Assembly: GCA_937918935.1 (NCBI GenBank)
Contig: CAKZSI010000071.1
Span: 1 to 64,000 of the forward strand
Direction: 5' to 3'
DNA from: an uncultured Chloroflexales bacterium
GTDB lineage: Bacteria > Chloroflexota > Chloroflexia > Chloroflexales > Chloroflexaceae
Length of the DNA stretch: 64,000 bases
Shown here: positions 1 to 64,000 of the stretch, piece by piece
Layout: every line of letters starts with the position of its first letter
Position numbering within the stretch: position 1 is the stretch's first letter
The notes under the pieces: generated by a model
The model's database searches: none
Seen by the model: the letters and a program-made list of their open reading frames with translations, nothing else
Told to the model about the DNA's origin: nothing
Translations under genes and position numbers: made by a program

Positions 1-189
1 CGGGCAACGCACAATCTCTGGGTGCTGCTGCGAGAAGCGCAGGACATCGCGGCGCACCTGGCAGCGCGGACCTATCGCGACTGGTACCCGTCGCATGTCC
101 AGAATGCGATCTACCGGACCCTCGTGGGCGATGCGCTGGAGTTGCTGGAAGATAAGCGCATGCGAAGCACTAGAGACGTGACGACCTGA
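1..189 (+). CDS. C-terminal fragment of an unknown protein, cut by the window edge
   Basis: An open frame runs from the first base to a TGA at 187-189 and encodes the last 62 residues of a protein that begins outside the window. The visible part is helical and charged (it contains LAARTYRDWYPSHVQNAIYR) with no motif I recognise. It lies 38 bases upstream of the carbonic anhydrase start and points the same way, so the two may be co-transcribed. An anion transporter would be a natural partner for carbonic anhydrase, but nothing in this tail supports that. Confidence 0.5.
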   Translation, partial: RATHNLWVLLREAQDIAAHLAARTYRDWYPSHVQNAIYRTLVGDALELLEDKRMRSTRDVTT

Positions 190-227
190 TCGCTCCTTTG
201 CCTCCTTTCAAGATAAGGAACACCTGC

Positions 228-878
228 GTGCGAACACTCAATCACCTGTTCAATAACAATCATCAGTGGGCTGCCAGGATTCTCGATCGCGATCCACGGT
301 TCTTCGAGAAACTCTCGCGCCAGCAGGCCCCCAGGTATGTGTGGATCGGCTGCTCCGACAGTCGCGTTCCGGCCAACGATATCGTCGGCCTGCTACCCGG
401 GGAACTCTTTGTTCACCGCAACGTGGCCAATCTGGTCATCCACACTGATCTGAACTGCCTGGCGGTACTCCAGTACGCAGTCGAAGTGCTCCGGGTCGAG
501 CACGTGATCGTCTGCGGGCACTATGGCTGCGGCGGGGTCAGGGCCGCGCTGCTCAACAAACGCCTGGGCCTGATTGACAACTGGCTCAGGCATGTCCAGG
601 ACGTGATGCACAGGCACGCCGCACTGCTGGAGGGTCTGTCCGATGAGGAACAACGACTCGATACGCTCTGCGAGTTGAACGTGATCGAGCAGGTAGTCAA
701 TGTCGCCCAGACCACAGTGGTCCAGAGCGCCTGGGATCGCGGGCAGGATCTGGAGATGCACGGCTGGATCTACCGCGTCTCCGACGGTCTGTTGCACGAC
801 CTGGAAGTGTGCGCGAAGAGCGAAGCGGAACTGCAGGAGCACTATCGGCGCGCCTGCGCACGCTATTGCCTGCGGTGA
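228..878 (+). CDS. can: Beta-class carbonic anhydrase
   Basis: Interconverts CO2 and bicarbonate in the cytoplasm. The 216-aa product has the two zinc-site signatures of beta carbonic anhydrases: CSDSR (Cys42, Asp44, Arg46) and GHYGCGGV (His98, Cys101). The Asp44-Arg46 dyad is intact and the length is normal. I chose the GTG at 228 because AAGGAA lies 7 bases upstream; an in-frame TTG at 198 would add ten residues with no visible ribosome-binding site. A strong intrinsic terminator follows directly. The physiological role (bicarbonate supply for carboxylases, or cyanate or pH physiology) cannot be read from the neighbours. Confidence 0.95.
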   Translation: MRTLNHLFNNNHQWAARILDRDPRFFEKLSRQQAPRYVWIGCSDSRVPANDIVGLLPGELFVHRNVANLVIHTDLNCLAVLQYAVEVLRVEHVIVCGHYGCGGVRAALLNKRLGLIDNWLRHVQDVMHRHAALLEGLSDEEQRLDTLCELNVIEQVVNVAQTTVVQSAWDRGQDLEMHGWIYRVSDGLLHDLEVCAKSEAELQEHYRRACARYCLR

Positions 879-885
879 GAGGGAT

Positions 886-919
886 GGTCTGGAAGGGCTT
901 CCCCCTTCCAGACCTTTTT
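886..919 (+). terminator. Rho-independent terminator after carbonic anhydrase
   Basis: A perfect 12-bp stem (GGTCTGGAAGGG at 886-897, complement at 903-914) with a 5-base loop is followed by five T residues. It starts 8 bases after the carbonic anhydrase stop codon. Its core resembles the GGGAGGGC/GCCCTCCC hairpins found elsewhere in the window. Confidence 0.9.
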
Positions 920-952
920 CATTCAAGGACCCGCCGGAGACATCTGATGGAG

Positions 953-1909
953 TCAATCCGTAAACATCCCACTCACCGACTCGCGGGTGTGGATGCGCCG
1001 GATGGCTTCGGCGAAGAGGGGCGCCACCGAGACGACTTCGATCTTCGGCGAGAAGGTCACCGGCTGGGTCTCGATGGAGTCGGTGATGAAGAGCCGTTCA
1101 AGGGGGCTGGCATCAATGCGCTCGACCGAGCCAGGCGTCAGCACGCCGTGGGTAACCATAGCGTAGACCTTGCGCGCGCCGCGCTCGACCAGGCGTTTTG
1201 CCACTTCGGTCAGTGTCCCGCCGGAAATGGTGAAGTCATCCACGATCAACGCGGTTTTGCCAGTCACGTCGCCGATGATCTCCAGCACCTCGGCGTGTTC
1301 ATCGTGGCCCGCGCGTTCCTTGTTGGCAATGGCCAGCGAGGTGCCAAGCGCATTGGCGTAGCGGCGCGCCGCCTTGACAAAACCGGCATCCGGAGAGACC
1401 ACCGCCAGATTCGGGAGTTGCAACTCGCGGATGCGTTCAACCAGCACGGGCATGGCGTACAGGTTGTCTACCGGCACATGGAAGAAGCCCTGGATCTGGG
1501 GTGCGTGCAGGTCCATCGTCACTACCCGGTCGCAGCCGGCCACTTCGATGCAGTCGGCGCAGACACGGGCGCGGATGGAGACACGCGGTTCGTCTTTCTT
1601 GTCGCCTTTGGCGTAACTGAAGTAGGGAATAACGGCAGTGACCGAGGCGGCGCTGGCCCGGTTGAGGGCGTCGATCCAGAACAGCAGTTCCATGAAGCTG
1701 TCGTTGGTCGGAAAGACCGTGCTCTGCACAACATAGGCTTCACGACCGCGAACGTTCTCCAGCACACGCACGAAGGTGTTGCCTTCGGAGAAGGTGATCA
1801 CCTCGCCTTTGCCCGGCGTGATCCCCAGATAGGCGCAGATCCTGGCGGTCAGGCGCCGGCTGCTGCTCCCCGCAAAGACCACCATCTCCTCGTCACTTAC
1901 TGCATTCAT
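953..1909 (-). CDS. prs: Ribose-phosphate pyrophosphokinase (PRPP synthase)
   Basis: Makes PRPP from ribose 5-phosphate and ATP for nucleotide, His and Trp synthesis. The 318-aa length is normal for the family. The signature DLHAPQIQGFF lies near residues 133-143, the flexible-loop region PYFSYAKGDKKD at 95-106 and the PRPP-binding loop VDDFTISGGT at 223-232. The loop differs from the usual VDDMIDTGGT, so this is a divergent member. The ATG at 1909 has GAGG about 5 bases upstream and an extended -10 box (TGC-TATACT) about 40 bases upstream. It converges on the carbonic anhydrase gene. Confidence 0.92.
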   Translation of the reverse strand: MNAVSDEEMVVFAGSSSRRLTARICAYLGITPGKGEVITFSEGNTFVRVLENVRGREAYVVQSTVFPTNDSFMELLFWIDALNRASAASVTAVIPYFSYAKGDKKDEPRVSIRARVCADCIEVAGCDRVVTMDLHAPQIQGFFHVPVDNLYAMPVLVERIRELQLPNLAVVSPDAGFVKAARRYANALGTSLAIANKERAGHDEHAEVLEIIGDVTGKTALIVDDFTISGGTLTEVAKRLVERGARKVYAMVTHGVLTPGSVERIDASPLERLFITDSIETQPVTFSPKIEVVSVAPLFAEAIRRIHTRESVSGMFTD

Positions 1910-1946
1910 CGTTGCCTCGCGTCTCTACCGGCTGGTCGCGGGAGAC

Positions 1947-1955
1947 AGTATAGCA
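1947..1955 (-). promoter_or_regulatory. Extended -10 promoter for prs
   Basis: The minus strand reads TGC-TATACT about 40 bases before the prs start. This is a TGn extended -10 box with one mismatch to TATAAT. No clear -35 is visible. Confidence 0.5.
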
Positions 1956-2081
1956 CGGGGGTGAGGAAGCGGGGGCAGACGTTGGCGCGCGTGAGATCTG
2001 GTTTCGCGGCGCGGCCTGTTGTGTACCTGTTGGGACGGCGTGGAGGGCTGCGCTCTCCGCGATCCACAGGCGTAAATGACC

Positions 2082-2576
2082 CTACGCTCCGCTACCCAGG
2101 GACGGAACTAACTCTGGCAGGAGGGGCGCATAGATCACGCTCAGACGCAGCAGCGGCCCGGCCAGCACCGAGGCCCGCAGCGCCTCGCTCCAGAGTGACA
2201 GGGGGTAGGCGTGCATAACCAGCACCAGCGCGGCGGCGGCGAGCAGCGCCTGCGCCAACCCCAGCAGGCCGCCCAGCAGATGGTCGAGCCAGCCCAGGAA
2301 CAGCAAGCCGACAAAGAGACGCAGCAGTGAGGCCACCAGACTGGCCGTCGCGCTGACCAGCAGCAGCACACCCAGAAAGCCCGCCGCGCCGGCTGCGCCG
2401 GGGTCGGCGATGAACGAACTCAACCACAAGGCCACGAGAGGTCCGTAGCGACCGGCGAGGGCAACGCCCACCACGAGACCGACCACGGCTATCACCTGCC
2501 GGATCAACCCCCAGTAAGCGCCAAGGCCGACAAACAGCGCGCCGCCAGCCAGGATGGTGTAGTCAAGCCAGTTCAC
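2082..2576 (-). CDS. CvpA-family membrane protein
   Basis: A 164-aa, very hydrophobic protein with about four transmembrane segments and the CvpA-type opening NWLDYTILAGGALF, followed by GLIRQVIAVVGLVVGVALAG. CvpA proteins sit in the inner membrane; the E. coli member is needed for colicin V production, but the general function is unclear. The frame is open further upstream to 2684, but that part is encoded by the palindromic repeat at 2605-2640, so I place the start at the GTG at 2576, where the family similarity begins. The ribosome-binding site is weak. Family assignment is by pattern and topology. Confidence 0.75.
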   Translation of the reverse strand: MNWLDYTILAGGALFVGLGAYWGLIRQVIAVVGLVVGVALAGRYGPLVALWLSSFIADPGAAGAAGFLGVLLLVSATASLVASLLRLFVGLLFLGWLDHLLGGLLGLAQALLAAAALVLVMHAYPLSLWSEALRASVLAGPLLRLSVIYAPLLPELVPSLGSGA

Positions 2577-2604
2577 GGTCAATCCAGACTGGTATACGTT
2601 TTCC

Positions 2605-2640
2605 TGGGAGGGCTGTGCCCTCCCAGACCCTCCCCTCTGG
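2605..2640. repeat. Palindromic repeat, family B
   Basis: TGGGAGGGC-TGT-GCCCTCCCA is a 9-bp perfect stem, followed by GACCCTCCCCTCTGG. The same core appears in many gaps of the window. It lies between the CvpA-like gene and the upstream hydrolase, both leftward. Confidence 0.85.
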
Positions 2641-2685
2641 CCAGTTATGCGCCACCGGGAGGGTTGCACATCACAGAACCGCATC

Positions 2686-3585
2686 TCACAGGCTCTGGCG
2701 GCGTTTGGTCTCGTAGCGGATCAGCCCGGCGACACTCATCTGGCTCCAGCAGCGCGCCACCAGCGCCCCCGGGCTGTCGTCGGGATATGGCAGCCAGCGG
2801 GCGGCCAGGGCGTTCACATCGGGGTCGCCATCGGCAATGGCGGCGTCAACCAGGGCCACCAGTTCTTCGAGCTTCTCCTGGGCGCGGTTGAGTTCGTAGT
2901 CTACGTCGTCGTGGGGACCGTAGTGGGTGATGTAGATGCGCGGGAAATGGTAGCTGCGGATGCGCGCGATCGTCGCCCGGTGGGCCTCCAGGTCATACGT
3001 CGGCACCGGCGTCACCGGGAGTGCCAGATGCCAGCGATCCATGGCCAGCCCGGCGGCATCACCGATGAACAGGCCGCCGCTCTTATGATCCCGGTAAGAG
3101 AGGTGGTCGGGCGAGTGACCCGGGGTGGCTATCGCCTCCAGCACCACATCGCGGCCCAGGTCGAGGCGCAGGTTCTCGGCGGGAAGGAGGCGCTCGGCGG
3201 GAATGGGCTTGATGTCGCCGTGCAACGGCCAGGCCTCTTCGCCGACCGCGCGGCGGACGCTCGGCAGGAGCTTGCTCGGATCCACCAGGTGCTTGCTGAC
3301 CGAGCTATTGATGTAAACGTGGGCGCGGGGCAGGGCGGCGGCCAGATAGCCCGCGCCCCCGGCATGATCCATATGGATGTGGGTGCACAGAATATGCTCA
3401 ACCTCTTCGGGACGAATGCCGAGCTGCTCCAGGCCGGCGAGGGTGTGGGGCACAGTCAGCGAGGTGCCCGTCTCGATCAGGGCGACAGTGTCGCCACGGA
3501 CGACGTAAGTCACGCCGATACCGGGGATACCGAGGAGATTATGGTCAATCGCGGTAATATGCGCGTCAACGGGGATGATCTCCAC
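2686..3585 (-). CDS. Metallo-beta-lactamase-fold hydrolase
   Basis: A 299-aa protein with the metallo-beta-lactamase zinc signature THIHMDHAGG (His69, His71, Asp73, His74), a further ligand His157 in TPGHSPDHLSY, and Asp176 in FIGDAAGL. The long C-terminal helical part (LNRAQEKLEELVALVDAAI) is typical of the larger glyoxalase-II/quorum-lactonase-like members. The GTG start at 3585 is supported by AAGGAGG 7 bases upstream; the frame is open upstream but overlaps the end of ricT. Substrate unknown; candidates include thioesters and lactones. It is probably co-transcribed with ricT upstream. Confidence 0.88.
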   Translation of the reverse strand: MEIIPVDAHITAIDHNLLGIPGIGVTYVVRGDTVALIETGTSLTVPHTLAGLEQLGIRPEEVEHILCTHIHMDHAGGAGYLAAALPRAHVYINSSVSKHLVDPSKLLPSVRRAVGEEAWPLHGDIKPIPAERLLPAENLRLDLGRDVVLEAIATPGHSPDHLSYRDHKSGGLFIGDAAGLAMDRWHLALPVTPVPTYDLEAHRATIARIRSYHFPRIYITHYGPHDDVDYELNRAQEKLEELVALVDAAIADGDPDVNALAARWLPYPDDSPGALVARCWSQMSVAGLIRYETKRRQSL

Positions 3586-3652
3586 GCAGGGCCTCCTTGA
3601 GCCATTCTGGGCGAGTGGTTCCAACACGGCGGGATGGGACAGGGTTGCCGGC

Positions 3653-4786
3653 TCACTCGGGCAGCTTCGGGTCGCCGCGCCCGCTCCGGCGCCGCCGGCG
3701 GCGCGCGGCGGGGGCCGGCGATTCGTCGGCGGGCGCGTCGGGAGCGGCGTCGCTCTCGTCCGGGCCGGTAGGCGCAGCCCGCGGCACACTGGCGGCGGCG
3801 GACGGCGGGATCAAGGTGGTCTCGTCCTCGTCTTCAAGGAAGTCAAGCTCATCGAACGCATCGTAGCTTTCAATCTCATCGCGCAGCCGGCGCCGCTCGC
3901 CGCGGTCGCGCTCGGCTCGGCGCTGTTGCGCGGGCGGAGTAATGCCTTCAGCGTTGCGCGCTTGCGCCAGGGCGGCCACCTGGGCAGTGGACACCTCGAT
4001 CTGGTCCAGGCTATAGATCTCCTGCATACCGCTACTGGCCAGTTGCACCAGCAACTGCTGTTTCAGCACCAGTTGGGCGATCACCTCACCAGGGCCATCT
4101 GGAGTCTGGACCCAGGCGCCCTTGCGGGGCAACTCGGCGCGCATGGTAACATACTGCTCGTGCTCATACGACAGGCAGCACAGCAGCCGGCCGCAGACAC
4201 CGCTGATCTTGCCGGGGTTCAGCGGCAGATCCTGGTCTTTGGCCATTTTGATGCTGACGCGGGCGTAATCGGGGAGGAACGAGGCGCAGCAGAGGATGCG
4301 CCCGCACGGGCCGATGCCGCCGAGGAGCCTGGCCTCGTCGCGGGGGCCGATCTGGCGCAACTCGATACGGCTGCGGAAGGTGCGCGCCAGGTCGCGCACG
4401 AGCATGCGAAAATCCACCCGCTTTTCGGCAGTGAAGTAGAAGGTCAGCCGTGAGCCATCGAAGCTGTACTCGGCCTTGACCAGTTTCATCGGCAGGCCGT
4501 GCTCGCGGACCTTCTCGGCGCAGCGGGCCAGCACCTCATCATGCCGGCTCTGCAACTGGCGCAGGCGCTCGAAATCCGCCGCTTCGGCGCGGCGCACCAC
4601 CGGCTTCAGTTCGGCGACGATCTCCTCCTCCGTCACCTCACGGCGCTCGTGGGCCACGCGAGCCAGTTCCAGGCCGCGCACGGTTTCGACGATCACGTAC
4701 TCACCGGCGCGCACATCGAGGTCGCCCGGGTCGAAGTAATAGACCTTGCCGCTATCCTTGAAGCGGATACCAACAACAACAGGCAT
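3653..4786 (-). CDS. ricT: PSP1-domain protein, RicT/YaaT family
   Basis: A 377-aa protein. Residues 1-270 form the PSP1 domain with the paired motif GGIGPCGRILCC and GVCGRLLCC: Cys161, 166, 167, 198, 203 and 204. In Bacillus subtilis RicT, such cysteines help the RicA-RicF-RicT complex bind [4Fe-4S] clusters and promote RNase Y-dependent mRNA processing. The last 110 residues are a charged low-complexity tail (DELDFLEDEDE, then Arg-rich) unlike the core, probably disordered. It sits downstream of the FHA-cyclase gene; no ricA or ricF neighbour is visible here. Confidence 0.9.
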   Translation of the reverse strand: MPVVVGIRFKDSGKVYYFDPGDLDVRAGEYVIVETVRGLELARVAHERREVTEEEIVAELKPVVRRAEAADFERLRQLQSRHDEVLARCAEKVREHGLPMKLVKAEYSFDGSRLTFYFTAEKRVDFRMLVRDLARTFRSRIELRQIGPRDEARLLGGIGPCGRILCCASFLPDYARVSIKMAKDQDLPLNPGKISGVCGRLLCCLSYEHEQYVTMRAELPRKGAWVQTPDGPGEVIAQLVLKQQLLVQLASSGMQEIYSLDQIEVSTAQVAALAQARNAEGITPPAQQRRAERDRGERRRLRDEIESYDAFDELDFLEDEDETTLIPPSAAASVPRAAPTGPDESDAAPDAPADESPAPAARRRRRRSGRGDPKLPE

Positions 4787-4797
4787 TGTGTTTCGAT

Positions 4798-4970
4798 TGG
4801 TCAGGGAGGAGGGTTCGCGGAAGTGCTACGCCCTCCCGGCCCCTCCCCTTCGGCAGGGGCATGGGGAAACCGCGACGGTGGCTCGCTCGGAGCGCATCTC
4901 ACGGCCTCGCCGCCCCTCCCTTTCAACAGGTGCGTGGGGAAACCAGGTTTCCCCACGTTCCTCCAACGGT
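4798..4970. repeat. Composite palindromic repeat (families A and B)
   Basis: The gap holds a B-like arm (CTACGCCCTCCCGG), a partial A element (GCATGGGGAAACCGCG near 4860) and a perfect A palindrome, CGTGGGGAAACC-A-GGTTTCCCCACG, at 4933-4957. It separates the cyclase gene from ricT, both leftward. No open frame here looks like a gene. Confidence 0.85.
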
Positions 4971-4971
4971 C

Positions 4972-6486
4972 CTACGCCGGTCCAAGCACCTTGAAGGCAC
5001 GCACCAGGCGCTGGCGCCCCTTCAAGGCCAGTTCGCCCATGGCCTCGAGCCGAAAGCGATCGCCCAGCAGGCCGGCGGTGGCCTCGCCGATGAGGACACT
5101 GCCCGGTTCGGCCTGGCCCTCAAGGCGTGAGGCAGTGTTCACCGTGTCGCCGATCACCGTGTACTCCAGGCGATGGCGCGTACCGAAAAACCCGGTGTAT
5201 GCCGGGCCCGTGTTGACCCCGATGCGAATGGCGAAGGCCCGGTCAGGCGCCCAGCGTTGCACCAGGCGCCGCTGCGCGGCCTGCATCTCCAGCGCGGCGG
5301 CCACCGCGCGAACGGCGTGCTGGTCGTCAGGCGGATCATCGGGCAGGCGGGGCGCGCCGAACAGGGCCATGATCCCGTCGCCGGTGTATTTGTCCACCGT
5401 GCCATTGTAGCGGAAAATGACTTCGGTTAAGGCATGCAGGTACTCATTGAGCAGGTCCTGCACCTCGCGGGGGGAGAGTCGTTCGGCGAGGGCCGTGAAG
5501 CCCTGGGCATCGGCGAAGAGCACGGTAACGACCTCTTCGCGGGCCTCCCAGAGCCGGCCGTGCTGGGCAATGTAGCGCGCGAGCGCCTGGGCCAGGTTGG
5601 GCGAGAGAAAGCGTTCCAGGTTCTGGCGCAACTGCCCCTGCACGCGGAGTTCTTCGGTGAGACGGGCGCGTTCAATGGCGACGGCGGCGAAGTTGGCGAT
5701 GGCAACCACCAGGTCGCGATCGCGCTCGCTGAACTGTTCGCGACCGGGCGAGTCGAGCATGATCAGCCCGATGGCCTGACCCTGCGCCATAAGCGGAACA
5801 CACAGGGCCGAGCGGATGTTGGCGCTGATTATACTTTCGACGCCGGCGAAGTCGAGGCGCGCGTCACGGGTCAGCACCGCTTCGCCGCCGTGGAGGGCCT
5901 TGCGCACAATGGTGCTCGAGATAGCCACCTCACCGGTGCCGGGAGGCACCACCACCCGTGGCACCAGTTCCTCGCCCCGGGCCAGCAGGAGCAGGCCCCG
6001 CTGGGCCGGCGCCACCCGCAGTACTTCCTCCATCACCCGCTCAAGCAGTTCGCGGTAATCCATCACCTGGGTCAGGCGCATGCCGATGGCGTAGAACTCC
6101 TGTAGATCGGCAGGCGCCAGGCGCTGTTCGGGGGCGCCCACCGCCTGCCCATGCGAGGCCAGGGGAAAGTAGCGGTTGTCGTCCAGGACGACATCCTGGG
6201 CCGCGCGATCCTCGTAGCGCAGGTCGAAGGGGCCAATGCCAATCACGTCGCCGTCGTTGAGCGGCTCCTCCTTGAGCCTCAGGCGATTGACGGTGATGCC
6301 ATTGCGACTGTTAAGATCGATCGCCCAGGCCTGATGACCGCGAAGTTCGATCCGCGCGTGATGACGCGAGACAATCGCATGGTTGAGCACAATGTCGTTA
6401 TCGAGTTGCCGCCCGATGGTCAGCCCGTTCGCGCCCAGGGGAAAGATGCGCGGTTCGCCATTGATGACTACAGATACGCGCGCCAT
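4972..6486 (-). CDS. FHA-GAF-class III adenylate cyclase
   Basis: Predicted to make cyclic AMP in response to phosphopeptide binding and a small ligand. Three domains in 504 aa: an FHA domain (about 1-95; GR at 25-26, SRHH near 41-44, NG near 62-63), a GAF domain (about 130-280) and a class III cyclase domain (about 318-504). Metal-binding aspartates are Asp326 (FADAQGFT) and Asp370 (TGDGIMALFG). Lys366 and Asp447 (IGDTVNTASR) are the adenine-specifying pair, and Asn450 and Arg454 the transition-state residues, so it should be active on ATP. The ATG at 6486 has GGAGG 6 bases upstream; a GTG at 6498 overlaps that site. The FHA domain implies a Ser/Thr kinase, not found here. Confidence 0.93.
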   Translation of the reverse strand: MARVSVVINGEPRIFPLGANGLTIGRQLDNDIVLNHAIVSRHHARIELRGHQAWAIDLNSRNGITVNRLRLKEEPLNDGDVIGIGPFDLRYEDRAAQDVVLDDNRYFPLASHGQAVGAPEQRLAPADLQEFYAIGMRLTQVMDYRELLERVMEEVLRVAPAQRGLLLLARGEELVPRVVVPPGTGEVAISSTIVRKALHGGEAVLTRDARLDFAGVESIISANIRSALCVPLMAQGQAIGLIMLDSPGREQFSERDRDLVVAIANFAAVAIERARLTEELRVQGQLRQNLERFLSPNLAQALARYIAQHGRLWEAREEVVTVLFADAQGFTALAERLSPREVQDLLNEYLHALTEVIFRYNGTVDKYTGDGIMALFGAPRLPDDPPDDQHAVRAVAAALEMQAAQRRLVQRWAPDRAFAIRIGVNTGPAYTGFFGTRHRLEYTVIGDTVNTASRLEGQAEPGSVLIGEATAGLLGDRFRLEAMGELALKGRQRLVRAFKVLGPA

Positions 6487-6630
6487 AGGCGCCTCCACGA
6501 AGCAAGTACGATGTGGCCCTGGCAGATGTACGCCGTTGCTCGACTCGCGGCGGTGGCAGGCGCGCGGCCGTCTGTCCCCGCACCTCCCCGGCCATCGTCA
6601 GCGAGACGGCCTGGATGAAACCGTTTGGGT

Positions 6631-6659
6631 ATTATAACCTTTTCAAACCCTGGCGGCAA
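6631..6659 (-). promoter_or_regulatory. Promoter for the adenylate cyclase gene
   Basis: On the minus strand, -35 TTGCCG (6654-6659) and a perfect -10 TATAAT (6631-6636) are separated by 17 bases. The leader to the ATG at 6486 would be about 135 bases. Confidence 0.6.
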
Positions 6660-6866
6660 ACCCGGTCCCGTCCCGATCAGTGGGGAGGCAACGTCCGCCT
6701 CCGGCGGGGGTTGGGGGCTTGCCCCATGAACGTTGCACGCGCCCTGCTGTCCCGACAGGGTCCCATCTCTGACCAGGTCATCGCAGAGGACGCGGCGTGG
6801 CGGAGAGTTGCCACGGCCGCCGATCTCTGCGTGCTCCGCGGCAAACAAGTGCGCCCCGTGCCGGTG

Positions 6867-6875
6867 TGCTATAAT
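6867..6875 (+). promoter_or_regulatory. Extended -10 promoter of the PP2C-like gene
   Basis: TGC-TATAAT lies 24 bases before the ATG at 6899, giving a short leader. No good -35 is visible, as expected for an extended -10 promoter. Confidence 0.6.
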
Positions 6876-6898
6876 CCCCACGCGGAGCAGGCACAGGA

Positions 6899-9454
6899 AT
6901 GCGCGGTATGGAGCGGTTCGAGGTTCGCACCGAACAGTTCGGTCTCGTGGATGGAGCCAACCAGGCGCCTGCCGAACTGATCAGCGCGGCGGAAGGCGCC
7001 GATCCCCTGGCGCCGGAGGCGCGCAAGGGCCGGCTGTATCTGGTCGTGGAGGCCGACGGCGATGGCGCCCGTGGCATCGCGGCGTGCAAACTGGCGCTGC
7101 GGGTATTTCGCCGTGCGTTCTATGACGACCAGAGTTTCAGCGTGACTGCGGCGCTCCGGGCGGCGCTGCGGGCAACTAACAAGGCCCTCTACGAGCATAA
7201 CTTCAACCTCCCCGCGACCGAGCGCGTCACCGTGGGATGCACTGCTGCGGTGCTGCGCGAGGGGACGCTGTATGTGGCCCAGGTGCAGCCCACCCAGGCC
7301 TACGTTCTGAGCGAAGGCCGTCTGCGGGCCTTGCCGACCCATCCCGTCTGGGACCCGGCGGCGGTGAGCGCGGCGCTGTTCGCGCGGTCGGGCGCACTGG
7401 GGGCCAGTCTGTTCATCGAGCCGGAGTTGTTCCGCTGCCCGCTGCGGGCGGGCGAAGGGGCGATCATGTGCTCCAGCGCCTTCGCCGGGCTGCTCAATCG
7501 TGCCGACCTGGAGGCCCTTTTTCGCCCCGACAATGCCGGAGCAAGCACCGCGCACCTCAAGGAACGGGCGCTGGCGGCGGGTTTGACCACCGCCCACGCG
7601 CTGATTCTCACGGTGGAACCCGCACCTCGCCGGCGCCCCGCGGGGATCCTGTGGCGTTCGGACGACGCCGCGGCACAGCCGGACGAGCCGCGACCTGCGA
7701 CTCTCTGGTTCAGCGGGCTGGCCCGGCGGCTGGGATGGCGTCGCCCGCCAGTAGCCCCGGTGCCTGAACCGGCCCCTGATCCCCTCTATACTATGCCCGC
7801 CCAGCCGACGCATTCCCCGGCGCCACCCTCGCGCCCGGCCCCCCTCGATGTCGGCGAGAGCCTCGGTGAGCGCTACGCGCGCGGTCGCGAACAACCGGAA
7901 CGCGCCCCTCTGCGGCCCGAGAATTTGCCCCCGTCGGTGTTTCTGGGCGAAGCCGATCCCGCCGAGGGAGGCGCGCGGCGCATCGATCTGGCCGATACGG
8001 AGGCAATCAGCCAGGGGCGGCCCTACCAGCCCCGCTACATCCACCGTCCCCTCGTGGATATGACCTGGCAGGAGCGGCTGGCGCTGCCCTTCCACCGCCT
8101 GCGCATCGCGGTTGATGAGCGCCTGCGCCGTCCACGCACCCGCCGGCCCGCTCCTCCGCGCCCCATCACACGCCGCCACGGCCTCTCCTATCGCCGCGCG
8201 CGCCCACCCTTTCCCTGGGCCTTGCTGGCCATCCTCTCCCTGGTCATTGCCGCGCTGGTGATCTATGGCATCACCCTGACCAGGCAGAACGATCAGCAGG
8301 TTGTCCTGGCCTACTTCGCCGCCGCCGACGAACGCCTCAACCAGGTGCGTGCCGCGCCTTCCGATGGGGCGGCCCTGGAAGCGCTGGAACTGACCCGCCA
8401 GGCCATCGAGCAACTACGCGCCAGCCCCAGTGTGACCGACACCAATCCGCCGCTCTGGTTGCGCTACCAGGAGTTGCAGCGCGAGTATGAACGCGCCCTG
8501 GCCGCCATCCAGCGGCTGACCTTTTTTGATGATCCTGTCGTGCTCGCCACCCTGCCCGCCGGGCGCTTCGCCGATGTGATCGTACCGCCCCCTGCCGGGG
8601 CCGTGACCGATACAACCGCGCTGGAAGCGTCACGGTTCCTCTACGCCCTCGATACCGACCAGCGCGCCGCCCGGCTCTACCGCGTTCCCCGTGATGGCGG
8701 CACACCCGTGCCCTACCTCAGCCCCGGGCAATCTGTGGGCAGTGCCGTCGTCGGCGCGCTGCGGGCGGCTGTCTGGCGCATCGATCAGGTCGTGGCCGTG
8801 GATCAGACCGCCACCGGCGCCGGGTACTACTTCCGCACCGGCGGCAACTGGAACTACTCCCGGCTCGGCGCCAGCGAGATCTGGACCACCCGCGACCGCC
8901 TCGATGTCGAGGAGTACGCCGGGAATCTCTACGTCTGGGGCGCCCAGCCCAATGAGGTCCTGCGCTACCGCTCGGGCAGTTTCGGCGATCCGCCTGATTA
9001 CTGGCTCGACCCGGCCAGCATCGCCGAGGTGGATCTGAGCACGGTTGTGGATATGAGCGTGGACGGAAGCATCTACCTGCTGCGTTCCAACGGCGCCGTG
9101 CTGGTTTTCAGCCAGGGCCAACTGGCCGGCGAGGTAACACCTGAGCCGATCACGCCGCCGCTTACCAGCGTGACGCGTTTCTTCATAACCGGCAATGGCC
9201 CCGAAAATGGCTACTTCTTCTTGCTCGACACGCTCGGCGAACGGATCATCCAGATGGAAAAGGTCTCCGGCAAGATCATCCAGCAGATGAAAGCCCGTCC
9301 CGATGGCGACGTGCAACTGGCCGAACTGGCGGGCATCGCGGTTGACGACGGCGGCGCGCGCCCGATCCTGTACCTGACCAACGCCGGACAGATCGTGCGC
9401 GCCGAACTGCCGCCACCGCCACGGCCCTTCCGGGAAACTGCTCCGCCGGGGTAA
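6899..9454 (+). CDS. Membrane protein with degenerate PP2C-like domain and beta-propeller-like outer domain
   Basis: 851 aa. Residues 1-245 follow the PP2C phosphatase fold, including a strand equivalent to GDSRAYLLR...GRL (here QVQPTQAYVLSEGRLRAL). The metal ligands are missing: the DGMGG position reads EADGDGARG, GDSR reads QPTQ, the SDGL position reads SSAF, and the terminal DN is AH. It is therefore likely a binding pseudophosphatase. A Pro-rich, Arg-rich linker leads to one transmembrane helix (about 438-460, PWALLAILSLVIAALVIYGI). The outer half has repeated strand blocks resembling a beta-propeller (FLYALDTDQRAARLYRVPRD; LYVWGAQPNEVLRYRSGSFG). A lipoprotein gene follows. It diverges from the FHA-cyclase gene, which suggests Ser/Thr phosphorylation signalling across the membrane (inference). 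Confidence 0.75.
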   Translation: MRGMERFEVRTEQFGLVDGANQAPAELISAAEGADPLAPEARKGRLYLVVEADGDGARGIAACKLALRVFRRAFYDDQSFSVTAALRAALRATNKALYEHNFNLPATERVTVGCTAAVLREGTLYVAQVQPTQAYVLSEGRLRALPTHPVWDPAAVSAALFARSGALGASLFIEPELFRCPLRAGEGAIMCSSAFAGLLNRADLEALFRPDNAGASTAHLKERALAAGLTTAHALILTVEPAPRRRPAGILWRSDDAAAQPDEPRPATLWFSGLARRLGWRRPPVAPVPEPAPDPLYTMPAQPTHSPAPPSRPAPLDVGESLGERYARGREQPERAPLRPENLPPSVFLGEADPAEGGARRIDLADTEAISQGRPYQPRYIHRPLVDMTWQERLALPFHRLRIAVDERLRRPRTRRPAPPRPITRRHGLSYRRARPPFPWALLAILSLVIAALVIYGITLTRQNDQQVVLAYFAAADERLNQVRAAPSDGAALEALELTRQAIEQLRASPSVTDTNPPLWLRYQELQREYERALAAIQRLTFFDDPVVLATLPAGRFADVIVPPPAGAVTDTTALEASRFLYALDTDQRAARLYRVPRDGGTPVPYLSPGQSVGSAVVGALRAAVWRIDQVVAVDQTATGAGYYFRTGGNWNYSRLGASEIWTTRDRLDVEEYAGNLYVWGAQPNEVLRYRSGSFGDPPDYWLDPASIAEVDLSTVVDMSVDGSIYLLRSNGAVLVFSQGQLAGEVTPEPITPPLTSVTRFFITGNGPENGYFFLLDTLGERIIQMEKVSGKIIQQMKARPDGDVQLAELAGIAVDDGGARPILYLTNAGQIVRAELPPPPRPFRETAPPG

Positions 9455-9479
9455 TGCCATAGCGCCACCTTCTCAAAGA

Positions 9480-9735
9480 GGAGGAGCCGGGAGGGCTTAG
9501 TACTCTGTGAACCACGTTTTTCGGCACCTCCGCCCCCTCCCCAACCCTCCCCCGCCGTGGGAGGGAGTCCGGCGCCTCCCCCCAACGCGGGGAGGTTCGG
9601 AGGGGGGCGGAAATGCCACGAAACGCACGTTACAGACTACCTGGCCCTCCCTGGATACGCTTACGACAAACGCGGGGAACCCGGGTTTCCCCACGCCTTT
9701 GCCTGTGGGTTCGCCGGCCCGCTACCAGGTATTGA
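9480..9735. repeat. Composite repeat (family C) plus family A palindrome
   Basis: From about 9520 to 9640 the gap carries a C-type repeat: CCCCTCCCCAACCCTCCCC, a GC-rich inverted block, then GGGGGGCGGAAATGCCACG and the end ACGTTACAGACT. A close copy is at 32690-32812 and a shorter relative at 58643-58728. An A palindrome, GCGGGGAACCCGGGTTTCCCCACGC, follows at 9672-9696. Confidence 0.8.
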
Positions 9736-9736
9736 C

Positions 9737-10273
9737 ATGAGATCACCACGCACCTGGCTGTTGACCCTGCTCCTGGTCATCCTGCTGCTGCTGCCAGCCT
9801 GCGGGAGCGAACTTTCCGAGGAGGACCTGGTGGGACGTGGCGGGCCTACGCCGCAGGCCGCGGTTGAGAGCTTCCTTGCCACACTCAATGAGGCGCTGCA
9901 GGCTGACCTGGCCGACGAAACCGCGCGCCGGGGTTGGGCCGAACGCCTGGCCAGCTACTTTGCCCCCAGCGAGCGGGCCGACCAGCGCCTCGTCTTCAGC
10001 CGTATGCTCGCCGCCTACGTCCAGAGCGCCGCTCGGCCGGTCTACGGCAGTACGGCCACGGTGCAGATCACCTACACCGGCACCGAGGTGATCGAACGGC
10101 AGGGCGACCGGGCCGTGGTACGGGTGGTTGACGGGCAGGTGACGCTCCAGTGGCTCGATGGCGAGGGCCAGGTGGTGCGCGAACGCACCAGTGCCCTCAC
10201 CGCGCTCATGGGCCAGACCGAGGGACTCCCCGTGCTGCGCGTTGGGGGAAGCTGGTTCATTACCGAGGGGTGA
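9737..10273 (+). CDS. Predicted lipoprotein of unknown function
   Basis: 178 aa with a clear lipoprotein signal: Arg-rich start, a leucine-rich core and the lipobox LLPAC followed by GSELSEED. The mature part (about 155 residues) has a helical region, then a beta-rich end (TVQITYTGTEVIERQGDRAV; VLRVGGSWFITEG), like NTF2-like or DUF-type lipoproteins common in Chloroflexi. The frame is open upstream of 9737 but that part is encoded by repeats, so the ATG before the signal peptide is the start. It follows the PP2C-like membrane protein and could act with its outer domain. Function unknown. Confidence 0.8.
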   Translation: MRSPRTWLLTLLLVILLLLPACGSELSEEDLVGRGGPTPQAAVESFLATLNEALQADLADETARRGWAERLASYFAPSERADQRLVFSRMLAAYVQSAARPVYGSTATVQITYTGTEVIERQGDRAVVRVVDGQVTLQWLDGEGQVVRERTSALTALMGQTEGLPVLRVGGSWFITEG

Positions 10274-10283
10274 GTCTGGTTGT

Positions 10284-10321
10284 GGAGGTGTGGAGATGTT
10301 TAGTTCAATCCCTACACCTCC
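10284..10321. terminator. Possible bidirectional terminator between convergent genes
   Basis: GGAGGTGT...ACACCTCC gives an 8-bp stem extended by partial pairing, placed between the lipoprotein stop and the xylB stop. There is no strong T-run. Confidence 0.35.
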
Positions 10322-11814
10322 CCCAGGCGATGCATCGTCTCTCGCAGGGCGGGGTAGACCGCGGTGTAGGCGGCGTAGCTCTCGGCGTAGCGCCGGGCGC
10401 GTTCCGGGTCAGGTTCGGTGACGCCCGCTACCCGCACCCCGCGACGCACCGCCTCGGCGACATCGGCGAAGAGACCGGCCCCGACCCCCGCCAGCAGCGC
10501 CGCTCCGTGGGCCGGCCCCTCCTCGGCGGCGAGGGTTTCCACCGGAAGGCCATACACATCGGCCTGTAGTTGCAGCCAGAAGGCGCTCTTCGCCCCGCCG
10601 CCGGTAGCGCGAATCTCGGTGATCGGCGTACCCAGGGCGCGCATGATTTCCAAGCCATCGCGCATGGCAAAGACAACCCCCTCCATCACCGCGCGGGCCA
10701 TATGGCCCAGACCGTGGCGGCTGGTAAGGCCCACCCAGGCCCCGCGGGCCAGCGGGTCGAGGTGGGGGGTGCGCTCACCGGTCAGATAGGGCGCGAAGAG
10801 CAACCCCTCGGCGCCCGGCGGGGCGCCCGCAGCCAACTCAACCAGCCGCGCGTAGCTCAGATCTGGAGCGATGGCCCGCAGGGTATCGCGCAGCCACTGG
10901 AAGGCCCCGCCGGCGCTGAGGACCACGGCCATCAGGTGGTAGGCCCCCGGCACGGCGTGGCAGAAGCCGTGGAGCCGCCCCTGCGGATCGAGCGCCGGAA
11001 CGTCACTGTGGGCGAAGAGCACCCCCGAGGTACCAATCGAACTGCTCACCACCCCGGCACGGACCACGCCCGCACCCACCGCCGCCGCGGCATTGTCGCC
11101 GCCCCCGGCCACCACCGGCAAGCCGGGGGGCAGACCCAGGGCGACGGCCACGTCGGGACGCAGGCCCCCCGTGACCTCCGGCCCTTCACAGACGCGCGGC
11201 AGCCAGGCGCGGGGGATCTCCAGGGCCTCAAGGACTTCCTGACTGTAGTCGCGGGCGCGCAGGTCGAGCAGCAGCGTCCCGGCGGCGTCGGAAGCGTCGG
11301 TGGCTGCCTCGCCGGTGAGCAGCAGCCGGATGTAGTCCTTCGGCAGCAGCACGCGGACCACGCGGGCGTAATGCTCCGGTTCCTCGGCCCGCAGCCAGAG
11401 GATCTTGGGCGCCTGGAAGCCGGTCAGGGCGGGATTGCCGGTAATGGCGACCAGGCGCTCGGCGCCGACGCGCCGGGTGATCTCGGCGCAGGCCGCCACG
11501 GTACGCTGGTCGTTCCAGAGGATCGCCGGGCGGATCACCTGATCGGCGGCGTCGAGGAAGGTCGCGCCGTGCATCTGCCCGGTGAGGCCGAGGGCCGCCA
11601 CCGCCGCGTGGCGCACCCCGCTCCTGGCCAGCACGGCGCGCAGGGCCTCGCGCGCCCCGCGCCACCAGTCGGCGGGGTCCTGCTCGCTCCAGAGGGGCCG
11701 CGGCTGGCTGAGAGGGTACTCCGCGGTTGCCGTAGCGTGCACGCGGCCCTCGGCATCCACCAGCGCCGCCCGCGCGCCCGAGGTTCCCAGGTCGAAACCG
11801 AGCAGGTAACTCAT
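10312..11814 (-). CDS. xylB: Xylulokinase
   Basis: Phosphorylates D-xylulose to D-xylulose 5-phosphate for the pentose phosphate pathway. 500 aa, normal for the FGGY family. The N-terminal ATPase motif is [13 protein letters not shown] (6-18), the xylulokinase marker GQMHGA is at 79-84 (Met-His-Gly), and the catalytic-base region [13 protein letters not shown] has Asp240. C-terminal ATP-binding ATGGGAKS is intact. Its ATG overlaps the xylA stop codon by four bases (ATGA on the minus strand), so translation is coupled. No transporter or xylose regulator gene is adjacent. Confidence 0.96.
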
Positions 11815-12962
11815 CGCACCCCCAGCAGCAAATCGATGGTCAACTGGTCAAGGCGCTCGTAGGCCAGCCCCCGGGCGCCGAGGGCCGCCCGGTCGAAGAC
11901 ACGGGCCTTGAGCGCGCCGGCATGCTCACGGCTGTACGCAACCGGACCCTGGTCGCCGGCGTTGATCTCGGCCAGCAAGGACTGGATCTCGGGGTCGGCG
12001 TTCCAGCGGCGCGCCTTCTCCTTGAGGATCAGATAAGTCCGGATGCACCCACGGGCAAAATCCTTGACCCCTTCAAGATCCTCGGTGCGATAGGCGTGGG
12101 CATCAAACTGTCGCGGGCCGTCAAAGCCCACGTCCTCCAGAAACTTTACCAGGAAGAAGGTGGCCTTTAGATTGGCTGAGCCGAACCGGAAATCCTGATC
12201 GTAGCGCCCGATCACCTGGTCATTCAGGTCAATGTGAAAGAGCTTGCCGGCCTCCCAGGCCTGGGCCACGCCGTGGAGCACGTTCAGGCCGGCCATGGTC
12301 TCGTGGGCCACCTCGGGGTTGACGCCGACCATCTCGGGGTAATCGAGGGTGGCGATAAACGCCAGCATATGGCCCACGGTCGCCAGGTACATGTCGCCAC
12401 GCGGCTCATTGGGCTTGGGTTCGAGGGCGAAGCGCAGAGGGTAGCCCTGATCCCTGACATACGCGCAGAGGTAATTGATCGCCTCGCGATACCGCTTGAG
12501 GGCCTCGCACGGGTCCCTGACGGCATCGGTCTCCGTGCCCTCGCGGCCACCCCAGAAGATGTACAACTCGGCCCCGCACTCTACCCCCAGATCAATGCCG
12601 CGCATGGCCTTCTGCAGGGCGTAGGCGCGCACCTGGGGATCATTGGCGGTAAAGGCCCCGTCCTTGAAGGCGGGGTCGCTGAAGAGGTTCGTTGTCGCCA
12701 TGGGCACGACGAGGCCAGTGGCCTCCAGGGCGGCCTTGAAGTCGCGCACGATGCGGTCGCGTTCGGCAGGGGTAGCGTCAATCGGCACCAGGTCATTATC
12801 GTGAAAATTGACCCCGTAGGCGCCGACCTCGGCCAGCAGGTGCACGAGGGTCACCGGATCGTAGCGCGGGCGCACTGGCTCGCCGAAGGGATCGCGCCCG
12901 GGGTTGCCCACTGTCCAGAGGCCAAAGGTAAACTTATCCGCAGGCGTGGGAGCGTAGATCAT
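11811..12962 (-). CDS. xylA: Xylose isomerase, short (class I) type
   Basis: Interconverts D-xylose and D-xylulose; such enzymes also act on glucose. 383 aa, matching the short actinobacterial-type enzymes. Catalytic and metal residues fall at the classical numbers: His54 and Asp57 (NFHDNDL), Glu181 and Lys183 ([11 protein letters not shown]), and the HAYR region further on. The ATG at 12962 has AAGGA 8 bases upstream; an upstream in-frame ATG at 12986 lacks one. It is first in an operon with xylB. The upstream gap holds repeats and I see no convincing xylose operator. Confidence 0.96.
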
Positions 12963-13448
12963 AGTGAGATCCTTATACTGGCGCATTCGGCACGTTCTCG
13001 AAGGGGAGGGTGGTCGCTTGCCGGGGTGGGGAAACCGGGTTTCCCCACCTTCTCAGGTGTGGGGTTTTCCGGCGCATCCTCGCGTGGCATTCGCCAGCCG
13101 GGGCATTGGGACGCCCAGCGCCCCCCTATCCCTGTGCGGGAGAGGGGGGCAGGGGAGGTGAGGAGCGTAAGCGCATTCGAATGCCGAAAACCCCTTCTCG
13201 CTCGAAAAATCCTACCCCTGAGAGGTCTCCCCACACCCCTGCCTGAGGGGAGGGTCCGGCGCACCCGTCAACGTTGCAATCGCCCCGAAGGGTGCGCCTC
13301 CCCACGCGCCTCCGTGGTAGCCGTATTGTACAATGCAAGCAGGATTGCGTCAGCATGCTTTCCCGGCGGACGAGGACGCAGGGAAACCAGGTTTTCCCGG
13401 CTTCCAGCATGTGTCAGGTTGCGTAACACCCCCTGAGGAGAGAAGGGT
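12963..13448. repeat. Repeat-rich divergent gap (family A, family D, hairpins)
   Basis: Between leftward xylA and rightward PIG-L deacetylase. It holds a perfect A palindrome (GGTGGGGAAACC-G-GGTTTCCCCACC, 13025-13049), a 68-bp D element at 13051-13118 whose inverted copy lies at 38927-38993, and a second A-like palindrome near 13378-13400. No gene is evident. Confidence 0.8.
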
Positions 13449-14186
13449 ATGACCACGACAGAGGAGGAGCGTCCGCGGACGGTGCTGGTGGTGGTGGCCC
13501 ACCCCGACGACGCGGAGTTCGGCTGCGGCGGCGCGATCGCCGCCTGGGCGCGCGAGGGGTGGGAAGTGACCCTGGTGATCTGTACCGACGGCGCCTCGGG
13601 CGGCCCCGATGACGCCACCGACGTAGGCTCCGAGGCCCGGCAGCGCATTTCGCAGGTGCGCAAAGCCGAGCAGCAGGCCGCCGCCGCCGTGCTGGGCATC
13701 AAGGAGGTGGTGTTCCTCGACTTCCCCGACGGCCTGTTGCTGCCAACGCTGGAGCTACGCCGCGAGATTGTGCGCCAGATCCGCCGCACCCGCGCCTACC
13801 GCGTCGTCTGCCAGTCGCCGGAGCGGGTCTGGACGCCGAACTATTCGGTGGGTCGCTTTCACCCCGACCACCTGGCGGCGGGCGAGGCCACCATCGCCGC
13901 GGTCTACCCCGCTGCCCAGAACGGCTGGGACTTTCCCGAACTGCTCGCCGAGGGCCTGGCCCCCAGCCGCGTGCGCGAACTCTTCGTGATGGGCGCGCCC
14001 CATCTGAACCACGCGGTGGACGTGTCAGAGACCTTCGAGATCAAACTGGCCGCCTTGCGGTGCCACATCAGCCAGCTTGGGGAGGACCAGAGCGAACTGG
14101 CCGAACGGCTGCGCGCCTGGGCGCGAGAGCGCGGCGAAGCCTTTGGCCTGCCCCTGGCCGAAACCTTTCACCGGGTGGAGAATTGA
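13449..14186 (+). CDS. PIG-L/LmbE-family deacetylase
   Basis: 245-aa zinc-dependent N-acetylglucosaminide-type deacetylase family member. The signature VAHPDDAEFGCGG carries His18, Asp20 and Asp21, and the third ligand is in FHPDH (His138-His141). The length fits BshB1/MshB-like enzymes and other small PIG-L hydrolases acting on GlcNAc derivatives. Translation starts at ATG 13449 behind GAGGAG. The neighbours (xylose genes, phoU) do not suggest a thiol pathway, so the substrate is open. Confidence 0.88.
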   Translation: MTTTEEERPRTVLVVVAHPDDAEFGCGGAIAAWAREGWEVTLVICTDGASGGPDDATDVGSEARQRISQVRKAEQQAAAAVLGIKEVVFLDFPDGLLLPTLELRREIVRQIRRTRAYRVVCQSPERVWTPNYSVGRFHPDHLAAGEATIAAVYPAAQNGWDFPELLAEGLAPSRVRELFVMGAPHLNHAVDVSETFEIKLAALRCHISQLGEDQSELAERLRAWARERGEAFGLPLAETFHRVEN

Positions 14187-14239
14187 GTGTGGAGGGTGCG
14201 ACCTTCCGCCGCGAGGGGTAAAGGTTTGTTGCCTGGGAT

Positions 14240-14390
14240 AAGCAGACTCTCTCCGCTGGCAGGGGCGTGAGGAAACCCGGTTTCCTCGCCCTCAGGAAAA
14301 GAGCGTTTCTGGGAGGGCGGAGCCCTCCCAGACCTTCCCGACAGGCAGGGGCGCGGGGGAACCAGGTTTCCCCACCCTATCTTCCCGGGG
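14240..14390. repeat. Composite repeat (A-B-A)
   Basis: An A-like palindrome (GTGAGGAAACCCGGTTTCCTCGC, 14267-14290), a B hairpin (CTGGGAGGGC-GGA-GCCCTCCCAG, about 14309-14332), then another A element (CGCGGGGGAACCAGGTTTCCCCACC, about 14351-14376). It lies between the convergent PIG-L and phoU genes, so it may also serve as a terminator. Confidence 0.8.
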
Positions 14391-14409
14391 ACGTGTGTTG
14401 AAACGAGTT

Positions 14410-15069
14410 CTAAGGGTTCAACTGCACGGTCTCACCACTGGCCTGGTAGATCACGCGCTCGGCGATATTGGTCGCGCGGTCGGAGATGCGCTCCAGATTG
14501 TGAGCGATGAAGAGCAGATCGGCGCCCCGCGGGGCGTGATCCTTATTGTGCGCCAGAGCCTCGCCGATAACGGCGATCACTTTATCGTAGATCAGGTCAA
14601 CCTGCTCTTCCCTGGCGCCAACCGATTGGGCCAGTTCTGCGTCGAGGTCGGCAAAGGCGGCGAGGGACTGCCGCAGCGTCTCAACGGCGAGAGCGCCGAG
14701 GTTGAGCAGTTCAGGAGGCGGCTCGAGGGTCGGCGGGCCGTCGGGGCCGATGACGAACTGGGCGATGCCCTTGGCGTAATCGCCAATGCGTTCCAACTCG
14801 CTCCCGACGGCGATGGCCGACAGAATGCTGCGCAGGTCGCGCGCCACCGGCTGCTGGGTAGCGATGAGCAAGAAGGCATGGGACTCGAGGGCCTGCTGGG
14901 CCTGGTTGATGCGGAGATCCGCCGCCCGGACCTCGCGGGCCAGTTCCAGATTGTTGGTTGCCAGGGCTTCGAGGGCCTGGGTGATCGCGGTGATGACCTG
15001 TTGACCGAGGCTGACCACCTCGTTGTGAAGCGCCAGGAGTTGATCATCGTAATGTTGCCGGACGCGCAT
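14410..15069 (-). CDS. phoU: Phosphate-signalling protein PhoU
   Basis: 219 aa, all helical, with two PhoU three-helix repeats. The acidic metal-binding motif is seen in each half: SELERIGDYAKGIAQ in the first and HNLERISDRATNIAERV in the second. PhoU links the Pst phosphate transporter to the PhoR kinase and represses the Pho regulon when phosphate is ample. The ATG has a near-perfect ribosome-binding site (AAGGAGGTG). No pst or phoB/phoR genes are in the window. Confidence 0.95.
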   Translation of the reverse strand: MRVRQHYDDQLLALHNEVVSLGQQVITAITQALEALATNNLELAREVRAADLRINQAQQALESHAFLLIATQQPVARDLRSILSAIAVGSELERIGDYAKGIAQFVIGPDGPPTLEPPPELLNLGALAVETLRQSLAAFADLDAELAQSVGAREEQVDLIYDKVIAVIGEALAHNKDHAPRGADLLFIAHNLERISDRATNIAERVIYQASGETVQLNP

Positions 15070-15180
15070 GGCACACCTCCTTGTGTGGCATGGGGACGAT
15101 GCCTGCTATCAGTATAATCCCTGTGTTCGGCCTGGAAGGATAAGAGGCGGCTACAATCGGCGCGGGCGCCGCTACTATGG

Positions 15181-15654
15181 TCAGGGCGTCTTCGCCGGAG
15201 CGAGTCCCGCTCCGTTGCTCTTCTGCTGGAAGCCCTGCCAGATCGTCTGGCCGTCGCTGTACATCGCGGCGCGCACGATCTCGGCGATGGTCTTTTCATT
15301 CAGCCGGGGCAACTGTCCCATCGCGTTCAACTCCTCGAGAATGCGCCTGACCGTGCGGGCGCGCACCGCGGCCTCGGCGACCCCTCGGGCCTGGATGTCT
15401 ATCGCCTCGATTGTCGCCTGATGCTGGGCCTCAGCGACCTCACCGTCCTTGTTGCGGGTCTTGCGCTTGATCAACTCTGGATCAATCGCAATCGACTCGA
15501 GCACGATCTCGCGCAGCGCGATCCCCCAGTCAGGGGCGGTGGTGCGCATGCGTTGCAGCAACTGCTCCGCCAGGCGGCGCCGGTTCAGGCTGAGGGCGTA
15601 GGGATCGTTTTCGGGCGCAGGCGGATTGGGGTTGCCGGGCGCCGGGGGTTCCAC
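15181..15654 (-). CDS. Truncated SPFH/band 7-like protein fragment
   Basis: About 157 aa from a GTG at 15654. The middle (WGIALREIVLESIAIDPEL, then an acidic-basic helix with VAEAQHQATIEAIDIQA) looks like the end of an SPFH/band 7 domain and its coiled coil. The membrane anchor and most of the domain are missing. The frame is open further upstream (to 16035) but only as the antisense of ggt. It may be a decayed gene cut by the ggt side, or a short anchorless protein. The start is uncertain; GGCGGG just before GTG is a poor ribosome-binding site. Confidence 0.45.
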   Translation of the reverse strand: MEPPAPGNPNPPAPENDPYALSLNRRRLAEQLLQRMRTTAPDWGIALREIVLESIAIDPELIKRKTRNKDGEVAEAQHQATIEAIDIQARGVAEAAVRARTVRRILEELNAMGQLPRLNEKTIAEIVRAAMYSDGQTIWQGFQQKSNGAGLAPAKTP

Positions 15655-15680
15655 CCGCCGCCAACGGGCGCCGAGAAATG

Positions 15681-15689
15681 TGGCATAAT
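15681..15689 (+). promoter_or_regulatory. Extended -10 promoter for gamma-glutamyltransferase
   Basis: TGG-CATAAT, 49 bases before the GTG start at 15739; one mismatch to TATAAT. It lies just upstream of the truncated SPFH-like frame on the other strand. Confidence 0.45.
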
Positions 15690-15738
15690 TACAGTCGAGC
15701 CTCGCGTCATTTCGCTTACCTTGCCCCGGGGAGGGCCC

Positions 15739-17349
15739 GTGCATTTCGATCTGCTGCGCTACCCCTATGCCACGCGCCGGGCGCCGCTGCTCGCGGCCAA
15801 TGGCGTCGTGGCCACCAGCCATCCGCTGGCCTCGCAGGCCGGCCTGCGCATGCTCCAGGCCGGCGGTACTGCGGTGGACGCCGCCATCGCCGCAGCGGCT
15901 TGCCTGACCGTGCTTGAACCGACCTCCAACGGCCTGGGCGGCGATGCCTTCGCTCTGGTGTGGGACGGGGCCGATCTGCACGGGCTCAACGGCTCGGGGC
16001 GCGCCCCCGCGGCCCTGAGCGTCGAGGCGCTGCAACGCGCCGGTTACGCGCAGGTGCCGCCCGAGGGCTGGCTACCGGTAACGGTGCCCGGGGTGGTGCA
16101 GGCGTGGGGCGATCTGCACGCGCGTTTCGGGGCGCTACCCCTGGAGCAGGTACTGGCCCCGGCGATCGCCTATGCCGAGGAGGGCGCGCCGGTGGCGGCC
16201 CTGGTGAGCTTCTTCTGGGAACAGGGCGTGGCGGCGGCGCGCTCGCGCCGCGGCCCGGAGTTCGCCGCCTTTCTGGAGACCTTCGCCCCCGGCGGGCGCG
16301 CCCCCCGCGCCGGGGAACGCTTCGTCGCCCCGGGGCACGCCCATACCCTGCGCCTGCTGGCCCGCGAGGGGCCGCGCGCGTTCTACGAGGGGGCCATTGC
16401 TGCCGAGATTGCCGCCTTCAGCGCCGCCACTGGCGGCCTGATCAGCGCCGATGACCTGGCCGCCCATCGCTCCGAGTGGGTCGCCCCGATCACCACGGAC
16501 TACGCGGGCCATACCGTGGCCGAGATCCCGCCCAACGGCCAGGGCATCGCGGCCCTGCTCGCCCTGGGCCTCCTCGATGGGCTTGACCCGGGCCGCTTTC
16601 CGCGCGACTCGGCCGAGAGTTACCACTTGCAGATCGAGGCGATGAAACTGGCCTTCGCCGATGTATTCGCCTATGTGGGCGACCCGGCCATGGCCGACGT
16701 GCCCACGGCGGCGCTGCTCGACCACGAGCGCCTGGCCGCCCGTCGCGCCCTGATCGGCCCCGTGGCCCAGGAGTACGGGCCGGGCGAACTGCCCCGGGGC
16801 GGCACGGTCTACTTCTGCGCCGCCGATAGCGCCGGGTGCATGGTGAGCATGATCCAGTCCACCTACACCGGCTTCGGCTCAGGCGTGGTCGTTCCGGGTT
16901 GGGGCATTGCCCTGCACAACCGCGGCTTCAGCTTCGTCACCGATCGGGACCATCCCAACCGCCTGGAGCCGGGCAAGCGCCCGTTTCACACCATCATCCC
17001 CGGCTTCCTGCTCAAGGAGGGCCGGCCCGTGGGTCCCTTCGGGGTGATGGGCGCCCATATGCAACCCCAGGGGCACACTCAGGTCATCGTCAACAGTCTG
17101 ACCTACGGCATGCATCCCCAGGCCGCACTCGACGCACCCCGCTGGCGCTGGGAACGCGATGGCACGGTGCACCTGGAACTGGAGACGCCGCGCCATGTCA
17201 TCGAGGGTTTGATCGCCCGCGGCCACCGGGTGCGTGTCGAGGCCGAGGTTGGCGCCTTCGGGCGCGGCCAGATCATCTGGCGCATGGATACGGGGGCCTA
17301 CCTGGCCGGCAGCGAGCCGCGCTGCGATGGCTGCGCCACGGGATGGTAG
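15739..17349 (+). CDS. ggt: Gamma-glutamyltransferase-family Ntn hydrolase
   Basis: 536 aa. Family hallmarks are all present: VVATSHPLASQAGLRMLQAGG at the start (broken here as VVATSHPLASQ and LRMLQAGG), the EPTSNGLGGDAF motif, the self-cleavage site before Thr356 (RGGTVYFCAAD), and the GSGVVVPGWGIALHNRG stretch. It should self-process into two subunits and cleave gamma-glutamyl bonds or related amides such as cephalosporin-type acyl groups. No signal peptide is visible, unlike periplasmic GGTs, so it is probably cytoplasmic. GTG start at 15739 behind GGGAGG. Confidence 0.92.
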   Translation: MHFDLLRYPYATRRAPLLAANGVVATSHPLASQAGLRMLQAGGTAVDAAIAAAACLTVLEPTSNGLGGDAFALVWDGADLHGLNGSGRAPAALSVEALQRAGYAQVPPEGWLPVTVPGVVQAWGDLHARFGALPLEQVLAPAIAYAEEGAPVAALVSFFWEQGVAAARSRRGPEFAAFLETFAPGGRAPRAGERFVAPGHAHTLRLLAREGPRAFYEGAIAAEIAAFSAATGGLISADDLAAHRSEWVAPITTDYAGHTVAEIPPNGQGIAALLALGLLDGLDPGRFPRDSAESYHLQIEAMKLAFADVFAYVGDPAMADVPTAALLDHERLAARRALIGPVAQEYGPGELPRGGTVYFCAADSAGCMVSMIQSTYTGFGSGVVVPGWGIALHNRGFSFVTDRDHPNRLEPGKRPFHTIIPGFLLKEGRPVGPFGVMGAHMQPQGHTQVIVNSLTYGMHPQAALDAPRWRWERDGTVHLELETPRHVIEGLIARGHRVRVEAEVGAFGRGQIIWRMDTGAYLAGSEPRCDGCATGW

Positions 17350-17559
17350 GGCCGCAGGAATAGCGTTGTAACTCCGAGATTTACAATGGTTATCGGGTTG
17401 AGAACGGTGAACCCGGTTACAATTCGACAACCCAACAATTCGAGTACCCGATAGTCCGATCCCCCGACCAACCGGCAACCTCCCGGCGGTCGCTTCAGCC
17501 GCGCCAGACTACCGGTTGGCCGGGTATCCTGTTCTCCGATGCTGCCCTGATAGGAGCCG

Positions 17560-19080
17560 ATGATGGCCCGTGAGCCCGTGGTGCGGACGTTGCTCGACTT
17601 GCTCGACAATGGTGTTGCTGACCAGCCCGCGATTCTCGCCCCTGGCCGCCCGGCCATAACCTATGCCGCGCTGCGGGCCAATGTGGCCGACCTGGCGGCG
17701 CAGTTGCAGGCCCTGGGCCTCGTCCGCGGCGAGCGCATCGCCCTGGCGCTGCCCAACGGCCCGGAGATGGCCGTCGCCTTCCTGGCCGCCGCCACCGCCG
17801 CCACCGCCGCACCCCTTAACCCCAGATACCGACAGGAGGAGTTCGCCTTCTACTACGAAGACACCCGGGCCAGGGCGCTGATCGTCCCGCCTGGCGCCCT
17901 GCCCGAGGCCCGCGCAGCCATGCTCCCCGGCATGCTGCTGATCGAGGTCGAAACGCGCGCGGATGGGGCCGTCGCCTTCCACGCCGACCATCCCTTCACC
18001 CCCGGTGTTACCCCGGATTTCGCTCGCCCCGATGATGTGGCCATGATCCTGCACACCAGCGGCACCACCAGCCGCCCCAAGCGCGTACCCATACGCCATC
18101 GCAACCTGGCCACGTCAACCGCCAACATCACCGCAACCTACCAGCTTGGCCCCGACGACCGGGCGCTCTGCGTGATGCCGCTGTTCCATATCCACGGCAT
18201 TGTCGCCTCATTGTTGAGTACGCTGGCCACCGGCGGCGCGGTGATCTGCCCGCCCGGCTTCGACGCGCTCAAGTTCTGGCAGTGGGTCGAAGCGTTCCGG
18301 CCCACCTGGTACTCCGCCGTACCCACCATGCACCAGGCCCTCCTCGCGCGGGCCGAACGCAACCTGGCGACGATCCAGGCCCACCCCTTCCGCTTCATCC
18401 GTTCCAGCAGCGCCCCCCTGCCGCCCGTGGTCATGGAACGCATAGAAGCGGTTTTCGGCGCGCCGGTGCTCGAAAGCTACGGTATGACCGAAGCCAGCCA
18501 CCAGATGACCTCCAACCCCCTCCCGCCTGCCCCGCGCAAGCCGGGCAGCGTCGGCCTCGGCTTCGGGGTGGACGTGGGGATCATGGACGAGAGCGGTCGC
18601 CTGCTGCCCCCCGGGGCAACGGGCGAAGTGGTAGTGCGGGGCGGCAATGTCGTTGACGGTTACGAAAACAACCCGGAGGCCAATGCCGCGGCCTTCGTGA
18701 ATGGCTGGTTCCGCACCGGCGACCAGGGCCGCCTCGATGCCGAGGGCTACCTGGCGCTCACCGGGCGGATCAAGGAACTGATCAATCGCGGTGGCGAAAA
18801 GATTTCACCCCTGGAAATTGACGATGTGCTCCTGCGTCATCCCGCGGTGGCCGAGGCTCTGGCCTTTGCCGTCCCCCATCCTAATCTGGGCGAAGAGGTG
18901 CACGCCGCTGTGGTGCTCAAAGGCGAGGCCACCGAACGCGAACTGCGCGACCATTGCGCCCGCTTCCTGGCCGACTTTAAGGTGCCCCGCCGGATTCACG
19001 TCCTCGAAGCCCTCCCCCGTGGCGCCACGGGCAAGCTTCAACGCATCACCATGGCCAGAACACTCGGCCTGGCCGAGTAA
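17560..19080 (+). CDS. Acyl-CoA synthetase of the oxalate-CoA ligase (Pcs60/AAE3) type
   Basis: 506-aa ANL-superfamily adenylating enzyme. The P-loop LHTSGTTSRPKRVPIRHRNL (about 163-182) has the SRPK form typical of oxalyl-CoA synthetases. The motif YGMTEASHQM, the hinge TGDQGRLDAEGYL and the catalytic lysine in RGATGKLQR are present. It would activate a carboxylate through an acyl-AMP. AGGAG at 17552-17556 fits the second ATG (17563) slightly better than the first. It lies upstream of coaA-panE, in line with CoA chemistry. Oxalate specificity is inferred from motif resemblance only. Confidence 0.85.
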   Translation: MMAREPVVRTLLDLLDNGVADQPAILAPGRPAITYAALRANVADLAAQLQALGLVRGERIALALPNGPEMAVAFLAAATAATAAPLNPRYRQEEFAFYYEDTRARALIVPPGALPEARAAMLPGMLLIEVETRADGAVAFHADHPFTPGVTPDFARPDDVAMILHTSGTTSRPKRVPIRHRNLATSTANITATYQLGPDDRALCVMPLFHIHGIVASLLSTLATGGAVICPPGFDALKFWQWVEAFRPTWYSAVPTMHQALLARAERNLATIQAHPFRFIRSSSAPLPPVVMERIEAVFGAPVLESYGMTEASHQMTSNPLPPAPRKPGSVGLGFGVDVGIMDESGRLLPPGATGEVVVRGGNVVDGYENNPEANAAAFVNGWFRTGDQGRLDAEGYLALTGRIKELINRGGEKISPLEIDDVLLRHPAVAEALAFAVPHPNLGEEVHAAVVLKGEATERELRDHCARFLADFKVPRRIHVLEALPRGATGKLQRITMARTLGLAE

Positions 19081-19172
19081 TACGACGGGACGCGGCTGGC
19101 GACGATGCCTGCGCTCCCCAGCGCTTCTAGCATCAGCGTGCCTTGCGCACTCGCACGAATGAGGATTGACCC

Positions 19173-20132
19173 ATGGCCACCGTGTTCGCCGACGAACGCC
19201 GCCTCAGCCCGTATTTGCGATTCTCCCGCGCCGAGTGGGCGCGTCTCCGTGACGGCGCTGAATTGCCGATTGCCGAAGAGGAACTTGAACACCTCGTCAG
19301 CCTGAGCGACTCGGTTTCGATGCAGGAGGTCGCCGACATCTACCTGCCCCTGACCCGCCTGCTCCAACTCTACTTCGAGGCCTCACAGCAACTGTACCAG
19401 GTTACCAATGTCTTTCTCGACTACCCCTCGACCAGCCGCGTGCCCTATGTCATCGGCATTGCCGGCAGCGTCGCCGTGGGCAAGAGCAGCACCGCCCGCA
19501 TCCTCCAGGTGCTCCTCAGCCGCCAGTTCGGCGACCTGACGGTTGATCTGGTACCGACCGACGGTTTCCTGTACCCCAACCGTGTGCTCCAGCAACGGGG
19601 GATCATGCACCGCAAGGGCTTCCCCGAAAGCTATGACCGCCGTCGCTTGCTGCAGTTTATGGCCGATGTCAAATCGGGGGTGCCGCGCCTGGAGGTGCCG
19701 ATCTACTCCCACCTGATCTACGACATCGTACCCAACGAGACCCGCGTGATTGACCGGCCCGATATCCTCATCGTCGAGGGACTGAACGTGTTGCAACGGG
19801 GCGGGCGCGCCTCCCGCGCACCGCAGATGTTCGTGTCGGACTTCTTCGATTTTTCGATCTATGTGGATGCCGATGAACTGCTGCTGCAACAGTGGTACGT
19901 CGAGCGCTTCCTGCGCCTGCGCAAGACCGCCTTCCGCGATCCGTCGTCGTTTTTCCGTCGTTACGCCGAGTTGAGCGTGGAGGAGGCGGTGGCGACCGCC
20001 CGGCGCATCTGGCGCGAGATCAACTATGTGAACCTGAAGCAGAACATCGAGCCGACCCGCGAACGGGCCGATCTGATCCTGGAGAAGGGTCCGCGGCACA
20101 CGCTGGAACGGGTCTATTTGCGGAAGCTGTAA
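19173..20132 (+). CDS. coaA: Type I pantothenate kinase
   Basis: First committed step of CoA synthesis: pantothenate to 4'-phosphopantothenate with ATP. 319 aa, standard for the bacterial CoaA type. The P-loop GSVAVGKSS is at residues 98-106 (Lys104); downstream features [26 protein letters not shown] and EGLNVLQ are all typical. GAGGA precedes the ATG. panE starts three bases after the stop, so the two form an operon. Confidence 0.97.
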
Positions 20133-20135
20133 GCT

Positions 20136-21116
20136 ATGCGGATCTGTATCGTTGGCGCCGGGGCGATCGGCGGCTTCCTGGGGGTGAAACTGGCCCGCGC
20201 TGGCGCCGAGGTGACGCTGATCGCCCGCGGCGCCCATCTCCAGGCTATCCAGCGCGAGGGCATCAGCGTCGAGTACGCCGACGGGCAGCGCGAGACGGCC
20301 CGCCCGGCTCGCGCCACTGCCGACCTGGCTGAGGCCGGCCCCCACGAATACGTGATCGTAGCCGTCAAGGCCCAGAGCCTGCCCGCCCTGGCCGCGCCCA
20401 TGCGCGCGCTCTACGCCCCCGACACCGCCGTGGTCTACGCCCAGAACGGCATCCCCTGGTGGTACTTCTACCGCCACGGCGGGCCGCACGAGGGCCGGCG
20501 CCTGGAGAGCGTTGACCCCGGCGGGGTGATCGCTGCCAGCACCGAACCCGAGCGCGTCATTGGCTGTGTGGTCTACCCCGCCGCCGAGATCGTTCGCCCG
20601 GGCGTCATCCGCCACATCGAGGGCAACCGCTTCACCCTCGGCGAGCCTGACGGCGCCCGCACCGAACGGGTGACCCGCCTGTCCCAATTGATGACTGCCG
20701 CGGGGCTAAAGGCCCCCGTGCGCCCGCGCATCCGCAACGAGCTATGGATCAAGCTCTGGGGCAACCTGGCTTTCAACCCCATCAGCGCCCTCACCCGCGC
20801 CACCCTCGACGCTATCATCGCCGAACCGCTGACCCGCGCCCTGGCGGTGGCGATGATGGCCGAGGCGCAGCAGATCGCCGAGGCCCTCGGCATCGAGTTC
20901 GGCATTAGCATCGAGCAACGCATCAAGGGCGCCGAGGAGGTCGGCGCCCATAAGACCTCCATGCTCCAGGACATCGAAGCGGGCCGCCCGACCGAGATTG
21001 ACGCCATGGTCGGCGCGGTGATCGAACTGGGCCGCCTCGTCGGCGTGGCTACGCCCCACATTGACGCCATCTACGCCACGGTGAAACTGCTGGAGCGCAC
21101 GGTTGCGGGGGGGTAG
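20136..21116 (+). CDS. panE: Ketopantoate reductase family (2-dehydropantoate 2-reductase)
   Basis: Reduces 2-dehydropantoate to pantoate with NADPH, two steps before the CoaA reaction. 326 aa. The N-terminal Rossmann motif is GAGAIGG (7-13); VAVKAQ and NGIPWW match the ligand-binding loops, and ELWIKLWGNLAFNPISALT is the catalytic helix carrying the conserved Lys and Asn. There is no ribosome-binding site beyond the end of coaA, so translation is probably coupled. The pairing with coaA supports the pantothenate role. Confidence 0.92.
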   Translation: MRICIVGAGAIGGFLGVKLARAGAEVTLIARGAHLQAIQREGISVEYADGQRETARPARATADLAEAGPHEYVIVAVKAQSLPALAAPMRALYAPDTAVVYAQNGIPWWYFYRHGGPHEGRRLESVDPGGVIAASTEPERVIGCVVYPAAEIVRPGVIRHIEGNRFTLGEPDGARTERVTRLSQLMTAAGLKAPVRPRIRNELWIKLWGNLAFNPISALTRATLDAIIAEPLTRALAVAMMAEAQQIAEALGIEFGISIEQRIKGAEEVGAHKTSMLQDIEAGRPTEIDAMVGAVIELGRLVGVATPHIDAIYATVKLLERTVAGG

Positions 21117-21187
21117 GGGGACTCTCAGGTGCAGGATTGTTCGGCGGAAGTTGCGTGGTGATGGCGCGACGACTGTAGTCATTCCCC

Positions 21188-22036
21188 TCACGTCAGCGCG
21201 GCGCGCATCACGTCGAGGGGGGCGGGGCGCCCCGTCCAGCGGGTGAGGGCCAGGGCGCCCTGGTGCAGGAGCATGCCCAGACCATCGCGGGTAGCGGCGC
21301 CGCGGGCGGCGGCCTCGCGCAGCAGGCGCGTAGGGCGGTAGACCATATCGTAGACCAGGGTGTGGGGGCCGACCGGGGGGTCGGGCAGGGGCGTCTCTCC
21401 GTCGCGCCAGCCGAGGGCCGTGGCGTTGATCAGCAGGTTGCAGGCGGCAAGATGCTCGCCCAGGTCGGGGTCGCGCAGGTCGAGGGCGATCAGGGTGGGC
21501 GGCGGCTCGCCGGAGGCGGTCAACCCCTGCTCGTCGGTGATGCCGATGAGCAGGTCGGCGAGCAACTCCTCGGCGCGCTCGATGGTGCGGTTGGCGATCA
21601 CCAGGCTGCCAACCCCGGCCTCGGCCAGGGCGAAGGCGGCCGCCCGGGCCGCGCCGCTGGCGCCGAGGATCACCACGCCGCGCCCGGCCAGCTCAACGCC
21701 GGCGTCGGCCAGATCGGCGAGCAGGGCCGGGGCGTCGGTGTTGGCCCCGACGAGGGCGCCGCCGTCCTTGTAGATTGTATTGACCGCCCCGATCAGCGCG
21801 GCCTGTTCCTCGATCCGGTCGAGGAGTGGGATGACCGCCTGTTTATGAGGCAGGGTAACGTTGGCGCCGAGGTACTCCGGTTCGCGCAGGGCCGCCACCC
21901 GCGCCGGGAGCTCGGCCACAGTGGTGCGCACCGCCTCGTAGCGGGCGGCGATGCCGAGGTGGTGGAGGGCGGCGTTTTGCATGCGCGGCGAGCGGCTGTG
22001 GGCCACCGGATCGCCGATGAGAACGATGCGTTGCAT
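21188..22036 (-). CDS. aroE: Shikimate dehydrogenase
   Basis: Reduces 3-dehydroshikimate to shikimate with NADPH in aromatic amino acid synthesis. 282 aa. Substrate-binding Ser residues are in AHSRSPRMQ (12-20); catalytic Lys65 (VTLPHKQAV) and Asp101 (GANTDAPALL) are in place; the NADP loop GASGAARAAAFAL and ANRTIERAEEL follow. The ATG at 22036 is where similarity begins; the open frame upstream overlaps mltG out of phase. It follows mltG on the same strand with a 74-base gap holding a short GGAGGGTGCGGCCCTCC hairpin. Confidence 0.95.
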   Translation of the reverse strand: MQRIVLIGDPVAHSRSPRMQNAALHHLGIAARYEAVRTTVAELPARVAALREPEYLGANVTLPHKQAVIPLLDRIEEQAALIGAVNTIYKDGGALVGANTDAPALLADLADAGVELAGRGVVILGASGAARAAAFALAEAGVGSLVIANRTIERAEELLADLLIGITDEQGLTASGEPPPTLIALDLRDPDLGEHLAACNLLINATALGWRDGETPLPDPPVGPHTLVYDMVYRPTRLLREAAARGAATRDGLGMLLHQGALALTRWTGRPAPLDVMRAALT

Positions 22037-22110
22037 AGGTGTGAAGCGAGCTTGTTCCAGGAGGGTGCGGCCCTCCCCGCCCCTCACACCGGAGGGGCCC
22101 GCGCAGGCGC

Positions 22111-23175
22111 TTACTGGCAGGCAAGCCATTCGGCTTCGTAGCGTTGAAACTCCTCGTAGGTGGCGGCAAAGTTGTGGCTGCCGTCCCTGGCGCAACTGGC
22201 GACGAAGAACAGGTAACCGGCAGCGGTGTTGGGCTGCGCGGCGGCCTTCAGGGCGGCGAGGCCGGGGGCGGCAATGGGGCCGGGCGGCAAGCCGGGGTTG
22301 AGCCGGGTGTTGTACGGGCTGGCGATCCGCAGGTCGTCGTCGGTCAACGTTTTGCGCCACCAGGCGCCTTCTTCGGCGCTGTAGCCCGTGGCGTACTGCA
22401 CCGTGGCATCGGCCCCCAGGGAACCGCCAACGATCGGCGCGTACTCCGGCTTGAGCCGGTTCCAGAACACCCCGGCGATCAGCGGCATCTCGTCGAGGCG
22501 CGCGGCCTCGCGCTGGACGATCGAGGCCATTGTCACCAGGTCGTGCACCGTGGCCCCCGGCACCTGCACGCCGCGCTCGATGGCGGCGTACTGCTCGACG
22601 AAGCGGTTGAGCATGACGCGAATGATCTCCTCGGGGCGCGCCTGTTCGGGAAAGCGGTAGGTGTCGGGGAAGAGGTAGCCTTCGAGCGAGGCGCCGTCGG
22701 GCATGCTGCTCAGGAGGAAGAACTCCTGCCGAAAACGCTCCCCGTCGCGGGCGGCGGCCAGGAAGTCCGCCGCGCCGGTCACCCCCGCGGCTTCCAGAAT
22801 GGCGGCGATTTCCTCCAGCCGCGTTCCCTCGGGGATGGTCACCTGCACCTCAGCCATGCGGCTGTTCTGCAGGGCGATCATGATCTGGCTCATGGTCATG
22901 GTCGGGCTGAGAATATAGCGCCCGGCCTGGAGTTTGTCCTCCAGCCCCTGGCTGCGGGCCAGCAGGGTAAACAGCGCCGGTTGGCGGATCAGCCTCTCGG
23001 CCTTGAGGGCCGTGGCAATGTCACTGGCCGAGTCGCCCGGCTCAACAATGAACTCGACCGGGTCACCCGAAACAGCCGCGGGGGCGCGGATTTCGCTCAG
23101 GATGACATAGCCGCCGCAGGCGATCACCAGGGCGAAGAGGCTGATTCCCAGCATCAGGGCGCGCACGTGGCGCAT
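22111..23175 (-). CDS. mltG: Endolytic murein transglycosylase MltG
   Basis: Cuts nascent glycan strands at the inner membrane and is thought to act as a peptidoglycan chain terminator. 354 aa: an N-terminal membrane anchor (about 7-27), a LysM-like region (FIVEPGDSASDIATAL) and the YceG catalytic domain, with the catalytic Glu223 in TMASIVQREA and the C-terminal signatures SPYNTR and NPGLPPGPIAAPG. The ATG at 23175 has GGGAGG upstream; the frame is open further upstream without support. Probably co-transcribed with aroE. Confidence 0.95.
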   Translation of the reverse strand: MRHVRALMLGISLFALVIACGGYVILSEIRAPAAVSGDPVEFIVEPGDSASDIATALKAERLIRQPALFTLLARSQGLEDKLQAGRYILSPTMTMSQIMIALQNSRMAEVQVTIPEGTRLEEIAAILEAAGVTGAADFLAAARDGERFRQEFFLLSSMPDGASLEGYLFPDTYRFPEQARPEEIIRVMLNRFVEQYAAIERGVQVPGATVHDLVTMASIVQREAARLDEMPLIAGVFWNRLKPEYAPIVGGSLGADATVQYATGYSAEEGAWWRKTLTDDDLRIASPYNTRLNPGLPPGPIAAPGLAALKAAAQPNTAAGYLFFVASCARDGSHNFAATYEEFQRYEAEWLACQ

Positions 23176-23283
23176 CAAGGTGAACCTCCCAGGACAACGG
23201 CGGGCGCGGCAATGCGTCAGCGGGCGGGCCGCGCGATGGTAGTTCGTGCGGGCTATTATACCGGATAATCCGTTACAGGCGCA

Positions 23284-23292
23284 TGCTACAAT
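23284..23292 (+). promoter_or_regulatory. Extended -10 promoter for the TM-STAS gene
   Basis: TGC-TACAAT, 45 bases before the ATG at 23338; one mismatch to TATAAT. Confidence 0.45.
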
Positions 23293-23337
23293 TTCAGCTA
23301 CGCAGGCCTGGCTTGACATCCGCGAGGGGAGGCCACA

Positions 23338-24453
23338 ATGAAACCTCTGGTTACAGCCCTGACCGATGTCTCGGCTGCCGACCCCGACACCAGGCGCCGT
23401 GGACGGATCTTGATCATCATCTGCCTCGGCATTATCACGGTTCTGTTAACCGTTGGATCAGGCTTGACACTTCTGCAACCATCGCTCGGACGGTTCCTCA
23501 ACCTTGGTCTGGCTGTTCTGGTATTTGCCGGCTCAGCGGCGCTGGCGCGCAAAGGCTTCGTCACATCCGGCGCGTATGTCCTGATTGTGCTCAGCAGTAT
23601 CGGCGCATTGAGCGGCGTGCTCTTGAATCCGACCTCACCCTTCAACACCTTTTATCTGATTATCGGCGTGTTGTTGTCCAGCATCCTGCTGCGACCGCGT
23701 CAAATCTGGATTGTGCTGGGGATTTTGATTGTTGGAGCTATAGGCACCCTTGCTGTGACGCCGCCAGCGATCCGTGAGGCGACCAATCTGCCGCTGGCAA
23801 TTAGCCATGTGGTGATACTGCTGATTGCCAGCGCCTTTATTGCCTTTATCGGGGCGCAGAGCCTGCAGCGCGCGCTGGCGGAGGCCGAGAGCGCCCGGCG
23901 TCAGCTCGAAACGGCCAACCAGCAGTTGTCCGAAATGAATGCCATGCTCGAGACGCGGGTCACAGAACGCACCGCAGCACTCCGCCAGGTGATCGAGGAG
24001 CAGCGTGCCACCGCGGCCAGACTGGCTGAAAGTCTCCAGGCTCAGCAGCAGTTGAATCAGATGTTTATGGCCGTGGCAACCCCGGTGATACCCGTCAGTG
24101 ACGAGACGCTGGTGGTCCCGTTGATCGGCAACATTGATGACCAGCGCGCGCACAATCTGCTAACGACGGTGCTCCGGGCGCTTGAGGAGCGGCAGGCCCG
24201 CGTGCTGATCCTTGATGTGACCGGTATGGCGATGGTTGATACGCAGGTGGCGGGAGTGCTTCTGCAGGTCGCACAGGCCGCCCGGCTGATGGGCGCCAGA
24301 ACCATCCTGGCGGGCATCCGTCCCGAAGTGGCGCAGACGCTGGTAAGCCTGGGCGCCGATCTCGGTCACCTGCGCACCACCACGAGCCTGCAAACTGCGT
24401 TGTCGCTTCAGGACCATGTCGAAACGCTGAGCATGTACCGGACCGGTGTGTAG
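23338..24453 (+). CDS. Membrane-anchored STAS-domain signalling protein (RsbR-like)
   Basis: 371 aa in three parts: about six transmembrane helices (residues 23-175), a coiled coil (about 178-245, LETANQQLSEMNAMLETRV) and a C-terminal STAS domain (about 255-360). The STAS part opens with LVVPLIGNIDDQRAHNLL and contains ILDVTGMAMVDTQVAGVLLQ, the loop where RsbR/RsbS paralogues carry a phosphorylatable Ser or Thr; Thr and Asp are present here. In Bacillus such proteins form stressosomes. The membrane module in place of a globin-like sensor is typical of Chloroflexi RsbR-like proteins. GGGGAGG precedes the ATG. A paralogue is at 61280-62299. Confidence 0.85.
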   Translation: MKPLVTALTDVSAADPDTRRRGRILIIICLGIITVLLTVGSGLTLLQPSLGRFLNLGLAVLVFAGSAALARKGFVTSGAYVLIVLSSIGALSGVLLNPTSPFNTFYLIIGVLLSSILLRPRQIWIVLGILIVGAIGTLAVTPPAIREATNLPLAISHVVILLIASAFIAFIGAQSLQRALAEAESARRQLETANQQLSEMNAMLETRVTERTAALRQVIEEQRATAARLAESLQAQQQLNQMFMAVATPVIPVSDETLVVPLIGNIDDQRAHNLLTTVLRALEERQARVLILDVTGMAMVDTQVAGVLLQVAQAARLMGARTILAGIRPEVAQTLVSLGADLGHLRTTTSLQTALSLQDHVETLSMYRTGV

Positions 24454-24478
24454 GACCTTGAAAGATCGACGCATTCCT

Positions 24479-24913
24479 ATGGCCAGTCGCAGCTCCCTCC
24501 TGGGCCGCCTCTGGGCGCGCTGGTGGCACCTCTGGGGCCTCAGCCTGTGCTACATGGGGCACACCACGCACGACCGCTCCTTCTACCGCGCCGGGATCGG
24601 CTCGTTTCAGCGAGCCACGCGGTGCTGGCCCGACTTCGCGCCGGCGCACTATCGGCGCGGTCTCATCCGCGGGCGCGAACTGGGCGAGTACGCCGCCGCC
24701 ATCGCCGATCTGGAGCAGGCCAGCGCCCTGCGCCCGGAGTGGCCCGAACCCTATCTGCAACGCGGCCTGTTCCATCGCTTCAACGGTATGCCCGCGCGGG
24801 CCCTCGCCGACCTGCGGCGATTCATCGAACTGGCCCCCGAGGGCTACTGGCGCGATGAGGCCGGCAGGCAGATCGCCGCCATTGAAGCCGAGAACGCCGA
24901 GGGCGTGGTATAA
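24479..24913 (+). CDS. Small TPR-like protein
   Basis: 144 aa. Helix pairs with TPR spacing occur from about residue 38 (FYRAGIGSFQRATRCWPDFA; AHYRRGLIRGRELGEYAAAI; YLQRGLFHRFNGMPARALAD), suggesting a protein-binding adaptor. The N-terminus is Trp- and Arg-rich (LLGRLWARWWHLWGLSLC) and may touch the membrane. The stop codon overlaps the -10 box of thrC. Partner unknown. Start ATG at 24479; an upstream in-frame start at 24446 overlaps the STAS gene. Confidence 0.75.
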   Translation: MASRSSLLGRLWARWWHLWGLSLCYMGHTTHDRSFYRAGIGSFQRATRCWPDFAPAHYRRGLIRGRELGEYAAAIADLEQASALRPEWPEPYLQRGLFHRFNGMPARALADLRRFIELAPEGYWRDEAGRQIAAIEAENAEGVV

Positions 24914-24914
24914 T
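24906..24914 (+). promoter_or_regulatory. Extended -10 promoter for thrC
   Basis: TGG-TATAAT overlaps the stop codon of the TPR-like gene and lies 48 bases before the thrC ATG. Confidence 0.55.
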
Positions 24915-24940
24915 CCTCGGCGACGGTCACCACAGCTTGA

Positions 24941-26331
<1,391 letters not shown>

Positions 26332-26465
26332 CGGGTGTGATGCACCTGGATGTGCTGGGTGGGGTGCCGGTGCTCGCGCCGGTAGCCTCGAATGGCGCCA
26401 GCAGCCCGTTGCCCCTGTTTTCGCCCCGCGCGCCGCGCTGCAACCGCGGCCCATGTGAAGCGCCT

Positions 26466-26972
26466 ATGGTCATCACTGGCTACGCCCGGCGCGTCAGCGC
26501 CTCCCTCACCCCCAGAGAGGTGATCGCTCCCGAGGTGGCCGCCAGCGGCGACCCCGCGGAGATCGCCGCCCATTGTCTGGCCGCGGTTGATGCGGAGTTT
26601 GCCGAACGCGCCCGCGAGGGTGACGTGCTGGTGGTTGATGGAGACCTGTCCGGCGGCGAGGGGGCCGAGGCAGCGGTGCTGGCGTTGCAAGCCGCGGGCA
26701 TTGCGGCGCTGATCTGCCGGGAGGCGGCGGCGGAACTGATCGCCGCCGGCGAAGGCTACGGCCTGCCGGTGTTGAGCGTTCCCCCTGCCGCGGTCCACCT
26801 CGCCGAAGGGACGCTCCTGCGGCTGGACCTCGAGCGCGGGCGCATCGAGGGCGACGGCCACACCTGGCCCTTCCCCCCTCTGACGCCCGCAGCACTCGCG
26901 AGCGCGCGCCGGGCGCAGGTGCTGGCGCGGATGCGCCGCGTGGTCGAGGAGGAGGGCCTCGCCGAGGGGTAA
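26466..26972 (+). CDS. LeuD-like (aconitase swivel fold) protein without the usual active-site motif
   Basis: About 168 aa from ATG 26466. The order of elements matches the small subunit of 3-isopropylmalate dehydratase: DPAEIAAHCLAAVDAEFAER corresponds to the LeuD helix pair, EGDVLVVDGDLSGGEGAEAA to the loop that normally reads GCGSSREHA, and ALQAAGIAALICREAAAELI and YGLPVL to the following strand and helix. The GSSREHA residues are absent, so isomerase activity is unlikely. The frame is open 147 bases further upstream, so the start is uncertain. No leuC is adjacent. Assignment is by eye. Confidence 0.6.
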   Translation: MVITGYARRVSASLTPREVIAPEVAASGDPAEIAAHCLAAVDAEFAERAREGDVLVVDGDLSGGEGAEAAVLALQAAGIAALICREAAAELIAAGEGYGLPVLSVPPAAVHLAEGTLLRLDLERGRIEGDGHTWPFPPLTPAALASARRAQVLARMRRVVEEEGLAEG

Positions 26973-27253
26973 GAACGCCCTCTGTCCGATGGAGGTTCTG
27001 GGAGAGCATGGCCCTCCCAGGAATGCGCCTTCGGAGAGGCGCGGGAAGGCTAAGCCTCCCCGCAACTGCCTTCTGGTCCGCCCGCAGTGGGAGGCTTGTC
27101 GTGATGTCGCTACGGCACGCCCGCCGCGGGCAGAACATTACGGATCGCAGAGGGCTGCGCTGTCCGCACCTCACCGCACAGGTACGCAACGGGCCGTGGA
27201 GCGCACCCTGTTTAAGCGCCGCCGCGGGCGTGGTGCATAGTAAGGGAGCCGGC

Positions 27254-28444
27254 ATGCGCGCGAAGGAGTTCCGGCGCCTGGTAAACGACCTGGCCCGGGC
27301 CGGGGAAGCGGCCCCGCCCCGCTGCCGGCATGCCCTCGAATGTGGCGGCTGCGCCTTTCAGGACCGGGCCTACCCCGCACAACTCGCCGCCAAGCGCACC
27401 GCCCTGGAGCGCATCTTCGCCGAGGCTGGCGCGCCGGTGGTCACCACAACCGAAACCTTCGACCTGGTCGCCTCACCCGACCCCTTCGGTTATCGCACCC
27501 GCATGGACTACGTGGCTACCAGGGGGCGCTTCGGGCTGCGGGCGCGCGGGCGCTTCAACCACGTGGTGGATCTTGAAGAGTGCCATCTTATTCCTCCCGA
27601 AGCCTTCGCGGCGGCCCGCGCGGTGTGGGCGGAGGCCCGCACCCTCGGCCTGCCCGACTACGACGTGCGGCGCCACGAGGGCTTTTTGCGCTATCTAGTC
27701 GTGCGCCGCAGCCCCGACAATGACCTGCTACTGGCGGCGGTTACCGCTGCCGGAGAGCCGGCAGCGGCCATGGAACGCCTGGCCGCCGCCGCGCTGGAGC
27801 AACCCGGGGTGGCCGGTTTTCACTGGCTGCGCAACGCCACCCTGACCGACCTTTCCTTCGGCGCGCCAGTGCGTCACTGGGGCGCCGCGACGCTGAACAT
27901 GCGCGTCGGGCGCCTGCGCCTGGCAATAGGCCCCAACACCTTCTTTCAGAACAACGTGCACCTCCTGGAACGGCTCCTCGACGACGTGAGCGCCGCGGTC
28001 GAGCCCGGGCCGCGCGTCGTTGCCGACCTGTACGGCGGGGTGGGCCTCATCGCGCTGACTCTGGCGCCGCACGTGGCCCGCGTGGTCTGCGTGGAGGCAG
28101 TGGAGGAGAGTGCTGCCCTGGCGCGCAAGAATGCCACGTCGAACGGCATCGCCAACGTCGAGGCGATCGCCGCTGACGTGGCAACGTACCTGCGCACCCA
28201 GGCGCCGGGCGCCTTCGACGTAGCGGCGCTCGACCCGCCCCGCACCGGCCTCGGCCCCGATGTCTGCCGCGAGTTGCTGCGCATCGGCCCGCGCCGGATC
28301 GTCTACGTCTCGTGCAACCCGCTCACCCAGATCGAAGATCTTCTCGCGCTTGCCCCAACCTACGCCGTGCGTTCACTCCGCGGCTACGACATGTTTCCCC
28401 ATACCCCCCACGTAGAAACCCTCGTCGTGCTCGACCGGGCGTGA
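27254..28444 (+). CDS. RNA 5-methyluridine methyltransferase (RlmD/TrmA family)
   Basis: 396 aa. An N-terminal [4Fe-4S] site is visible: Cys24, Cys30 and Cys33 (CRHALECGGC) plus a fourth Cys in LEECHLI (about residue 110), as in RlmD-like enzymes. The SAM motif DLYGGVGLIALTLAP is near 257, and the catalytic Cys is in YVSCNPLT (about 354), with the general-base region DMFPHTPHVETLV at the end. There is no TRAM domain, and at 396 aa it is shorter than E. coli RlmD. The ATG at 27254 has AGGGAG upstream. It methylates U in tRNA or 23S rRNA; the target is not decidable here. Confidence 0.9.
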   Translation: MRAKEFRRLVNDLARAGEAAPPRCRHALECGGCAFQDRAYPAQLAAKRTALERIFAEAGAPVVTTTETFDLVASPDPFGYRTRMDYVATRGRFGLRARGRFNHVVDLEECHLIPPEAFAAARAVWAEARTLGLPDYDVRRHEGFLRYLVVRRSPDNDLLLAAVTAAGEPAAAMERLAAAALEQPGVAGFHWLRNATLTDLSFGAPVRHWGAATLNMRVGRLRLAIGPNTFFQNNVHLLERLLDDVSAAVEPGPRVVADLYGGVGLIALTLAPHVARVVCVEAVEESAALARKNATSNGIANVEAIAADVATYLRTQAPGAFDVAALDPPRTGLGPDVCRELLRIGPRRIVYVSCNPLTQIEDLLALAPTYAVRSLRGYDMFPHTPHVETLVVLDRA

Positions 28445-28606
28445 GAGCAACGCTCCCGGGAACGGCGGCGCCGCAACCAGCTTGCCCTGCACCCCTCTGC
28501 TACAGGGCCTGTGCCGAGTCCGCAGGGTTTGGGGCAGCTATGCCTCCCCACGGCCCACCGCAGGACACGGGCTTTGCCCGGGCCCCGCCCTTCGATTCGG
28601 TTCGGA

Positions 28607-28649
28607 TTGACAATCAGTGGATCTACGGTAAAATAAGAACATTAGTTCT
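28607..28649 (+). promoter_or_regulatory. Sigma-70-type promoter overlapped by a LexA-type palindrome
   Basis: -35 TTGACA (28607-28612), a 16-base spacer, -10 TAAAAT (28629-28634), then AGAAC-ATTA-GTTCT (28636-28649), a perfect 5+5 palindrome at the expected transcription start. GAAC-N4-GTTC is the core of LexA boxes in Gram-positive-type SOS systems. Repression of the following two genes by LexA is inference. Confidence 0.6.
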
Positions 28650-28680
28650 CATACTGTTCCACAACCCTCCCACGCACGGG

Positions 28681-28706
28681 ATGCGGGGAAGCCAGGCTTC
28701 CCCGCA
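28681..28706. repeat. Palindromic repeat, family A
   Basis: ATGCGGGGAAGCC-A-GGCTTCCCCGCAT: a perfect inverted repeat of 12 or more bases in the leader of the next gene. It could form a hairpin in the mRNA. Confidence 0.85.
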
Positions 28707-28906
28707 TCCCCAACCAGGAACGCGTGCGGCGGGTTCTTGAGGGGACGGGTCGGTGACGGCGCGTCTCCTGGACCCTTCCCCACACGCCTTCGGGGGGCAA
28801 CCGGAGGGGCTGGGCAAGCTATGCGCGCCCGGTAAACCCTCATTCTCCGACCATGGTTCGCGCCGACGTAACACGGGCGAACGCTCCAGGAGGAAGGAGG
28901 TGAACA

Positions 28907-29419
28907 ATGGCGGTGACGAGCAGGGAACTCGGCGGGAACATGGCCCCTGTCCCCCGGAACCTGGGGCCGGCGGCCTACGTTCTGACGTTCTTGCTGGCGG
29001 CCCTGGCCATCCACGTGCTGGTGGGCGCGGCGGTGGAACGGGCGCGCGTTGCAGTGGACGATCTGCGCCATGGCCGGCCACGCACGGCCCACGTGACGGG
29101 GTACGTCGGCCATGGCGCGGAAGGCGTTGGGCGCCCAACCCATATCGTCGCTATGAACCTGGAACGCCAGGTAGTTGTGCTCGAACTACCCGGGAGCGAT
29201 CCGCAGCAGGCCCGTAGCCTGCCGGGACCGTACCTCTTCGGAGCGCGCCAGGAGCTTGCGCCTGTGGTATTATCTCTTCTAGATATGGACGGTGACGGTC
29301 TTGACGATCTGGTGCTTACGGTCAACAACGAACAGGTCGTCTATCTCAATCGCGAGGGCGCATTCCGTCTGCCCACGGCGGAGGAGCAGGCGCTGCTGGC
29401 GCAGGAGCAACTTCCGTGA
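28907..29419 (+). CDS. Single-pass membrane protein with FG-GAP-like Ca-binding motif
   Basis: 170 aa. One transmembrane helix (about 23-43, AAYVLTFLLAALAIHVLVGA), then an outer domain with a beta-strand repeat ending in LLDMDGDGLDDLVLTVNN, an Asp-rich DxDxDGxDD motif as in FG-GAP/VCBS repeats. A very strong ribosome-binding site (AAGGAGG) precedes the ATG. The last four bases overlap the GTG of the following hydrolase-like gene, so the two proteins are translationally coupled and probably act together at the envelope. Function unknown. Confidence 0.8.
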   Translation: MAVTSRELGGNMAPVPRNLGPAAYVLTFLLAALAIHVLVGAAVERARVAVDDLRHGRPRTAHVTGYVGHGAEGVGRPTHIVAMNLERQVVVLELPGSDPQQARSLPGPYLFGARQELAPVVLSLLDMDGDGLDDLVLTVNNEQVVYLNREGAFRLPTAEEQALLAQEQLP

Positions 29420-31179
29420 GCACATCCGACGACCAGGATCGTCCAGCGGATCAGCGGCGGCGCAAGCCTCATTTTGCTCTGGAGGGCGAGGATATCGCCC
29501 GTAAGAAGCGCCCTCCTCAGCCGCTTTCGACCCTCTTCGCCAGCGATGAAGCGGACTTTCCTACTTTCGCCGAGACACGTCCCGACCGCGCGGTCCGGTC
29601 TCGCCGCGATCATCGAGCAGCGGAAGGGCGCCCCGCCGCGATGGCGAGCGATGGGGGATCTGCTGAACAACACGGCCCTCCGCGCGCCAGAAAGGAGCAT
29701 TCACCGGCGCCCCGTGTGGACAGGCAAGCGACACGGCCAGGCTACGACCGGTCGCCCACCCCGATCAGGCAAGACCCGCGACCACGCCCGCTCGCGCCTC
29801 CCTCCGGGCCTGGCGGGTCCGATGAGCGGGTACGGCCGAAGGGTGACGAGGGGCGCGTCGTCGTGCGAACGGAGCGCGCGCGAACCCGCCTCGACACACG
29901 CTACGCTCTCCCTGATGATATCGGGCCCGACCCCGGGCCGCCAGCGGCGCTGCGCCCGGCGCAAGCGCGGGAAGCGCCAGACACCGCCGGGTGGCGAGAA
30001 CCCCTGACACTGCTCGACACATGGCTCGGTCCTCTGCTACCGGCAGTGCCGGCGGAGTTCGGGCATTGGAGCAAGGTCGCGCTGATCGCGCTGGTGAGCC
30101 TGGTGTTGATCATCGCCCTCCGCGGCGGACCGGGCGATACGCCCCTGGGCCGCTGGGTGGAGGCGCGCCTCAATGGCTATGAAGGCAGCGAGGCGATGAT
30201 GGGCGCCGTGGCGCGCCCGATGGGCGACTATACCGTCGAAGGGCCGCCAAGTCTCACCCCGCAACAGATTGACGCCATCCTGCGCTCCTATGGCTCGCCC
30301 GCCACGGGAACGGGCAACGACTGGTACAACCTCGGCCGGAAATACGGGATCGACCCGGCCTTTGCCGTGGCGTTCTTCATCCACGAAAGCGGCGCCGGCA
30401 CCAACCCCAACTGGGCCGGGATCAAGCCCGGCGGTGGTACGACCCACAACGTCGGCAACATCATCTGCGCCGGTTACCCGACATGCTACGGACGCTTCCG
30501 CGACTACGGCTCCTGGGCAGAGGGCATTGAGGATTGGTACCGCCTGATCTCCATCGAGTACATCCAGGGGCGCGGCACACGCACCGTGGCCGAGATCATC
30601 CCTATTTACGCCCCGTCCTTCGAGAACGATGTTCAGGGGTACATCAACGTTGTCCAGCGTCTGGTGGACGAGTGGCGCGCGCAGTTCAACAGCCCGGCCC
30701 AGCCCCTCCGTGGCCGGGGCCTGCCCGATGACGCTCGACCCCAGGGCAACCCGCTGCGGGCATCGAATACCATCGTGACCCAGGGCTACGGCGTCGGCAC
30801 CCACGCCCCCGTCGAGGTCTGGGGCGCCATTGATCTGGCCCTCGATGGCGATGGCGATGGCAGGGCCGATCCCGAAGGCACGCGGGAGCGTCCGATCTAC
30901 GCCACCCATAGCGGCGTGGTCACGGTCACCGCCAACAGCTACCCGGCAGGCAACCACATCTGGGTGACCAATGCTGCCTACCGCACCGGCTACGCCCACC
31001 TGGCCTCCTTCGCCGTCAGCGATGGGCAAGCAGTGCGCCGCGGCGACCTGATCGGCTACATCGGCTCCACCGGGATGTCGTCTGGTCCGCACCTGGATTA
31101 CCAGGTCTGGGTCCGGCAGGGTGAGCGGTGGGTGAACGTCAATCCGCTGGAGTACGGGGCGTTGGAGCCGATGCCATAG
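29416..31179 (+). CDS. Membrane-anchored glucosaminidase-like and degenerate M23-like protein
   Basis: 587 aa. Residues 1-200 are charged, Pro- and Arg-rich and probably disordered in the cytoplasm; one transmembrane helix is at about 217-236. Outside, residues 275-425 resemble glucosaminidase (lysozyme-like) domains, with FFIHESGAGTNPNWAGIKPG and a helix-rich end. Residues 455-575 resemble LytM/M23 peptidases: IYATHSGVVTVTAN, YAHLASFAVSDGQAVRRGDL, GSTGMSSGPHLDYQVW. Zn ligands look altered: the HxGxD motif reads WGAID and the HxH reads HLD. It may bind rather than cut peptide cross-links. The GTG start overlaps the previous stop. Possible role in cell-wall remodelling. Confidence 0.75.
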   Translation: MSTSDDQDRPADQRRRKPHFALEGEDIARKKRPPQPLSTLFASDEADFPTFAETRPDRAVRSRRDHRAAEGRPAAMASDGGSAEQHGPPRARKEHSPAPRVDRQATRPGYDRSPTPIRQDPRPRPLAPPSGPGGSDERVRPKGDEGRVVVRTERARTRLDTRYALPDDIGPDPGPPAALRPAQAREAPDTAGWREPLTLLDTWLGPLLPAVPAEFGHWSKVALIALVSLVLIIALRGGPGDTPLGRWVEARLNGYEGSEAMMGAVARPMGDYTVEGPPSLTPQQIDAILRSYGSPATGTGNDWYNLGRKYGIDPAFAVAFFIHESGAGTNPNWAGIKPGGGTTHNVGNIICAGYPTCYGRFRDYGSWAEGIEDWYRLISIEYIQGRGTRTVAEIIPIYAPSFENDVQGYINVVQRLVDEWRAQFNSPAQPLRGRGLPDDARPQGNPLRASNTIVTQGYGVGTHAPVEVWGAIDLALDGDGDGRADPEGTRERPIYATHSGVVTVTANSYPAGNHIWVTNAAYRTGYAHLASFAVSDGQAVRRGDLIGYIGSTGMSSGPHLDYQVWVRQGERWVNVNPLEYGALEPMP

Positions 31180-31504
31180 CCACGAGCACGGAGGAAGCAG
31201 CGAGAGGGATCGTAGATTGGCCCTGCTCGCAACAATGCATCTCGTCGAGCTACGAACGGGCTGCAACATTAACCGTTCTCTTACCGTCCTATCCGCGGTT
31301 GCGTGAGACTGTCTCAACACGCCGTGAGACCGGAGGCGACCAGCGAAAAGGGGATTTTCCTGGAAGGGCTTCGCCCTCCCAGACGCACCCCTCGGGCCGG
31401 GACGCGGGAAAACCGGTTTACCCACGCTCCTCCGACCGGCAAGCGAGCGGCGTGAGATAGTTTCCAGGGAAGCGACTGACTGCGAATAGCCGTAGGAGCG
31501 CGCA
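31180..31504. repeat. Gap with composite B-A repeat
   Basis: At about 31365-31430 there is a B element (CTGGAAGGGCTTCGCCCTCCCAG) followed by CGGGACGCGGGAAAACCGGTTTACCCACG (split here: CGCGGGAAAACCGG and TTTACCCACG), an imperfect A palindrome. Upstream, GTGAGAC occurs twice near 31301-31330. No gene is evident. Confidence 0.7.
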
Positions 31505-32089
31505 ATGCAGCCCCGTCTGAGGCGGAGCGCCACCGAGTCAATGGTGGCGGGCGTGTGCGGCGGTCTTGCCGAGTATTTCAATATTGACCCGGTGATCGTG
31601 CGCCTGATCTTTGTGGTAGTGACCCTCACCAGCGGGCTCGGCTTGCCGGCATACCTGATCCTGTGGGTGGTGATGCCCGGGGCGCCGTCAACCGGCGCGC
31701 AGCAGTCCGTTGACCGGCGTGCCCGCCGGGCCCAGGCGGCGTGGGAGACGAGCCAGCCGGCCACAACGGCGGTTGGCCGAGAGGGTCCTGAGCGCCAGGC
31801 CCGATCCCGGAGCGGCCTGGAGGTTCGGGAGTCGCCCCCGGAAGGCTACGACCCGCTCACCGGCCAGCCGTTGGGAAAAGAGGAACCTGCCCCCGGTGCG
31901 GCCCCGGCGCCACCCCGGGAAATGCCGGTTCAGCCCGAGCGCCGCAACACACGCTGGCGCACCCTCGGGGCGATACTCATCGGCATCGGAGGCGTGGTCC
32001 TGCTGGATCAGTTTGGTATTGACACGTCGTTCCTCTTCCCTGCCCTGCTGATTGTCGCCGGAGCGATCCTCTTGCAACGACAGCGTTGA
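31505..32089 (+). CDS. PspC-domain membrane protein
   Basis: 194 aa. The first 60 residues are a PspC domain (RLRRSATESMVAGVCGGLAE, then YFNIDPVIVRLIFVV, with a helix to VVMPGAP). A disordered Pro/Glu-rich linker follows, then two C-terminal transmembrane helices (about 150-192, GAILIGIGGVVLLDQF and FLFPALLIVAGAILLQ) like those of LiaF/DUF5668-type proteins. In bacteria PspC domains sense envelope stress; the partner here is not visible. AGGAG precedes the ATG. It follows the cell-wall hydrolase-like gene, a fitting envelope-stress context. Confidence 0.88.
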   Translation: MQPRLRRSATESMVAGVCGGLAEYFNIDPVIVRLIFVVVTLTSGLGLPAYLILWVVMPGAPSTGAQQSVDRRARRAQAAWETSQPATTAVGREGPERQARSRSGLEVRESPPEGYDPLTGQPLGKEEPAPGAAPAPPREMPVQPERRNTRWRTLGAILIGIGGVVLLDQFGIDTSFLFPALLIVAGAILLQRQR

Positions 32090-32210
32090 GGCTTGCCAAA
32101 CCGTTTACGATCCTGTATAACGAATAAAAAGACGTAGAAGCGGCTGCACCGCACCTCACTGGTAGTATAAAGGTCTTCACGAAAGAGCCAGGCTCTCTCA
32201 GAAGTTCCAT

Positions 32211-32639
32211 ATGCTCACGGCTGGCAGGAGCGCGGACACCAGGTTTCCCCAGGCTCCTGCAACCGGCTACGCTCACATAGAAAGGAGCAGGGCTATCGAG
32301 ACCGGAACCATCGCCCGCCGCGTTGTCGAGCTGGCTGAAGACAAACAGGCTGACGAGATTGTGCTGCTCGACATTCGCCCGCAAAGCGTCATCGCCGATT
32401 ATTTTGTGATTTGCTCCGGGGAAAGCGATCGCCAGATCCGGGCGATTGTGGACCATATCGACGAAAAGGTGCACCAGGAGTTCGGGCTGAATCCGCGCCG
32501 CGAAGGCGCCCCCGAAACTGGCTGGATCGTGCTCGACTATGATGATGTGGTCGTTCACGTATTCAGCCCGGCGCAGCGCGAGTACTACCGCCTGGAGCGG
32601 CTGTGGAGCAAGGTCCCGCCCGTGGTCGTCGTACAGTGA
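32211..32639 (+). CDS. rsfS: Ribosomal silencing factor RsfS (start uncertain)
   Basis: Binds ribosomal protein uL14 and blocks subunit joining in starvation. The core is intact from about 32300: ARRVVELAEDKQADEIVLLD, then ADYFVICSGESDRQIRAIVDHI, and WIVLDYDDVVVHVFSPAQRE at the end. The only in-frame ATG (32211) lies inside a degenerate repeat with no ribosome-binding site and would add 28 unrelated residues. A strong AAAGGAG at 32281-32287 points instead to ATC at 32295, an unusual start codon. The coordinates give the ATG form. No nadD neighbour is seen, although the two are often linked. Confidence 0.85.
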   Translation: MLTAGRSADTRFPQAPATGYAHIERSRAIETGTIARRVVELAEDKQADEIVLLDIRPQSVIADYFVICSGESDRQIRAIVDHIDEKVHQEFGLNPRREGAPETGWIVLDYDDVVVHVFSPAQREYYRLERLWSKVPPVVVVQ

Positions 32640-32689
32640 GATCTGCGAGGTGGCGAAGAGCCAGGTGAGTGGTCTGTAAATAGAGTTTT

Positions 32690-32812
32690 TCACTAACCTT
32701 CACCCCCTGCCCAACCCTCCCCCGCCGCGGGAGGGCGCCAGGCTCGTTACCCCGTTGGGTGAGGCTGGCAGGGGGGCGGAAAGGCCAGGAAACTTACGTT
32801 ACAGACTGGTGA
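32690..32812. repeat. Composite repeat, family C
   Basis: Runs from TTTTTCACTAACCTTCACCC through CCCAACCCTCCCCCGCCGCG to GGGGGGCGGAAAGGCCAGG and the terminal ACGTTACAGACT. It matches the repeat at 9520-9640 at both ends. It ends just before the SDR gene. Confidence 0.8.
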
Positions 32813-32824
32813 GGTTCCCGGTAC

Positions 32825-33547
32825 ATGGGTATGAGTCTGAGCGGTAAGGTAGCGATCGTGACCGGAGGAACCGGCGCCCTGGGTAGCGCGGTGGTCGAGG
32901 CGCTGTTGAGCGCGGGGGCCACCGTGGCCGTCCCCTATCGCCACGCCGGTGAACTCGAGGCGCTGCGCGAACGATTGGGGCGCACCAGCGAGGCGGCCCT
33001 CTCCGGCGCGCAGGTTGACCTCACCGATGAGCAGGGCGTGCGGGCCTACTACGATCAGGTCGCGGGGACGGCAGGAGGGCTGGACATTCTGGTCAACGTG
33101 GCCGGCGGCTTCGACGGCGGCAAGCCCGTGCACGAGACGGGTTGGGAGGTCTGGCAGCAACAACTCGACATCAACCTCAAGACCGCGGTTATTTCCTGCG
33201 CGGGGGCAGTACCGCATATGATCAGCCGCGGGGGCGGGGCCATCGTCAATGTCAGCACCCGCACCGCCACGCAGCCTGGAGCTAACCTGGCCGCCTATGC
33301 CGCCTCGAAACGGGCGGTGCTGCAACTGACCGAGGCCCTCGCCGCCGAGTTGCGTGATCACAATATCACTGTCAACTCGATTCTTCCCAGCACGATTGAC
33401 ACACCCGCCAACCGCCGCGCCGCCCCGCAGGCCAACCACAGCCGCTGGGTGCCGCCGGAGGCCATCGCACGGGTCATCCTCTTCCTCGTCGGCCCCGATG
33501 CGCAGATCATCAGCGGCGCTCACGTGCCGGTGTACGGCAAGGCGTGA
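32825..33547 (+). CDS. Short-chain dehydrogenase/reductase
   Basis: 240 aa, classical SDR. NAD(P)-binding TGGTGALGSA is near 13-22, NVAGG replaces the usual NNAG near 92, the catalytic Ser is in VNVSTRT, and the YAASK motif (Tyr158, Lys162) is complete. The closing SGAHVPVYGKA matches 3-oxoacyl-reductase-like members. It would reduce or oxidise a small alcohol or keto compound; the substrate is unknown. The start, ATG 32825 or 32831, has no strong ribosome-binding site because the repeat comes so close. A hairpin terminator follows. Confidence 0.88.
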   Translation: MGMSLSGKVAIVTGGTGALGSAVVEALLSAGATVAVPYRHAGELEALRERLGRTSEAALSGAQVDLTDEQGVRAYYDQVAGTAGGLDILVNVAGGFDGGKPVHETGWEVWQQQLDINLKTAVISCAGAVPHMISRGGGAIVNVSTRTATQPGANLAAYAASKRAVLQLTEALAAELRDHNITVNSILPSTIDTPANRRAAPQANHSRWVPPEAIARVILFLVGPDAQIISGAHVPVYGKA

Positions 33548-33550
33548 CGC

Positions 33551-33618
33551 CGGGGAACCGGGGGGTTCCCCCTGCTAGAGGAAAGGGTCAGGAAGGGCAT
33601 TGCCTCCCTGACCCTTTC
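33551..33618 (+). terminator. A-type palindrome and hairpin terminator after the SDR gene
   Basis: GGGGAACCGGGGGGTTCCCC at 33552-33571 is followed by a long inverted repeat: GAAAGGGTCAGG (33581-33592) pairs with CCTGACCCTTTC (33607-33618). T residues are few, so termination strength is uncertain. Confidence 0.65.
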
Positions 33619-33725
33619 CTGTTCGGTGCGGCGCAGTCGTTGTTGGAGGAGGGGCGGAGGCGCCTGACCTCTCCGAAAACCCCGCCGAGACGACGTGTCG
33701 CCGCAGCATGCACCCCGTAGGGATC

Positions 33726-34799
33726 TCACTCCTCTACGGGCGTATCCAGGAAGGGGTAGAGCATGCCGCTGGTGAGGGTGGAATGGGCCGAAGACCCCTC
33801 GCTGAAGCGGAACGAGCCCAGCACCTTCATGTAATTGGCCCGCTCGAAGGCTGCCGGCTCGGCTACGGCAAGCTGCGACATGCTCCCCTGCATCAAGCTG
33901 ATCGAGTCGTACTCATGCTCAACCATCCAGGCTTGCAGATCGGCGATCACGCCGCGCACAATTTGCTCGTAATTACCCCGTAGCAACGCCGACGCCATTT
34001 GCGTCACCTTCGCCCCGGCCATCATGGCCTTGAGCACATCGAACGCCGTGTGCACGCCGCCCGAGATAGCGAAGTCGGCTTGCACGCGCCCGTGGAGGAT
34101 GGCAACTTCGCGCAGCGGCAGGCGCAGATCGTCCGAGGTGCTCAGGCGTAGATTCGGCACCACGACGAGGTTTTCCAGATCGAAATCAGGCTGGTAGAAG
34201 CGGTTGAAGAAGACCAGACCATTGGCGCCCGCTTCGACCAGGCGCCGGGCGACGTTGGGCAGGGCCGTGAAGTACGGGCTGATCTTCACCGCCAGGGGGA
34301 TGCGCAACTCGGCCCGCACCGCGCGCACCAGTTCGACGTAAGTCTGCTCCAGTTGAACGCTGGTCAGGTCCGGGTCGGTAGGAATGTAGTAGATGTTGAG
34401 TTCGAGGGCATCGGCGCCGGCCTCTTCGATCAGCTTTGCGTAGTGGACCCAGCCGCCCTTCGAGACGCCGTTGAGGCTGCCGATGACCGGAATGCCTACG
34501 GAGCGTTTCAACCGGCTGACGTGCTCCAGGTACTGCTCCGGCCCGATGCTGTAGCGCCCGGTATCGGGCAGATAGCTCAGCGCCTCGGCGAAACTCTCGG
34601 CCCCGTGGCTGAGCAGGTAGTCAATTTCCAGACTGGTGTGGATAATCTGCTCCTCAAAGAGTGAGGACATTACCACCGCCGAAGCGCCGGCCTCTTCCAG
34701 GCGCTGCACCGTCTCCACGCGGCTTGAAAGGGGCGAGGAGGCGATAACGATCGGGGTTTTCAGGTGCAGGCCGAGGTACTGGGTGCTCAGGTCAACCAT
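33726..34799 (-). CDS. Dihydroorotate dehydrogenase-like flavoprotein
   Basis: 357 aa TIM-barrel of the DHOD/PreA type: [20 protein letters not shown] at the start, [20 protein letters not shown], a [11 protein letters not shown] block, [13 protein letters not shown] (Lys for FMN), [11 protein letters not shown] and a C-terminal phosphate-binding [18 protein letters not shown] precedes the ATG at 34799. It lies directly downstream of nifJ on the same strand, a pairing seen in many bacteria (recalled). The physiological reaction is unknown; it may take electrons from reduced ferredoxin. True pyrimidine PyrD is less likely. Confidence 0.85.
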
Positions 34800-34953
34800 C
34801 GCAGTAGCTCCTGGATAGGGGAAATCCGGATGACCAGGAACGGGCAAGTCGGAGGCCCAGGAGCGCCAGCATCAGCGCCGCTCAGCGCACATCCGCCGTG
34901 CTCCTGGTTCCCACGTCTCCCGCGCTCCCGGCCTCCCGGCTCTCTGACTTGTC

Positions 34954-37900
34954 CTACGCGTCCTTGTCCAGCATTTGCTCAAGGCGGTGATAGTGCTCGG
35001 CGTTGGTGCGCATCGCTTCGGCGATCAACTCCTCGGCACGGTGCGGGTCGCTGCGCTGGAGGATCTGGAAGCGGCCCTCTCCAGAGATGTACTGCTCGAT
35101 AGAGACCGAGGGCGCTTTCGAGTCGATAGTCAGCGGGTTCTTGCCCTCGCGCACCAGGGCCGGGTTGTAGCGGTAGAGGGTCCACATACCCGACTGAACG
35201 GCCAGTTTCTGCTGGTCGAGGCCGCGGCGCATATCAATGCCGTGGGCAATGCAGTGACTGTAGGCGATGATCAACGACGGGCCTTCATAGGCATCGGCCT
35301 CCAGCATCGCGCGCAGGGTCTGCACATCGTCATAGCCCATCGCCACCCGCGCGACATAGACGTTGCCGTAGGCCAGGGCGAGCAGGCCCAGGTCCTTCTT
35401 CGGCGTGCTCTTGCCCCTGGCAGCGAACTTCGCCACAGCGCCGAGAGGCGTCGCCTTGCTGGCCTGACCGCCGGTGTTGGAGTACACCTCGGTATCGAGC
35501 ACCAGGATGTTGACGTTGCGCCCCGAGGCCAGCACGTGATCCAGACCGCCGTAGCCGATGTCGTAGGCCCAGCCGTCACCACCGATGATCCACACCGAGC
35601 GGCGCACCAGCACCTCGGCCAGCGAGTCCAGATCGCGCAGCAGCGGCGTATCGGCGTCAGGGTTACCCCCCAGCTCGGCGGCGATGCGCTGCCTGAGCAG
35701 GGCCACCCGTTCGCGCTGGGCGCTGATGCCGGCCTCATCGTGCTGATCGGCGTTCAGCAGGGCTTCGACCAGATCCGGGCCGAGGCGCCCGGCCAGGCGC
35801 AGGAGCAACTCGCGGGCGTACTCGCGCTGCTTATCGATCGTCAGGCGCATGCCCAGGCCAAATTCGGCATTGTCCTCAAAGAGCGAGTTGGACCAGGCCG
35901 GGCCGCGCCCTTCGCGGTTCACCGTCCAGGGTGTGGTGGGCAGGTTGCCGCCGTAGATTGACGAGCATCCCGTGGCATTGGCGATCACCGAGCGATCGCC
36001 AAAGAGCTGGCTGACCAGCTTGACGTAGGGTGTTTCGCCACAACCGGCGCAGGCGCCGGAGAACTCGAAGAGCGGCAGCAGCAACTGCGAGTTCTTAATC
36101 GTGTTGAGGTGGAGCTGGGTGCGGTCCACCTCGGGGATATTGAGGAAGAAGTCCCAGTTGGCGGCCTCATTCTGGCGCAGGGGCGCCTGGGGGGCCATAT
36201 TGATCGCCTTGCGCCCCGTCTGGCGCTTGTCCTTCACCGGGCAGGTCTCGACGCACAGGGCGCAGCCGGTGCAGTCTTCAGGGGCGACCTGCAGGGTGAA
36301 CTTGTAGCCCGGAAACTCCTTGAAGCGCGCGTCGGTGCTCTTGAAGGTTGGCGGCGCGCCGGCGAGGGCCTCGGGGGCGTAGATCTTCGGGCGGATGACG
36401 GCGTGGGGGCAGACGAAGGCGCACTTGTTGCACTGGATGCAGATATCCGGCTCCCAGACGGGGATCTCGATGGCGATGTTGCGCTTCTCCCAGCGTGAGG
36501 TGCCGGTGGGATAGGTACCGTCGAAGGGCAACTTGCTGACGGGCAGATCGTCGCCGTGCAGGCTGATCATCGCCCCGAGCACCTCGCGCACGAAGGGAGG
36601 CGCGCCAGGGGTGACCGGCGGGCGCATGTGGTAGCCGTTCTGCTCCGGATCGACTGCGGGAATTGGCACCTGGTAGAGCCGGTCGATGGTCTGATCCACG
36701 GCCATGTAGTTCTGCTTGACCACCGCATCGCCGCGCCGCCCATAGGTCTTCTTGATACTGCGCTTGATCTGGGCGATGGCCTCGTCACGGGGAAGCACAC
36801 CGCTGATGGCGAAGAAGCAGGTCTGCATGACCGTATTGATGCGCCCGCGCATGCCGGTGGCCGCGGCGACTGCGGTAGCGTCGATCACCCAGAAGTGCAG
36901 GTTCTTCTCGCGGATGGCCTGGCGCACCTCAACCGGCAGTTTCGACCAGACTTCATCGGGGCCGTAGGGGCTGTTGAGCAAGAAGACGCCGCCCGGACGG
37001 GCGTAGCGCAGCACCTCGAAGCGTTCGAGGAAGCTAAACTGGTGGCAGGCGACAAAGTGAGCCTGGCCGTCGCCGATCAGGTAGGGGGCGCGGATCGGCT
37101 CGGGGCCGAAGCGCAGGTGCGAGATCGTCACCGAGCCGGACTTCTTCGAGTCGTACACGAAGTAGCCCTGGGCCTCGTACTCGGTTTCCTCACCGATGAT
37201 CTTAATACTGTTCTTGTTGGCGCCTACCGTGCCATCGGAGCCAAGGCCCCAGAAGACGCAGCGCACCGTGCTCTCCGGCTCGACGTCGAAGCTACTGTCG
37301 TAAGGCAGGCTGGTGCCGGTCAGATCGTCAGTGATGCCGATGGTGAAGCGGTCGCGTGGATGGGGCGCATCCAGTTCATCGAAGACGGCCTTGACCATGC
37401 CGGGGGTGAACTCCTTGGAGGAGAGACCATAGCGCCCACCGATGATGGTGGGAAACTGCCGGTGCAGGCCGCCGCCATCGTGGAAGTGGCCGCTGCCGTA
37501 GCCATAGACCGCCGACACCACGTCGAGGAAGAGCGGCTCGCCGGTGCTGCCGGGTTCCTTGGTGCGATCAAGCACGGCGATGGCACGGGTGGTAGGCGGC
37601 AGGGCGGCCACGAAGGCCTCGGCGGCAAACGGCCGGTAGAGCCGCACCCGGACGACGCCTACCTTCTCGCCGCGGGCGGCCAGGAAGCGGGCCACCTCTT
37701 CGGCCACCTCACCCCCGGAACCCATAATGACGATAACGCGCTCGGCATCAGGCGCCCCGGCATAGTCAAAGAGATTGTAGCGGCGCCCGGTCAGGGTGAA
37801 GAACTGGTCCATCGTCTGCTGGACCACGCCAGGGCAGGCGATGTAGAAGGGGTTCACACTCTCACGGGCCTGGAAGTAGACATCGGGGTTCTGCGCCGTG

Positions 37901-38592
37901 CCGCGCAGCACCGGATGCTCGGGCGAGAGGGCGCGCGCCCGGTGCGCCCGCACCAGGTCATCGTCGATCATCGTCCGGATAACACTGACATCCACGGGGG
38001 TGATCTTGTTGACCTCGTGGGAGGTGCGGAACCCGTCGAAGAAATGCAGGAAGGGCACCCGGGATTGCAGGGTGGCGGCGTGGGCGATCAGCGCCAGATC
38101 CTGGGCCTCCTGCACCGAGCCGGAGGAGAGCAGGGCCCAGCCGGTGGCGCGCACTGCCATCACGTCGGAATGATCGCCGAAGATTGACAGCCCCTGCGCG
38201 GCAAGCGACCGCGCCGCGACGTGAAAGACCGTCGGCGTGAGTTCACCGGCGATCTTGTACATGTTCGGGATCATTAACAGCAAACCCTGCGAGGCGGTGA
38301 AGGTGGTGGTCAGCGCGCCGGTCTGCATGGCGCCGTGCAGGGCGCCCGCGGCCCCGCCTTCGGACTGCATCTCGTAGACTGTGGGTACGGTGCCCCAGAG
38401 GTTGGGTTTGCCCGCCGCGGCGAAGGCATCCGCCGACTCACCCATCGGCGTAGAGGGAGTGATAGGATAAATCGCCACCACCTCGCTCAACATATATGCC
38501 ACATTTGCCGCGGCTTCATTGCCATCAATGGTAATCTGCGGGATCGGTTCGGCAACGCCGGTGGCGCTTTCCAGGTCCGGACGTACATCCAT
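34954..38592 (-). CDS. nifJ: Pyruvate:ferredoxin (flavodoxin) oxidoreductase, single chain
   Basis: Oxidatively decarboxylates pyruvate to acetyl-CoA and CO2, reducing ferredoxin; reversible in autotrophs. 1212 aa, the full single-chain form. Order: TPP-pyrimidine domain (PITPSTPMGESADAFAAAGK near the start), gamma-type and domain II regions, two [4Fe-4S] motifs at about 712-780 (CIQCNKCAFVCPHA and CTGCALCVETCPV), the third-cluster Cys in GACAGCGETP (about 844) and the TPP motif GDGWAYDIGYGG (about 1000) with YSNTGGQASKATP. Everything expected is present. The ATG at 38592 has GAGGCATCC upstream. The DHOD-like gene follows. Confidence 0.97.
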   Translation of the reverse strand: MDVRPDLESATGVAEPIPQITIDGNEAAANVAYMLSEVVAIYPITPSTPMGESADAFAAAGKPNLWGTVPTVYEMQSEGGAAGALHGAMQTGALTTTFTASQGLLLMIPNMYKIAGELTPTVFHVAARSLAAQGLSIFGDHSDVMAVRATGWALLSSGSVQEAQDLALIAHAATLQSRVPFLHFFDGFRTSHEVNKITPVDVSVIRTMIDDDLVRAHRARALSPEHPVLRGTAQNPDVYFQARESVNPFYIACPGVVQQTMDQFFTLTGRRYNLFDYAGAPDAERVIVIMGSGGEVAEEVARFLAARGEKVGVVRVRLYRPFAAEAFVAALPPTTRAIAVLDRTKEPGSTGEPLFLDVVSAVYGYGSGHFHDGGGLHRQFPTIIGGRYGLSSKEFTPGMVKAVFDELDAPHPRDRFTIGITDDLTGTSLPYDSSFDVEPESTVRCVFWGLGSDGTVGANKNSIKIIGEETEYEAQGYFVYDSKKSGSVTISHLRFGPEPIRAPYLIGDGQAHFVACHQFSFLERFEVLRYARPGGVFLLNSPYGPDEVWSKLPVEVRQAIREKNLHFWVIDATAVAAATGMRGRINTVMQTCFFAISGVLPRDEAIAQIKRSIKKTYGRRGDAVVKQNYMAVDQTIDRLYQVPIPAVDPEQNGYHMRPPVTPGAPPFVREVLGAMISLHGDDLPVSKLPFDGTYPTGTSRWEKRNIAIEIPVWEPDICIQCNKCAFVCPHAVIRPKIYAPEALAGAPPTFKSTDARFKEFPGYKFTLQVAPEDCTGCALCVETCPVKDKRQTGRKAINMAPQAPLRQNEAANWDFFLNIPEVDRTQLHLNTIKNSQLLLPLFEFSGACAGCGETPYVKLVSQLFGDRSVIANATGCSSIYGGNLPTTPWTVNREGRGPAWSNSLFEDNAEFGLGMRLTIDKQREYARELLLRLAGRLGPDLVEALLNADQHDEAGISAQRERVALLRQRIAAELGGNPDADTPLLRDLDSLAEVLVRRSVWIIGGDGWAYDIGYGGLDHVLASGRNVNILVLDTEVYSNTGGQASKATPLGAVAKFAARGKSTPKKDLGLLALAYGNVYVARVAMGYDDVQTLRAMLEADAYEGPSLIIAYSHCIAHGIDMRRGLDQQKLAVQSGMWTLYRYNPALVREGKNPLTIDSKAPSVSIEQYISGEGRFQILQRSDPHRAEELIAEAMRTNAEHYHRLEQMLDKDA

Positions 38593-39446
38593 GAGGATGC
38601 CTCCTCTGTTAGTGGCGCAACCGGTAAGTGCTTGAACGGGAAGGTCTGGGAGGGCTACGCCCTCCCAGTAACCGTCTTCGGGACCATTCGTGTCACGGGG
38701 CTTGCCGGATGCACCAGTCAGTCTCGAATAGCACGCATCGTAACAAGGTTAGTATAGGATTGGCGTCACCTTGCACGAGGTAAAGGGCATGCAACCTTTG
38801 GTGATGATCTCTTTTCTTCATGTCGAATATGGCATCTGCAACGATCAGTGGGGAGTTGACCCGGGGCCGTCGGACAAATCCGGTAGATCACCATTCTCCG
38901 GGCCGATGCAATGGAGGCAGGGGGATCTGGGCGTCCCAATGCCCCAGATGGCCAATGCGACGCGAGGATGCGCCGGAAACCCTACACCTGAGAACTCCCA
39001 GCCTTCCCCCGCCGGGGGGAAGAGCGCGGTTCCCTCTGCCAGCGGGGGAGGGTCAGGGAGGGGGCGGGGCGGCGTCCGCCGGGAACGGACGCCATGCCCT
39101 TCCGAAACCCGGTCCGATTCGCGCGGTGGAGATCATGCAAAACGTTCCGTCGCACCCAGGGCTGGGAAAGGTCCGACCAGGCATAACGCGGTGTATTATA
39201 CTACCGCAGACTGTAGTGACATTTCGCTCATCGCCCCCACCGCGGGAGGGTATAACAGCGAGTACGATAGAGATTAGCCTTAGTTCACACAACATGAGTG
39301 TTGGGAGGCGCACCTTTCCCGCAAGCCCCTTCTTCACCCGCTTCAGGCCCGGATTGCGGAGCGCACCTCCCTCCACATCTCTCGCGAACGGGTTAGCAAC
39401 GGGCCGCGCAGCGACACGATGTCTCAGGCTGTAGATGGAGTAGTCT
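38593..39446. repeat. Long repeat-rich intergenic region
   Basis: About 850 bases between divergent nifJ and the DUF2064 gene. Contents: B hairpin at 38639-38672 (CTGGGAGGGC-TAC-GCCCTCCCAG), D element at 38927-38993, a C-like GC-rich block (CCCCCGCCGGGGGGAAG, then GGAGGGTCAGGGAGGGGG) at about 39000-39075, and an AT-richer stretch at 39190-39300. Short open frames here show no codon pattern or similarity I recognise. Confidence 0.75.
39188..39207 (+). promoter_or_regulatory. Possible promoter with overlapping inverted repeat
   Basis: GCGGT-N10-ACCGC surrounds TATTATACT, a -10-like box. It could be an operator-controlled promoter, but the next gene starts about 240 bases downstream. Confidence 0.3.
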
Positions 39447-40094
39447 ATGACGCCAACATTGATCGTTCTGGCTAATGTATTGAGGCGCAAGGATCTGGTT
39501 CGCCCGCCTGGCCCGGCAGCCCTGTCACTATTCCAGGCGCTTGTCAGCGACACAATCGAGGTCGCACAGGAGATCAGCGGCGCACGAGTGGTGGTGGCTC
39601 ACGATCCGCGTGTGTCGTTAGATCTGGTTCCTGAAGCGAACGTGACGGTACAGCCTCTGGGGGGCACAGGGCCGCAGGCCCTCGCCGTGCTGCTCAAGGA
39701 GGCACTGGACGGAGGCGCCCCGGCGGTGGTCATCGGCGGCGATCTCCCCCATCTGCCACCCTGGCGCCTCCGCGACGCCCTCACCCACCTGGCCGCGGGG
39801 GCGGGGGTGGTGTTCGGCCCCACCGAGCGGCAGGGATGGTACCTGTTGGGGTTGAGTAGCCTGGAGCCGCTGCTGCTCCGCACGCTGCCCGCGCGCGACG
39901 AGCATCCCGAGGCGCTGCTCTGCGCCGCCCACGGGCTTGAACTGTCCGTGGCCATCCTCCCCACCTGGTTTGGGGTGAACGATCTGGCCGACCTCGAGGC
40001 CCTGGCGGGCACGTTGCGAGAAATGCCTGCGACGGTTGCCAGGCGCACCCGCGCGGTGCTAACCGGCGAAAACGCCCGCGCCGTCGGCGGATGA
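39447..40094 (+). CDS. DUF2064/glycosyltransferase-A-like protein
   Basis: 215 aa of the TIGR04282/DUF2064 type, with a nucleotide-diphospho-sugar transferase-like fold: ALVSDTIEVAQEISGARVVV, GGTGPQALAVLLKEAL, VVIGGDLPHLPPWRLRDAL (the metal-binding GSDxPxL motif reads GGDLPHL) and GVVFGPTERQGWYLLGLSSL. The enzyme activity of this family is not established. The first Asp-rich motif of true transferases is weak. GGAG precedes the ATG. The nucleoside hydrolase gene follows on the same strand about 110 bases on. Confidence 0.8.
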   Translation: MTPTLIVLANVLRRKDLVRPPGPAALSLFQALVSDTIEVAQEISGARVVVAHDPRVSLDLVPEANVTVQPLGGTGPQALAVLLKEALDGGAPAVVIGGDLPHLPPWRLRDALTHLAAGAGVVFGPTERQGWYLLGLSSLEPLLLRTLPARDEHPEALLCAAHGLELSVAILPTWFGVNDLADLEALAGTLREMPATVARRTRAVLTGENARAVGG

Positions 40095-40109
40095 CGAGAC
40101 TGTCATCCG
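40088..40109. terminator. Hairpin at the end of the DUF2064 gene
   Basis: CGGATGAC-GAGACT-GTCATCCG, a perfect 8-bp stem over the stop codon. There is no T-run, so it may be a weak terminator or an attenuator for the next gene. Confidence 0.4.
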
Positions 40110-40204
40110 TGACCGCTGTCACGCTCAGCAGCGTCCCATCCCTATCCGGTACACTGTGGTCATCCTATCCCGCTGCGGTATAGCGATACGGAGGAAGGCC
40201 CACT

Positions 40205-41272
40205 ATGAGGCAGGAACCCCACAGCGCGACGAATCCGCTGCCCGTATTCATCGACACCGATGTCGGCTGTGATGACGCCCTCGCCATCGCCTGGTTGCTG
40301 CGCCAGCCCTACATCGAGGTTGTGGGGATGAGCAGCGTCTTTGGCAACAGTAGTGTACAGAACACTACTGCGAACCTGCTCACGCTCCTCGATGTGCTGC
40401 GGTGCGAGGCGCCGGTAACGATTGGCGCCTCGGCGCCGATGGTCTATCCCCGAACTAACGCGGGGGCATTGTTCCACGGCCCTGACGGACTGTGGGGAGC
40501 ACAGCGTTCCCACGATCTTGACGGGTTGCCCGCGGGGGCGCCGGGCGCGATAGCCGCGGCGGCGCGCGCTTACCCCGGCCTGACGATCATCGCCCTCGGG
40601 CCGCTCACCAACATTGCCCGGGCCGTACAGGCCTATCCTGAGGATCTGGTAGGAGTGCGGCTGGTGGCGCTGGCCGGGGCCCACGGCGCCGGATCGATTA
40701 CCCCTGTCGCCGAGTTCAATGCCTTTGCCGATCCCCACGCCCTGGCCCTGGTGCTTGATAGCCCCCTGCAGGTCGAACTGGTTACCCGTGATGCCTTCCG
40801 GGCCCTGGAACTGGACCGCGCGTTCGCCAGGCGGCTGGAGCGCGAAGGCGGCGAGGCTGGTCGCTTTGTCGGCCGGGTGTTCGACAGCTACTCCCGCGCC
40901 GTGAACCGCCAGATGACGCCCGTTGCCGTGCCCGACGCCGCGGCGGTGATCTACGCCCTGCATCCCGAACTGGGTATGGCCGTACCCGCGACCGTGCGCG
41001 TCGTGACCGAGGGTGAACTGACCCGCGGGCAGACGATCATGGCCCTGAGCGAGCAGCATCAGGCGGCGCTGGCGCTCGGAGCGCACGGGATTGAGCACCT
41101 GGCGATGAACGTAACCACGCCTGGTTTCGACTATGAAGAGGCGCTGCACCAGGCCAGCGCCCGGGCGCCGCGGAACGCGCACGTGGTGCTCGAGATTGAC
41201 GCGCAGGCCATGGCGGAGATGTTGGAAGCTGGACTGATGGAGTGGGGCATCGCGCGCGCGGTGGGCGGGTAG
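40205..41272 (+). CDS. Inosine/uridine-preferring nucleoside hydrolase
   Basis: Hydrolyses N-glycosidic bonds of nucleosides to ribose and base. 355 aa. The Ca2+-binding cluster DTDVGCDDALAI has Asp17, Asp19, Asp23 and Asp24; SVFGNSSVQNTTAN matches the loop that follows; the substrate Asn lies in EFNAFADPHA, and the late Asp in VPDAAAVIYAL completes the metal site. All are in place. GGAGGAAGG precedes the ATG. About 40 residues longer than many homologues at the C-terminus. Exact base preference is open. Confidence 0.92.
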   Translation: MRQEPHSATNPLPVFIDTDVGCDDALAIAWLLRQPYIEVVGMSSVFGNSSVQNTTANLLTLLDVLRCEAPVTIGASAPMVYPRTNAGALFHGPDGLWGAQRSHDLDGLPAGAPGAIAAAARAYPGLTIIALGPLTNIARAVQAYPEDLVGVRLVALAGAHGAGSITPVAEFNAFADPHALALVLDSPLQVELVTRDAFRALELDRAFARRLEREGGEAGRFVGRVFDSYSRAVNRQMTPVAVPDAAAVIYALHPELGMAVPATVRVVTEGELTRGQTIMALSEQHQAALALGAHGIEHLAMNVTTPGFDYEEALHQASARAPRNAHVVLEIDAQAMAEMLEAGLMEWGIARAVGG

Positions 41273-41370
41273 CTCGCCGTCGTCGCCGCTGCGCCCTTGA
41301 GAGCGTATCGCGCTACCCCGCGGTCTTTTTTCAATTGGTAGCGTCCTCGCGGACTCTCCCCTCGGGCGAG

Positions 41371-41425
41371 GGCGTGGGGAAAACCGGTCTACCCACAATG
41401 AAGCCGCAGGGCAACCCTGCGGCTT
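41371..41425. repeat. Family A palindrome and adjacent perfect hairpin
   Basis: GTGGGGAAAACCGGTCTACCCAC (41374-41396) is an imperfect A element. AAGCCGCAGGG-CAA-CCCTGCGGCTT (41401-41425) is a perfect 11-bp hairpin 9 bases after the end of the leftward small gene and could terminate it. Confidence 0.7.
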
Positions 41426-41433
41426 CGTGTGGG

Positions 41434-41571
41434 TCAGGCTTCGAGTTTCTTTTGCGAGTCCATGGCACTGAGGATCTTATTGGTGAGGTAGGTCGCCAGC
41501 CAGGCCGCGGCAAGGCCGAGTAGCAGATTGAGCAACCCGTAGACCAGCCTGCGGCGGAGATCTTCGTCCAT
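41434..41571 (-). CDS. 45-residue membrane protein coupled to the metallopeptidase gene
   Basis: A short gene starting at the base right after the metallopeptidase stop (TAA-ATG), with GGGAGG 5 bases before its ATG. The protein has a charged start (MDEDLRRR), one hydrophobic helix (GLLNLLLGLAAAWLATYL) and a hydrophilic Lys/Glu end. A perfect hairpin follows. The coupling, ribosome-binding site and topology all argue that it is real. It may help the membrane peptidase, but no family is known to me. Confidence 0.7.
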   Translation of the reverse strand: MDEDLRRRLVYGLLNLLLGLAAAWLATYLTNKILSAMDSQKKLEA

Positions 41572-42279
41572 TTAGTCCTCCCGTCGTCCTGCAAGCAAGG
41601 TGGCGAAGTAGAGCAGTTGAGCGATGGCTTGAGCAGCCGCAGCCACGTAGGTCAGTGCGGCGGCGTTGAGCACGGCATTTACCCCGCTCATTTCCTGGTT
41701 GGTGACCAGATTGTTGCGCTGCAGCATCTCCCTGGCGCGGGCGCTGGCATTGAACTCAACCGGCAGGGTCACCAGGGTAAACGCGACCGCAGCGGAGAAG
41801 AGGATCAACCCGACCGTCGCAATAGTATAGCCGAAGGTGCCACTGGCGAAGGCGGTCAGCAGCAAACCGATGAAGAACAGGATGGTCCCCAGGCTGGAGC
41901 CGAGGTTGGCGATCCCGACGATGCCAGCGCGCGCCCGCAGCCAGAAGTAGCCCTCCTGATCCTGGGCGGCGTGGCCGAGTTCATGGGCAACGATGGCCAT
42001 CGCGGCGACCGAAGGCTGCAACGAGCCGTCAGAGAGGCGCATCACCGCGCCGCGGGGATCGTAGTGGTCGGTGAGCATGCCGCCAATCCGCTCCACCTGC
42101 ACGTGGGAGAGGTTCTCATTCTGCATCAGCGTGGTGGCCACATCGAAGCCGTTCAGGCCGCGGGCGTTGGGTACCTGCGACCACTTGCTGTAGGCCGACT
42201 GAACGCGAAACTGCGCCCACATCGCCAGGAGAAAGGCTGGCAGGGCAAATACGAAGTAGAGTGGGTCAAAGAAGAACAT
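41572..42279 (-). CDS. YugP-type neutral zinc metallopeptidase
   Basis: 235 aa membrane protein. The N-terminus is an anchor (DPLYFVFALPAFLLAMWAQF), followed by the conserved TDHYDPRGAVMRLS and the zinc motif AHELGHAAQ (His99, Glu100, His103). Two further hydrophobic segments follow (about 125-175) with FNASARA, a conserved motif that supplies the third ligand region. YugP-like peptidases have no known substrate. GAGGAG precedes the ATG, and an extended -10 (TGG-TATACT) lies about 60 bases upstream. The 45-aa gene follows with no gap. Confidence 0.92.
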   Translation of the reverse strand: MFFFDPLYFVFALPAFLLAMWAQFRVQSAYSKWSQVPNARGLNGFDVATTLMQNENLSHVQVERIGGMLTDHYDPRGAVMRLSDGSLQPSVAAMAIVAHELGHAAQDQEGYFWLRARAGIVGIANLGSSLGTILFFIGLLLTAFASGTFGYTIATVGLILFSAAVAFTLVTLPVEFNASARAREMLQRNNLVTNQEMSGVNAVLNAAALTYVAAAAQAIAQLLYFATLLAGRRED

Positions 42280-42335
42280 TGCTATTTCTCCTCGTGATCA
42301 CGGTCAACAAGATGAGCGACAGATGTTTCGTAGAT

Positions 42336-42344
42336 AGTATACCA
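42336..42344 (-). promoter_or_regulatory. Extended -10 promoter for the metallopeptidase
   Basis: Minus-strand TGG-TATACT, about 57 bases before the start. Confidence 0.5.
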
Positions 42345-42457
42345 TTTCAACCGGGCGTCGCTCATAAGAGCAGCATAAGAACAAGGCAGTGACGTAGTGC
42401 AATACGGTTTCCGGTGTGGAGCCACCCTCCGGGCGGCTCCTCTCAAACCATGCAGGC

Positions 42458-42676
42458 CTATAATGGTGAGCTTTCACCTTCAGCCGGTGGGGGAGGTGCA
42501 GGCGGAGCGGGAGGGAGGTACATCCGGACGGCCCGACGTTCGGCCAGGCGTTGCCCGAGCACGACTAATCCAGCCGCCGCCGCGCCGAGAACGAACCCTA
42601 CCAGCACGCCCCGCAGCAGCGGCCATTCATCGGCCTCGGGAATAAGGCGCGCAACATCTTCTGCGATAGTACTCAC
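42458..42676 (-). CDS. Small single-pass membrane protein
   Basis: 72 aa from GTG 42676, with AGGAG 7 bases upstream and an extended -10 (TGC-TATACT) about 40 bases upstream. It has an acidic helix (TIAEDVARLIPEADEWP), one transmembrane helix (GVLVGFVLGAAAAGLVVLG), then a basic stretch (QRLAERRAVRMY) and a Pro-rich end. Codons upstream of the GTG look non-coding. No family recognised. Confidence 0.65.
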   Translation of the reverse strand: MSTIAEDVARLIPEADEWPLLRGVLVGFVLGAAAAGLVVLGQRLAERRAVRMYLPPAPPAPPPPAEGESSPL

Positions 42677-42711
42677 GCGGTAGCTCCTGAGCCCCCGGTC
42701 ACAACAGCGGC

Positions 42712-42720
42712 AGTATAGCA
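42712..42720 (-). promoter_or_regulatory. Extended -10 promoter for the small membrane protein
   Basis: Minus-strand TGC-TATACT, about 37 bases before the GTG start. Confidence 0.5.
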
Positions 42721-42839
42721 TGGGGAGGGCGTTGGCGGCAACCTGAGGCGCGCTGAGGCTCTGACGCACTGAAGGGATTTATGGCTGCCGAAGGGGTGCT
42801 CACTGGAGAGGGCGCCAAGGAGCACCAAGGGAGTCAGGT

Positions 42840-43421
42840 ATGCATACGGACGCGCCTGGGTGGCGGATCGCACTCAACGGGCCAGCGCAGCGGATCGTTT
42901 CGCTTGTGCCCAGTCTGACCGAGTGGTTGTTCAGCGTAGGCCTGGGGGAGCGTGTCGTTGGCGTCACTGATTTCTGCATCGAGCCTGCGGCGGCCCTGGC
43001 CGGGCTGCCCCGCCTGCGCGGCGCCAGGAACCCCGACCGGGCACGGATCGTCGCCCTGCGACCCGACCTGGTGATCGCCGACCAGGAGGAGAACCGCGAG
43101 CGCGATGTCCTGGCGCTCGCCGCCGCCGGCATTCAGGTGTACGTAACTGCCATTCGCAGCCTGGCCGATGTGCCGGAGCAACTTGGGGATCTGGCCCGGG
43201 GCCTGGGGGCGGCTGACCGGGCCGCTCCCGCGCTGGAGGACATGCGCGCGGCGATCGATGCGGCGGAGCGCGCCCTGCCCGCCACGCCACGCCCGACGAT
43301 TGCCTTTATCTGGCGCGACCCGTGGATGGCGGTCGGCGCCAAGACCTACGCTGGCGTTATGCATCCCTCGAAGGAGGATGATAGGGAATGTTTCCGCATA
43401 ACGCAACGTTTCAAGGAGTAA
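42840..43421 (+). pseudogene. Truncated BtuF-like ABC-transporter substrate-binding protein
   Basis: 193 aa. Residues 15-175 match the N-terminal half and linker helix of helical-backbone metal/vitamin B12 binding proteins: RIVSLVPSLTEWLFSVGLGE, GVTDFC, LRPDLVIADQEENRERDVLAL, and FIWRDPWMAVGAKTYAGV. After about residue 177 the expected DLLxxxGGxNxF and C-terminal lobe are missing and the frame runs into unrelated, less GC-rich DNA. No signal peptide is present. The gene is probably broken by a deletion or insertion, with the 3' part lost. No permease or ATPase gene is adjacent. Confidence 0.75.
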
Positions 43422-43560
43422 GGCGAAGCCGAAGATTTGTGGCGATTGTCTTCAGAAGCAAGTCGTCTGAGAAAAAGGACGAAGCGAGCGCGATAGAAGA
43501 AGCCGCGCCTCGGAAAGTGGATGCTTGTTCCTCAACGGGCAATGAGTGCAGATGGGGAAA
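43360..43560. other. Lower-GC segment after the broken BtuF-like gene
   Basis: About 200 bases visibly richer in A and T than the flanks (for example GGCGATTGTCTTCAGAAGC and GAGAAAAAGGACGAAGCG). Purine-rich, with no recognisable coding sequence. It looks like an inserted or foreign remnant. Confidence 0.4.
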
Positions 43561-43576
43561 CCGGGTTTCCCCACAT
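43552..43576. repeat. Palindromic repeat, family A
   Basis: GATGGGGAAACC-G-GGTTTCCCCACATC: perfect core. It separates the broken gene from the convergent helical-protein gene. Confidence 0.85.
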
Positions 43577-43604
43577 CCCTTAGCAGGAGTGCGCCGCGCG
43601 CACG

Positions 43605-44027
43605 CTACTGCGTAAACGCCCCCAGGTCATTCTTGAGCGCCAGGGTGGGACGGTGAGCCGCCAGGGCATCGCCATCGGCGCCGATGCCGGCAATGAGTTG
43701 GCCAGCGCGCTCGCGGAGCGTGGGGGCATCCCCCGTCCCCAGAGCGCGATCGAGCACCTGCAAAGCAATCACCATTTTCTGCCGCTGCGAGAGCAACGCC
43801 CGGGCCTCGGTGAAGAACTGCTCCAGGGGAACCTCGGTCAGGTAGCGCGTGGCGCGCCCGATCAGATCGGCGTCGTAGCTGAGACCACGGGGAAGAAAGG
43901 CCGCCAGGCGCTCACCCTCGTACACGCTCGTCGCCCTCGCCAGATGCCCCAGGGCGACTACCAGCGCCGTTGCCGGCGTTAACTTCCCCGGCGGGTAGAT
44001 CGCGTCCAGTTCCGTCCACGAACCCAT
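43605..44027 (-). CDS. Small helical protein of unknown function
   Basis: 140 aa from ATG 44027, behind a very strong AAGGAGG. All helical and acidic-basic mixed: LDAIYPPGKLTPATALVVAL, YEGERLAAFLPRGLSYDADL, then QRQKMVIALQVLDRALGTGD. The last part resembles helix pairs in TerB-like or other helical bundle proteins, but I see no diagnostic acidic motif. The frame is open upstream only because of a repeat. Function unknown. Confidence 0.6.
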   Translation of the reverse strand: MGSWTELDAIYPPGKLTPATALVVALGHLARATSVYEGERLAAFLPRGLSYDADLIGRATRYLTEVPLEQFFTEARALLSQRQKMVIALQVLDRALGTGDAPTLRERAGQLIAGIGADGDALAAHRPTLALKNDLGAFTQ

Positions 44028-44074
44028 GGTGACCTCCTTAGCACTTGATCGGACCTGACCTGACCGTGGCCGGT

Positions 44075-44235
44075 TGGAGGAGGGTGGGGAAACCGGGTTT
44101 CCCCACTCCCCCCGCCGGGAGGGCCTGGCCCTCCCGGGAAGACCCTTTTTTGCCATCCCCCCGCTGCCGGGCAACCGGGGTTCCCCTCTCCCCGCCCGCC
44201 GGGAGCGCCAGGCCCTCCCGGAACGTATTCAGACA
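44075..44235. repeat. Composite repeat (A-B-A-B)
   Basis: GGTGGGGAAACC-G-GGTTTCCCCAC (44083-44106), a B hairpin (CCGGGAGGGC-CT-GGCCCTCCCGG, about 44116-44140) followed by TTTTTT, then a weaker A (GGGCAACCGGGGTTCCCC) and a second B (CCGGGAGCGCCAGGCCCTCCCGG, about 44199-44221). It lies between the EamA gene end and the next leftward gene, so it also could end transcription. Confidence 0.85.
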
Positions 44236-44241
44236 ACCGGG

Positions 44242-45177
44242 TTATCCCGACAGGCCCGTCGTGGCGCGGTTCGAGCGTTGCGTCCCCGCCTGCCCCAGAT
44301 ACAGCAGGGCCATGCTGGCGAGCAGCAGGGCCGCCCCGGCGACGCCAGCCGGCCCGAGCCGTTCGCCAAGCAGCAGGACGGCAAGCACGGTCGAACCAAG
44401 CGGTTCGAGCAGGCTGACGATGGCGGCCGCCGTGGCCGGCACGGTACGCAACCCGCGCAGGTAGAGCACGTAGGCGAACGCCGTCGGCGCCAACCCCAGG
44501 TAGAACAACAACCCCCAGCCGGCCGGGGGATACTCCACTACCAGGCCGCTGGCAAGGGCCGGCGGCAACAGCACGACCGCACCCAGGGTAAAGGCCATCG
44601 TTATCGGCTGCAACGGATGGTAATGCGGAGCGACCACCCGGCTGCTCAGCACCACCAGGCTATAGCAGAAGCCGGCGCCGAGGGCAAGGGCCGCGCCGAT
44701 CCAGAGCGTGGGGCCACTGGATGCAGGCGCGCCGCCCACGAGCAGCGCCGTGCCGCCAATGGCCCCAACCAGGGCCGCGCCGGTGAGCCAGTACAATCGC
44801 TCGCGCAGAAAAAACCCTGCCAGCAGAACGGTGAAGATCGGCGCGCTACAGATATTGATCATCACAGCGGCGGCCACCCCCAGGCGGGGGATCGCTGCGA
44901 AGTAGCACAACTGGTAGCCAGCAAACGCCGCGCCGATCAACGCCATCACCAGCAGATGGGGCCGCTGCACGCGCCAGAACTCCGGTCCAACCACCACACG
45001 GCTTGCCAGCAGCAGGGCCGGAGCGGCAATGAGCAGCCGCAGAAAACCTATCGAAAATGGATTGGTCGCAGCCAGCGCATACAACAGGCTTACCGCCACG
45101 CCAATCGTGCCCCAGATCAACGCGGCCAGACCGACGAAGGCCAGTCCCACGCGCGTACTTCCCGGCGACTCGCCCAT
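44242..45177 (-). CDS. EamA/DMT-family transporter
   Basis: 311 aa with ten hydrophobic helices in two EamA repeats: FVGLAALIWGTIGVAVSLLY opens the first and LALGAGFCYSLVVLSSRVVA the second, with SLLEPLGSTVLAVLLLGERL as the typical closing signature. Such proteins export metabolites or amino acids; the substrate here is unknown. AAGGAG precedes the ATG, which overlaps the upstream antitoxin stop by one base (TGATG), so translation is coupled. Confidence 0.92.
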   Translation of the reverse strand: MGESPGSTRVGLAFVGLAALIWGTIGVAVSLLYALAATNPFSIGFLRLLIAAPALLLASRVVVGPEFWRVQRPHLLVMALIGAAFAGYQLCYFAAIPRLGVAAAVMINICSAPIFTVLLAGFFLRERLYWLTGAALVGAIGGTALLVGGAPASSGPTLWIGAALALGAGFCYSLVVLSSRVVAPHYHPLQPITMAFTLGAVVLLPPALASGLVVEYPPAGWGLLFYLGLAPTAFAYVLYLRGLRTVPATAAAIVSLLEPLGSTVLAVLLLGERLGPAGVAGAALLLASMALLYLGQAGTQRSNRATTGLSG

Positions 45178-45425
45178 CAAGCTCCTTCGGGCGCACTCTC
45201 GGCTTCCCGGGTGTGCTCCTCAATAAACTGCCGAATGGCGGTAAAGACCTCGATGTCAATGATCACCCCGGTTGGATAGCCCTTCTGGGTCACGACGATC
45301 GGCTGATGGTTGGCCTGCGATCGTTTGATGAGCGCCGCGAGCGATGAAGCGGCCTCCGAGATCGGCACGACGCCCCGCTCCAGATCAACGCTACGCATGC
45401 ACTTCGCGAGATCCAGTGAAGTCAT
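45177..45425 (-). CDS. Phd/YefM-family antitoxin, without a toxin gene
   Basis: 82 aa. The N-terminal Phd fold is clear: VVPISEAASSLAALIKRSQANHQ (split here: VVPISEAASSLAAL and IKRSQANHQ), then PIVVTQKGYPTGVIIDIEVF, the strand pair that forms the DNA-binding dimer. The acidic C-terminus (REAESAPEGA) is short. GGAGG lies about 9 bases before the ATG. Normally a RelE or Doc toxin gene follows; here the next gene is an EamA transporter joined by TGATG. It may be a solitary DNA-binding regulator of the transporter (inference). Confidence 0.85.
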   Translation of the reverse strand: MTSLDLAKCMRSVDLERGVVPISEAASSLAALIKRSQANHQPIVVTQKGYPTGVIIDIEVFTAIRQFIEEHTREAESAPEGA

Positions 45426-45882
45426 TGGCGGTTTCCTCCGTATCGAATAGTACTACTGCGTCCAGGCACAGATGATGGGTCGGCCACCTCCTGGTAAGAC
45501 CGAAGCCCTGGCTGCGCCAGTGCTCTGGCCTTACCGGGAGAGGTATGCAGCAGCCAGGTTGCCCCGCACGGCGAAGGCGTGGGGCACTGATGGGCGCTAT
45601 TCGGAGATCTGCGGTATAAGACACCAGATTCTCGCCATTAAGTGATTACCAGAAGACTGATCACCAGCCACCTTAGGGTAGTCCGCCAGGCAGTCTTTGT
45701 CAAGCAGGGACAGCGATATCTCAGGGATCGTGCCGAGTTCGCCTCCCGCGGAGGGGTGCGGGGCGGCTGCGCCGCCCCGCGGGTTGCTTTGTCGGAGGTT
45801 TTGGCGTTGCGCCGCGAAAACCAGACCGGGGTCTGGGGCTTGCCCCGGGGACTTTGCACAAGCCGTGAGGGAGGTGAGGTCG
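45426..45882. other. Gap with GC-rich hairpins
   Basis: 457 bases with no convincing gene. It holds GGGGCGGC-TGC-GCCGCCCC near 45763-45780, and ACCAGACCGGGGTCTGGGGC and CTTGCCCCGGGG near 45820-45855. These hairpins lie downstream of the leftward iscS and may end its transcription. Confidence 0.55.
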
Positions 45883-47076
45883 CTAGGCCGCGATTGGCTC
45901 CCGTTCGGCGCCCTGGGCGGCAACCGCCCGCAGGCGTGCCACCAGTGGCGGGAGCGCCTCAAGTACGTAGGTAATGTCGGCCTCGGTAATGCCATGGCCC
46001 AGCGAAAAGCGCACCGAGGCATTGGCGGCGGCGGGAGAGAGGCCCAGGGCCAGCAGCACGTGGGAGGGTTCGAGCGACCCGCTGGTGCAGGCCGATCCGC
46101 TGCTGGCGCAGATACCGGCCTGGTCGAGCAAGAGGAGCAGGCTTTCGCCCTCGATACCGGCGAAGCCCAGGTTGGCGTTGCCGGGCAGACGCTGGAAGCG
46201 GTCGCCATTGAGCCAGCTATCCGGCACGGCAGCGAGCACCCCGTCCACCAGGCGCTCGCGGAGGGCGCGCAGGCGCTCGGCGGCGGCGGGGCGCCGTTCC
46301 TCGGCGAGGGTCAGGGCCGCGGCCAGACCGACGATGCCGGGCACGTTCTCGGTGCCGGCTCGGCGGCGCCGCTCCTGGGCCCCACCGTTGATCTGCGGCA
46401 GCAACGGCGCGCCGCGGCGCGCGTAGAGCACACCCACGCCCTTGGGGCCGTAGAACTTGTGGGCGGTGAGGCTCAGATAATCCACCTTCAGCGCTTCGAC
46501 ATCGAGCGGCAGCGCGCCCGCGGCCTGCACCGCGTCGGTGTGGAAGGGCACACCAACCTCGCGGCAGATCGTCCCCAGTTCAGCAATCGGCTGGATAACG
46601 CCAATCTCGTTGTTGGCGTACATCACCGACACCAGGGCCGTGTCGGGGCGCAACGCCGAGCGCAGATCGTCGGGGCGCACCAGGCCGCGCTCGTCTACGG
46701 GCAGCAGGGTCACCTCGAAGCTGTGGTGTTGCTGGAGGTATTCGGCAGCATGCAGGACGGCGTGGTGCTCAATGGCGCTGGCGATCAGGTGCGCGCGGGC
46801 GCCCGCCGCGCGCCGGGCCAGGGCCGCGCCCTTGAGCGCCAGGTTGATGCTCTCGCTTCCGCCCCCGGTGAAGATCACCTCACGGCGCGAGCAGCCCAGT
46901 ACCAGGGCCACCTGTTCACGGGCATCATCGAGAGCCTGCAGCGCCGCGCGCCCCGGGCGATGGATGCTCGATGGATTGCCGTAGTGCTCCGTGAGGTAGG
47001 GCAGCATCGCCTCCAGCACGCGCGGATCGAGCGGGGTCGTGGCCGCATGATCCAGATATATGGTACGCTCGCTCAT
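45883..47076 (-). CDS. iscS: Cysteine desulfurase (IscS/NifS type)
   Basis: Removes sulfur from cysteine as an enzyme persulfide for Fe-S clusters, tRNA thiolation and cofactors. 397 aa. His105 (AIEHHAVL) stacks on PLP, Lys207 (LTAHKFYGPKG) binds PLP, and the mobile catalytic Cys330 is in SSGSACTSGSLEPSHV, the group I loop. Asn155 and Gln184 positions are also filled. GAGGAG precedes the ATG at 47076; an upstream GTG at 47118 lacks a site. No iscU or thiI gene is adjacent. Confidence 0.95.
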   Translation of the reverse strand: MSERTIYLDHAATTPLDPRVLEAMLPYLTEHYGNPSSIHRPGRAALQALDDAREQVALVLGCSRREVIFTGGGSESINLALKGAALARRAAGARAHLIASAIEHHAVLHAAEYLQQHHSFEVTLLPVDERGLVRPDDLRSALRPDTALVSVMYANNEIGVIQPIAELGTICREVGVPFHTDAVQAAGALPLDVEALKVDYLSLTAHKFYGPKGVGVLYARRGAPLLPQINGGAQERRRRAGTENVPGIVGLAAALTLAEERRPAAAERLRALRERLVDGVLAAVPDSWLNGDRFQRLPGNANLGFAGIEGESLLLLLDQAGICASSGSACTSGSLEPSHVLLALGLSPAAANASVRFSLGHGITEADITYVLEALPPLVARLRAVAAQGAEREPIAA

Positions 47077-47108
47077 CGGTGACTCCTCTGCGGAGGGACA
47101 CAAGAGGT

Positions 47109-47117
47109 AGTATACCA
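47109..47117 (-). promoter_or_regulatory. Extended -10 promoter for the cysteine desulfurase
   Basis: Minus-strand TGG-TATACT, about 35 bases before the start. Confidence 0.5.
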
Positions 47118-47211
47118 TACCCGATTTACGTGCAATGGGTCCCCGGGTATGGCGTCACGTGTCCCCCGGCGACAGGTAGAGCCGGACCGGCGGGGTGGCT
47201 CTACTCCAGCC

Positions 47212-49374
47212 CTACGGCGCCTCAAGGCGCGCGCCGGCGGCCTCGACGCGCACCCGGCCCGTCACGCCCGGCGGCAGTTCGATGGCCAGGGGCAGATCGG
47301 GGCGCAGGGTCAGCGGGGCGCTGCGGAACACCTCGCGCCCTTCGAGGCTCACTGTCACTGTCGCACGGGGAACGATCCGCGGCGTCGCCAGGGTCACTGT
47401 CAGGCCGCCATCGTCGCGCTGCGCCAGGCCCAGGGCGCCATCCGCCGTGGCCGTCACGAGGCGCCCCAACCCCCACAGGGGCAGCCAGGCGCCCTCGATG
47501 CTGCGCGTCGCGCCGGGCGCCAGAGGCGGGTCGTTCCAGAAGGTCGTCTGGGCTCCGCTCCAGAGTTCGACGTAGCCGCTGTCGTCGTCGGTGTACAGGC
47601 GTGGCTCATTGCTCGGGCCAAAGCCGAAGATCTTGCCGCCAGCCACGCCCGGGCCGTGCGCCACTGCTACGCCGCTGTCGGCGCTTACGTCATAGACCCC
47701 CAGAAACGGCGGCGGTTCGGGGGTGAAGGCCCCCAGGTACCCCATCCAGGCAGCGGGATCGCTCAGGTCACGCCCGTTGTGGCGCGGCCAGGCGATGCCC
47801 ACGCGCGGGCCAGGCAGGCCCGGGTCGCTGGTCGCGTGGACGATCATCTGCCCGGCGGGGACCACGAAGCGCAGGCCCGGCCCCACCCGGTTGTCGCCCG
47901 CCGGGCTGAGCATGGCGTTGGTCCACATCTGGAGCGGCTGCGCGGCGCCAGAGGGGTTGCGCGCCGCCAGGCGCGCCACGAAGCGCCCCTCGTCGGCGCG
48001 CAGGGTGACGCTGCCGCTCACGGCGAAGCCCCGCTGTCGCTCGGTAGTCGTCGTTCGCACCGTTACCGCGTCGCGCCCACGGCTCACCGTCAGGTTCCAG
48101 GGGAGATGCTCCAGATAGCCGTGCTCCTCAGTGGGTACGGCCCACTCCAACCCGCCCACTCCCAGCCACCAGCCGCGTTGGCCAAAGGGTGCGGGCTTGA
48201 TCACCGGGTTCTGGTAGAAGATCGCCCGCCCGCTGGCACGATCCACCGCCTGGAGCAGGCGCCCGCCCACCTCCGGCAGAAAGGTCAGACTGAGGAAGCG
48301 ATTCTCGACCACAACGGCCCGGTAGGCGCGGGGCCGGGGCGGACCGGCCTGGCTTAACTCAAGGCGTTCGTAGGGAAAGATCGGATCACCGGGCGACGTG
48401 GGGCGCAGCGCCGGCGCCAGGTCGTAGCTCGGGATCACCAGGGTGGTTTCCCGCACGCTGAGCGGCTGGGCGGGGACGGGACGGGCGTAGTGCAGTTCGT
48501 GGCCGTGGCGCCAGCGCAGGTAGTGCTGGCCCACGTTGCCCATCTCTACCTGCCAGGGTTCGGGGTTGGCGGGGGTGTAGGTGAGCAGCCGGCGCTCGAA
48601 GGCCTGGACCAGCACCATGGTATCGCGCCCGGCCACCCGGACACGGGTCCAGAACGGCTCGGTGATCGGGCGCCCGAAGACGAAGAGCGGGTCGAGCCAG
48701 GCCCGCTGCTGTTCCATAAAACGCTCGAACACCAGGGGCACATTGCGTCCCGTCACCTCATCGTAGCGCGCGATGGCGGTTTCGGGGCGCGCCAGGTCCG
48801 GGTCGGCGCCGCTGCCGGCAGGGCCAGAGGTGGCGCTGACCGGCTGGCCGAGGCGCGGGGGTTCGCGCCCGACCCCGACCAGGGGCGCGAGCATGGCGTA
48901 GGTGGGCGCCTCGGGATTGTCTGCCAGATCACCGGCCACGGGGATGGCTGCCGGGGCGCGGGGCACAAAGGCTGTTGCGCCAACCTGCATACGCCCGCTG
49001 ATCATCTCGACCACCAGCAGGCCGGTGGTTACGAACCAGGGCGAGCGGCGGTCTGCGGCGGGGTCGTTTATCTCCATACGCGCCTTATCGAAGTACTGCA
49101 CCAGACGCGCACCGCTCGGCGCCTGGTCATAGCGCTCGTAGCGCCGCTCAGCGGGCAGGACGCCCCAGGTCCACGAACGACCGGCCCCGCCGGCCACCGG
49201 CAGATCGGCCCGCGCCCACAGATCGCGAAAGGCCGGGTCGGCAAACCCATCGGGCGGAGCGGGGCTGGCCATAGTCACCGGGAGACAAAGGGCCAGCACT
49301 ATCGGCAGGATCAGCAAAGAGAGCGGAAAGGGGCGCAGGAGGCGGAGGTTGCGTGGAAACTGGTGATGGAGCAC
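47212..49374 (-). CDS. Secreted DUF5107-type protein
   Basis: 720 aa from GTG 49374. A signal peptide or membrane anchor (LRLLRPFPLSLLILPIVLAL) is followed by a region common in Chloroflexi secreted proteins (FWTRVRVAGRDTMVLVQAFE; LTYTPANPEPWQVEMGNVGQ), then a galactose-mutarotase-like beta-sandwich of the DUF5107 type (YRAVVVENRFLSLTFLPEVG; YQNPVIKPAPFGQRGWWLGV) and a C-terminal beta domain (TVTVSLEGREVFRSAP). It is predicted to bind or process a carbohydrate outside the cell; catalytic residues are not identified. Confidence 0.8.
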   Translation of the reverse strand: MLHHQFPRNLRLLRPFPLSLLILPIVLALCLPVTMASPAPPDGFADPAFRDLWARADLPVAGGAGRSWTWGVLPAERRYERYDQAPSGARLVQYFDKARMEINDPAADRRSPWFVTTGLLVVEMISGRMQVGATAFVPRAPAAIPVAGDLADNPEAPTYAMLAPLVGVGREPPRLGQPVSATSGPAGSGADPDLARPETAIARYDEVTGRNVPLVFERFMEQQRAWLDPLFVFGRPITEPFWTRVRVAGRDTMVLVQAFERRLLTYTPANPEPWQVEMGNVGQHYLRWRHGHELHYARPVPAQPLSVRETTLVIPSYDLAPALRPTSPGDPIFPYERLELSQAGPPRPRAYRAVVVENRFLSLTFLPEVGGRLLQAVDRASGRAIFYQNPVIKPAPFGQRGWWLGVGGLEWAVPTEEHGYLEHLPWNLTVSRGRDAVTVRTTTTERQRGFAVSGSVTLRADEGRFVARLAARNPSGAAQPLQMWTNAMLSPAGDNRVGPGLRFVVPAGQMIVHATSDPGLPGPRVGIAWPRHNGRDLSDPAAWMGYLGAFTPEPPPFLGVYDVSADSGVAVAHGPGVAGGKIFGFGPSNEPRLYTDDDSGYVELWSGAQTTFWNDPPLAPGATRSIEGAWLPLWGLGRLVTATADGALGLAQRDDGGLTVTLATPRIVPRATVTVSLEGREVFRSAPLTLRPDLPLAIELPPGVTGRVRVEAAGARLEAP

Positions 49375-49425
49375 AACATTCCTATCCTCAAGGGCGCGGG
49401 AACGTGCGGGTTTCGCGGTAGCGCA

Positions 49426-49458
49426 ACCGTAGCGCAACCCGACGGGTTGCGCTACGGT
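49426..49458. repeat. Perfect 15-bp inverted repeat
   Basis: ACCGTAGCGCAACCC-GAC-GGGTTGCGCTACGGT, preceded by a partial direct copy (GGTAGCGCAACC at 49418-49429). It lies between the leftward YmgE-like gene end and the DUF5107 start, and is unlike the A and B families. Confidence 0.9.
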
Positions 49459-49500
49459 TATTATCTCACGAAATCAGGACGCGGGAAAGCGGTGGCAGGC

Positions 49501-49767
49501 TCACAATGCCGAACGGCCCCGGAACACCAGACGGCTCAGGGCGATCACAATAATCGCCCCAACCGTCGCTACGAGAAACGTGGTCAGGTTAAAGCCGCTG
49601 GTCAGGTCCACCCCTAGAAAGATCGATGTCAGCCAGCCGCCCAGCCATGCGCCAACGATTCCAAGCAGCAGGTCCACGAACCAGGGGTAGCTGCTGCGCA
49701 TAACGAAACCCGCCACCCCGCCGACGATCAGACCCATAATGATCCACAGAATGAAGCCCATCATCAT
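49501..49767 (-). CDS. GlsB/YeaQ/YmgE-family membrane protein
   Basis: 88 aa with three transmembrane helices and the family pattern FILWIIMGLIVGGVAGFVM, then LLLGIVGAWLGGWLTSIFLG and a C-terminal helix FLVATVGAIIVIALSRLVF. These small stress-associated proteins are called transglycosylase-associated, without a proven activity. Three ATG codons in a row at 49767; GAGAGGGA suits the second or third best. Confidence 0.88.
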   Translation of the reverse strand: MMMGFILWIIMGLIVGGVAGFVMRSSYPWFVDLLLGIVGAWLGGWLTSIFLGVDLTSGFNLTTFLVATVGAIIVIALSRLVFRGRSAL

Positions 49768-49879
49768 TCCCTCTCTTCAGCCGTGGAACGGCTTGTGGCA
49801 GTACCCATCCGGCTGCACCATGTCATTGCCGAAGCTGGTTGGGAAGCTACGTGCAGCAATGCACAAATCCAACACCGTA

Positions 49880-50335
49880 TTACGCCCGCGGGAGCGACTC
49901 GGCCAGCCGCTTGAGTTTCTGGAGGGTATTCTTGACCCGCAGCGTGTCGGCTGGATTACCGCCGGCAACAAAGTTGCCCAGCATGCCGCCAGGTACATCG
50001 TAAGCGTAGGTGTAACGCACCCGCGAGTCTTTGGCCCCGACCTTGAGAAAGCCTCCCGAGCGGTCAATATCGAAGGTGTGATGGCGCTCATCTTTGCCCA
50101 TGCGGGTGGCCAGTTTGAGGATCATGCGCTTCTCGTCAACATCCAGGACGGCCCCTGTGCCGCTGTCGTTGCCGTGGCGCCACTGAAAGGAGGCCCCGGG
50201 CGCCACCTCGGTCAGTCCCTCGACCTGCTCCATTTGCTCGATCCACAGTGGCCACTTCGACGCGTCGGTGATCAGTTGCCAGACCGTTTCCGGGGTCGCG
50301 TTGATGTCCACGTGCTGTTCGAAGGTTACGGCCAT
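49880..50335 (-). CDS. SRPBCC (START/PYR1-like) domain protein
   Basis: 151 aa. VTFEQHVDINATPETVWQLI followed by DASKWPLWIEQMEQVEGL is the usual opening of SRPBCC helix-grip domains with a hydrophobic ligand pocket; the strands VDEKRMILKLATRM and RVRYTYAYDVPGG and the long final helix NTLQKLKRLAESL complete it. GGAG precedes the ATG. No partner gene indicates the ligand. Confidence 0.85.
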   Translation of the reverse strand: MAVTFEQHVDINATPETVWQLITDASKWPLWIEQMEQVEGLTEVAPGASFQWRHGNDSGTGAVLDVDEKRMILKLATRMGKDERHHTFDIDRSGGFLKVGAKDSRVRYTYAYDVPGGMLGNFVAGGNPADTLRVKNTLQKLKRLAESLPRA

Positions 50336-50419
50336 GCCTGACTCCTTTCCGATATGCTCGGCGTGTTAGCTTTTCGTCACTGTGCGGAAGGTTGCCTCCT
50401 CCACTGGTTCCACCGGTGG

Positions 50420-50470
50420 CGGCAGAGATGTCCCGGGTCCGCCGCTGGCGGACCCGGGGTTGTGGGAAGG
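50420..50470. repeat. GC-rich hairpin
   Basis: CCCGGGTCCGCC-GCT-GGCGGACCCGGG, a perfect 12-bp stem, just upstream of the SRPBCC gene start. It is a distinct palindrome, not of type A or B. Confidence 0.75.
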
Positions 50471-50623
50471 CTCCGCCTGTCCGCGCCCCTCCGAACGGCA
50501 GCTCAGGGGGGAGAAGCGTTGTTGGGAGAGACTGCCTGTGCAATCCTGATGATCGTTGTACCGTTTCGGTGTACCGTAACCTTAAGACGCGCGCCACGGT
50601 GCTCTGGTCACATCGGTCAGGGT

Positions 50624-52153
50624 TCAATTCCGGCGCAGCTTGCCGCGCGCAAAGCCGACCAGCGCGGCCAGCGGGAGTGCCGTGCGCGGCAGAAAGCCGC
50701 AGCGCCACAGGCCGCCGTGATTGGCGCCTTCGGTCAACAGTTCCAGCGGGTGGGCCAGGGGGTAAGCCGGATCGGCGGCGCAGTCGTTGCAGCGCAGGTC
50801 ATGCACCCACAGGGCGGCCATCAGGGCGCTGGTGGTCTCGGGGGCGAAGATCTCGATCCCGAACAGATCGGCCCCGTCGTAGCCGGCCTTGAGGGCCGGG
50901 TTCTTGATCACCGAACGAGTCATGGTTGAGGGAGTCACGTTGATCGCCACGCGCTGCCCGGCGGCCCGCGCAGTGATGGCGCGCCACTGCTGGATGCGCT
51001 TGGCCAGGGCGTAGTTCGGCCCCTGCTCGACGAAGATCCCATCCACGATGCCGTAGCGTTTGCCGTTGCCGCCATCGAGCAGGCCGCGCACGTGGGGCTG
51101 GAGCAATCGTCCGGCGCTCAGGCCGCGCAGCACGCCGGTGGCTGGCGGGCCAAACGGACGCGCCGCGGCGCCGTTTTGCATGGTCGCGCGGGCCAGGGTC
51201 TCATCAACCGCAAACACATCGGCGGGCGTGGCCATGTACATCAGCGTCGTCTCCGGTCGGAGGGCGCTGATGCTGGCGATGATGGCGTCCATCGCCAGCG
51301 AGACCCGCAGGTGGCGCTCGCCGTCCAGGTAGGCCAGGGCGGCGATGTCGAGGGGCGTATCGAGGGAGAGCAGCCAGGCGGCGATCTCCGGCGTCTGAGT
51401 GAGCAGATCGGCGCCGGCCAGCCCGGTCCACTGCGTGACCGGCGTATCAGGAGCGAGCGGCTGGCGTACCGGCGCAATCAGGCGGGCGTTGCCACGGGCA
51501 ACCAGCCCGGCGATACGCTCCCAGCGCGCCGGGTCGGGCAAATCAACCGCGACGACGTTGGCCTGCCAGCCGGCGAGAGCGGCCAGCGGCCCGGCCTCTG
51601 ATCCAGCGCCAAGCAGCACCAGCGTGCGGTCGGAGAGGTCAAACCACTCGGGATGCTCACTGACCCGCCGCAGGGCGCGGGCATGGCCGGGCTCGATGAT
51701 CCCGGCCCCTTCCCAGCGAGCGACCTGGGCCAGCAACTCCTCACCCTGAAGCCGCCGGCCACGGTAGGGCAGCGACCAGGGTTCAATGACCGGCGACCCC
51801 TGGCCGCGGAGTTCGACGCTGAAGAGCGCGTCGGGCCGGGGATGCCGCATTGCCTCGGCCAGGGTATGCGCGGCGCCGTCGCGGATGAACTCCACCTGCT
51901 CCCAGGCTGCGGCAAGCCCGGCGGAAGCGATCGCCAGGGCATGCTCGGGGCGGGCGATCCCGGCTTCGGTCAGGGCGCGTAGATGGCGGGGATAGCGTTT
52001 GCGCCAGTTAGTTTCATCGCGCGCGGCCTGCGCCGCCAGCGGAGCGATCCCGTCCAGGGCCGCGCTACAGATCGCCTTGTTGGCGCGGGTGGTGCTGCGT
52101 TCACCGTCTTCCCCCGCCACGAACTGAATCCCCTCCAGAGTGGTTGACGCCAT
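50624..52153 (-). CDS. Conserved-looking 509-aa protein with a Rossmann-like core; unknown function
   Basis: Not recognised. Residues 1-95 are helical (AICSAALDGIAPLAAQAARD). Around residues 178-215, LVLLGAGSEAGPLAALAGWQ followed by NVVAVDLPDP looks like a nucleotide- or SAM-binding Rossmann motif. A later part has YGIVDGIFVEQGPNYALAKR and QRVAINVTPSTMTRSVI. Two Cys pairs (RCNDCAADP near 465 and WRCGF near 492) sit at the end. Normal codon pattern and length suggest a real enzyme, perhaps a dehydrogenase or methyltransferase. No operon partner. Confidence 0.75.
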   Translation of the reverse strand: MASTTLEGIQFVAGEDGERSTTRANKAICSAALDGIAPLAAQAARDETNWRKRYPRHLRALTEAGIARPEHALAIASAGLAAAWEQVEFIRDGAAHTLAEAMRHPRPDALFSVELRGQGSPVIEPWSLPYRGRRLQGEELLAQVARWEGAGIIEPGHARALRRVSEHPEWFDLSDRTLVLLGAGSEAGPLAALAGWQANVVAVDLPDPARWERIAGLVARGNARLIAPVRQPLAPDTPVTQWTGLAGADLLTQTPEIAAWLLSLDTPLDIAALAYLDGERHLRVSLAMDAIIASISALRPETTLMYMATPADVFAVDETLARATMQNGAAARPFGPPATGVLRGLSAGRLLQPHVRGLLDGGNGKRYGIVDGIFVEQGPNYALAKRIQQWRAITARAAGQRVAINVTPSTMTRSVIKNPALKAGYDGADLFGIEIFAPETTSALMAALWVHDLRCNDCAADPAYPLAHPLELLTEGANHGGLWRCGFLPRTALPLAALVGFARGKLRRN

Positions 52154-52221
52154 AGCACCTCACGGGGCAAAGCAAAGCGATGCAAGGGGGGCTACCCGCC
52201 GTAGTATACCTTACTGCCGGG

Positions 52222-52270
52222 TAGATGGGTGTGGCGAAACCTGGTTTCCCCACACCCCTGCCCACCGGGC
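52222..52270. repeat. Palindromic repeat, family A
   Basis: GGGTGTGGCGAAACC-T-GGTTTCCCCACACCC: near-perfect, one mismatch. It lies between the divergent 509-aa gene and the cys operon promoter. Confidence 0.85.
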
Positions 52271-52318
52271 GGACCGGAACAAAACCCTCCCGCACCAGGC
52301 CAGCCGTCCAGTATATAT

Positions 52319-52348
52319 TTGACAAAATTGATCATATTATATTAAAAT
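52319..52348 (+). promoter_or_regulatory. AT-rich promoter of the cys operon
   Basis: -35 TTGACA (52319-52324), 18-base spacer, -10 TAAAAT (52343-52348), inside a 40-base AT-rich island (for example TTGATCATATTATATT). The start codon of cobA is about 78 bases on. A regulator site such as a CymR- or CysB-type box could hide here; I cannot assign one. Confidence 0.65.
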
Positions 52349-52426
52349 AGAGCCGCCCGCGACGAGAGGAGCGCAGTGCGGCGCGGGAACAGCGGCTGCG
52401 CCAATCCTTACCAGAGGTAGATACCC

Positions 52427-53215
52427 ATGACCTATGGCCTTGTCTCGCTGGTCGGCGCCGGTCCAGGCGACCCCGAACTGATCACCCTGAAGGGGTTGCG
52501 GCGCCTGCGGGACGCCGATGTCGTCGTCCACGATGCGCTGATCGGGCTGGAGTTGCTGGAGGAGTGCCGCCCCGGCGCGGAGATCGTGGATGCCGGCAAG
52601 CGCGCTGGCGGCCCCGCCCGCCCCCAGCAGTGGATCACCCGCCTGTTGATCGAGCGGGCGCGGCAGGGGCTGCGCGTGGTGCGCCTCAAGGGTGGCGATC
52701 CGTTCGTCTTCGGGCGCGGCGCCGAGGAGGCCGAGGCCCTCGTCGCCGCCGGCATCCCCTGGGAGGTGGTGCCGGGCGTCAGTTCGGCGGTGGCCGTGCC
52801 GGCCTACGCCGGCATCCCCCTCACCCATCGCGCTTACGCGGCCTCGTTTGCCGTGATCACCGGTCACGAAGCAGCCGACCGCACCGAGTCACGCCTGCAC
52901 TGGCAGGCCCTGGCCCGCGGGATTGACACCCTGGTGTTCCTGATGAGCACGGGCCGGTTGGCCGCGATCAGCGCGCAATTAATCGAGGCGGGGCGCCCAG
53001 CCGTGACCCCCGCCGCCGTCATCCGCCAGGGCACGACCGCCGAGCAGGCCCGGGTCGTCGCCGATCTTGCCACCATCGCCAAAGAGACGGAGCGGGCTGG
53101 CCTGACCCCGCCGACGCTGCTGGTCGTCGGCGAGGTGGTCAATCTGCATGCCGCGCTGGCCTGGTTCGATCCGGCCCGTGCCCGCCGGCTGACGCTATCC
53201 GTCGCGGCTGATTGA
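52427..53215 (+). CDS. cobA: Uroporphyrinogen-III C-methyltransferase
   Basis: Methylates uroporphyrinogen III twice to precorrin-2, the precursor of siroheme and B12. 262 aa, single-domain SUMT. VSLVGAGPGDPELITLKGLR is the P-loop-like start, then VVHDALI, RLKGGDPFVFGRGAEEAEAL, VPGVSSAVAVPAYAGIPLTH and HEAADRTES; all are typical. First gene of the cys operon, where it serves the siroheme of sulfite reductase. No oxidase/ferrochelatase (CysG N-terminal) domain, so those steps come from elsewhere. Confidence 0.96.
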   Translation: MTYGLVSLVGAGPGDPELITLKGLRRLRDADVVVHDALIGLELLEECRPGAEIVDAGKRAGGPARPQQWITRLLIERARQGLRVVRLKGGDPFVFGRGAEEAEALVAAGIPWEVVPGVSSAVAVPAYAGIPLTHRAYAASFAVITGHEAADRTESRLHWQALARGIDTLVFLMSTGRLAAISAQLIEAGRPAVTPAAVIRQGTTAEQARVVADLATIAKETERAGLTPPTLLVVGEVVNLHAALAWFDPARARRLTLSVAAD

Positions 53216-53275
53216 TCGCTTCATTTTGATCCGAACCCCCCGGAACGGCAATCCAACATGGCATGAAGAGGCCCA

Positions 53276-53989
53276 ATGACAGCAACTGCTCACAGCCCTG
53301 TTCGCTGGAACGACACGACCGTGCAGGCCCTCAATCGGCGCTTCCGTGACGCTCCGCCCGAGGACGTGCTTGCCTGGGCCGCGGCGGAGTTTGGCGACGG
53401 GGCGGCACTCACCTGTAGCTTCGGCGGCTCCGCCGGCATGGTGTTGCTCGACATGATCGCCCGCCAGCGCCTGCCGATTGCGGTGATTTTCCTCGATACC
53501 GACCTGCTGTTTCCCGAGACCTACGCCCTGGTCGCGGAAGTCGAGCGACGCTATGGTCTGCCGATCATCCGCCAGCGCCCGGCCCTCAGCCTCGAAGACC
53601 AGGCGCGCCTGCACGGCCCGGCGCTGTACAACCGCGATCCCGATCGCTGCTGCGCCATACGCAAGGTCGCGCCCCTGGCCGAGGCCCTGCGCCCCTACCA
53701 GGCCTGGATCAGCGGCATCCGGCGCGAGCAGACCGCCCAGCGCGCCGCCACGGAGCCGGTGGCATGGAACGCGAAATACGGCCTGCTGAAGCTCAGCCCC
53801 CTGGCTGCCTGGAGCGCGCGCCAGGTATGGGCCTACATCGGCGCGCACGACGTACCCTACAACCCCCTGCTCGATCAGGGCTACCCCAGCCTCGGCTGTG
53901 CGCCCTGCACCTGCCCGGCCAGCGCCGACAACCCGCGCGGCGGGCGCTGGAACGGTTTTGCCAGGACCGAGTGCGGCATCCATACCTGA
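53276..53989 (+). CDS. cysH: Adenylyl-sulfate (APS) reductase of the Fe-S CysH type
   Basis: Reduces activated sulfate to sulfite. 237 aa. CSFGGSAGM is the PP-loop-like motif; Cys125-Cys126 (RCCAIRK) and Cys208/Cys211 (GCAPCT) form the [4Fe-4S] site that marks assimilatory APS reductases, and the catalytic Cys233 is in the end motif [17 protein letters not shown] fits the substrate loop. With CysC also encoded, PAPS use cannot be excluded. GAAGAGG precedes the ATG. Confidence 0.93.
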
Positions 53990-54008
53990 GTTTTCTTGTG
54001 GAGCAACT

Positions 54009-55172
54009 ATGACCACCACATCCACGATCGCCCCCCACGGCGGGGCCCTGGTTGACCGGGTGCTGCGCGGAGGCGCCCGTGAGGAGGCCCTTGCCCGTCT
54101 CACCGGCGCGGCCAGTGTGACCCTCAGCGATGTCGGCCTCTCCGACCTTGAGTTGATCGCCACCGGGGCCTTCAGCCCGCTGACCGGCTTTCTGGGCCGG
54201 GCCGACTACGACCGGGTCGTAGGCGAGGCCCGTCTGGAGAATGGCGCGCTCTGGCCCATCCCTATCACCCTCCCCGTCGATGAGGCCGAGGCCCGCGGGT
54301 TGCGCGAGGGCCGGCCTGTCGCCCTGCTGGCCCCCGATGGCCGGCTGGCCGGCCTGCTCGAGGTGCGCGAACGCTACCTCGCCGACCCGCGGCGTGAGGC
54401 CGCCGAAGTCTACCGCACGACCGACGCGGCCCACCCCGGCGTGGCGCGCCTCTTCGCCCAGGGCGCGGCGCGCCTGGCTGGCGAGGTCTGGCTGCTGGAC
54501 GCGCCGCCGCGCCCCTTTCCTCATCTCCACCTGACCCCCGCCGAGAGCCGCCGGGCCTTCGCCGAGCGGGGTTGGCGCACTGTGGTGGGCTTCCAGACCC
54601 GCAACCCGGTCCATCGCGCCCACGAGTACATTCAGAAGGCGGCCCTGGAACTGGTGGACGGGCTGTTCCTGCACCCCCTGGTGGGCGCCACCAGGGACGA
54701 TGACCTGCCCGCTGCGGTGCGCGTGCGTTCCTACGAAGTGTTGCTCCAGGGCTACTATCCCGCCACCCGCGCACTGCTGGCGGTCTTCCCCGCCGCCATG
54801 CGCTACGCCGGACCCCGCGAGGCGCTGCTGCACGCCATCGCCCGCCAGAACTACGGCTGCACCCACTTCATCGTCGGGCGCGACCACGCCGGAGTGGGCA
54901 ACTACTATGGAACCTATGACGCCCAGCGCATCTTCGATACGCTGCGCCCCGGCGACCTGGCGATTACGCCCCTGCGCTTCGAGCACACCTTCTACTGCCG
55001 CACCTGCGCCAGCGTGGCCTCGTCGCGCACCTGCCCCCACGATAGCAACCACCATCTCACTCTCAGCGGCACGAAGGTGCGCGAGTTGCTGCGGGCCGGC
55101 CAGGCCCCGCCGCCCGAGTTCACCCGCCCCGAGGTCGCGCGGGTGCTGATCGAGGCTCTGCGGGTGGCGTAG
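54009..55172 (+). CDS. sat: Sulfate adenylyltransferase
   Basis: Joins sulfate and ATP into APS. 387 aa of the single-chain Sat/MET3 type. [12 protein letters not shown] (195-206) holds His201 and His204 of the ATP site, [12 protein letters not shown] is the second signature, and [18 protein letters not shown] carries the zinc-binding Cys residues of bacterial homologues. [12 protein letters not shown] is near the end. ATG at 54009 behind GGAGC; the frame is open upstream only into cysH. Confidence 0.96.
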
Positions 55173-55197
55173 GCGATTCTGGAAAGGTAAGGAACCT

Positions 55198-55749
55198 ATG
55201 ACCATCGGCTTCACCCTCTGGTTCACCGGCCTCTCCGGGGCCGGCAAAACGACCCTGGCCCATCTGGTCGAGGCGGAGTTGCGCGCCCGCGACTACAAGG
55301 TCGAGGTGCTCGACGGCGATGTGGTGCGCACCCATCTCTCAAAGGGGCTGGGCTTCTCGCGCGAGGACCGCGATACCAACATCCGCCGCATCGGCTGGGT
55401 GTGCGAGGTGCTGACCCGCAACGATGTGGTGGCGATTGCCGCCGCCATCTCACCCTTCCGCGACACGCGCGACGAGGTGCGGGCACGCATCGGGCGCTTC
55501 GTCGAGGTGTTCGTGGATGTGCCGCTGGAGGTGGCTATCGCCCGCGACGTGAAAGGACTGTACCGCAAGGCCCTGGCCGGCGAGATTCCTCAGTTCACCG
55601 GGATCAGCGACCCCTACGAGCCGCCGCTCAATCCCGAAGTGATCATCCGCAGCGCCGAGGAGCCGCCCGAAGCCAGCGCCGCTCGCATCCTCGCCGCCCT
55701 GGAACGGCTGGGCTATCTCCAGCCGGCCCGTCAGCTCGCCGCCGACTAA
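55198..55749 (+). CDS. cysC: Adenylyl-sulfate kinase
   Basis: Phosphorylates APS to PAPS. 183 aa, normal. P-loop GLSGAGKTT (11-19, Lys17), then [20 protein letters not shown] and [21 protein letters not shown] with the conserved Ser, [12 protein letters not shown] and [11 protein letters not shown]. All features for activity are intact. It starts 26 bases after sat, in the same operon. Because the reductase is of the APS type, the PAPS may serve sulfotransferases or nucleotide salvage. Confidence 0.95.
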
Positions 55750-55752
55750 GGG

Positions 55753-55920
55753 TTGAAGGGTGATGGGGAACCCGGGTTTCCCCTTCTTCCCCGCCCGCCC
55801 AGAGGCTGGAGCGAACCCACAGGCGCCCCACAGGCGTGTCCGGGATTGAAGGGTGATGGGGAACCCGGGGTTTCCCTTCTTCCCCGCCCGCCCAGAGGCG
55901 CCCCACAGGCGTGTCCGGGA
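55753..55920. repeat. Tandem pair of family A elements
   Basis: Two copies of a unit TTGAAGGGTGATGGGGAACC...GCGTGTCCGGGA: 55753-55845 (93 bp) and 55846-55920 (75 bp, lacking 18 internal bases). Each has GGGGAACCCGGGTTTCCCC-type palindromes and CCCCGCCCGCCCAGAGG. It lies inside the cys operon between cysC and sir. Confidence 0.9.
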
Positions 55921-55968
55921 AGGACGCACCCTCGCAGCAATTTCTACGTTTGTCGAATGGAGTAACGC

Positions 55969-57699
55969 ATGAGTGTCGCCGATCCGACGCGGCCTCTCTC
56001 ACACGTTGAGGAGATCAAGATTGCCAATCCGGGCCTGGGCGGAGTCCTGCTGGAGGAAATCCGTCATCCCCAGCAGGAGCGCCTGGGTGAAGAGGCCGCC
56101 ATTCTGCTGAAGGCCCACGGCAGTTACCAGCAAGACGACCGCGACCAGCGCCAGGCGCGCAAAAAGGCCAGCCAGGATCGGGCCTGGCAGTTCATGGTCC
56201 GCACCCGCGCTCCCGGCGGGCGTATGACCGCCGCCCAGTACCTGCTGGCCGACGAACTGGCCACGCGCCACGGCAACGGCACGCTGCGCATCACCACGCG
56301 CCAGGGGCTCCAGTTTCACGGCGTGGGCCGGGCCAACCTCAAGCCGCTGATCAAGGCCCTCAACGAGCGCCTGATCACCACCTACGCCGCCTGCGGCGAC
56401 GTGGCCCGCAATGTCATGACCTGTCCGGTGGCCGATCTGCTGCCCGGCCACCACTACGACCTGCAGGCCGTGGCCCAACGTATCAACGACCGCTTCATCC
56501 CCGAGAGCACCGCCTACTACGAACTCTGGCTCGATGGCGAGAAGGTGCTCGCCGATGGCAAGCGGGTGAAGGTCACGCCCAACCGGGAAGAGCCGTTCTA
56601 CGGCCCGACCTACATGCCCCGCAAGCACAAAATGGCCATCGGCCTGCCCCACGACAACTGCGTGGACCTGTTCACCCATGACCTGGCCCTGGAAGCCGTC
56701 GTGGAGGAGGGCGGAAGCCTGCGCGGCTTCAACCTGCTGGCCGGGGGCGGCCTGGGCAGCACCCACGGCAAGGCCGAGACCTTCCCGCGCCTGGCCGACC
56801 GGGTCGGCTTTCTCCGGCCCGAGCACGCCCTGGCGGTGATCGAGGCCGCCAGCGCGATCTACCGCGATGAGGGGGACCGAACCAACCGCAAGCACGCCCG
56901 CCTGAAGTATGTGCTGGAGGAACGCGGCGTGGCCTGGTTCCGCCAGGAACTGGCGCGGCGGCTGGGGTGGCCCCTGGAGGCGCCGGTGGAGGTCGGCCCT
57001 TACGCAGCCCATGACCATCTGGGCTGGCAACAGCAGGCCGACGGCAACTGGCTGGCGGGCATCTGGGTGGCCAGCGGGCGGATCAAGGACGAAGGAGGCC
57101 AGCGGGTGCGAACGGGGCTGCGGGCCATCGTCGAACTGACCGGGGCCGAGGTGCGTCTGACACCGCAACAGAACATCGTCCTGGCCCGCATCACGCCGGC
57201 ACAGCGCAAAGCGGTCACCGCGCTGATCGCCGAGTACGGTCTGGCCACTTCCGAAGGTGAAGCGGGGCTAACCACCCTGCGCAGGCATGCCCTGGCCTGC
57301 CCCGCCCTGCCCACCTGCGGCCTGGCCGTGGCCGAGGCCGAGCGTTACCTGCCCACGCTGCTCGACGCACTCGAAGCCCGCGGCTTCGGCGCAGAACAGG
57401 TCAACCTCCGGCTGAGCGGCTGCCCCAACAGTTGCTCGCGCCCGCCCACGGCCGAGATCGGCATCATCGGGCGCAGCTCTGGCAAGTACAACGTCTACGT
57501 GGGCGGATGCCGGGCTGGAACGCGCCTGGCGCGCCTCTACCGCGCCGAGGTTAAGGCTGCCGAACTGCCCGATCTCATCGGCGCGCTGGTCACCCGCTGG
57601 CGGGCCGAGCGCCTCGCTGGCGAATCCTTCGGCGACTGGGCCACCCGCGCCGGCCTGGGCCATGGCTGGCACGCCGGAGCGGAAACTCATCCTGCCTGA
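55969..57699 (+). CDS. sir: Sulfite reductase (siroheme, ferredoxin type)
   Basis: Six-electron reduction of sulfite to sulfide. 576 aa with two halves of the sulfite/nitrite reductase fold: GTLRITTRQGLQFHGVGRAN near 105 and VRLTPQQNIVLARI near 395. Siroheme/[4Fe-4S] cysteines are Cys444, Cys450 (ACPALPTC), Cys485 and Cys489 (SGCPNSC). KVTPNREEPFYGPTYMPRKH is typical of the sulfite-reducing beta-subunit/Sir group. ATG behind GGAG. Last gene of the operon. Nitrite reductase activity cannot be excluded but the operon argues for sulfite. Confidence 0.93.
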   Translation: MSVADPTRPLSHVEEIKIANPGLGGVLLEEIRHPQQERLGEEAAILLKAHGSYQQDDRDQRQARKKASQDRAWQFMVRTRAPGGRMTAAQYLLADELATRHGNGTLRITTRQGLQFHGVGRANLKPLIKALNERLITTYAACGDVARNVMTCPVADLLPGHHYDLQAVAQRINDRFIPESTAYYELWLDGEKVLADGKRVKVTPNREEPFYGPTYMPRKHKMAIGLPHDNCVDLFTHDLALEAVVEEGGSLRGFNLLAGGGLGSTHGKAETFPRLADRVGFLRPEHALAVIEAASAIYRDEGDRTNRKHARLKYVLEERGVAWFRQELARRLGWPLEAPVEVGPYAAHDHLGWQQQADGNWLAGIWVASGRIKDEGGQRVRTGLRAIVELTGAEVRLTPQQNIVLARITPAQRKAVTALIAEYGLATSEGEAGLTTLRRHALACPALPTCGLAVAEAERYLPTLLDALEARGFGAEQVNLRLSGCPNSCSRPPTAEIGIIGRSSGKYNVYVGGCRAGTRLARLYRAEVKAAELPDLIGALVTRWRAERLAGESFGDWATRAGLGHGWHAGAETHPA

Positions 57700-57830
57700 A
57701 CCGCTGCAAGGTTAGCCCGTATGTACGTGACTGGTTTGATCCAGCCTCTCCCTGAACGTATGCGCCGGTCCTGAGACGTGGTTAGCGACATGTTCCGGTC
57801 CTCCAGCCTTCCTCAGCCACCCGCGGGCTG

Positions 57831-57945
57831 CTAATGTCAGCGACCGGCCCAACCCCTACCTGCGTGCCTTCGTCGAGGCCCACCCGCGCGAGCGCCCCTA
57901 CGACCCGATCAGCGACGACGATGCTGTGCCGACCGGCATAAACAT
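57831..57945 (+). pseudogene. Possible gene remnant after sir
   Basis: A short coding-like stretch with no start codon reads NPYLRAFVEAHPRERPYDPI and SDDDAV before the ssrA terminator. It lacks a start and ends in the terminator hairpin. Upstream, CCGGTCCT is repeated directly (57763 and 57793 region). It may be the tail of a lost gene. Weak evidence. Confidence 0.3.
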
Positions 57946-57946
57946 C

Positions 57947-57979
57947 AACGCCCCCCGGCGCTTGATGCCGGGGGGCGTT
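57947..57979 (-). terminator. Terminator of ssrA
   Basis: A perfect 13-bp stem (AACGCCCCCCGGC / GCCGGGGGGCGTT) with a 7-base loop, 15 bases past the tmRNA 3' end. T-rich bases follow on both strands (TTGATGTTT on the minus strand), so it may work both ways. Confidence 0.8.
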
Positions 57980-57993
57980 TGGTTACACCGCTG

Positions 57994-58362
57994 TGGTGGA
58001 GATGGGGGGAGTCGAACCCCCGTCCAGAAAGCTAAACCGCAGATATGCTACAGGCTTAGCTCGTTGTTTGCTTTTGCCCGCGGCCACACAACGAGCAAGG
58101 CGGCCTCTGGGCGAACCCGCTGATCTTTTCCCCGGGCTAGCAGGTGGTTACCCGAGAAGCACTCGACTTGCTGACGCCTGACCGCCGATCATCGAGCGAA
58201 CCGGCGGAGGCGCGCCGTGTGTTAGTTACGCGGCGAGGGCGTAGGCCGGAGCCTTAGCCCACTTGTTGGTGTTGGCAGTTGTTGCCTTGCCCCTTTAACG
58301 TGACTGGGCGGCACGGCCTGCAATCTACGGCCTTCACTCCCTGTCGATACCAGAGCATCCCC
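57994..58362 (-). ncRNA. ssrA: tmRNA
   Basis: 369 nt. The 5' end GGGGATG pairs with CATCTCC before an encoded ACCA at the 3' end, forming the 7-bp acceptor stem (one G-U pair). The T-arm is GGACGGGGGTTCGACTCCCC. The reading frame at 58276-58226 encodes ANTNKWAKAPAYALAA and TAA; the ALAA end is the usual ClpXP signal. The 5' part has TGGTATCGACAGGGAGTGAA, typical of tmRNA. It rescues stalled ribosomes with SmpB and tags the product for proteolysis. One-piece form, own promoter, intrinsic terminator. Confidence 0.97.
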
Positions 58363-58374
58363 ATGCATTATTTT

Positions 58375-58402
58375 ATTATATAGCTTCGCCGGTCGGCGTC
58401 AA
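58375..58402 (-). promoter_or_regulatory. Promoter of ssrA
   Basis: -35 TTGACG (58397-58402), 16-base spacer, perfect -10 TATAAT (58375-58380), 12 bases before the mature 5' end. Confidence 0.75.
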
Positions 58403-58439
58403 TACGACGTTTGATGGAGTTGTGTTAGACTTATGAAAA

Positions 58440-58640
58440 GTGGGGAACCCGGGGTTCCCCACGCCCCGGCCCGCGCAGGCCGCACGCCCCCCGGCGCCGG
58501 TTAGCCCGGCGGGGAACCCGGGGTTCCCCGCGCCCCTGGCCAGGGTGACGCGCACCTTCGGCGTCGGTTAGCCCGTGGGGAACCCGGGGTTCCCCACGCC
58601 TCGGCCCGCGCAGGCCGCACGCCCCCCGGCGCCGGTTAGA
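58440..58640. repeat. Triple tandem array of family A palindromes
   Basis: Three units of about 66-69 bp (58440-58508, 58509-58575, 58576-58640). Each starts with GGGGAACCCGGGGTTCCCC and ends with CGGTTAG. Units 1 and 3 are nearly identical; unit 2 has diverged in its middle. It lies between the ssrA promoter and the esterase gene. Open frames through the array are repeat artefacts. Confidence 0.92.
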
Positions 58641-58642
58641 CA

Positions 58643-58728
58643 GGAGGGAGGGCGCCCGGCTCCTCCCCCCAACGGGGGGGAGACTGGGAGAGGGGAGGAA
58701 ATGCAAGGAAACGCCGTTCACAGATTAT
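58643..58728. repeat. Partial family C repeat
   Basis: CTCCTCCCCCCAACGGGGGG, then GAGAGGGGAGGAAATGCAAGG and CGTTCACAGATT (close to the ACGTTACAGACT end of other C copies). It ends about 20 bases before the esterase start. Confidence 0.7.
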
Positions 58729-58748
58729 TAACCCTCTGACTCAATACA

Positions 58749-59672
58749 ATGGCAGACACGCATACCCTCGATCCTCGCGCGCGGCTCGTGCGCCTCCGCA
58801 GTCGCCTGCTGGGGGTGACGAAGCGCTTGTATGTCTATCTGCCGCCGGAGTACGCTGTGGAGCGCCGGCGCCGCTTTCCAGTCCTCTTTTTGCTCCGCGG
58901 CCACGAGCGTGAGTGGATCAATCCGCACGAGGACCAGAGCCGCGGCGGGACCACAGTGATCGATGTCTATGAGCGGCTGCGCGCCAGCGGGGCGGTTGGT
59001 CCGCTGATCCTGGTCATGCCGGGCCTGGCCAGTGACGACAACCGCATCCCCGGTCTGCTCACCGACTTCCGCTGCCCCGGCTGCGCCCCGCCGCGCGCGG
59101 CGGGTCTCGGCGCCGGCCTGTTTCAGCGTTTCTTCTTCGAGGAACTGCTGCCAGCAATTGACACACGCCTGCGCACCCTGCCCGCCGCCCGCGCCATCGC
59201 CGGCTTTTCCCTGGGTGGCTACATGGCGGTCAAAGCCGCCGCGTTGCACCCCGAGTTGTTCGTCAGCGTCGGGGCCTTCGACGGGTCATTTCCCTACGCC
59301 AGCGATGCCGGGGCCAGCGCCCGCCTCAGCGATACACTCTTCGCCCAACCGATGTTCGACCCGGCCCTCGGCGTGCCCCGCGACCCTGAGCACCTCAGCG
59401 CCAACAATCCGGTCTGCCTCCTGCAGCGCGCCGATCGCGCCGCCCTCCGCCGCATCACATGGCTCATCCAGTACGGCCCCGAGCAACTGGAACCCTGGGG
59501 ATCCAACTTTTACCGCGGTGAATACCTGTTGCGGGTCCTGCGAAGCCTGGGCATCGAAAACGCCGCCCCCGTCGCGGCCCTGCCTGACGGCGAGCATACC
59601 TGGCGCGCCGCCGACCGGCATATCGAGCAGACCCTGCCGCTCCACTGGGAGGCCCTGGCACGGGCGATGTAG
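58749..59672 (+). CDS. Alpha/beta-hydrolase esterase (antigen 85/EsteraseD-like)
   Basis: 307 aa. The nucleophile is Ser154 in AGFSLGGYMAVK; the oxyanion region is FLLRGHERE; an acid is likely in the region IQYGPEQLEPWGSNFYRGEY; and the catalytic His is in PDGEHTWRAAD. The opening RLRSRLLGVTKRLYVYLPPE is typical of putative esterases (PF00756). No signal peptide. Natural substrate unknown; S-formylglutathione hydrolase-like or siderophore-type esterases are possible. Confidence 0.88.
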   Translation: MADTHTLDPRARLVRLRSRLLGVTKRLYVYLPPEYAVERRRRFPVLFLLRGHEREWINPHEDQSRGGTTVIDVYERLRASGAVGPLILVMPGLASDDNRIPGLLTDFRCPGCAPPRAAGLGAGLFQRFFFEELLPAIDTRLRTLPAARAIAGFSLGGYMAVKAAALHPELFVSVGAFDGSFPYASDAGASARLSDTLFAQPMFDPALGVPRDPEHLSANNPVCLLQRADRAALRRITWLIQYGPEQLEPWGSNFYRGEYLLRVLRSLGIENAAPVAALPDGEHTWRAADRHIEQTLPLHWEALARAM

Positions 59673-59727
59673 GCGCCGGGGTGGGAGGTGTGAAGCCAGG
59701 GTTCTGGAAGTGTTCTGAACAACGCCT

Positions 59728-61185
59728 ATGCCTGTGGATAAAACCCCCAATCCGCCGGACATCGCTGCCGCGCTGCGCAGCGTGCGCTGGCTCCTGGCAG
59801 CGATTATCGGGCTGATCTTCGCCCTCACGCGGCTGGGGGAAACGGCGCTGGTTGGCTTGCGCCCCACGACACCGCTGATCAGCGCCCTCGACCCGCTCTT
59901 CTGGGGCCTGCTGGCCGCGGTGGCGGTGTGGGGCGTGCTGAGCTGGGCCGCCGGGCAGGAGCAGCGCTACCGCACCGCCGAGCGGCGCATGCTCGACGAG
60001 GTGCAACTGGCCCACCAGCGCCTTCAGGTGCTCTACGAACTCAACCAGCGCATCGCCAGCAGCGCCACCCTCGACGAGGTGCTGGATTACGCGGTTACCC
60101 TGCCCCACGAACTCGTCGGGGCGCGCGCCGCGGCGGTGATCCTCTTCGATGAGCAGGGCAGGGCCTTCATTGCCCGCAGCAGCGGGTTGACGGAGGAGCA
60201 ATTAACCGCGGCCCGCTCCGCCGCTGGCCTGCGGCTCGACCAGCCGCCTCCCCGCAAGCCCGAGACGCTCACGCCCCGTGGAGCGATGCCCGCCGATCTG
60301 CGTGGATGCCTGATCCTGCCGCTCGTCGAAGGCAACGATGCGCCGGTGGGCTGGATCGAGTGCTACCTGAGCGATCCTCGCGACCCGGCCAGCGACGCCT
60401 CCGGCGCCCTGACGCCCGAATTGACCTCGCTCCTGATCACTGTCGGCGGGGAGATCGCCGAGGCAGTGCAGGGCAGCCGTCGCCGCGCCCGCGAGATCGC
60501 CAGCCTGGTGGCCCTCGAACAGGCCATTACCACCGAACGGACGCGCATCGCCCGCGATCTGCACGATGGCGTCGCCCAGAGCCTGGCCTTTCTGCGCATG
60601 CGGGTGGCTCTGTGGGAGGACTGGCTGGAGCAGGAGCCGGAACGCCTGCGCGAGGAGTTCGATGCACTCAAGGTTAACCTGCGACGCCAGATCGAAGAAC
60701 TGCGCCGGGCCATTTTCGCCCTGCGCCCCATCGAACTCAGCCAGCTTGGTTTCGCCGGGGCGCTGCGCCGCTTCGTGAGCGAGTTTGCCGATCAGCAGGA
60801 CTGGGATCTGGAACTGGAGTTGAGCGATCTGCCGCCCGATCTGCCCTATGCCCTCGAACTGGCAGCCTTTCGCTTCGTGCAAGAGGCTCTCAACAACGCC
60901 GCCAAACACGCCAATGCCCGCCACGTGGTGGTGGCCCTTCGCGTGGTGGACGGAGGGCTGGGGATCGTCGTGCGTGATGATGGCGTGGGTTTCGATCCCG
61001 GGGCACAGGGCGAACTGCCCGGCGCGCGTCTGGGCCTGCGGCAGATGCGCGAACGGGCCGCCGCCCTCGACGGACGATTGACCATTCTCTCAAGGCCCGG
61101 CCAGGGCGCCGAGGTGCGGGTCTGGCTGCCGCTGCGCTACGCGCGTGAGTCGGCAGGCGTCGCCGGAGAGAGGGTGGCGCCATGA
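59728..61185 (+). CDS. Sensor histidine kinase, HisKA_3 (NarL/DesK) type
   Basis: 485 aa. Two transmembrane helices (about 16-36 and 53-73), a coiled segment, a GAF domain (about 95-255), then the dimerisation motif with His279 (RIARDLHDGVAQSLAFLRMR) and a HATPase domain (about 375-475) with FVQEALNNAAKHA, VRDDGVGFDP and GLRQMRERAAAL. It should phosphorylate a LuxR-type response regulator, none of which is adjacent. The GAF domain lacks a Cys-rich motif, so the ligand is open. It starts 56 bases after the esterase gene. Confidence 0.92.
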   Translation: MPVDKTPNPPDIAAALRSVRWLLAAIIGLIFALTRLGETALVGLRPTTPLISALDPLFWGLLAAVAVWGVLSWAAGQEQRYRTAERRMLDEVQLAHQRLQVLYELNQRIASSATLDEVLDYAVTLPHELVGARAAAVILFDEQGRAFIARSSGLTEEQLTAARSAAGLRLDQPPPRKPETLTPRGAMPADLRGCLILPLVEGNDAPVGWIECYLSDPRDPASDASGALTPELTSLLITVGGEIAEAVQGSRRRAREIASLVALEQAITTERTRIARDLHDGVAQSLAFLRMRVALWEDWLEQEPERLREEFDALKVNLRRQIEELRRAIFALRPIELSQLGFAGALRRFVSEFADQQDWDLELELSDLPPDLPYALELAAFRFVQEALNNAAKHANARHVVVALRVVDGGLGIVVRDDGVGFDPGAQGELPGARLGLRQMRERAAALDGRLTILSRPGQGAEVRVWLPLRYARESAGVAGERVAP

Positions 61186-61279
61186 TAGATTGCGGGTTCT
61201 GGATCGAAGATCGTCGCGGTAAAACCGCGCGATGTCGGATGCGCGGTCAGATCAACGGGAAGCAGTTTGTCTCACACCT

Positions 61280-62299
61280 CTACACCTCCACCTCCCCACG
61301 CGCATAGGCCAGGGCCGCGCCAAGGTCGGCCACGGTGATAATCTCGCCAAGGCTGGTGTTGAGGCTAACCAGGGTCTGGGCGACAGCGGCACGAATGCCG
61401 CTGACCACCGTGCGGGCGCCGAGCAGGCGGATTGCCACTGCGGTGTCGATCAACGCCTTCGCAACCTCCGTATCGATCATCGTAATTCCCGTCACGTCGA
61501 GAATCACCACCCGCGCCCGGTGCTCGGCGACCATTTCGAGGATGCGTCGCCGCAACGCGCCGGCCCGCCAGCTATCGAGATTGCCCACCAGTGGCGACAG
61601 CAACACCTGATCGTCCACCACCAGCACCGGCAGTTCCAGGGTCTTCACCAGTTCGAGCAGGCGTTGCTGCTCGGCAGCGCGCTGCTCGATCTCCTGGCGC
61701 GTCGCCTCGGAAGCCTGGCGCGCCGCCTCGGCCTCACTGGCGCGCTGGTCGGCGATACCCAGCGCGGTGAGTTGCGCAACCCCTATCCGATCGGCGACGG
61801 CCCACACCGCGATGATCAGAACAGCGACGTTACTTGCGTGGAAGTAGCGTAGAAAACCGGGTGGAATTTGCGATATGGTTTCTAACGGTCCCAGGATAAC
61901 GATCAGGACTGCCAGGATGGTGCAAAAGACGGCGGTAGCAATGGTGAACAGGCGCTGGTTGCTCAGACTCACGAGCAGGACCACCACGACCAGAAAGGGC
62001 GCCACGGTGAGACGGAGTTCCGGCAGCCAGATCGCGACGATGATCTCGTTGACGATGATGCTCAGCGTAAATGGCAGCACCATTTGCCAGAGCGGGCGCT
62101 CCCGCAACAGCGCGGTCAGACCAGCGCCGACAATACCGGTAAAGGTAATAGCCAGGACGACAGGCGCGAAGAAGCTGGGACTGAACACATAGAACGACAG
62201 CACCAGCAGGAATGAAAGAACACAGCTCCCCCCTGTCCAGAGTGCGACACTTATGATAATCCGCCGCTGAAGTTGTTCGAGAAAGGCACGCGATGACAT
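61280..62299 (-). CDS. Membrane-anchored STAS-domain signalling protein, second copy
   Basis: 339 aa. Six hydrophobic helices (about 15-172), a coiled coil (about 178-220, ASEAEAARQASEATRQEIEQ) and a STAS domain (about 225-335) with PLVGNLDSWRAGALRRRILE and ILDVTGITMIDTEVAKALID. The order and key loop (VTGIxMIDT) match the protein at 23338-24453. Putative RsbR-like regulator of a stressosome or SigB-like pathway. GAGGAG precedes the ATG. It is convergent with the histidine kinase gene, with no partner kinase or phosphatase nearby. Confidence 0.87.
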   Translation of the reverse strand: MSSRAFLEQLQRRIIISVALWTGGSCVLSFLLVLSFYVFSPSFFAPVVLAITFTGIVGAGLTALLRERPLWQMVLPFTLSIIVNEIIVAIWLPELRLTVAPFLVVVVLLVSLSNQRLFTIATAVFCTILAVLIVILGPLETISQIPPGFLRYFHASNVAVLIIAVWAVADRIGVAQLTALGIADQRASEAEAARQASEATRQEIEQRAAEQQRLLELVKTLELPVLVVDDQVLLSPLVGNLDSWRAGALRRRILEMVAEHRARVVILDVTGITMIDTEVAKALIDTAVAIRLLGARTVVSGIRAAVAQTLVSLNTSLGEIITVADLGAALAYARGEVEV

Positions 62300-62695
62300 G
62301 CTAACGGCTCCTCGTTCCTGGGAGGGCAGCGCCCTCTCAAGAAAACCTCATTCTCTTACCGGTGGCGCAGTCGCGCGTATCCCGCCACAACGTCAACTAT
62401 AGTGGACCCCCGAGTTGACATCTGGAGGGGCGCAGACGGAGCGTGGGAACATGCTTACCAATGCGAGGCTCCCGGCGTCGGATCTGACAGGGTTACACCC
62501 GTACAGGATTGCGATCGGCAGGTTGGGACACCCCCTGAAGTGACGGTCTCGGGCCGACAGGTTCACTATACGCCTATCCCTTACCGCAACCGTACCACGA
62601 ACCGGTACTCATGGGCGCTTGAGCGAGGCACAGGTTGACCGTACACTTACGATTGCGTGTAGTTACGATGCCATCCAACGTCCCAGGAGGTCACA
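62300..62695. other. Divergent gap upstream of the UbiA-family gene
   Basis: 396 bases. Contains a B element near 62318-62345 (CTGGGAGGGC-AGC-GCCCTCTCAAG, imperfect). A -35-like TTGACC lies at 62635-62640 with no convincing -10. No gene seen. Confidence 0.5.
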
Positions 62696-63601
62696 ATGCA
62701 CGCTACAGCCTTGTTACACGCATTCGTTCGTCACCGCTGGCTTGAAGCCATCCGCTCCGAGGTCATCCTTCACTGGAAGTTCAATCGGTACGACATCGCA
62801 GCGACGTTCATTCCGGGTCTGCTGTTTGTTCTGGCTGCCTGGCACAGCCATGAGCCTGACTGGAACGCACTGTCGGGCTGGCTGCTCCGGGGTTCGCTGT
62901 ACTTCTGGCTGTACTGCTCGGTGTTCTGCATTTCGAACCAGCTCGCTGGCGAGGAGGAGGATCGCATCAACAAACCAGACCGGCCGCTGCCCGCCGGCCT
63001 GACGACCCGGAGCGGGGCCTGGGCGCGCTGGTTCATAGTGATGGGACTGTTTGCGCTCCTGGGCTGGTGCCTGGGGGTATTGGAGTGGACACTGCTCTGG
63101 CAGGCGGTGCTGGTCCTGCACAATCAGGGACGGTGGTCGCGGCACTATGCAACGAAGAATCTGGTGATGGTGTTTGGTGCGATTGCGCAACTGGCCGCCG
63201 CCTGGCAGATGGTGCGCCCGATCACGCCGATAGCCTGGGACTGGATTCTGGTGCTGTCACTGCCCTTACTGACACACGTGTCGCTGCAAGATCTGCGCGA
63301 TGTGGCTGGCGATCGGGCCGTGGGGCGACGCACGCTCCCGATCATCTTCGGTGAAGGGCCGAGTCGCCTCTTTTTAGCGGGTGCGTTTGCCTTGCTCCCG
63401 CTGGCGACCCATTTCGTGTTGCTGGCGCCGCCGGGTGCGCGTCTCGATGTGGTGGCGCTGGATCTGCTGCTGGCAGCCTTGTGCCTAGTCATCGCCGGGC
63501 GCATCCTCTGGCTGCGCTACCCGGCTGCCGACCACAAGACGTATATGCTGTACAACTACTGGTATTGTTTTACCCTGGCGGCGGCGATTGTGGCGCTTTG
63601 A
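62696..63601 (+). CDS. UbiA-superfamily membrane protein
   Basis: 301 aa with about eight transmembrane helices. The first Asp-rich motif reads NQLAGEEEDRINKPDRPL (from Asn81), where the usual NxxxDxxxD has Gly in place of the first Asp; the second is DLRDVAGDRAVGRRT. UbiA enzymes prenylate aromatic rings or cyclise isoprenoids in the membrane. The N-Q-x-x-G-x-x-E-D-x-I-N-K-P form recalls the family branch that includes terpene cyclases of fungi and bacteria (recalled). A perfect AGGAGG precedes the ATG. No prenyl or quinone genes adjacent. Confidence 0.85.
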   Translation: MHATALLHAFVRHRWLEAIRSEVILHWKFNRYDIAATFIPGLLFVLAAWHSHEPDWNALSGWLLRGSLYFWLYCSVFCISNQLAGEEEDRINKPDRPLPAGLTTRSGAWARWFIVMGLFALLGWCLGVLEWTLLWQAVLVLHNQGRWSRHYATKNLVMVFGAIAQLAAAWQMVRPITPIAWDWILVLSLPLLTHVSLQDLRDVAGDRAVGRRTLPIIFGEGPSRLFLAGAFALLPLATHFVLLAPPGARLDVVALDLLLAALCLVIAGRILWLRYPAADHKTYMLYNYWYCFTLAAAIVAL

Positions 63602-63639
63602 GGTCCTTACAATGATACTGAGGTGAACGGGGGGTCGGT

Positions 63640-63690
63640 ACAACGAGGTCCTGGGAGGGCTGCGCCTCCACAGGACCTCTCCTTTTCTTG
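63640..63690 (+). terminator. Hairpin after the UbiA-family gene
   Basis: AGGTCCTGGGAGG...CCTCCACAGGACCT, an imperfect stem of B type, followed by CTCCTTTTCTT. It may end transcription from both sides. Confidence 0.5.
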
Positions 63691-63732
63691 GCTAGAAATC
63701 TTTCACCCCAACCGCGGCGCTCCCGGCGCCTC

Positions 63733-64000
63733 CTAACGACCGGGAGCGTTCCCCACCTTGCTGCTGTCCGGTGGGGTTTCGGGCATAGGCAGGAGGGGCG
63801 CGATGGGGTCCACCAGGCGGTCCACAATCGCCCCCAGGCGCTGGAACTGTGGCCCGAGTTCGGTTTCGGCCAGGGGGATGTTCACCGGCACGTCGAGTTG
63901 CACCGGGATGGAGGTGATCAGCTTGACGTCCATGTTGAGATCGACGGGCAGTTCCAGGCCCGCGGGGAGGACAATGTTCACCGTGGCGTTGAGGTTGCCG
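63733..64000 (-). CDS. Unknown protein, cut by the right window edge
   Basis: C-terminal part of about 88 aa; the frame continues past 64000, so the start is outside. The sequence repeats a beta-like pattern with alternating hydrophobic residues (NIVLPAGLELPVDLNMDVKL; SIPVQLDVPVNIPLAETELG), suggesting a membrane-associated beta domain like those in DUF-type membrane proteins of Chloroflexi. It ends with an acidic-Pro tail (PMPETPPDSSKVGNAPGR). Function unknown. Confidence 0.55.
   Translation of the reverse strand, partial: GNLNATVNIVLPAGLELPVDLNMDVKLITSIPVQLDVPVNIPLAETELGPQFQRLGAIVDRLVDPIAPLLPMPETPPDSSKVGNAPGR

Follow-up and report, generated by a model that had tools for sequence, protein, structure and literature searches.

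The stretch of DNA analyzed in this work (64,000 nucleotides, hereafter the window) carries, at positions 6899..9454 of the forward strand, a gene whose 851-residue product combines, from the N- to the C-terminus, a PP2C-fold domain, an Arg/Pro-rich linker, a membrane helix, a helical stalk and a six-bladed NHL propeller. The family that it represents is best called a pseudophosphatase family, on the grounds of its predicted fold and of a loss of catalytic residues that is conserved across aligned members from two phyla; its members are presumably inactive. A transmembrane pseudophosphatase with an outer propeller had been proposed for this locus in the original prediction, and profile searches, predicted folds, topology and the metal-site alignment all support it. 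The two open reading frames named there, the 851-residue one and one ending at position 10273 that codes for a lipoprotein, are both present.

Full-length relatives are found across the order and, going by them, translation probably starts at Met4 (position 6908). The gene is present in one copy in the genome from which the window comes; this genome is 4.6 Mb in size, and its nearest named relatives are Chloroflexi/Chloroflexaceae MAGs with 89% identity. The parts of the protein are of known kinds, while we know of no precedent for their combination, for the reach of the family or for the fact that reduced genomes keep it. Neither a bacterial PP2C pseudophosphatase family nor such an architecture was found in the open-access papers searched.

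The PP2C-fold domain and its metal site

Scanning the window protein alone against Pfam, PHROGs and PADLOC gave nothing useful, and none of the Pfam, NCBIfam or PHROGs models searched covers the family. Matches of the single sequence to PP2C were weak (2.6e-7 for the NCBIfam Stp1 model, NF033484, and 0.0065 for PstP). A profile of 55 related sequences reached the cyanobacterial PP2C tPphA at 5e-16 over residues 42-237. The AlphaFold model of the N-terminal domain (residues 6-241, positions 6914..7621; all features of the gene are given on the forward strand) had a pLDDT of 86.7 and a pTM of 0.87, matched PstP in Foldseek at 7e-15, and gave VIA Z scores of 20-22 over 210-227 residues with PstP, tPphA and Stp1. 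Since the profile hits tPphA at 5e-16 and the predicted fold matches PP2C with Z of about 22, a chance match is excluded, and the PP2C fold is established as far as prediction allows. Structure prediction, which had been named as the check on the proposed PP2C-like domain and could have shown the fold to be absent, thus confirmed it.

The metal site was analyzed in an alignment of 101 members of the family (31 from Chloroflexales, 30 from other Chloroflexota and 40 from Patescibacteria) together with five PP2Cs from the window's own genome. The four metal-binding Asp residues of an active PP2C/PPM Ser/Thr phosphatase are all kept in each of these five canonical enzymes; in the window protein, the corresponding positions hold Glu, Pro, Ser and Thr. 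Since this defining feature was looked for and is absent, the window protein is not a PP2C phosphatase. PstP of M. tuberculosis, Stp1 and tPphA, which resemble the N-terminal domain over its full length, differ from it in the same way, as they keep the metal Asp, and they have no propeller. PstP is, likewise, anchored in the membrane.

The earlier claim that the four metal positions are lost holds in full for the Asp of GDSR and for that of SDGL. The former is replaced by Pro131 (7289..7291), which is Pro in 31 of 31 Chloroflexales and in 27 of 30 other Chloroflexota, and the Asp is retained in none of the 101 relatives from Chloroflexales, other Chloroflexota and Patescibacteria. The latter is replaced by Ser193 (7475..7477; Ser in 30 of 31 Chloroflexales) and is absent in 95 of the 101 relatives, with Asp still present in six. 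The last metal Asp (that of DN) is also replaced, though "DN to AH" was one or two residues off: in the alignment, the position falls on Thr230 or Thr231 (7586..7591), the register being uncertain by one residue. Many relatives have an acid near this position. For the Asp of DGMGG, a plain loss had been counted where the change is conservative: the residue is Glu51 (7049..7051), Glu in 30 of 31 Chloroflexales and in 69 of the 101 aligned members, so that the first metal position is still acidic, and most members have Glu or Asp here. In Chloroflexota, a specific signature consisting of N101, A127-Q128-x-x-P131 and G168 takes the place of the old site.

The acids just described, Glu51 and the one near the C-terminal metal position, might bind one metal and allow a weak or different hydrolysis, and their frequency among the relatives would agree with such a residual or altered enzyme. 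Comparable proteins exist: TAB1 and PHLPP2, eukaryotic PPM pseudophosphatases that have the PP2C fold without the full metal site and a proposed role in scaffolding or binding, each bind a single metal, but they are inactive in spite of it (PMC12002173). They also differ from the window protein in being eukaryotic, in keeping one metal site and in having no membrane helix and propeller. Given that the Asp of GDSR is missing throughout the alignment and that of SDGL nearly so, and that the last position is Thr in the window protein, we regard residual activity as very improbable.

The membrane helix, the stalk and the propeller

The PP2C-fold domain is followed by a poorly conserved, low-complexity cytoplasmic linker rich in Arg and Pro (residues 242-441, positions 7622..8221) and by a single membrane helix (residues 442-460, positions 8222..8278), which is strongly hydrophobic and helical in the model. 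Nine Lys/Arg residues are present in the 30 residues before the helix and three after it. Of 41 Chloroflexota members with a single helix, 37 showed a bias in the same direction, and the N-terminal domain is therefore placed inside the cell. Outside, the predicted model shows a helical stalk (residues 461-537, positions 8279..8509) and then a six-bladed propeller of the NHL type (residues 540-837, positions 8516..9409), formed by 24 strands, the pLDDT of the C-terminal model being 88. The outer propeller-like domain that had been proposed is thus a six-bladed propeller by structure prediction, but it spans residues of about 540-837 rather than 470-851, the part between 461 and 537 being the stalk. 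The propeller residues Y678, D722 and G791 are strongly conserved.

In the predicted model, the six four-stranded blades match NHL structures. The propeller resembles the sensor of PknD (Foldseek 6e-8 with 1rwl, VIA Z 20.5 with 1rwi, profile 7e-5) and the NHL domain of Mei-P26 (VIA Z 22.4), and its profile reaches the NHL domain of Thin at 1e-12. Since no Pfam NHL repeat was found over the curated cut-off (the best score, 19.5 bits against 20, was that of L236), we name the domain NHL-type by fold and profile and not as a member of Pfam NHL. Phytase, lactonase and DFPase propellers are matched at similar Z, and by the fold alone a catalytic propeller would be compatible with the model. The closest layout is that of PknD of M. 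tuberculosis, which likewise consists of a cytoplasmic domain, a membrane helix and an outer six-bladed NHL propeller. The cytoplasmic part of PknD is a kinase, whereas the window protein, in which no Pkinase match was found, has the pseudo-PP2C domain there.

Occurrence and descent of the family

Within the order, 81 of 82 genomes have a match. In nearly all of these, the match is a copy that is either full-length or split between contigs, and a few genomes match solely via ordinary PP2Cs; the gene is near-universal and single-copy in Chloroflexales. In Chloroflexota, 210 of 400 genomes (162 of 284 among those of good quality) match the propeller profile at E<=1e-10. This profile may pick up other NHL proteins as well, although the majority of the listed frames are 650-950 residues long. 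A scan of all species brought in loci from Moranbacteria-, Peribacter- and WS2-labelled genomes of 0.7-1.1 Mb, which belong to Patescibacteria; for the Peribacter genome we take the GTDB assignment to this phylum. In 379 Patescibacteria genomes, the propeller profile has matches in 257 and the N-domain profile in 281. Since the all-species scan, which used short exact patterns, returned five Patescibacteria-like loci (L162-L166) where hundreds exist, its silence in other phyla means little.

The Patescibacteria copies are 575-805 residues long in all 40 sequences taken in full. DGxG and GDSR are both absent from all 40, one of which has GNSR, and an active phosphatase was rejected for these copies. 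Their N-domain profile by itself reaches PP2C at 2.6e-6. In hhalign, the N-domain profiles of Chloroflexota and Patescibacteria match with 99.4% probability at 1.3e-21 over 222 columns, and the copies of both phyla appear, from sequence comparison, to be one family. In a tree of 87 proteins, the two phyla lie on opposite sides of a branch with an SH-aLRT of 99; the tree was built by a quick method and has long branches and biased composition. It fits either vertical inheritance from a common ancestor or a single ancient transfer, and it speaks against recent exchange. Most likely, the ancestor that Chloroflexota and Patescibacteria have in common already had the family.

Patescibacteria have been placed as sister to Chloroflexota in recent literature (PMC12329446). 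If other phyla are without the family, its shared architecture and clean reciprocal grouping would provide independent protein evidence for this disputed kinship. About three quarters of the sampled Patescibacteria retain the gene in genomes of about 1 Mb that have lost most genes. An important role is probable, since the gene is near-universal in Chloroflexales and is kept in these reduced genomes.

Gene neighborhoods and possible function

A PBP transpeptidase, MraZ, RsmH, MreB or SpoIID is encoded within about 6 kb on either side in 27 of 40 Patescibacteria loci, a count that was set only against a rough genome-size expectation of about one locus in ten. Neighbors named by Pfam are MraZ, RsmH/MraW, penicillin-binding transpeptidase, MreB, SpoIID, sortase, DUF4012, TsaB and SmpB. 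On the tree, the PBP neighbor changes 8 times and the MraZ neighbor 6 times; the SpoIID neighbor corresponds to one clade. In 19 of the 40 loci, a divergent gene of about 200 residues with a weak PADLOC/Csa3 resemblance adjoins.

On balance, we lean towards the view that the protein is a single-copy, single-pass receptor or scaffold, ancestral to both phyla, which senses the envelope, acts by binding and has a role in wall growth or division. The anatomy in this proposal is that of the predicted models, and we infer the ligand, the partner and the process, the last from gene order only. The propeller would bind an envelope ligand or partner, the stalk and the helix would transmit the bound state to the inside, and there the pseudo-PP2C domain would bind a cytoplasmic protein via its remodelled pocket (A127-Q128-x-x-P131, Asn101, Gly168). 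The process served may be cell-wall growth or division, as the Patescibacteria gene order suggests. Three observations run against the proposal: the gene order in Chloroflexota differs from that in Patescibacteria, the gene order of related genomes is alike through common descent, and Glu51 leaves the first metal position acidic.

The same envelope neighbors, the conserved propeller residues and the N-terminal domain without an intact enzyme site would also suit a passive structural part, in which an envelope complex would be kept together by the propeller and the stalk, with the cytoplasmic domain as a mere anchor that does no signalling. We consider this rather unlikely, as the strict signature of the cytoplasmic domain (N101, Q128, P131, G168) exceeds the needs of an anchor.

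Among the 40 Patescibacteria genomes with the protein, some of which are incomplete, a Ser/Thr kinase over the Pfam cut-off was found in five and a canonical PP2C over the cut-off also in five. Since kinases and phosphatases are so few, the receptor or scaffold would work by binding rather than by phospho-chemistry, and phosphoprotein reading is unlikely as the general role that had been predicted for the cytoplasmic domain. Chloroflexales differ in that canonical PP2Cs exist there, which leaves phosphoprotein reading possible in this order. With more reserve, we suggest that the protein may be an ancestral receptor, kept through genome reduction, that couples the state of the envelope to wall synthesis or division without phosphorylation, and so a shared derived protein of both phyla; this is a tentative reading. 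The family offers a handle on envelope sensing in cells that are mostly poor in kinases.

In the window, the gene is followed on the same strand by one for a lipoprotein (9737..10273) of 178 residues with the lipobox LPAC and no Pfam family; judged from 15 aligned relatives, the start at 9737 is likely. By eye only, the lipoprotein is NTF2-like in look. The two genes are separated by 282 bases that contain a GC-rich repeat-like stretch. The predicted pairing is real within the own family, where all 16 testable loci have the lipoprotein gene as the next gene downstream in the same orientation, with a 4-base overlap in seven; outside the own family, it was not found beside the pseudophosphatase gene in the loci examined. 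In Chloroflexaceae, this lipoprotein is plausibly the partner that the propeller would bind.

The divergent neighbor on the other side codes for an FHA-GAF-adenylate/guanylate cyclase (4972..6498, reverse strand), which we do not judge to be part of the system. Of 16 own-family loci, only 8 have it nearby and divergently oriented, in some with an intervening gene, and it adjoins the pseudophosphatase gene in none of the loci examined outside the own family. The three-gene set of the earlier proposal thus does not hold as a conserved unit, the cyclase being no constant neighbor, and cAMP as a possible output is unsupported as a general feature. The reading behind this proposal was that the pseudo-PP2C pocket binds proteins phosphorylated on Ser/Thr and is coupled to an outside sensor, with cAMP from the cyclase as one output. 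In its favor are the PP2C ancestry, the canonical PP2Cs of the window's genome and the cyclase next door in half of the own-family loci, but a kinase or PP2C is missing in most Patescibacteria carriers, the cyclase is absent from beside the gene in loci outside the own family, and the metal ligands are lost, through which phosphate binding in PP2C largely occurs. We therefore consider it improbable, even with the precedents of PHLPP2, which has lost activity and may keep substrate binding, and of fungal Cyr1, which joins a pseudo-PP2C domain and an adenylate cyclase in one protein (PMC12002173). The likeness to Cyr1 lies in the association of a pseudo-PP2C domain with a cyclase; in the window, a gene of its own encodes the cyclase, and this neighbor is not conserved.

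Beyond the own family, the neighbors in Chloroflexota vary and include tsaD, ligA, obg, G6PD and infC. As these are unrelated housekeeping genes, we discarded the idea of one fixed operon throughout Chloroflexota. A PBP gene adjoins in Chloroflexota at a single locus (L065), and in four loci from more distant Chloroflexota, tsaD follows at a distance of no more than 20 bases.

Dispersed palindrome in the window

A palindrome close to GGGAAACCCGGGTTTCCC returned 52 overlapping matches in the window, both strands together, as compared to 0.23 expected by chance. Roughly 20 separate places account for these matches, including positions 4936-4954, 9674-9692, 13028-13046, 43554-43572, 55765-55783 and 58442-58595, among others. 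GC-rich CCTCCC stretches are often found adjoining the palindrome copies. The gap between the pseudophosphatase gene and the downstream lipoprotein gene holds one copy.

Neighbours of the pseudophosphatase gene in Chloroflexota

In Chloroflexus-type genomes, the position directly 5′ of the pseudophosphatase gene, where the window has the divergent FHA-GAF-cyclase gene, is occupied by a gene coding for a multi-PAS/STAS protein (6004-7986 in locus L049, and its relatives). Outside the window's order, tsaD follows the pseudophosphatase gene in five Chloroflexota loci (L077, L079, L086, L088 and L091), the gap between the two genes being no more than 20 bases in four of them.

Two records, L148 and L150, are titled Gracilibacteria and Singulisphaera, yet the copies in them are of the Chloroflexales type and share 57% and 34% identity, respectively, with that of the window; their titles or bins are probably wrong.

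Neighbours of the pseudophosphatase gene in Patescibacteria

A divergent gene of ~200 residues was located immediately 5′ of the pseudophosphatase gene in 19 of the 40 Patescibacteria loci (L202-L241). Its product produced weak Csa3-like matches in PADLOC, and no Pfam family was identified for it. In eight Patescibacteria loci, tsaB is present near the pseudophosphatase gene. In one clade (L223, L228, L230, L233, L237 and related loci), the pseudophosphatase gene is flanked by smpB on one side and, on the other, by a gene for a bacterial PH-domain protein, beyond which lies one for a SpoIID-like coiled-coil protein.

Follow-up and report, generated by a model that had tools for sequence, protein, structure and literature searches.

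The locus at positions 28,607 to 31,179 of the 64,000-nucleotide stretch of Chloroflexales DNA analysed here (the window) raises the question of what controls two overlapping genes for envelope proteins, and what their products would do when made. An earlier note had described a consensus-like promoter overlapped at its start site by a GAAC-N4-GTTC palindrome, and this was borne out. The sigma-70 type promoter (28607..28634, forward strand) comprises TTGACA (28607-28612), a 16-bp spacer, and TAAAAT (28629-28634), and matches the consensus at 11 of 12 positions; it is followed by AGAACATTAGTTCT (28636..28649, assigned to neither strand), a perfectly palindromic sequence that covers the predicted start site. 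In orthologues, too, the box is framed by these promoter elements, and it is on its conservation there and on related dyads at lexA and recA that we predict this palindrome to be a LexA-type operator.

The bare palindrome is weak evidence and alone could be due to chance in the window, where GAAC-N4-GTTC occurs twice against 0.53 expected; the whole 4.6-Mb genome holds 82 copies. One perfect site elsewhere in this genome, GAACATATGTTC (G000:C8:202665; L014 1501-1512), lies downstream of a moaC-like gene. What lifts the palindrome at the locus above chance is its conservation in orthologous promoters, a check that the earlier note had proposed. Within 400 bp upstream, a perfect GAAC-N4-GTTC is present in 22 of 30 orthologous Chloroflexales promoters and a copy with one mismatch in a further six, i.e., 28/30 with no or one mismatch, and no box was found in the two others; at the density seen in the genome itself, 30 x 400 bp should contain about 0.2 perfect sites. 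The box overlaps the promoter in one of two ways: it exactly fills the TTGACA/TATAAT spacer in 20 orthologous promoters and lies over +1 or the start region in eight, including that of the window. A site that is shifted relative to the promoter among genomes, yet kept, is as expected if it is under selection as a repressor site. Orthologous promoters beyond the 30 mostly show this arrangement as well, and some have two boxes; of the nine perfect AGAACANNTGTTCT sites in 12 genomes, five stand before members of the gene 1 (FG-GAP) family. A second, stand-alone FG-GAP copy is also boxed: in the window's own genome, AGCACATATGTTCT (17.2 bits) stands about 300 bp ahead of this paralogue, and that of another genome (G030) has two degenerate boxes.

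In Bacillus and Actinobacteria, and by extension in Gram-positive bacteria, LexA recognizes the box GAAC-N4-GTTC (PMC3323433). The window's own genome encodes RecA (E 2e-136) and one clear LexA, with a helix-turn-helix (HTH) match at E 3e-18 and with the self-cleavage residues (Ala-Gly, Ser, and Lys) readable in its sequence. A second LexA was rejected: the second HTH match to pass the cut-off is in a protein that looks DtxR-like, and the third fell below the cut-off. A scoring matrix was built from the FG-GAP promoter sites and applied to the 400 bp upstream of lexA and of recA in 30 genomes each; the resulting lexA and recA scores are independent of the FG-GAP sites, whereas scoring the FG-GAP promoters with it is circular and is not taken as proof. 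The mean best score was 7.0 for lexA promoters (-1.9 in first-order shuffles; 22/30 at p<=0.05) and 8.2 for recA promoters (-1.8 in shuffles; 26/30 at p<=0.05). The same type of operator is thus found in both promoters of the group and at conserved positions: TTGACAGCACAAGTGTTTG...TATACT with a half-site after the -10 element for lexA, and GAAC-N4-GTGC touching TATAAT for recA. The comparison with lexA and recA that had been suggested earlier therefore holds across the order but is weak in the window's own genome, whose lexA and recA sites are degenerate (3.7 bits, p 0.04, and 4.7 bits, p 0.03, respectively), so that it is the order, and not this genome alone, that carries the case. In G030, where 1730 upstream regions from 2.0 Mb of a 5.8-Mb single-contig genome were ranked with the matrix, the FG-GAP promoter came 1st, recA 20th, and lexA 30th. 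In the same genome, a gyrA-like gene is preceded, at a distance of about 110-125 bp, by an 11.0-bit box (~902505).

The Y-family polymerase (PF00817) was detected in seven of 41 Chloroflexales relatives and is missing from 34, the window's own genome among them. Boxes lie directly upstream of a dinB-like gene (17.9 bits), an imuB-dnaE2 pair (15.1), and an imuA-imuB pair (12.8), these gene names being a reading of the translations; four of the eight Y-polymerase loci scanned had no box. A gene whose membrane-protein product is VanW-like, by a weak Pfam match, carries a recA-type box at its promoter in Roseiflexus-like genomes, with 16.0, 21.5, and 11.2 bits (L237 6306-7082, at 3.606 Mb of G030; L278; L279). 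As a general member of the regulon it was rejected, because it is present in only five of the 41 relatives and boxed in the three closest.

From the conservation of the box, the sites shared with lexA, recA, and translesion-polymerase genes, and the G030 ranks, LexA is the most likely repressor of the envelope operon, and we consider it very probable that LexA holds the operon off and that DNA damage releases it. The proposal of a LexA operator made in the earlier note is thus well supported, both by the orthologues and by dyads at the promoters of lexA, recA, and some imuA-imuB, imuB-dnaE2, and dinB-like genes. A literature search limited to open papers turned up none on a Chloroflexi LexA motif. 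RegPrecise does have a Chloroflexi collection, and its LexA regulogs cover more than 25 groups (PMC3840689); a predicted Chloroflexi LexA motif, even with the envelope operon as a target, may already be recorded there.

Two other accounts of the palindrome have to be set against LexA. The window's excess of GAAC-N4-GTTC over expectation would fit a chance palindrome in front of ordinary constitutive envelope genes, but this is made extremely improbable by the 28 of 30 orthologous promoters that have kept the box and by the first rank among 1730 regions in G030. A more serious candidate is another dimeric repressor with a GAAC-type half-site, whose targets would be just the two FG-GAP genes plus a small number of envelope genes, for example the VanW-like gene, the likeness to lexA and recA boxes being coincidental. 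In its favour, palindromy is clearly better in the FG-GAP boxes than in the lexA and recA boxes, the latter are weak in the window's own genome, and other perfect sites stand before unrelated genes, e.g., a glyoxalase gene. Such a repressor is nevertheless improbable: it would leave to coincidence the dyads common to lexA, recA, imuA-imuB, imuB-dnaE2, and dinB-like genes at promoter-critical positions, and the genome has a single clear LexA-type HTH protein. LexA is therefore the regulator assumed in what follows.

Behind the operator the two genes overlap by 4 bp, as had been reported (28907-29419 and 29416-31179, forward strand), an arrangement that suggests translational coupling. Gene 1 (28907..29419) begins with an ATG preceded by a strong Shine-Dalgarno sequence, AGGAGGAAGGAGG (28888-28900), and encodes a 170-amino acid protein with a small predicted extracytoplasmic beta domain. 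Its earlier description as single-pass and FG-GAP-like stands. Hydropathy gives one transmembrane (TM) segment at about residues 24-43, and there is a single FG-GAP/calcium-type motif (DMDGDGLDD) that is below the curated Pfam cut-offs (FG-GAP_3 E 2.6e-4). An FG-GAP propeller was rejected: several repeats, as expected of a beta-propeller, are not present, and the AlphaFold model is poor (pLDDT 65) and gave no significant fold match. The family is nonetheless widespread, occurring in 39 of 41 relatives in the order and in 84 of 158 genomes of the class, usually with two members per genome. The hydrolase genes come after gene 1 in most relatives, which have a three-gene operon with the TM-glucosaminidase and the M23 protein as separate neighbouring ORFs; the fused form, here of 587 amino acids, occurs in the window's genus and a few others. 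DxDxDG calcium-type loops occur in both products, that of gene 2 being DGDGDGRADPEG, and it is possible that the two have calcium dependence in common.

The predicted 5' leader (28641..28906, forward strand, RNA fold z -4.7), counted from the predicted start site, contains a perfect 15-bp GC-rich hairpin at ~28678-28710, GGGATGCGGGGAAGCCAGGCTTCCCCGCATCCC. A riboswitch or other known RNA was rejected here, as Rfam gave only hairpin matches below threshold and none above the cut-off. Leader length is not conserved; orthologues have anything from 61 to about 290 bp between box and start. The hairpin may be a small dispersed repeat because a near copy of its core, GGGGAAACCAGGTTTCCCC, is present at 4936-4954 of the window. 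Downstream, the next gene (31505-32089) encodes a PspC/LiaF-like envelope-stress protein; it lies 326 bp past gene 2, and at this locus there is no sign that it shares the operon.

Gene 2 (29416..31179) has a GTG start and encodes a predicted 587-amino acid type II membrane protein. A basic, proline-rich N-terminus of about 216 residues is followed by a TM segment predicted from hydropathy (~residues 217-239; 30064..30132), a glucosaminidase-like domain (residues 303-414; 30322..30657) with a putative catalytic Glu324 in FIHES, and a LytM/M23 domain (residues 429-587; 30700..31176), all on the forward strand. The Peptidase_M23 match is above its Pfam cut-off (E 3e-19), and that to Glucosaminidase (PF01832) is just below (E 2e-6; 29.0 bits against 30.2). 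The TM anchor, the M23 match, and the borderline Glucosaminidase match are in line with the earlier view of a TM-anchored glucosaminidase/M23-like protein, but its description as an M23 hydrolase needs correcting at the zinc ligands. Whereas the Glu of the glucosaminidase-like (H/V)ES motif is retained in orthologues, the first M23 zinc ligand, the His of HxxxD, is Trp in all aligned orthologues (WGAID or WGxxD); in the window it is Trp469 (WGAID473), with His528 and His559 kept. The second His of HxH is Asp (HLD) in most orthologues, HLH being found in Roseiflexus-like genomes and a few others. Note that the alignment with solved structures begins past the HxxxD motif, so that the register is set by two features, the GxxDLA block and a conserved P-x-[YH]AT...G farther on. 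The place of the lost ligand might conceivably be taken by an invariant His, His463, which precedes the Trp by six residues. The ligand set of an active M23 metallopeptidase (HxxxD plus HxH) is, as read, incomplete. The predicted LytM model (pLDDT 79; one of five models was confident) matches DipM (Z 16.7), active ShyA (16.2), EnvC (15.8), and SpoIIQ (15.2), and this near-tie means that fold alone cannot separate an active from an inactive enzyme. A LytM fold combined with a lost metal ligand is, however, the mark of a degenerate LytM factor, and because the first zinc ligand is lost in every orthologue examined, the M23 domain is probably a regulator like EnvC, DipM, and SpoIIQ.

Put together, a LexA operator that silences an envelope operon, with a change in the wall released by damage, is a likely explanation of the whole locus. 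In undamaged cells a LexA dimer would sit on the site, inside the -35/-10 spacer in most relatives and over +1 here, and block RNA polymerase, leaving the operon silent. On DNA damage, a RecA filament would trigger self-cleavage of LexA, and the operon would be expressed. Two products would result: the FG-GAP-like protein with its single TM segment, and a glucosaminidase that is anchored in the membrane and fused to a degenerate LytM domain. The likeliest course is that the glucosaminidase would trim glycan while the LytM domain docks on or activates a partner enzyme, and that wall growth or daughter-cell separation would be altered until repair is complete. During the SOS response, the two proteins, if they act together, may delay separation, halt septation, or remodel the wall; delay of division in particular is proposed by analogy.

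The direction of the effect is less certain than its trigger. That the products act from the membrane on the wall, delaying or changing septation or separation, has in our estimate about an even chance, and we favour it over a second possibility, that under the same LexA operator cells with severe damage have their wall loosened or lysed by these products in a programme of lysis or fragmentation (for example, filament breakage or release of contents). Chloroflexales are multicellular filaments, which suits fragmentation, and the glucosaminidase-like domain retains its Glu; moreover, the strongest palindrome in the sampled genome would suit tight repression of a costly product. However, both products are tethered to the membrane and the M23 part looks inactive, so that regulated local cutting fits better, and the operon is chromosomal and conserved throughout the order. 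Lysis is therefore the less likely outcome, although a distinctly stronger contender than the alternative repressor. Returning to septation and separation, the widest form of this reading is put forward only tentatively: that the SOS response of Chloroflexales is envelope-centred and largely without Y-family polymerases, with the FG-GAP/glucosaminidase/degenerate-LytM operon as LexA's best target, joined by the second FG-GAP copy and, in Roseiflexus-like genomes, the VanW-like gene, and that these genes form a septation or separation checkpoint of a new protein type in filamentous bacteria.

SOS checkpoints are known from a few phyla, with unrelated proteins in each, and this one, if true, would add a phylum. 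It would also bring in a protein type undescribed for SOS, as far as the literature found goes, with wall remodelling instead of mutagenesis or repair as the best-scoring target. The operators and genes are directly testable in growable organisms (Chloroflexus, Roseiflexus, and Herpetosiphon).

SOS wall-active membrane proteins do exist in other bacteria, e.g., ChiZ (PMC3989709) and YneA (PMC13396833). Compared by features and not by homology, ChiZ (Rv2719c) of Mycobacterium tuberculosis has a LysM domain, whereas the operon described here pairs a glucosaminidase and a degenerate LytM domain with a membrane protein of FG-GAP-like type. YneA of Bacillus subtilis, SosA of Staphylococcus aureus, and DivS of Corynebacterium are SOS-induced division suppressors. 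YneA itself, which targets FtsW, combines one TM segment with an extracellular domain that binds the wall (PMC13396833); the gene 1 product, by contrast, has an FG-GAP-like beta domain and no LysM. The gene 2 domain resembles EnvC, DipM, and SpoIIQ in its LytM fold with lost metal ligand(s), but differs in being joined to, or co-transcribed with, a glucosaminidase behind an SOS-type operator. The LexA regulons of Bacillus and Mycobacterium have the same type of operator, GAAC-N4-GTTC, and likely the same regulator family; what sets the present case apart is that an envelope operon scores best among the targets of the sampled genome, in an order where most relatives lack Y-family polymerases. 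The gene pair sits behind what is apparently the best LexA site, and this suggests that envelope remodelling is one central element of the DNA-damage response of the filamentous Chloroflexales.
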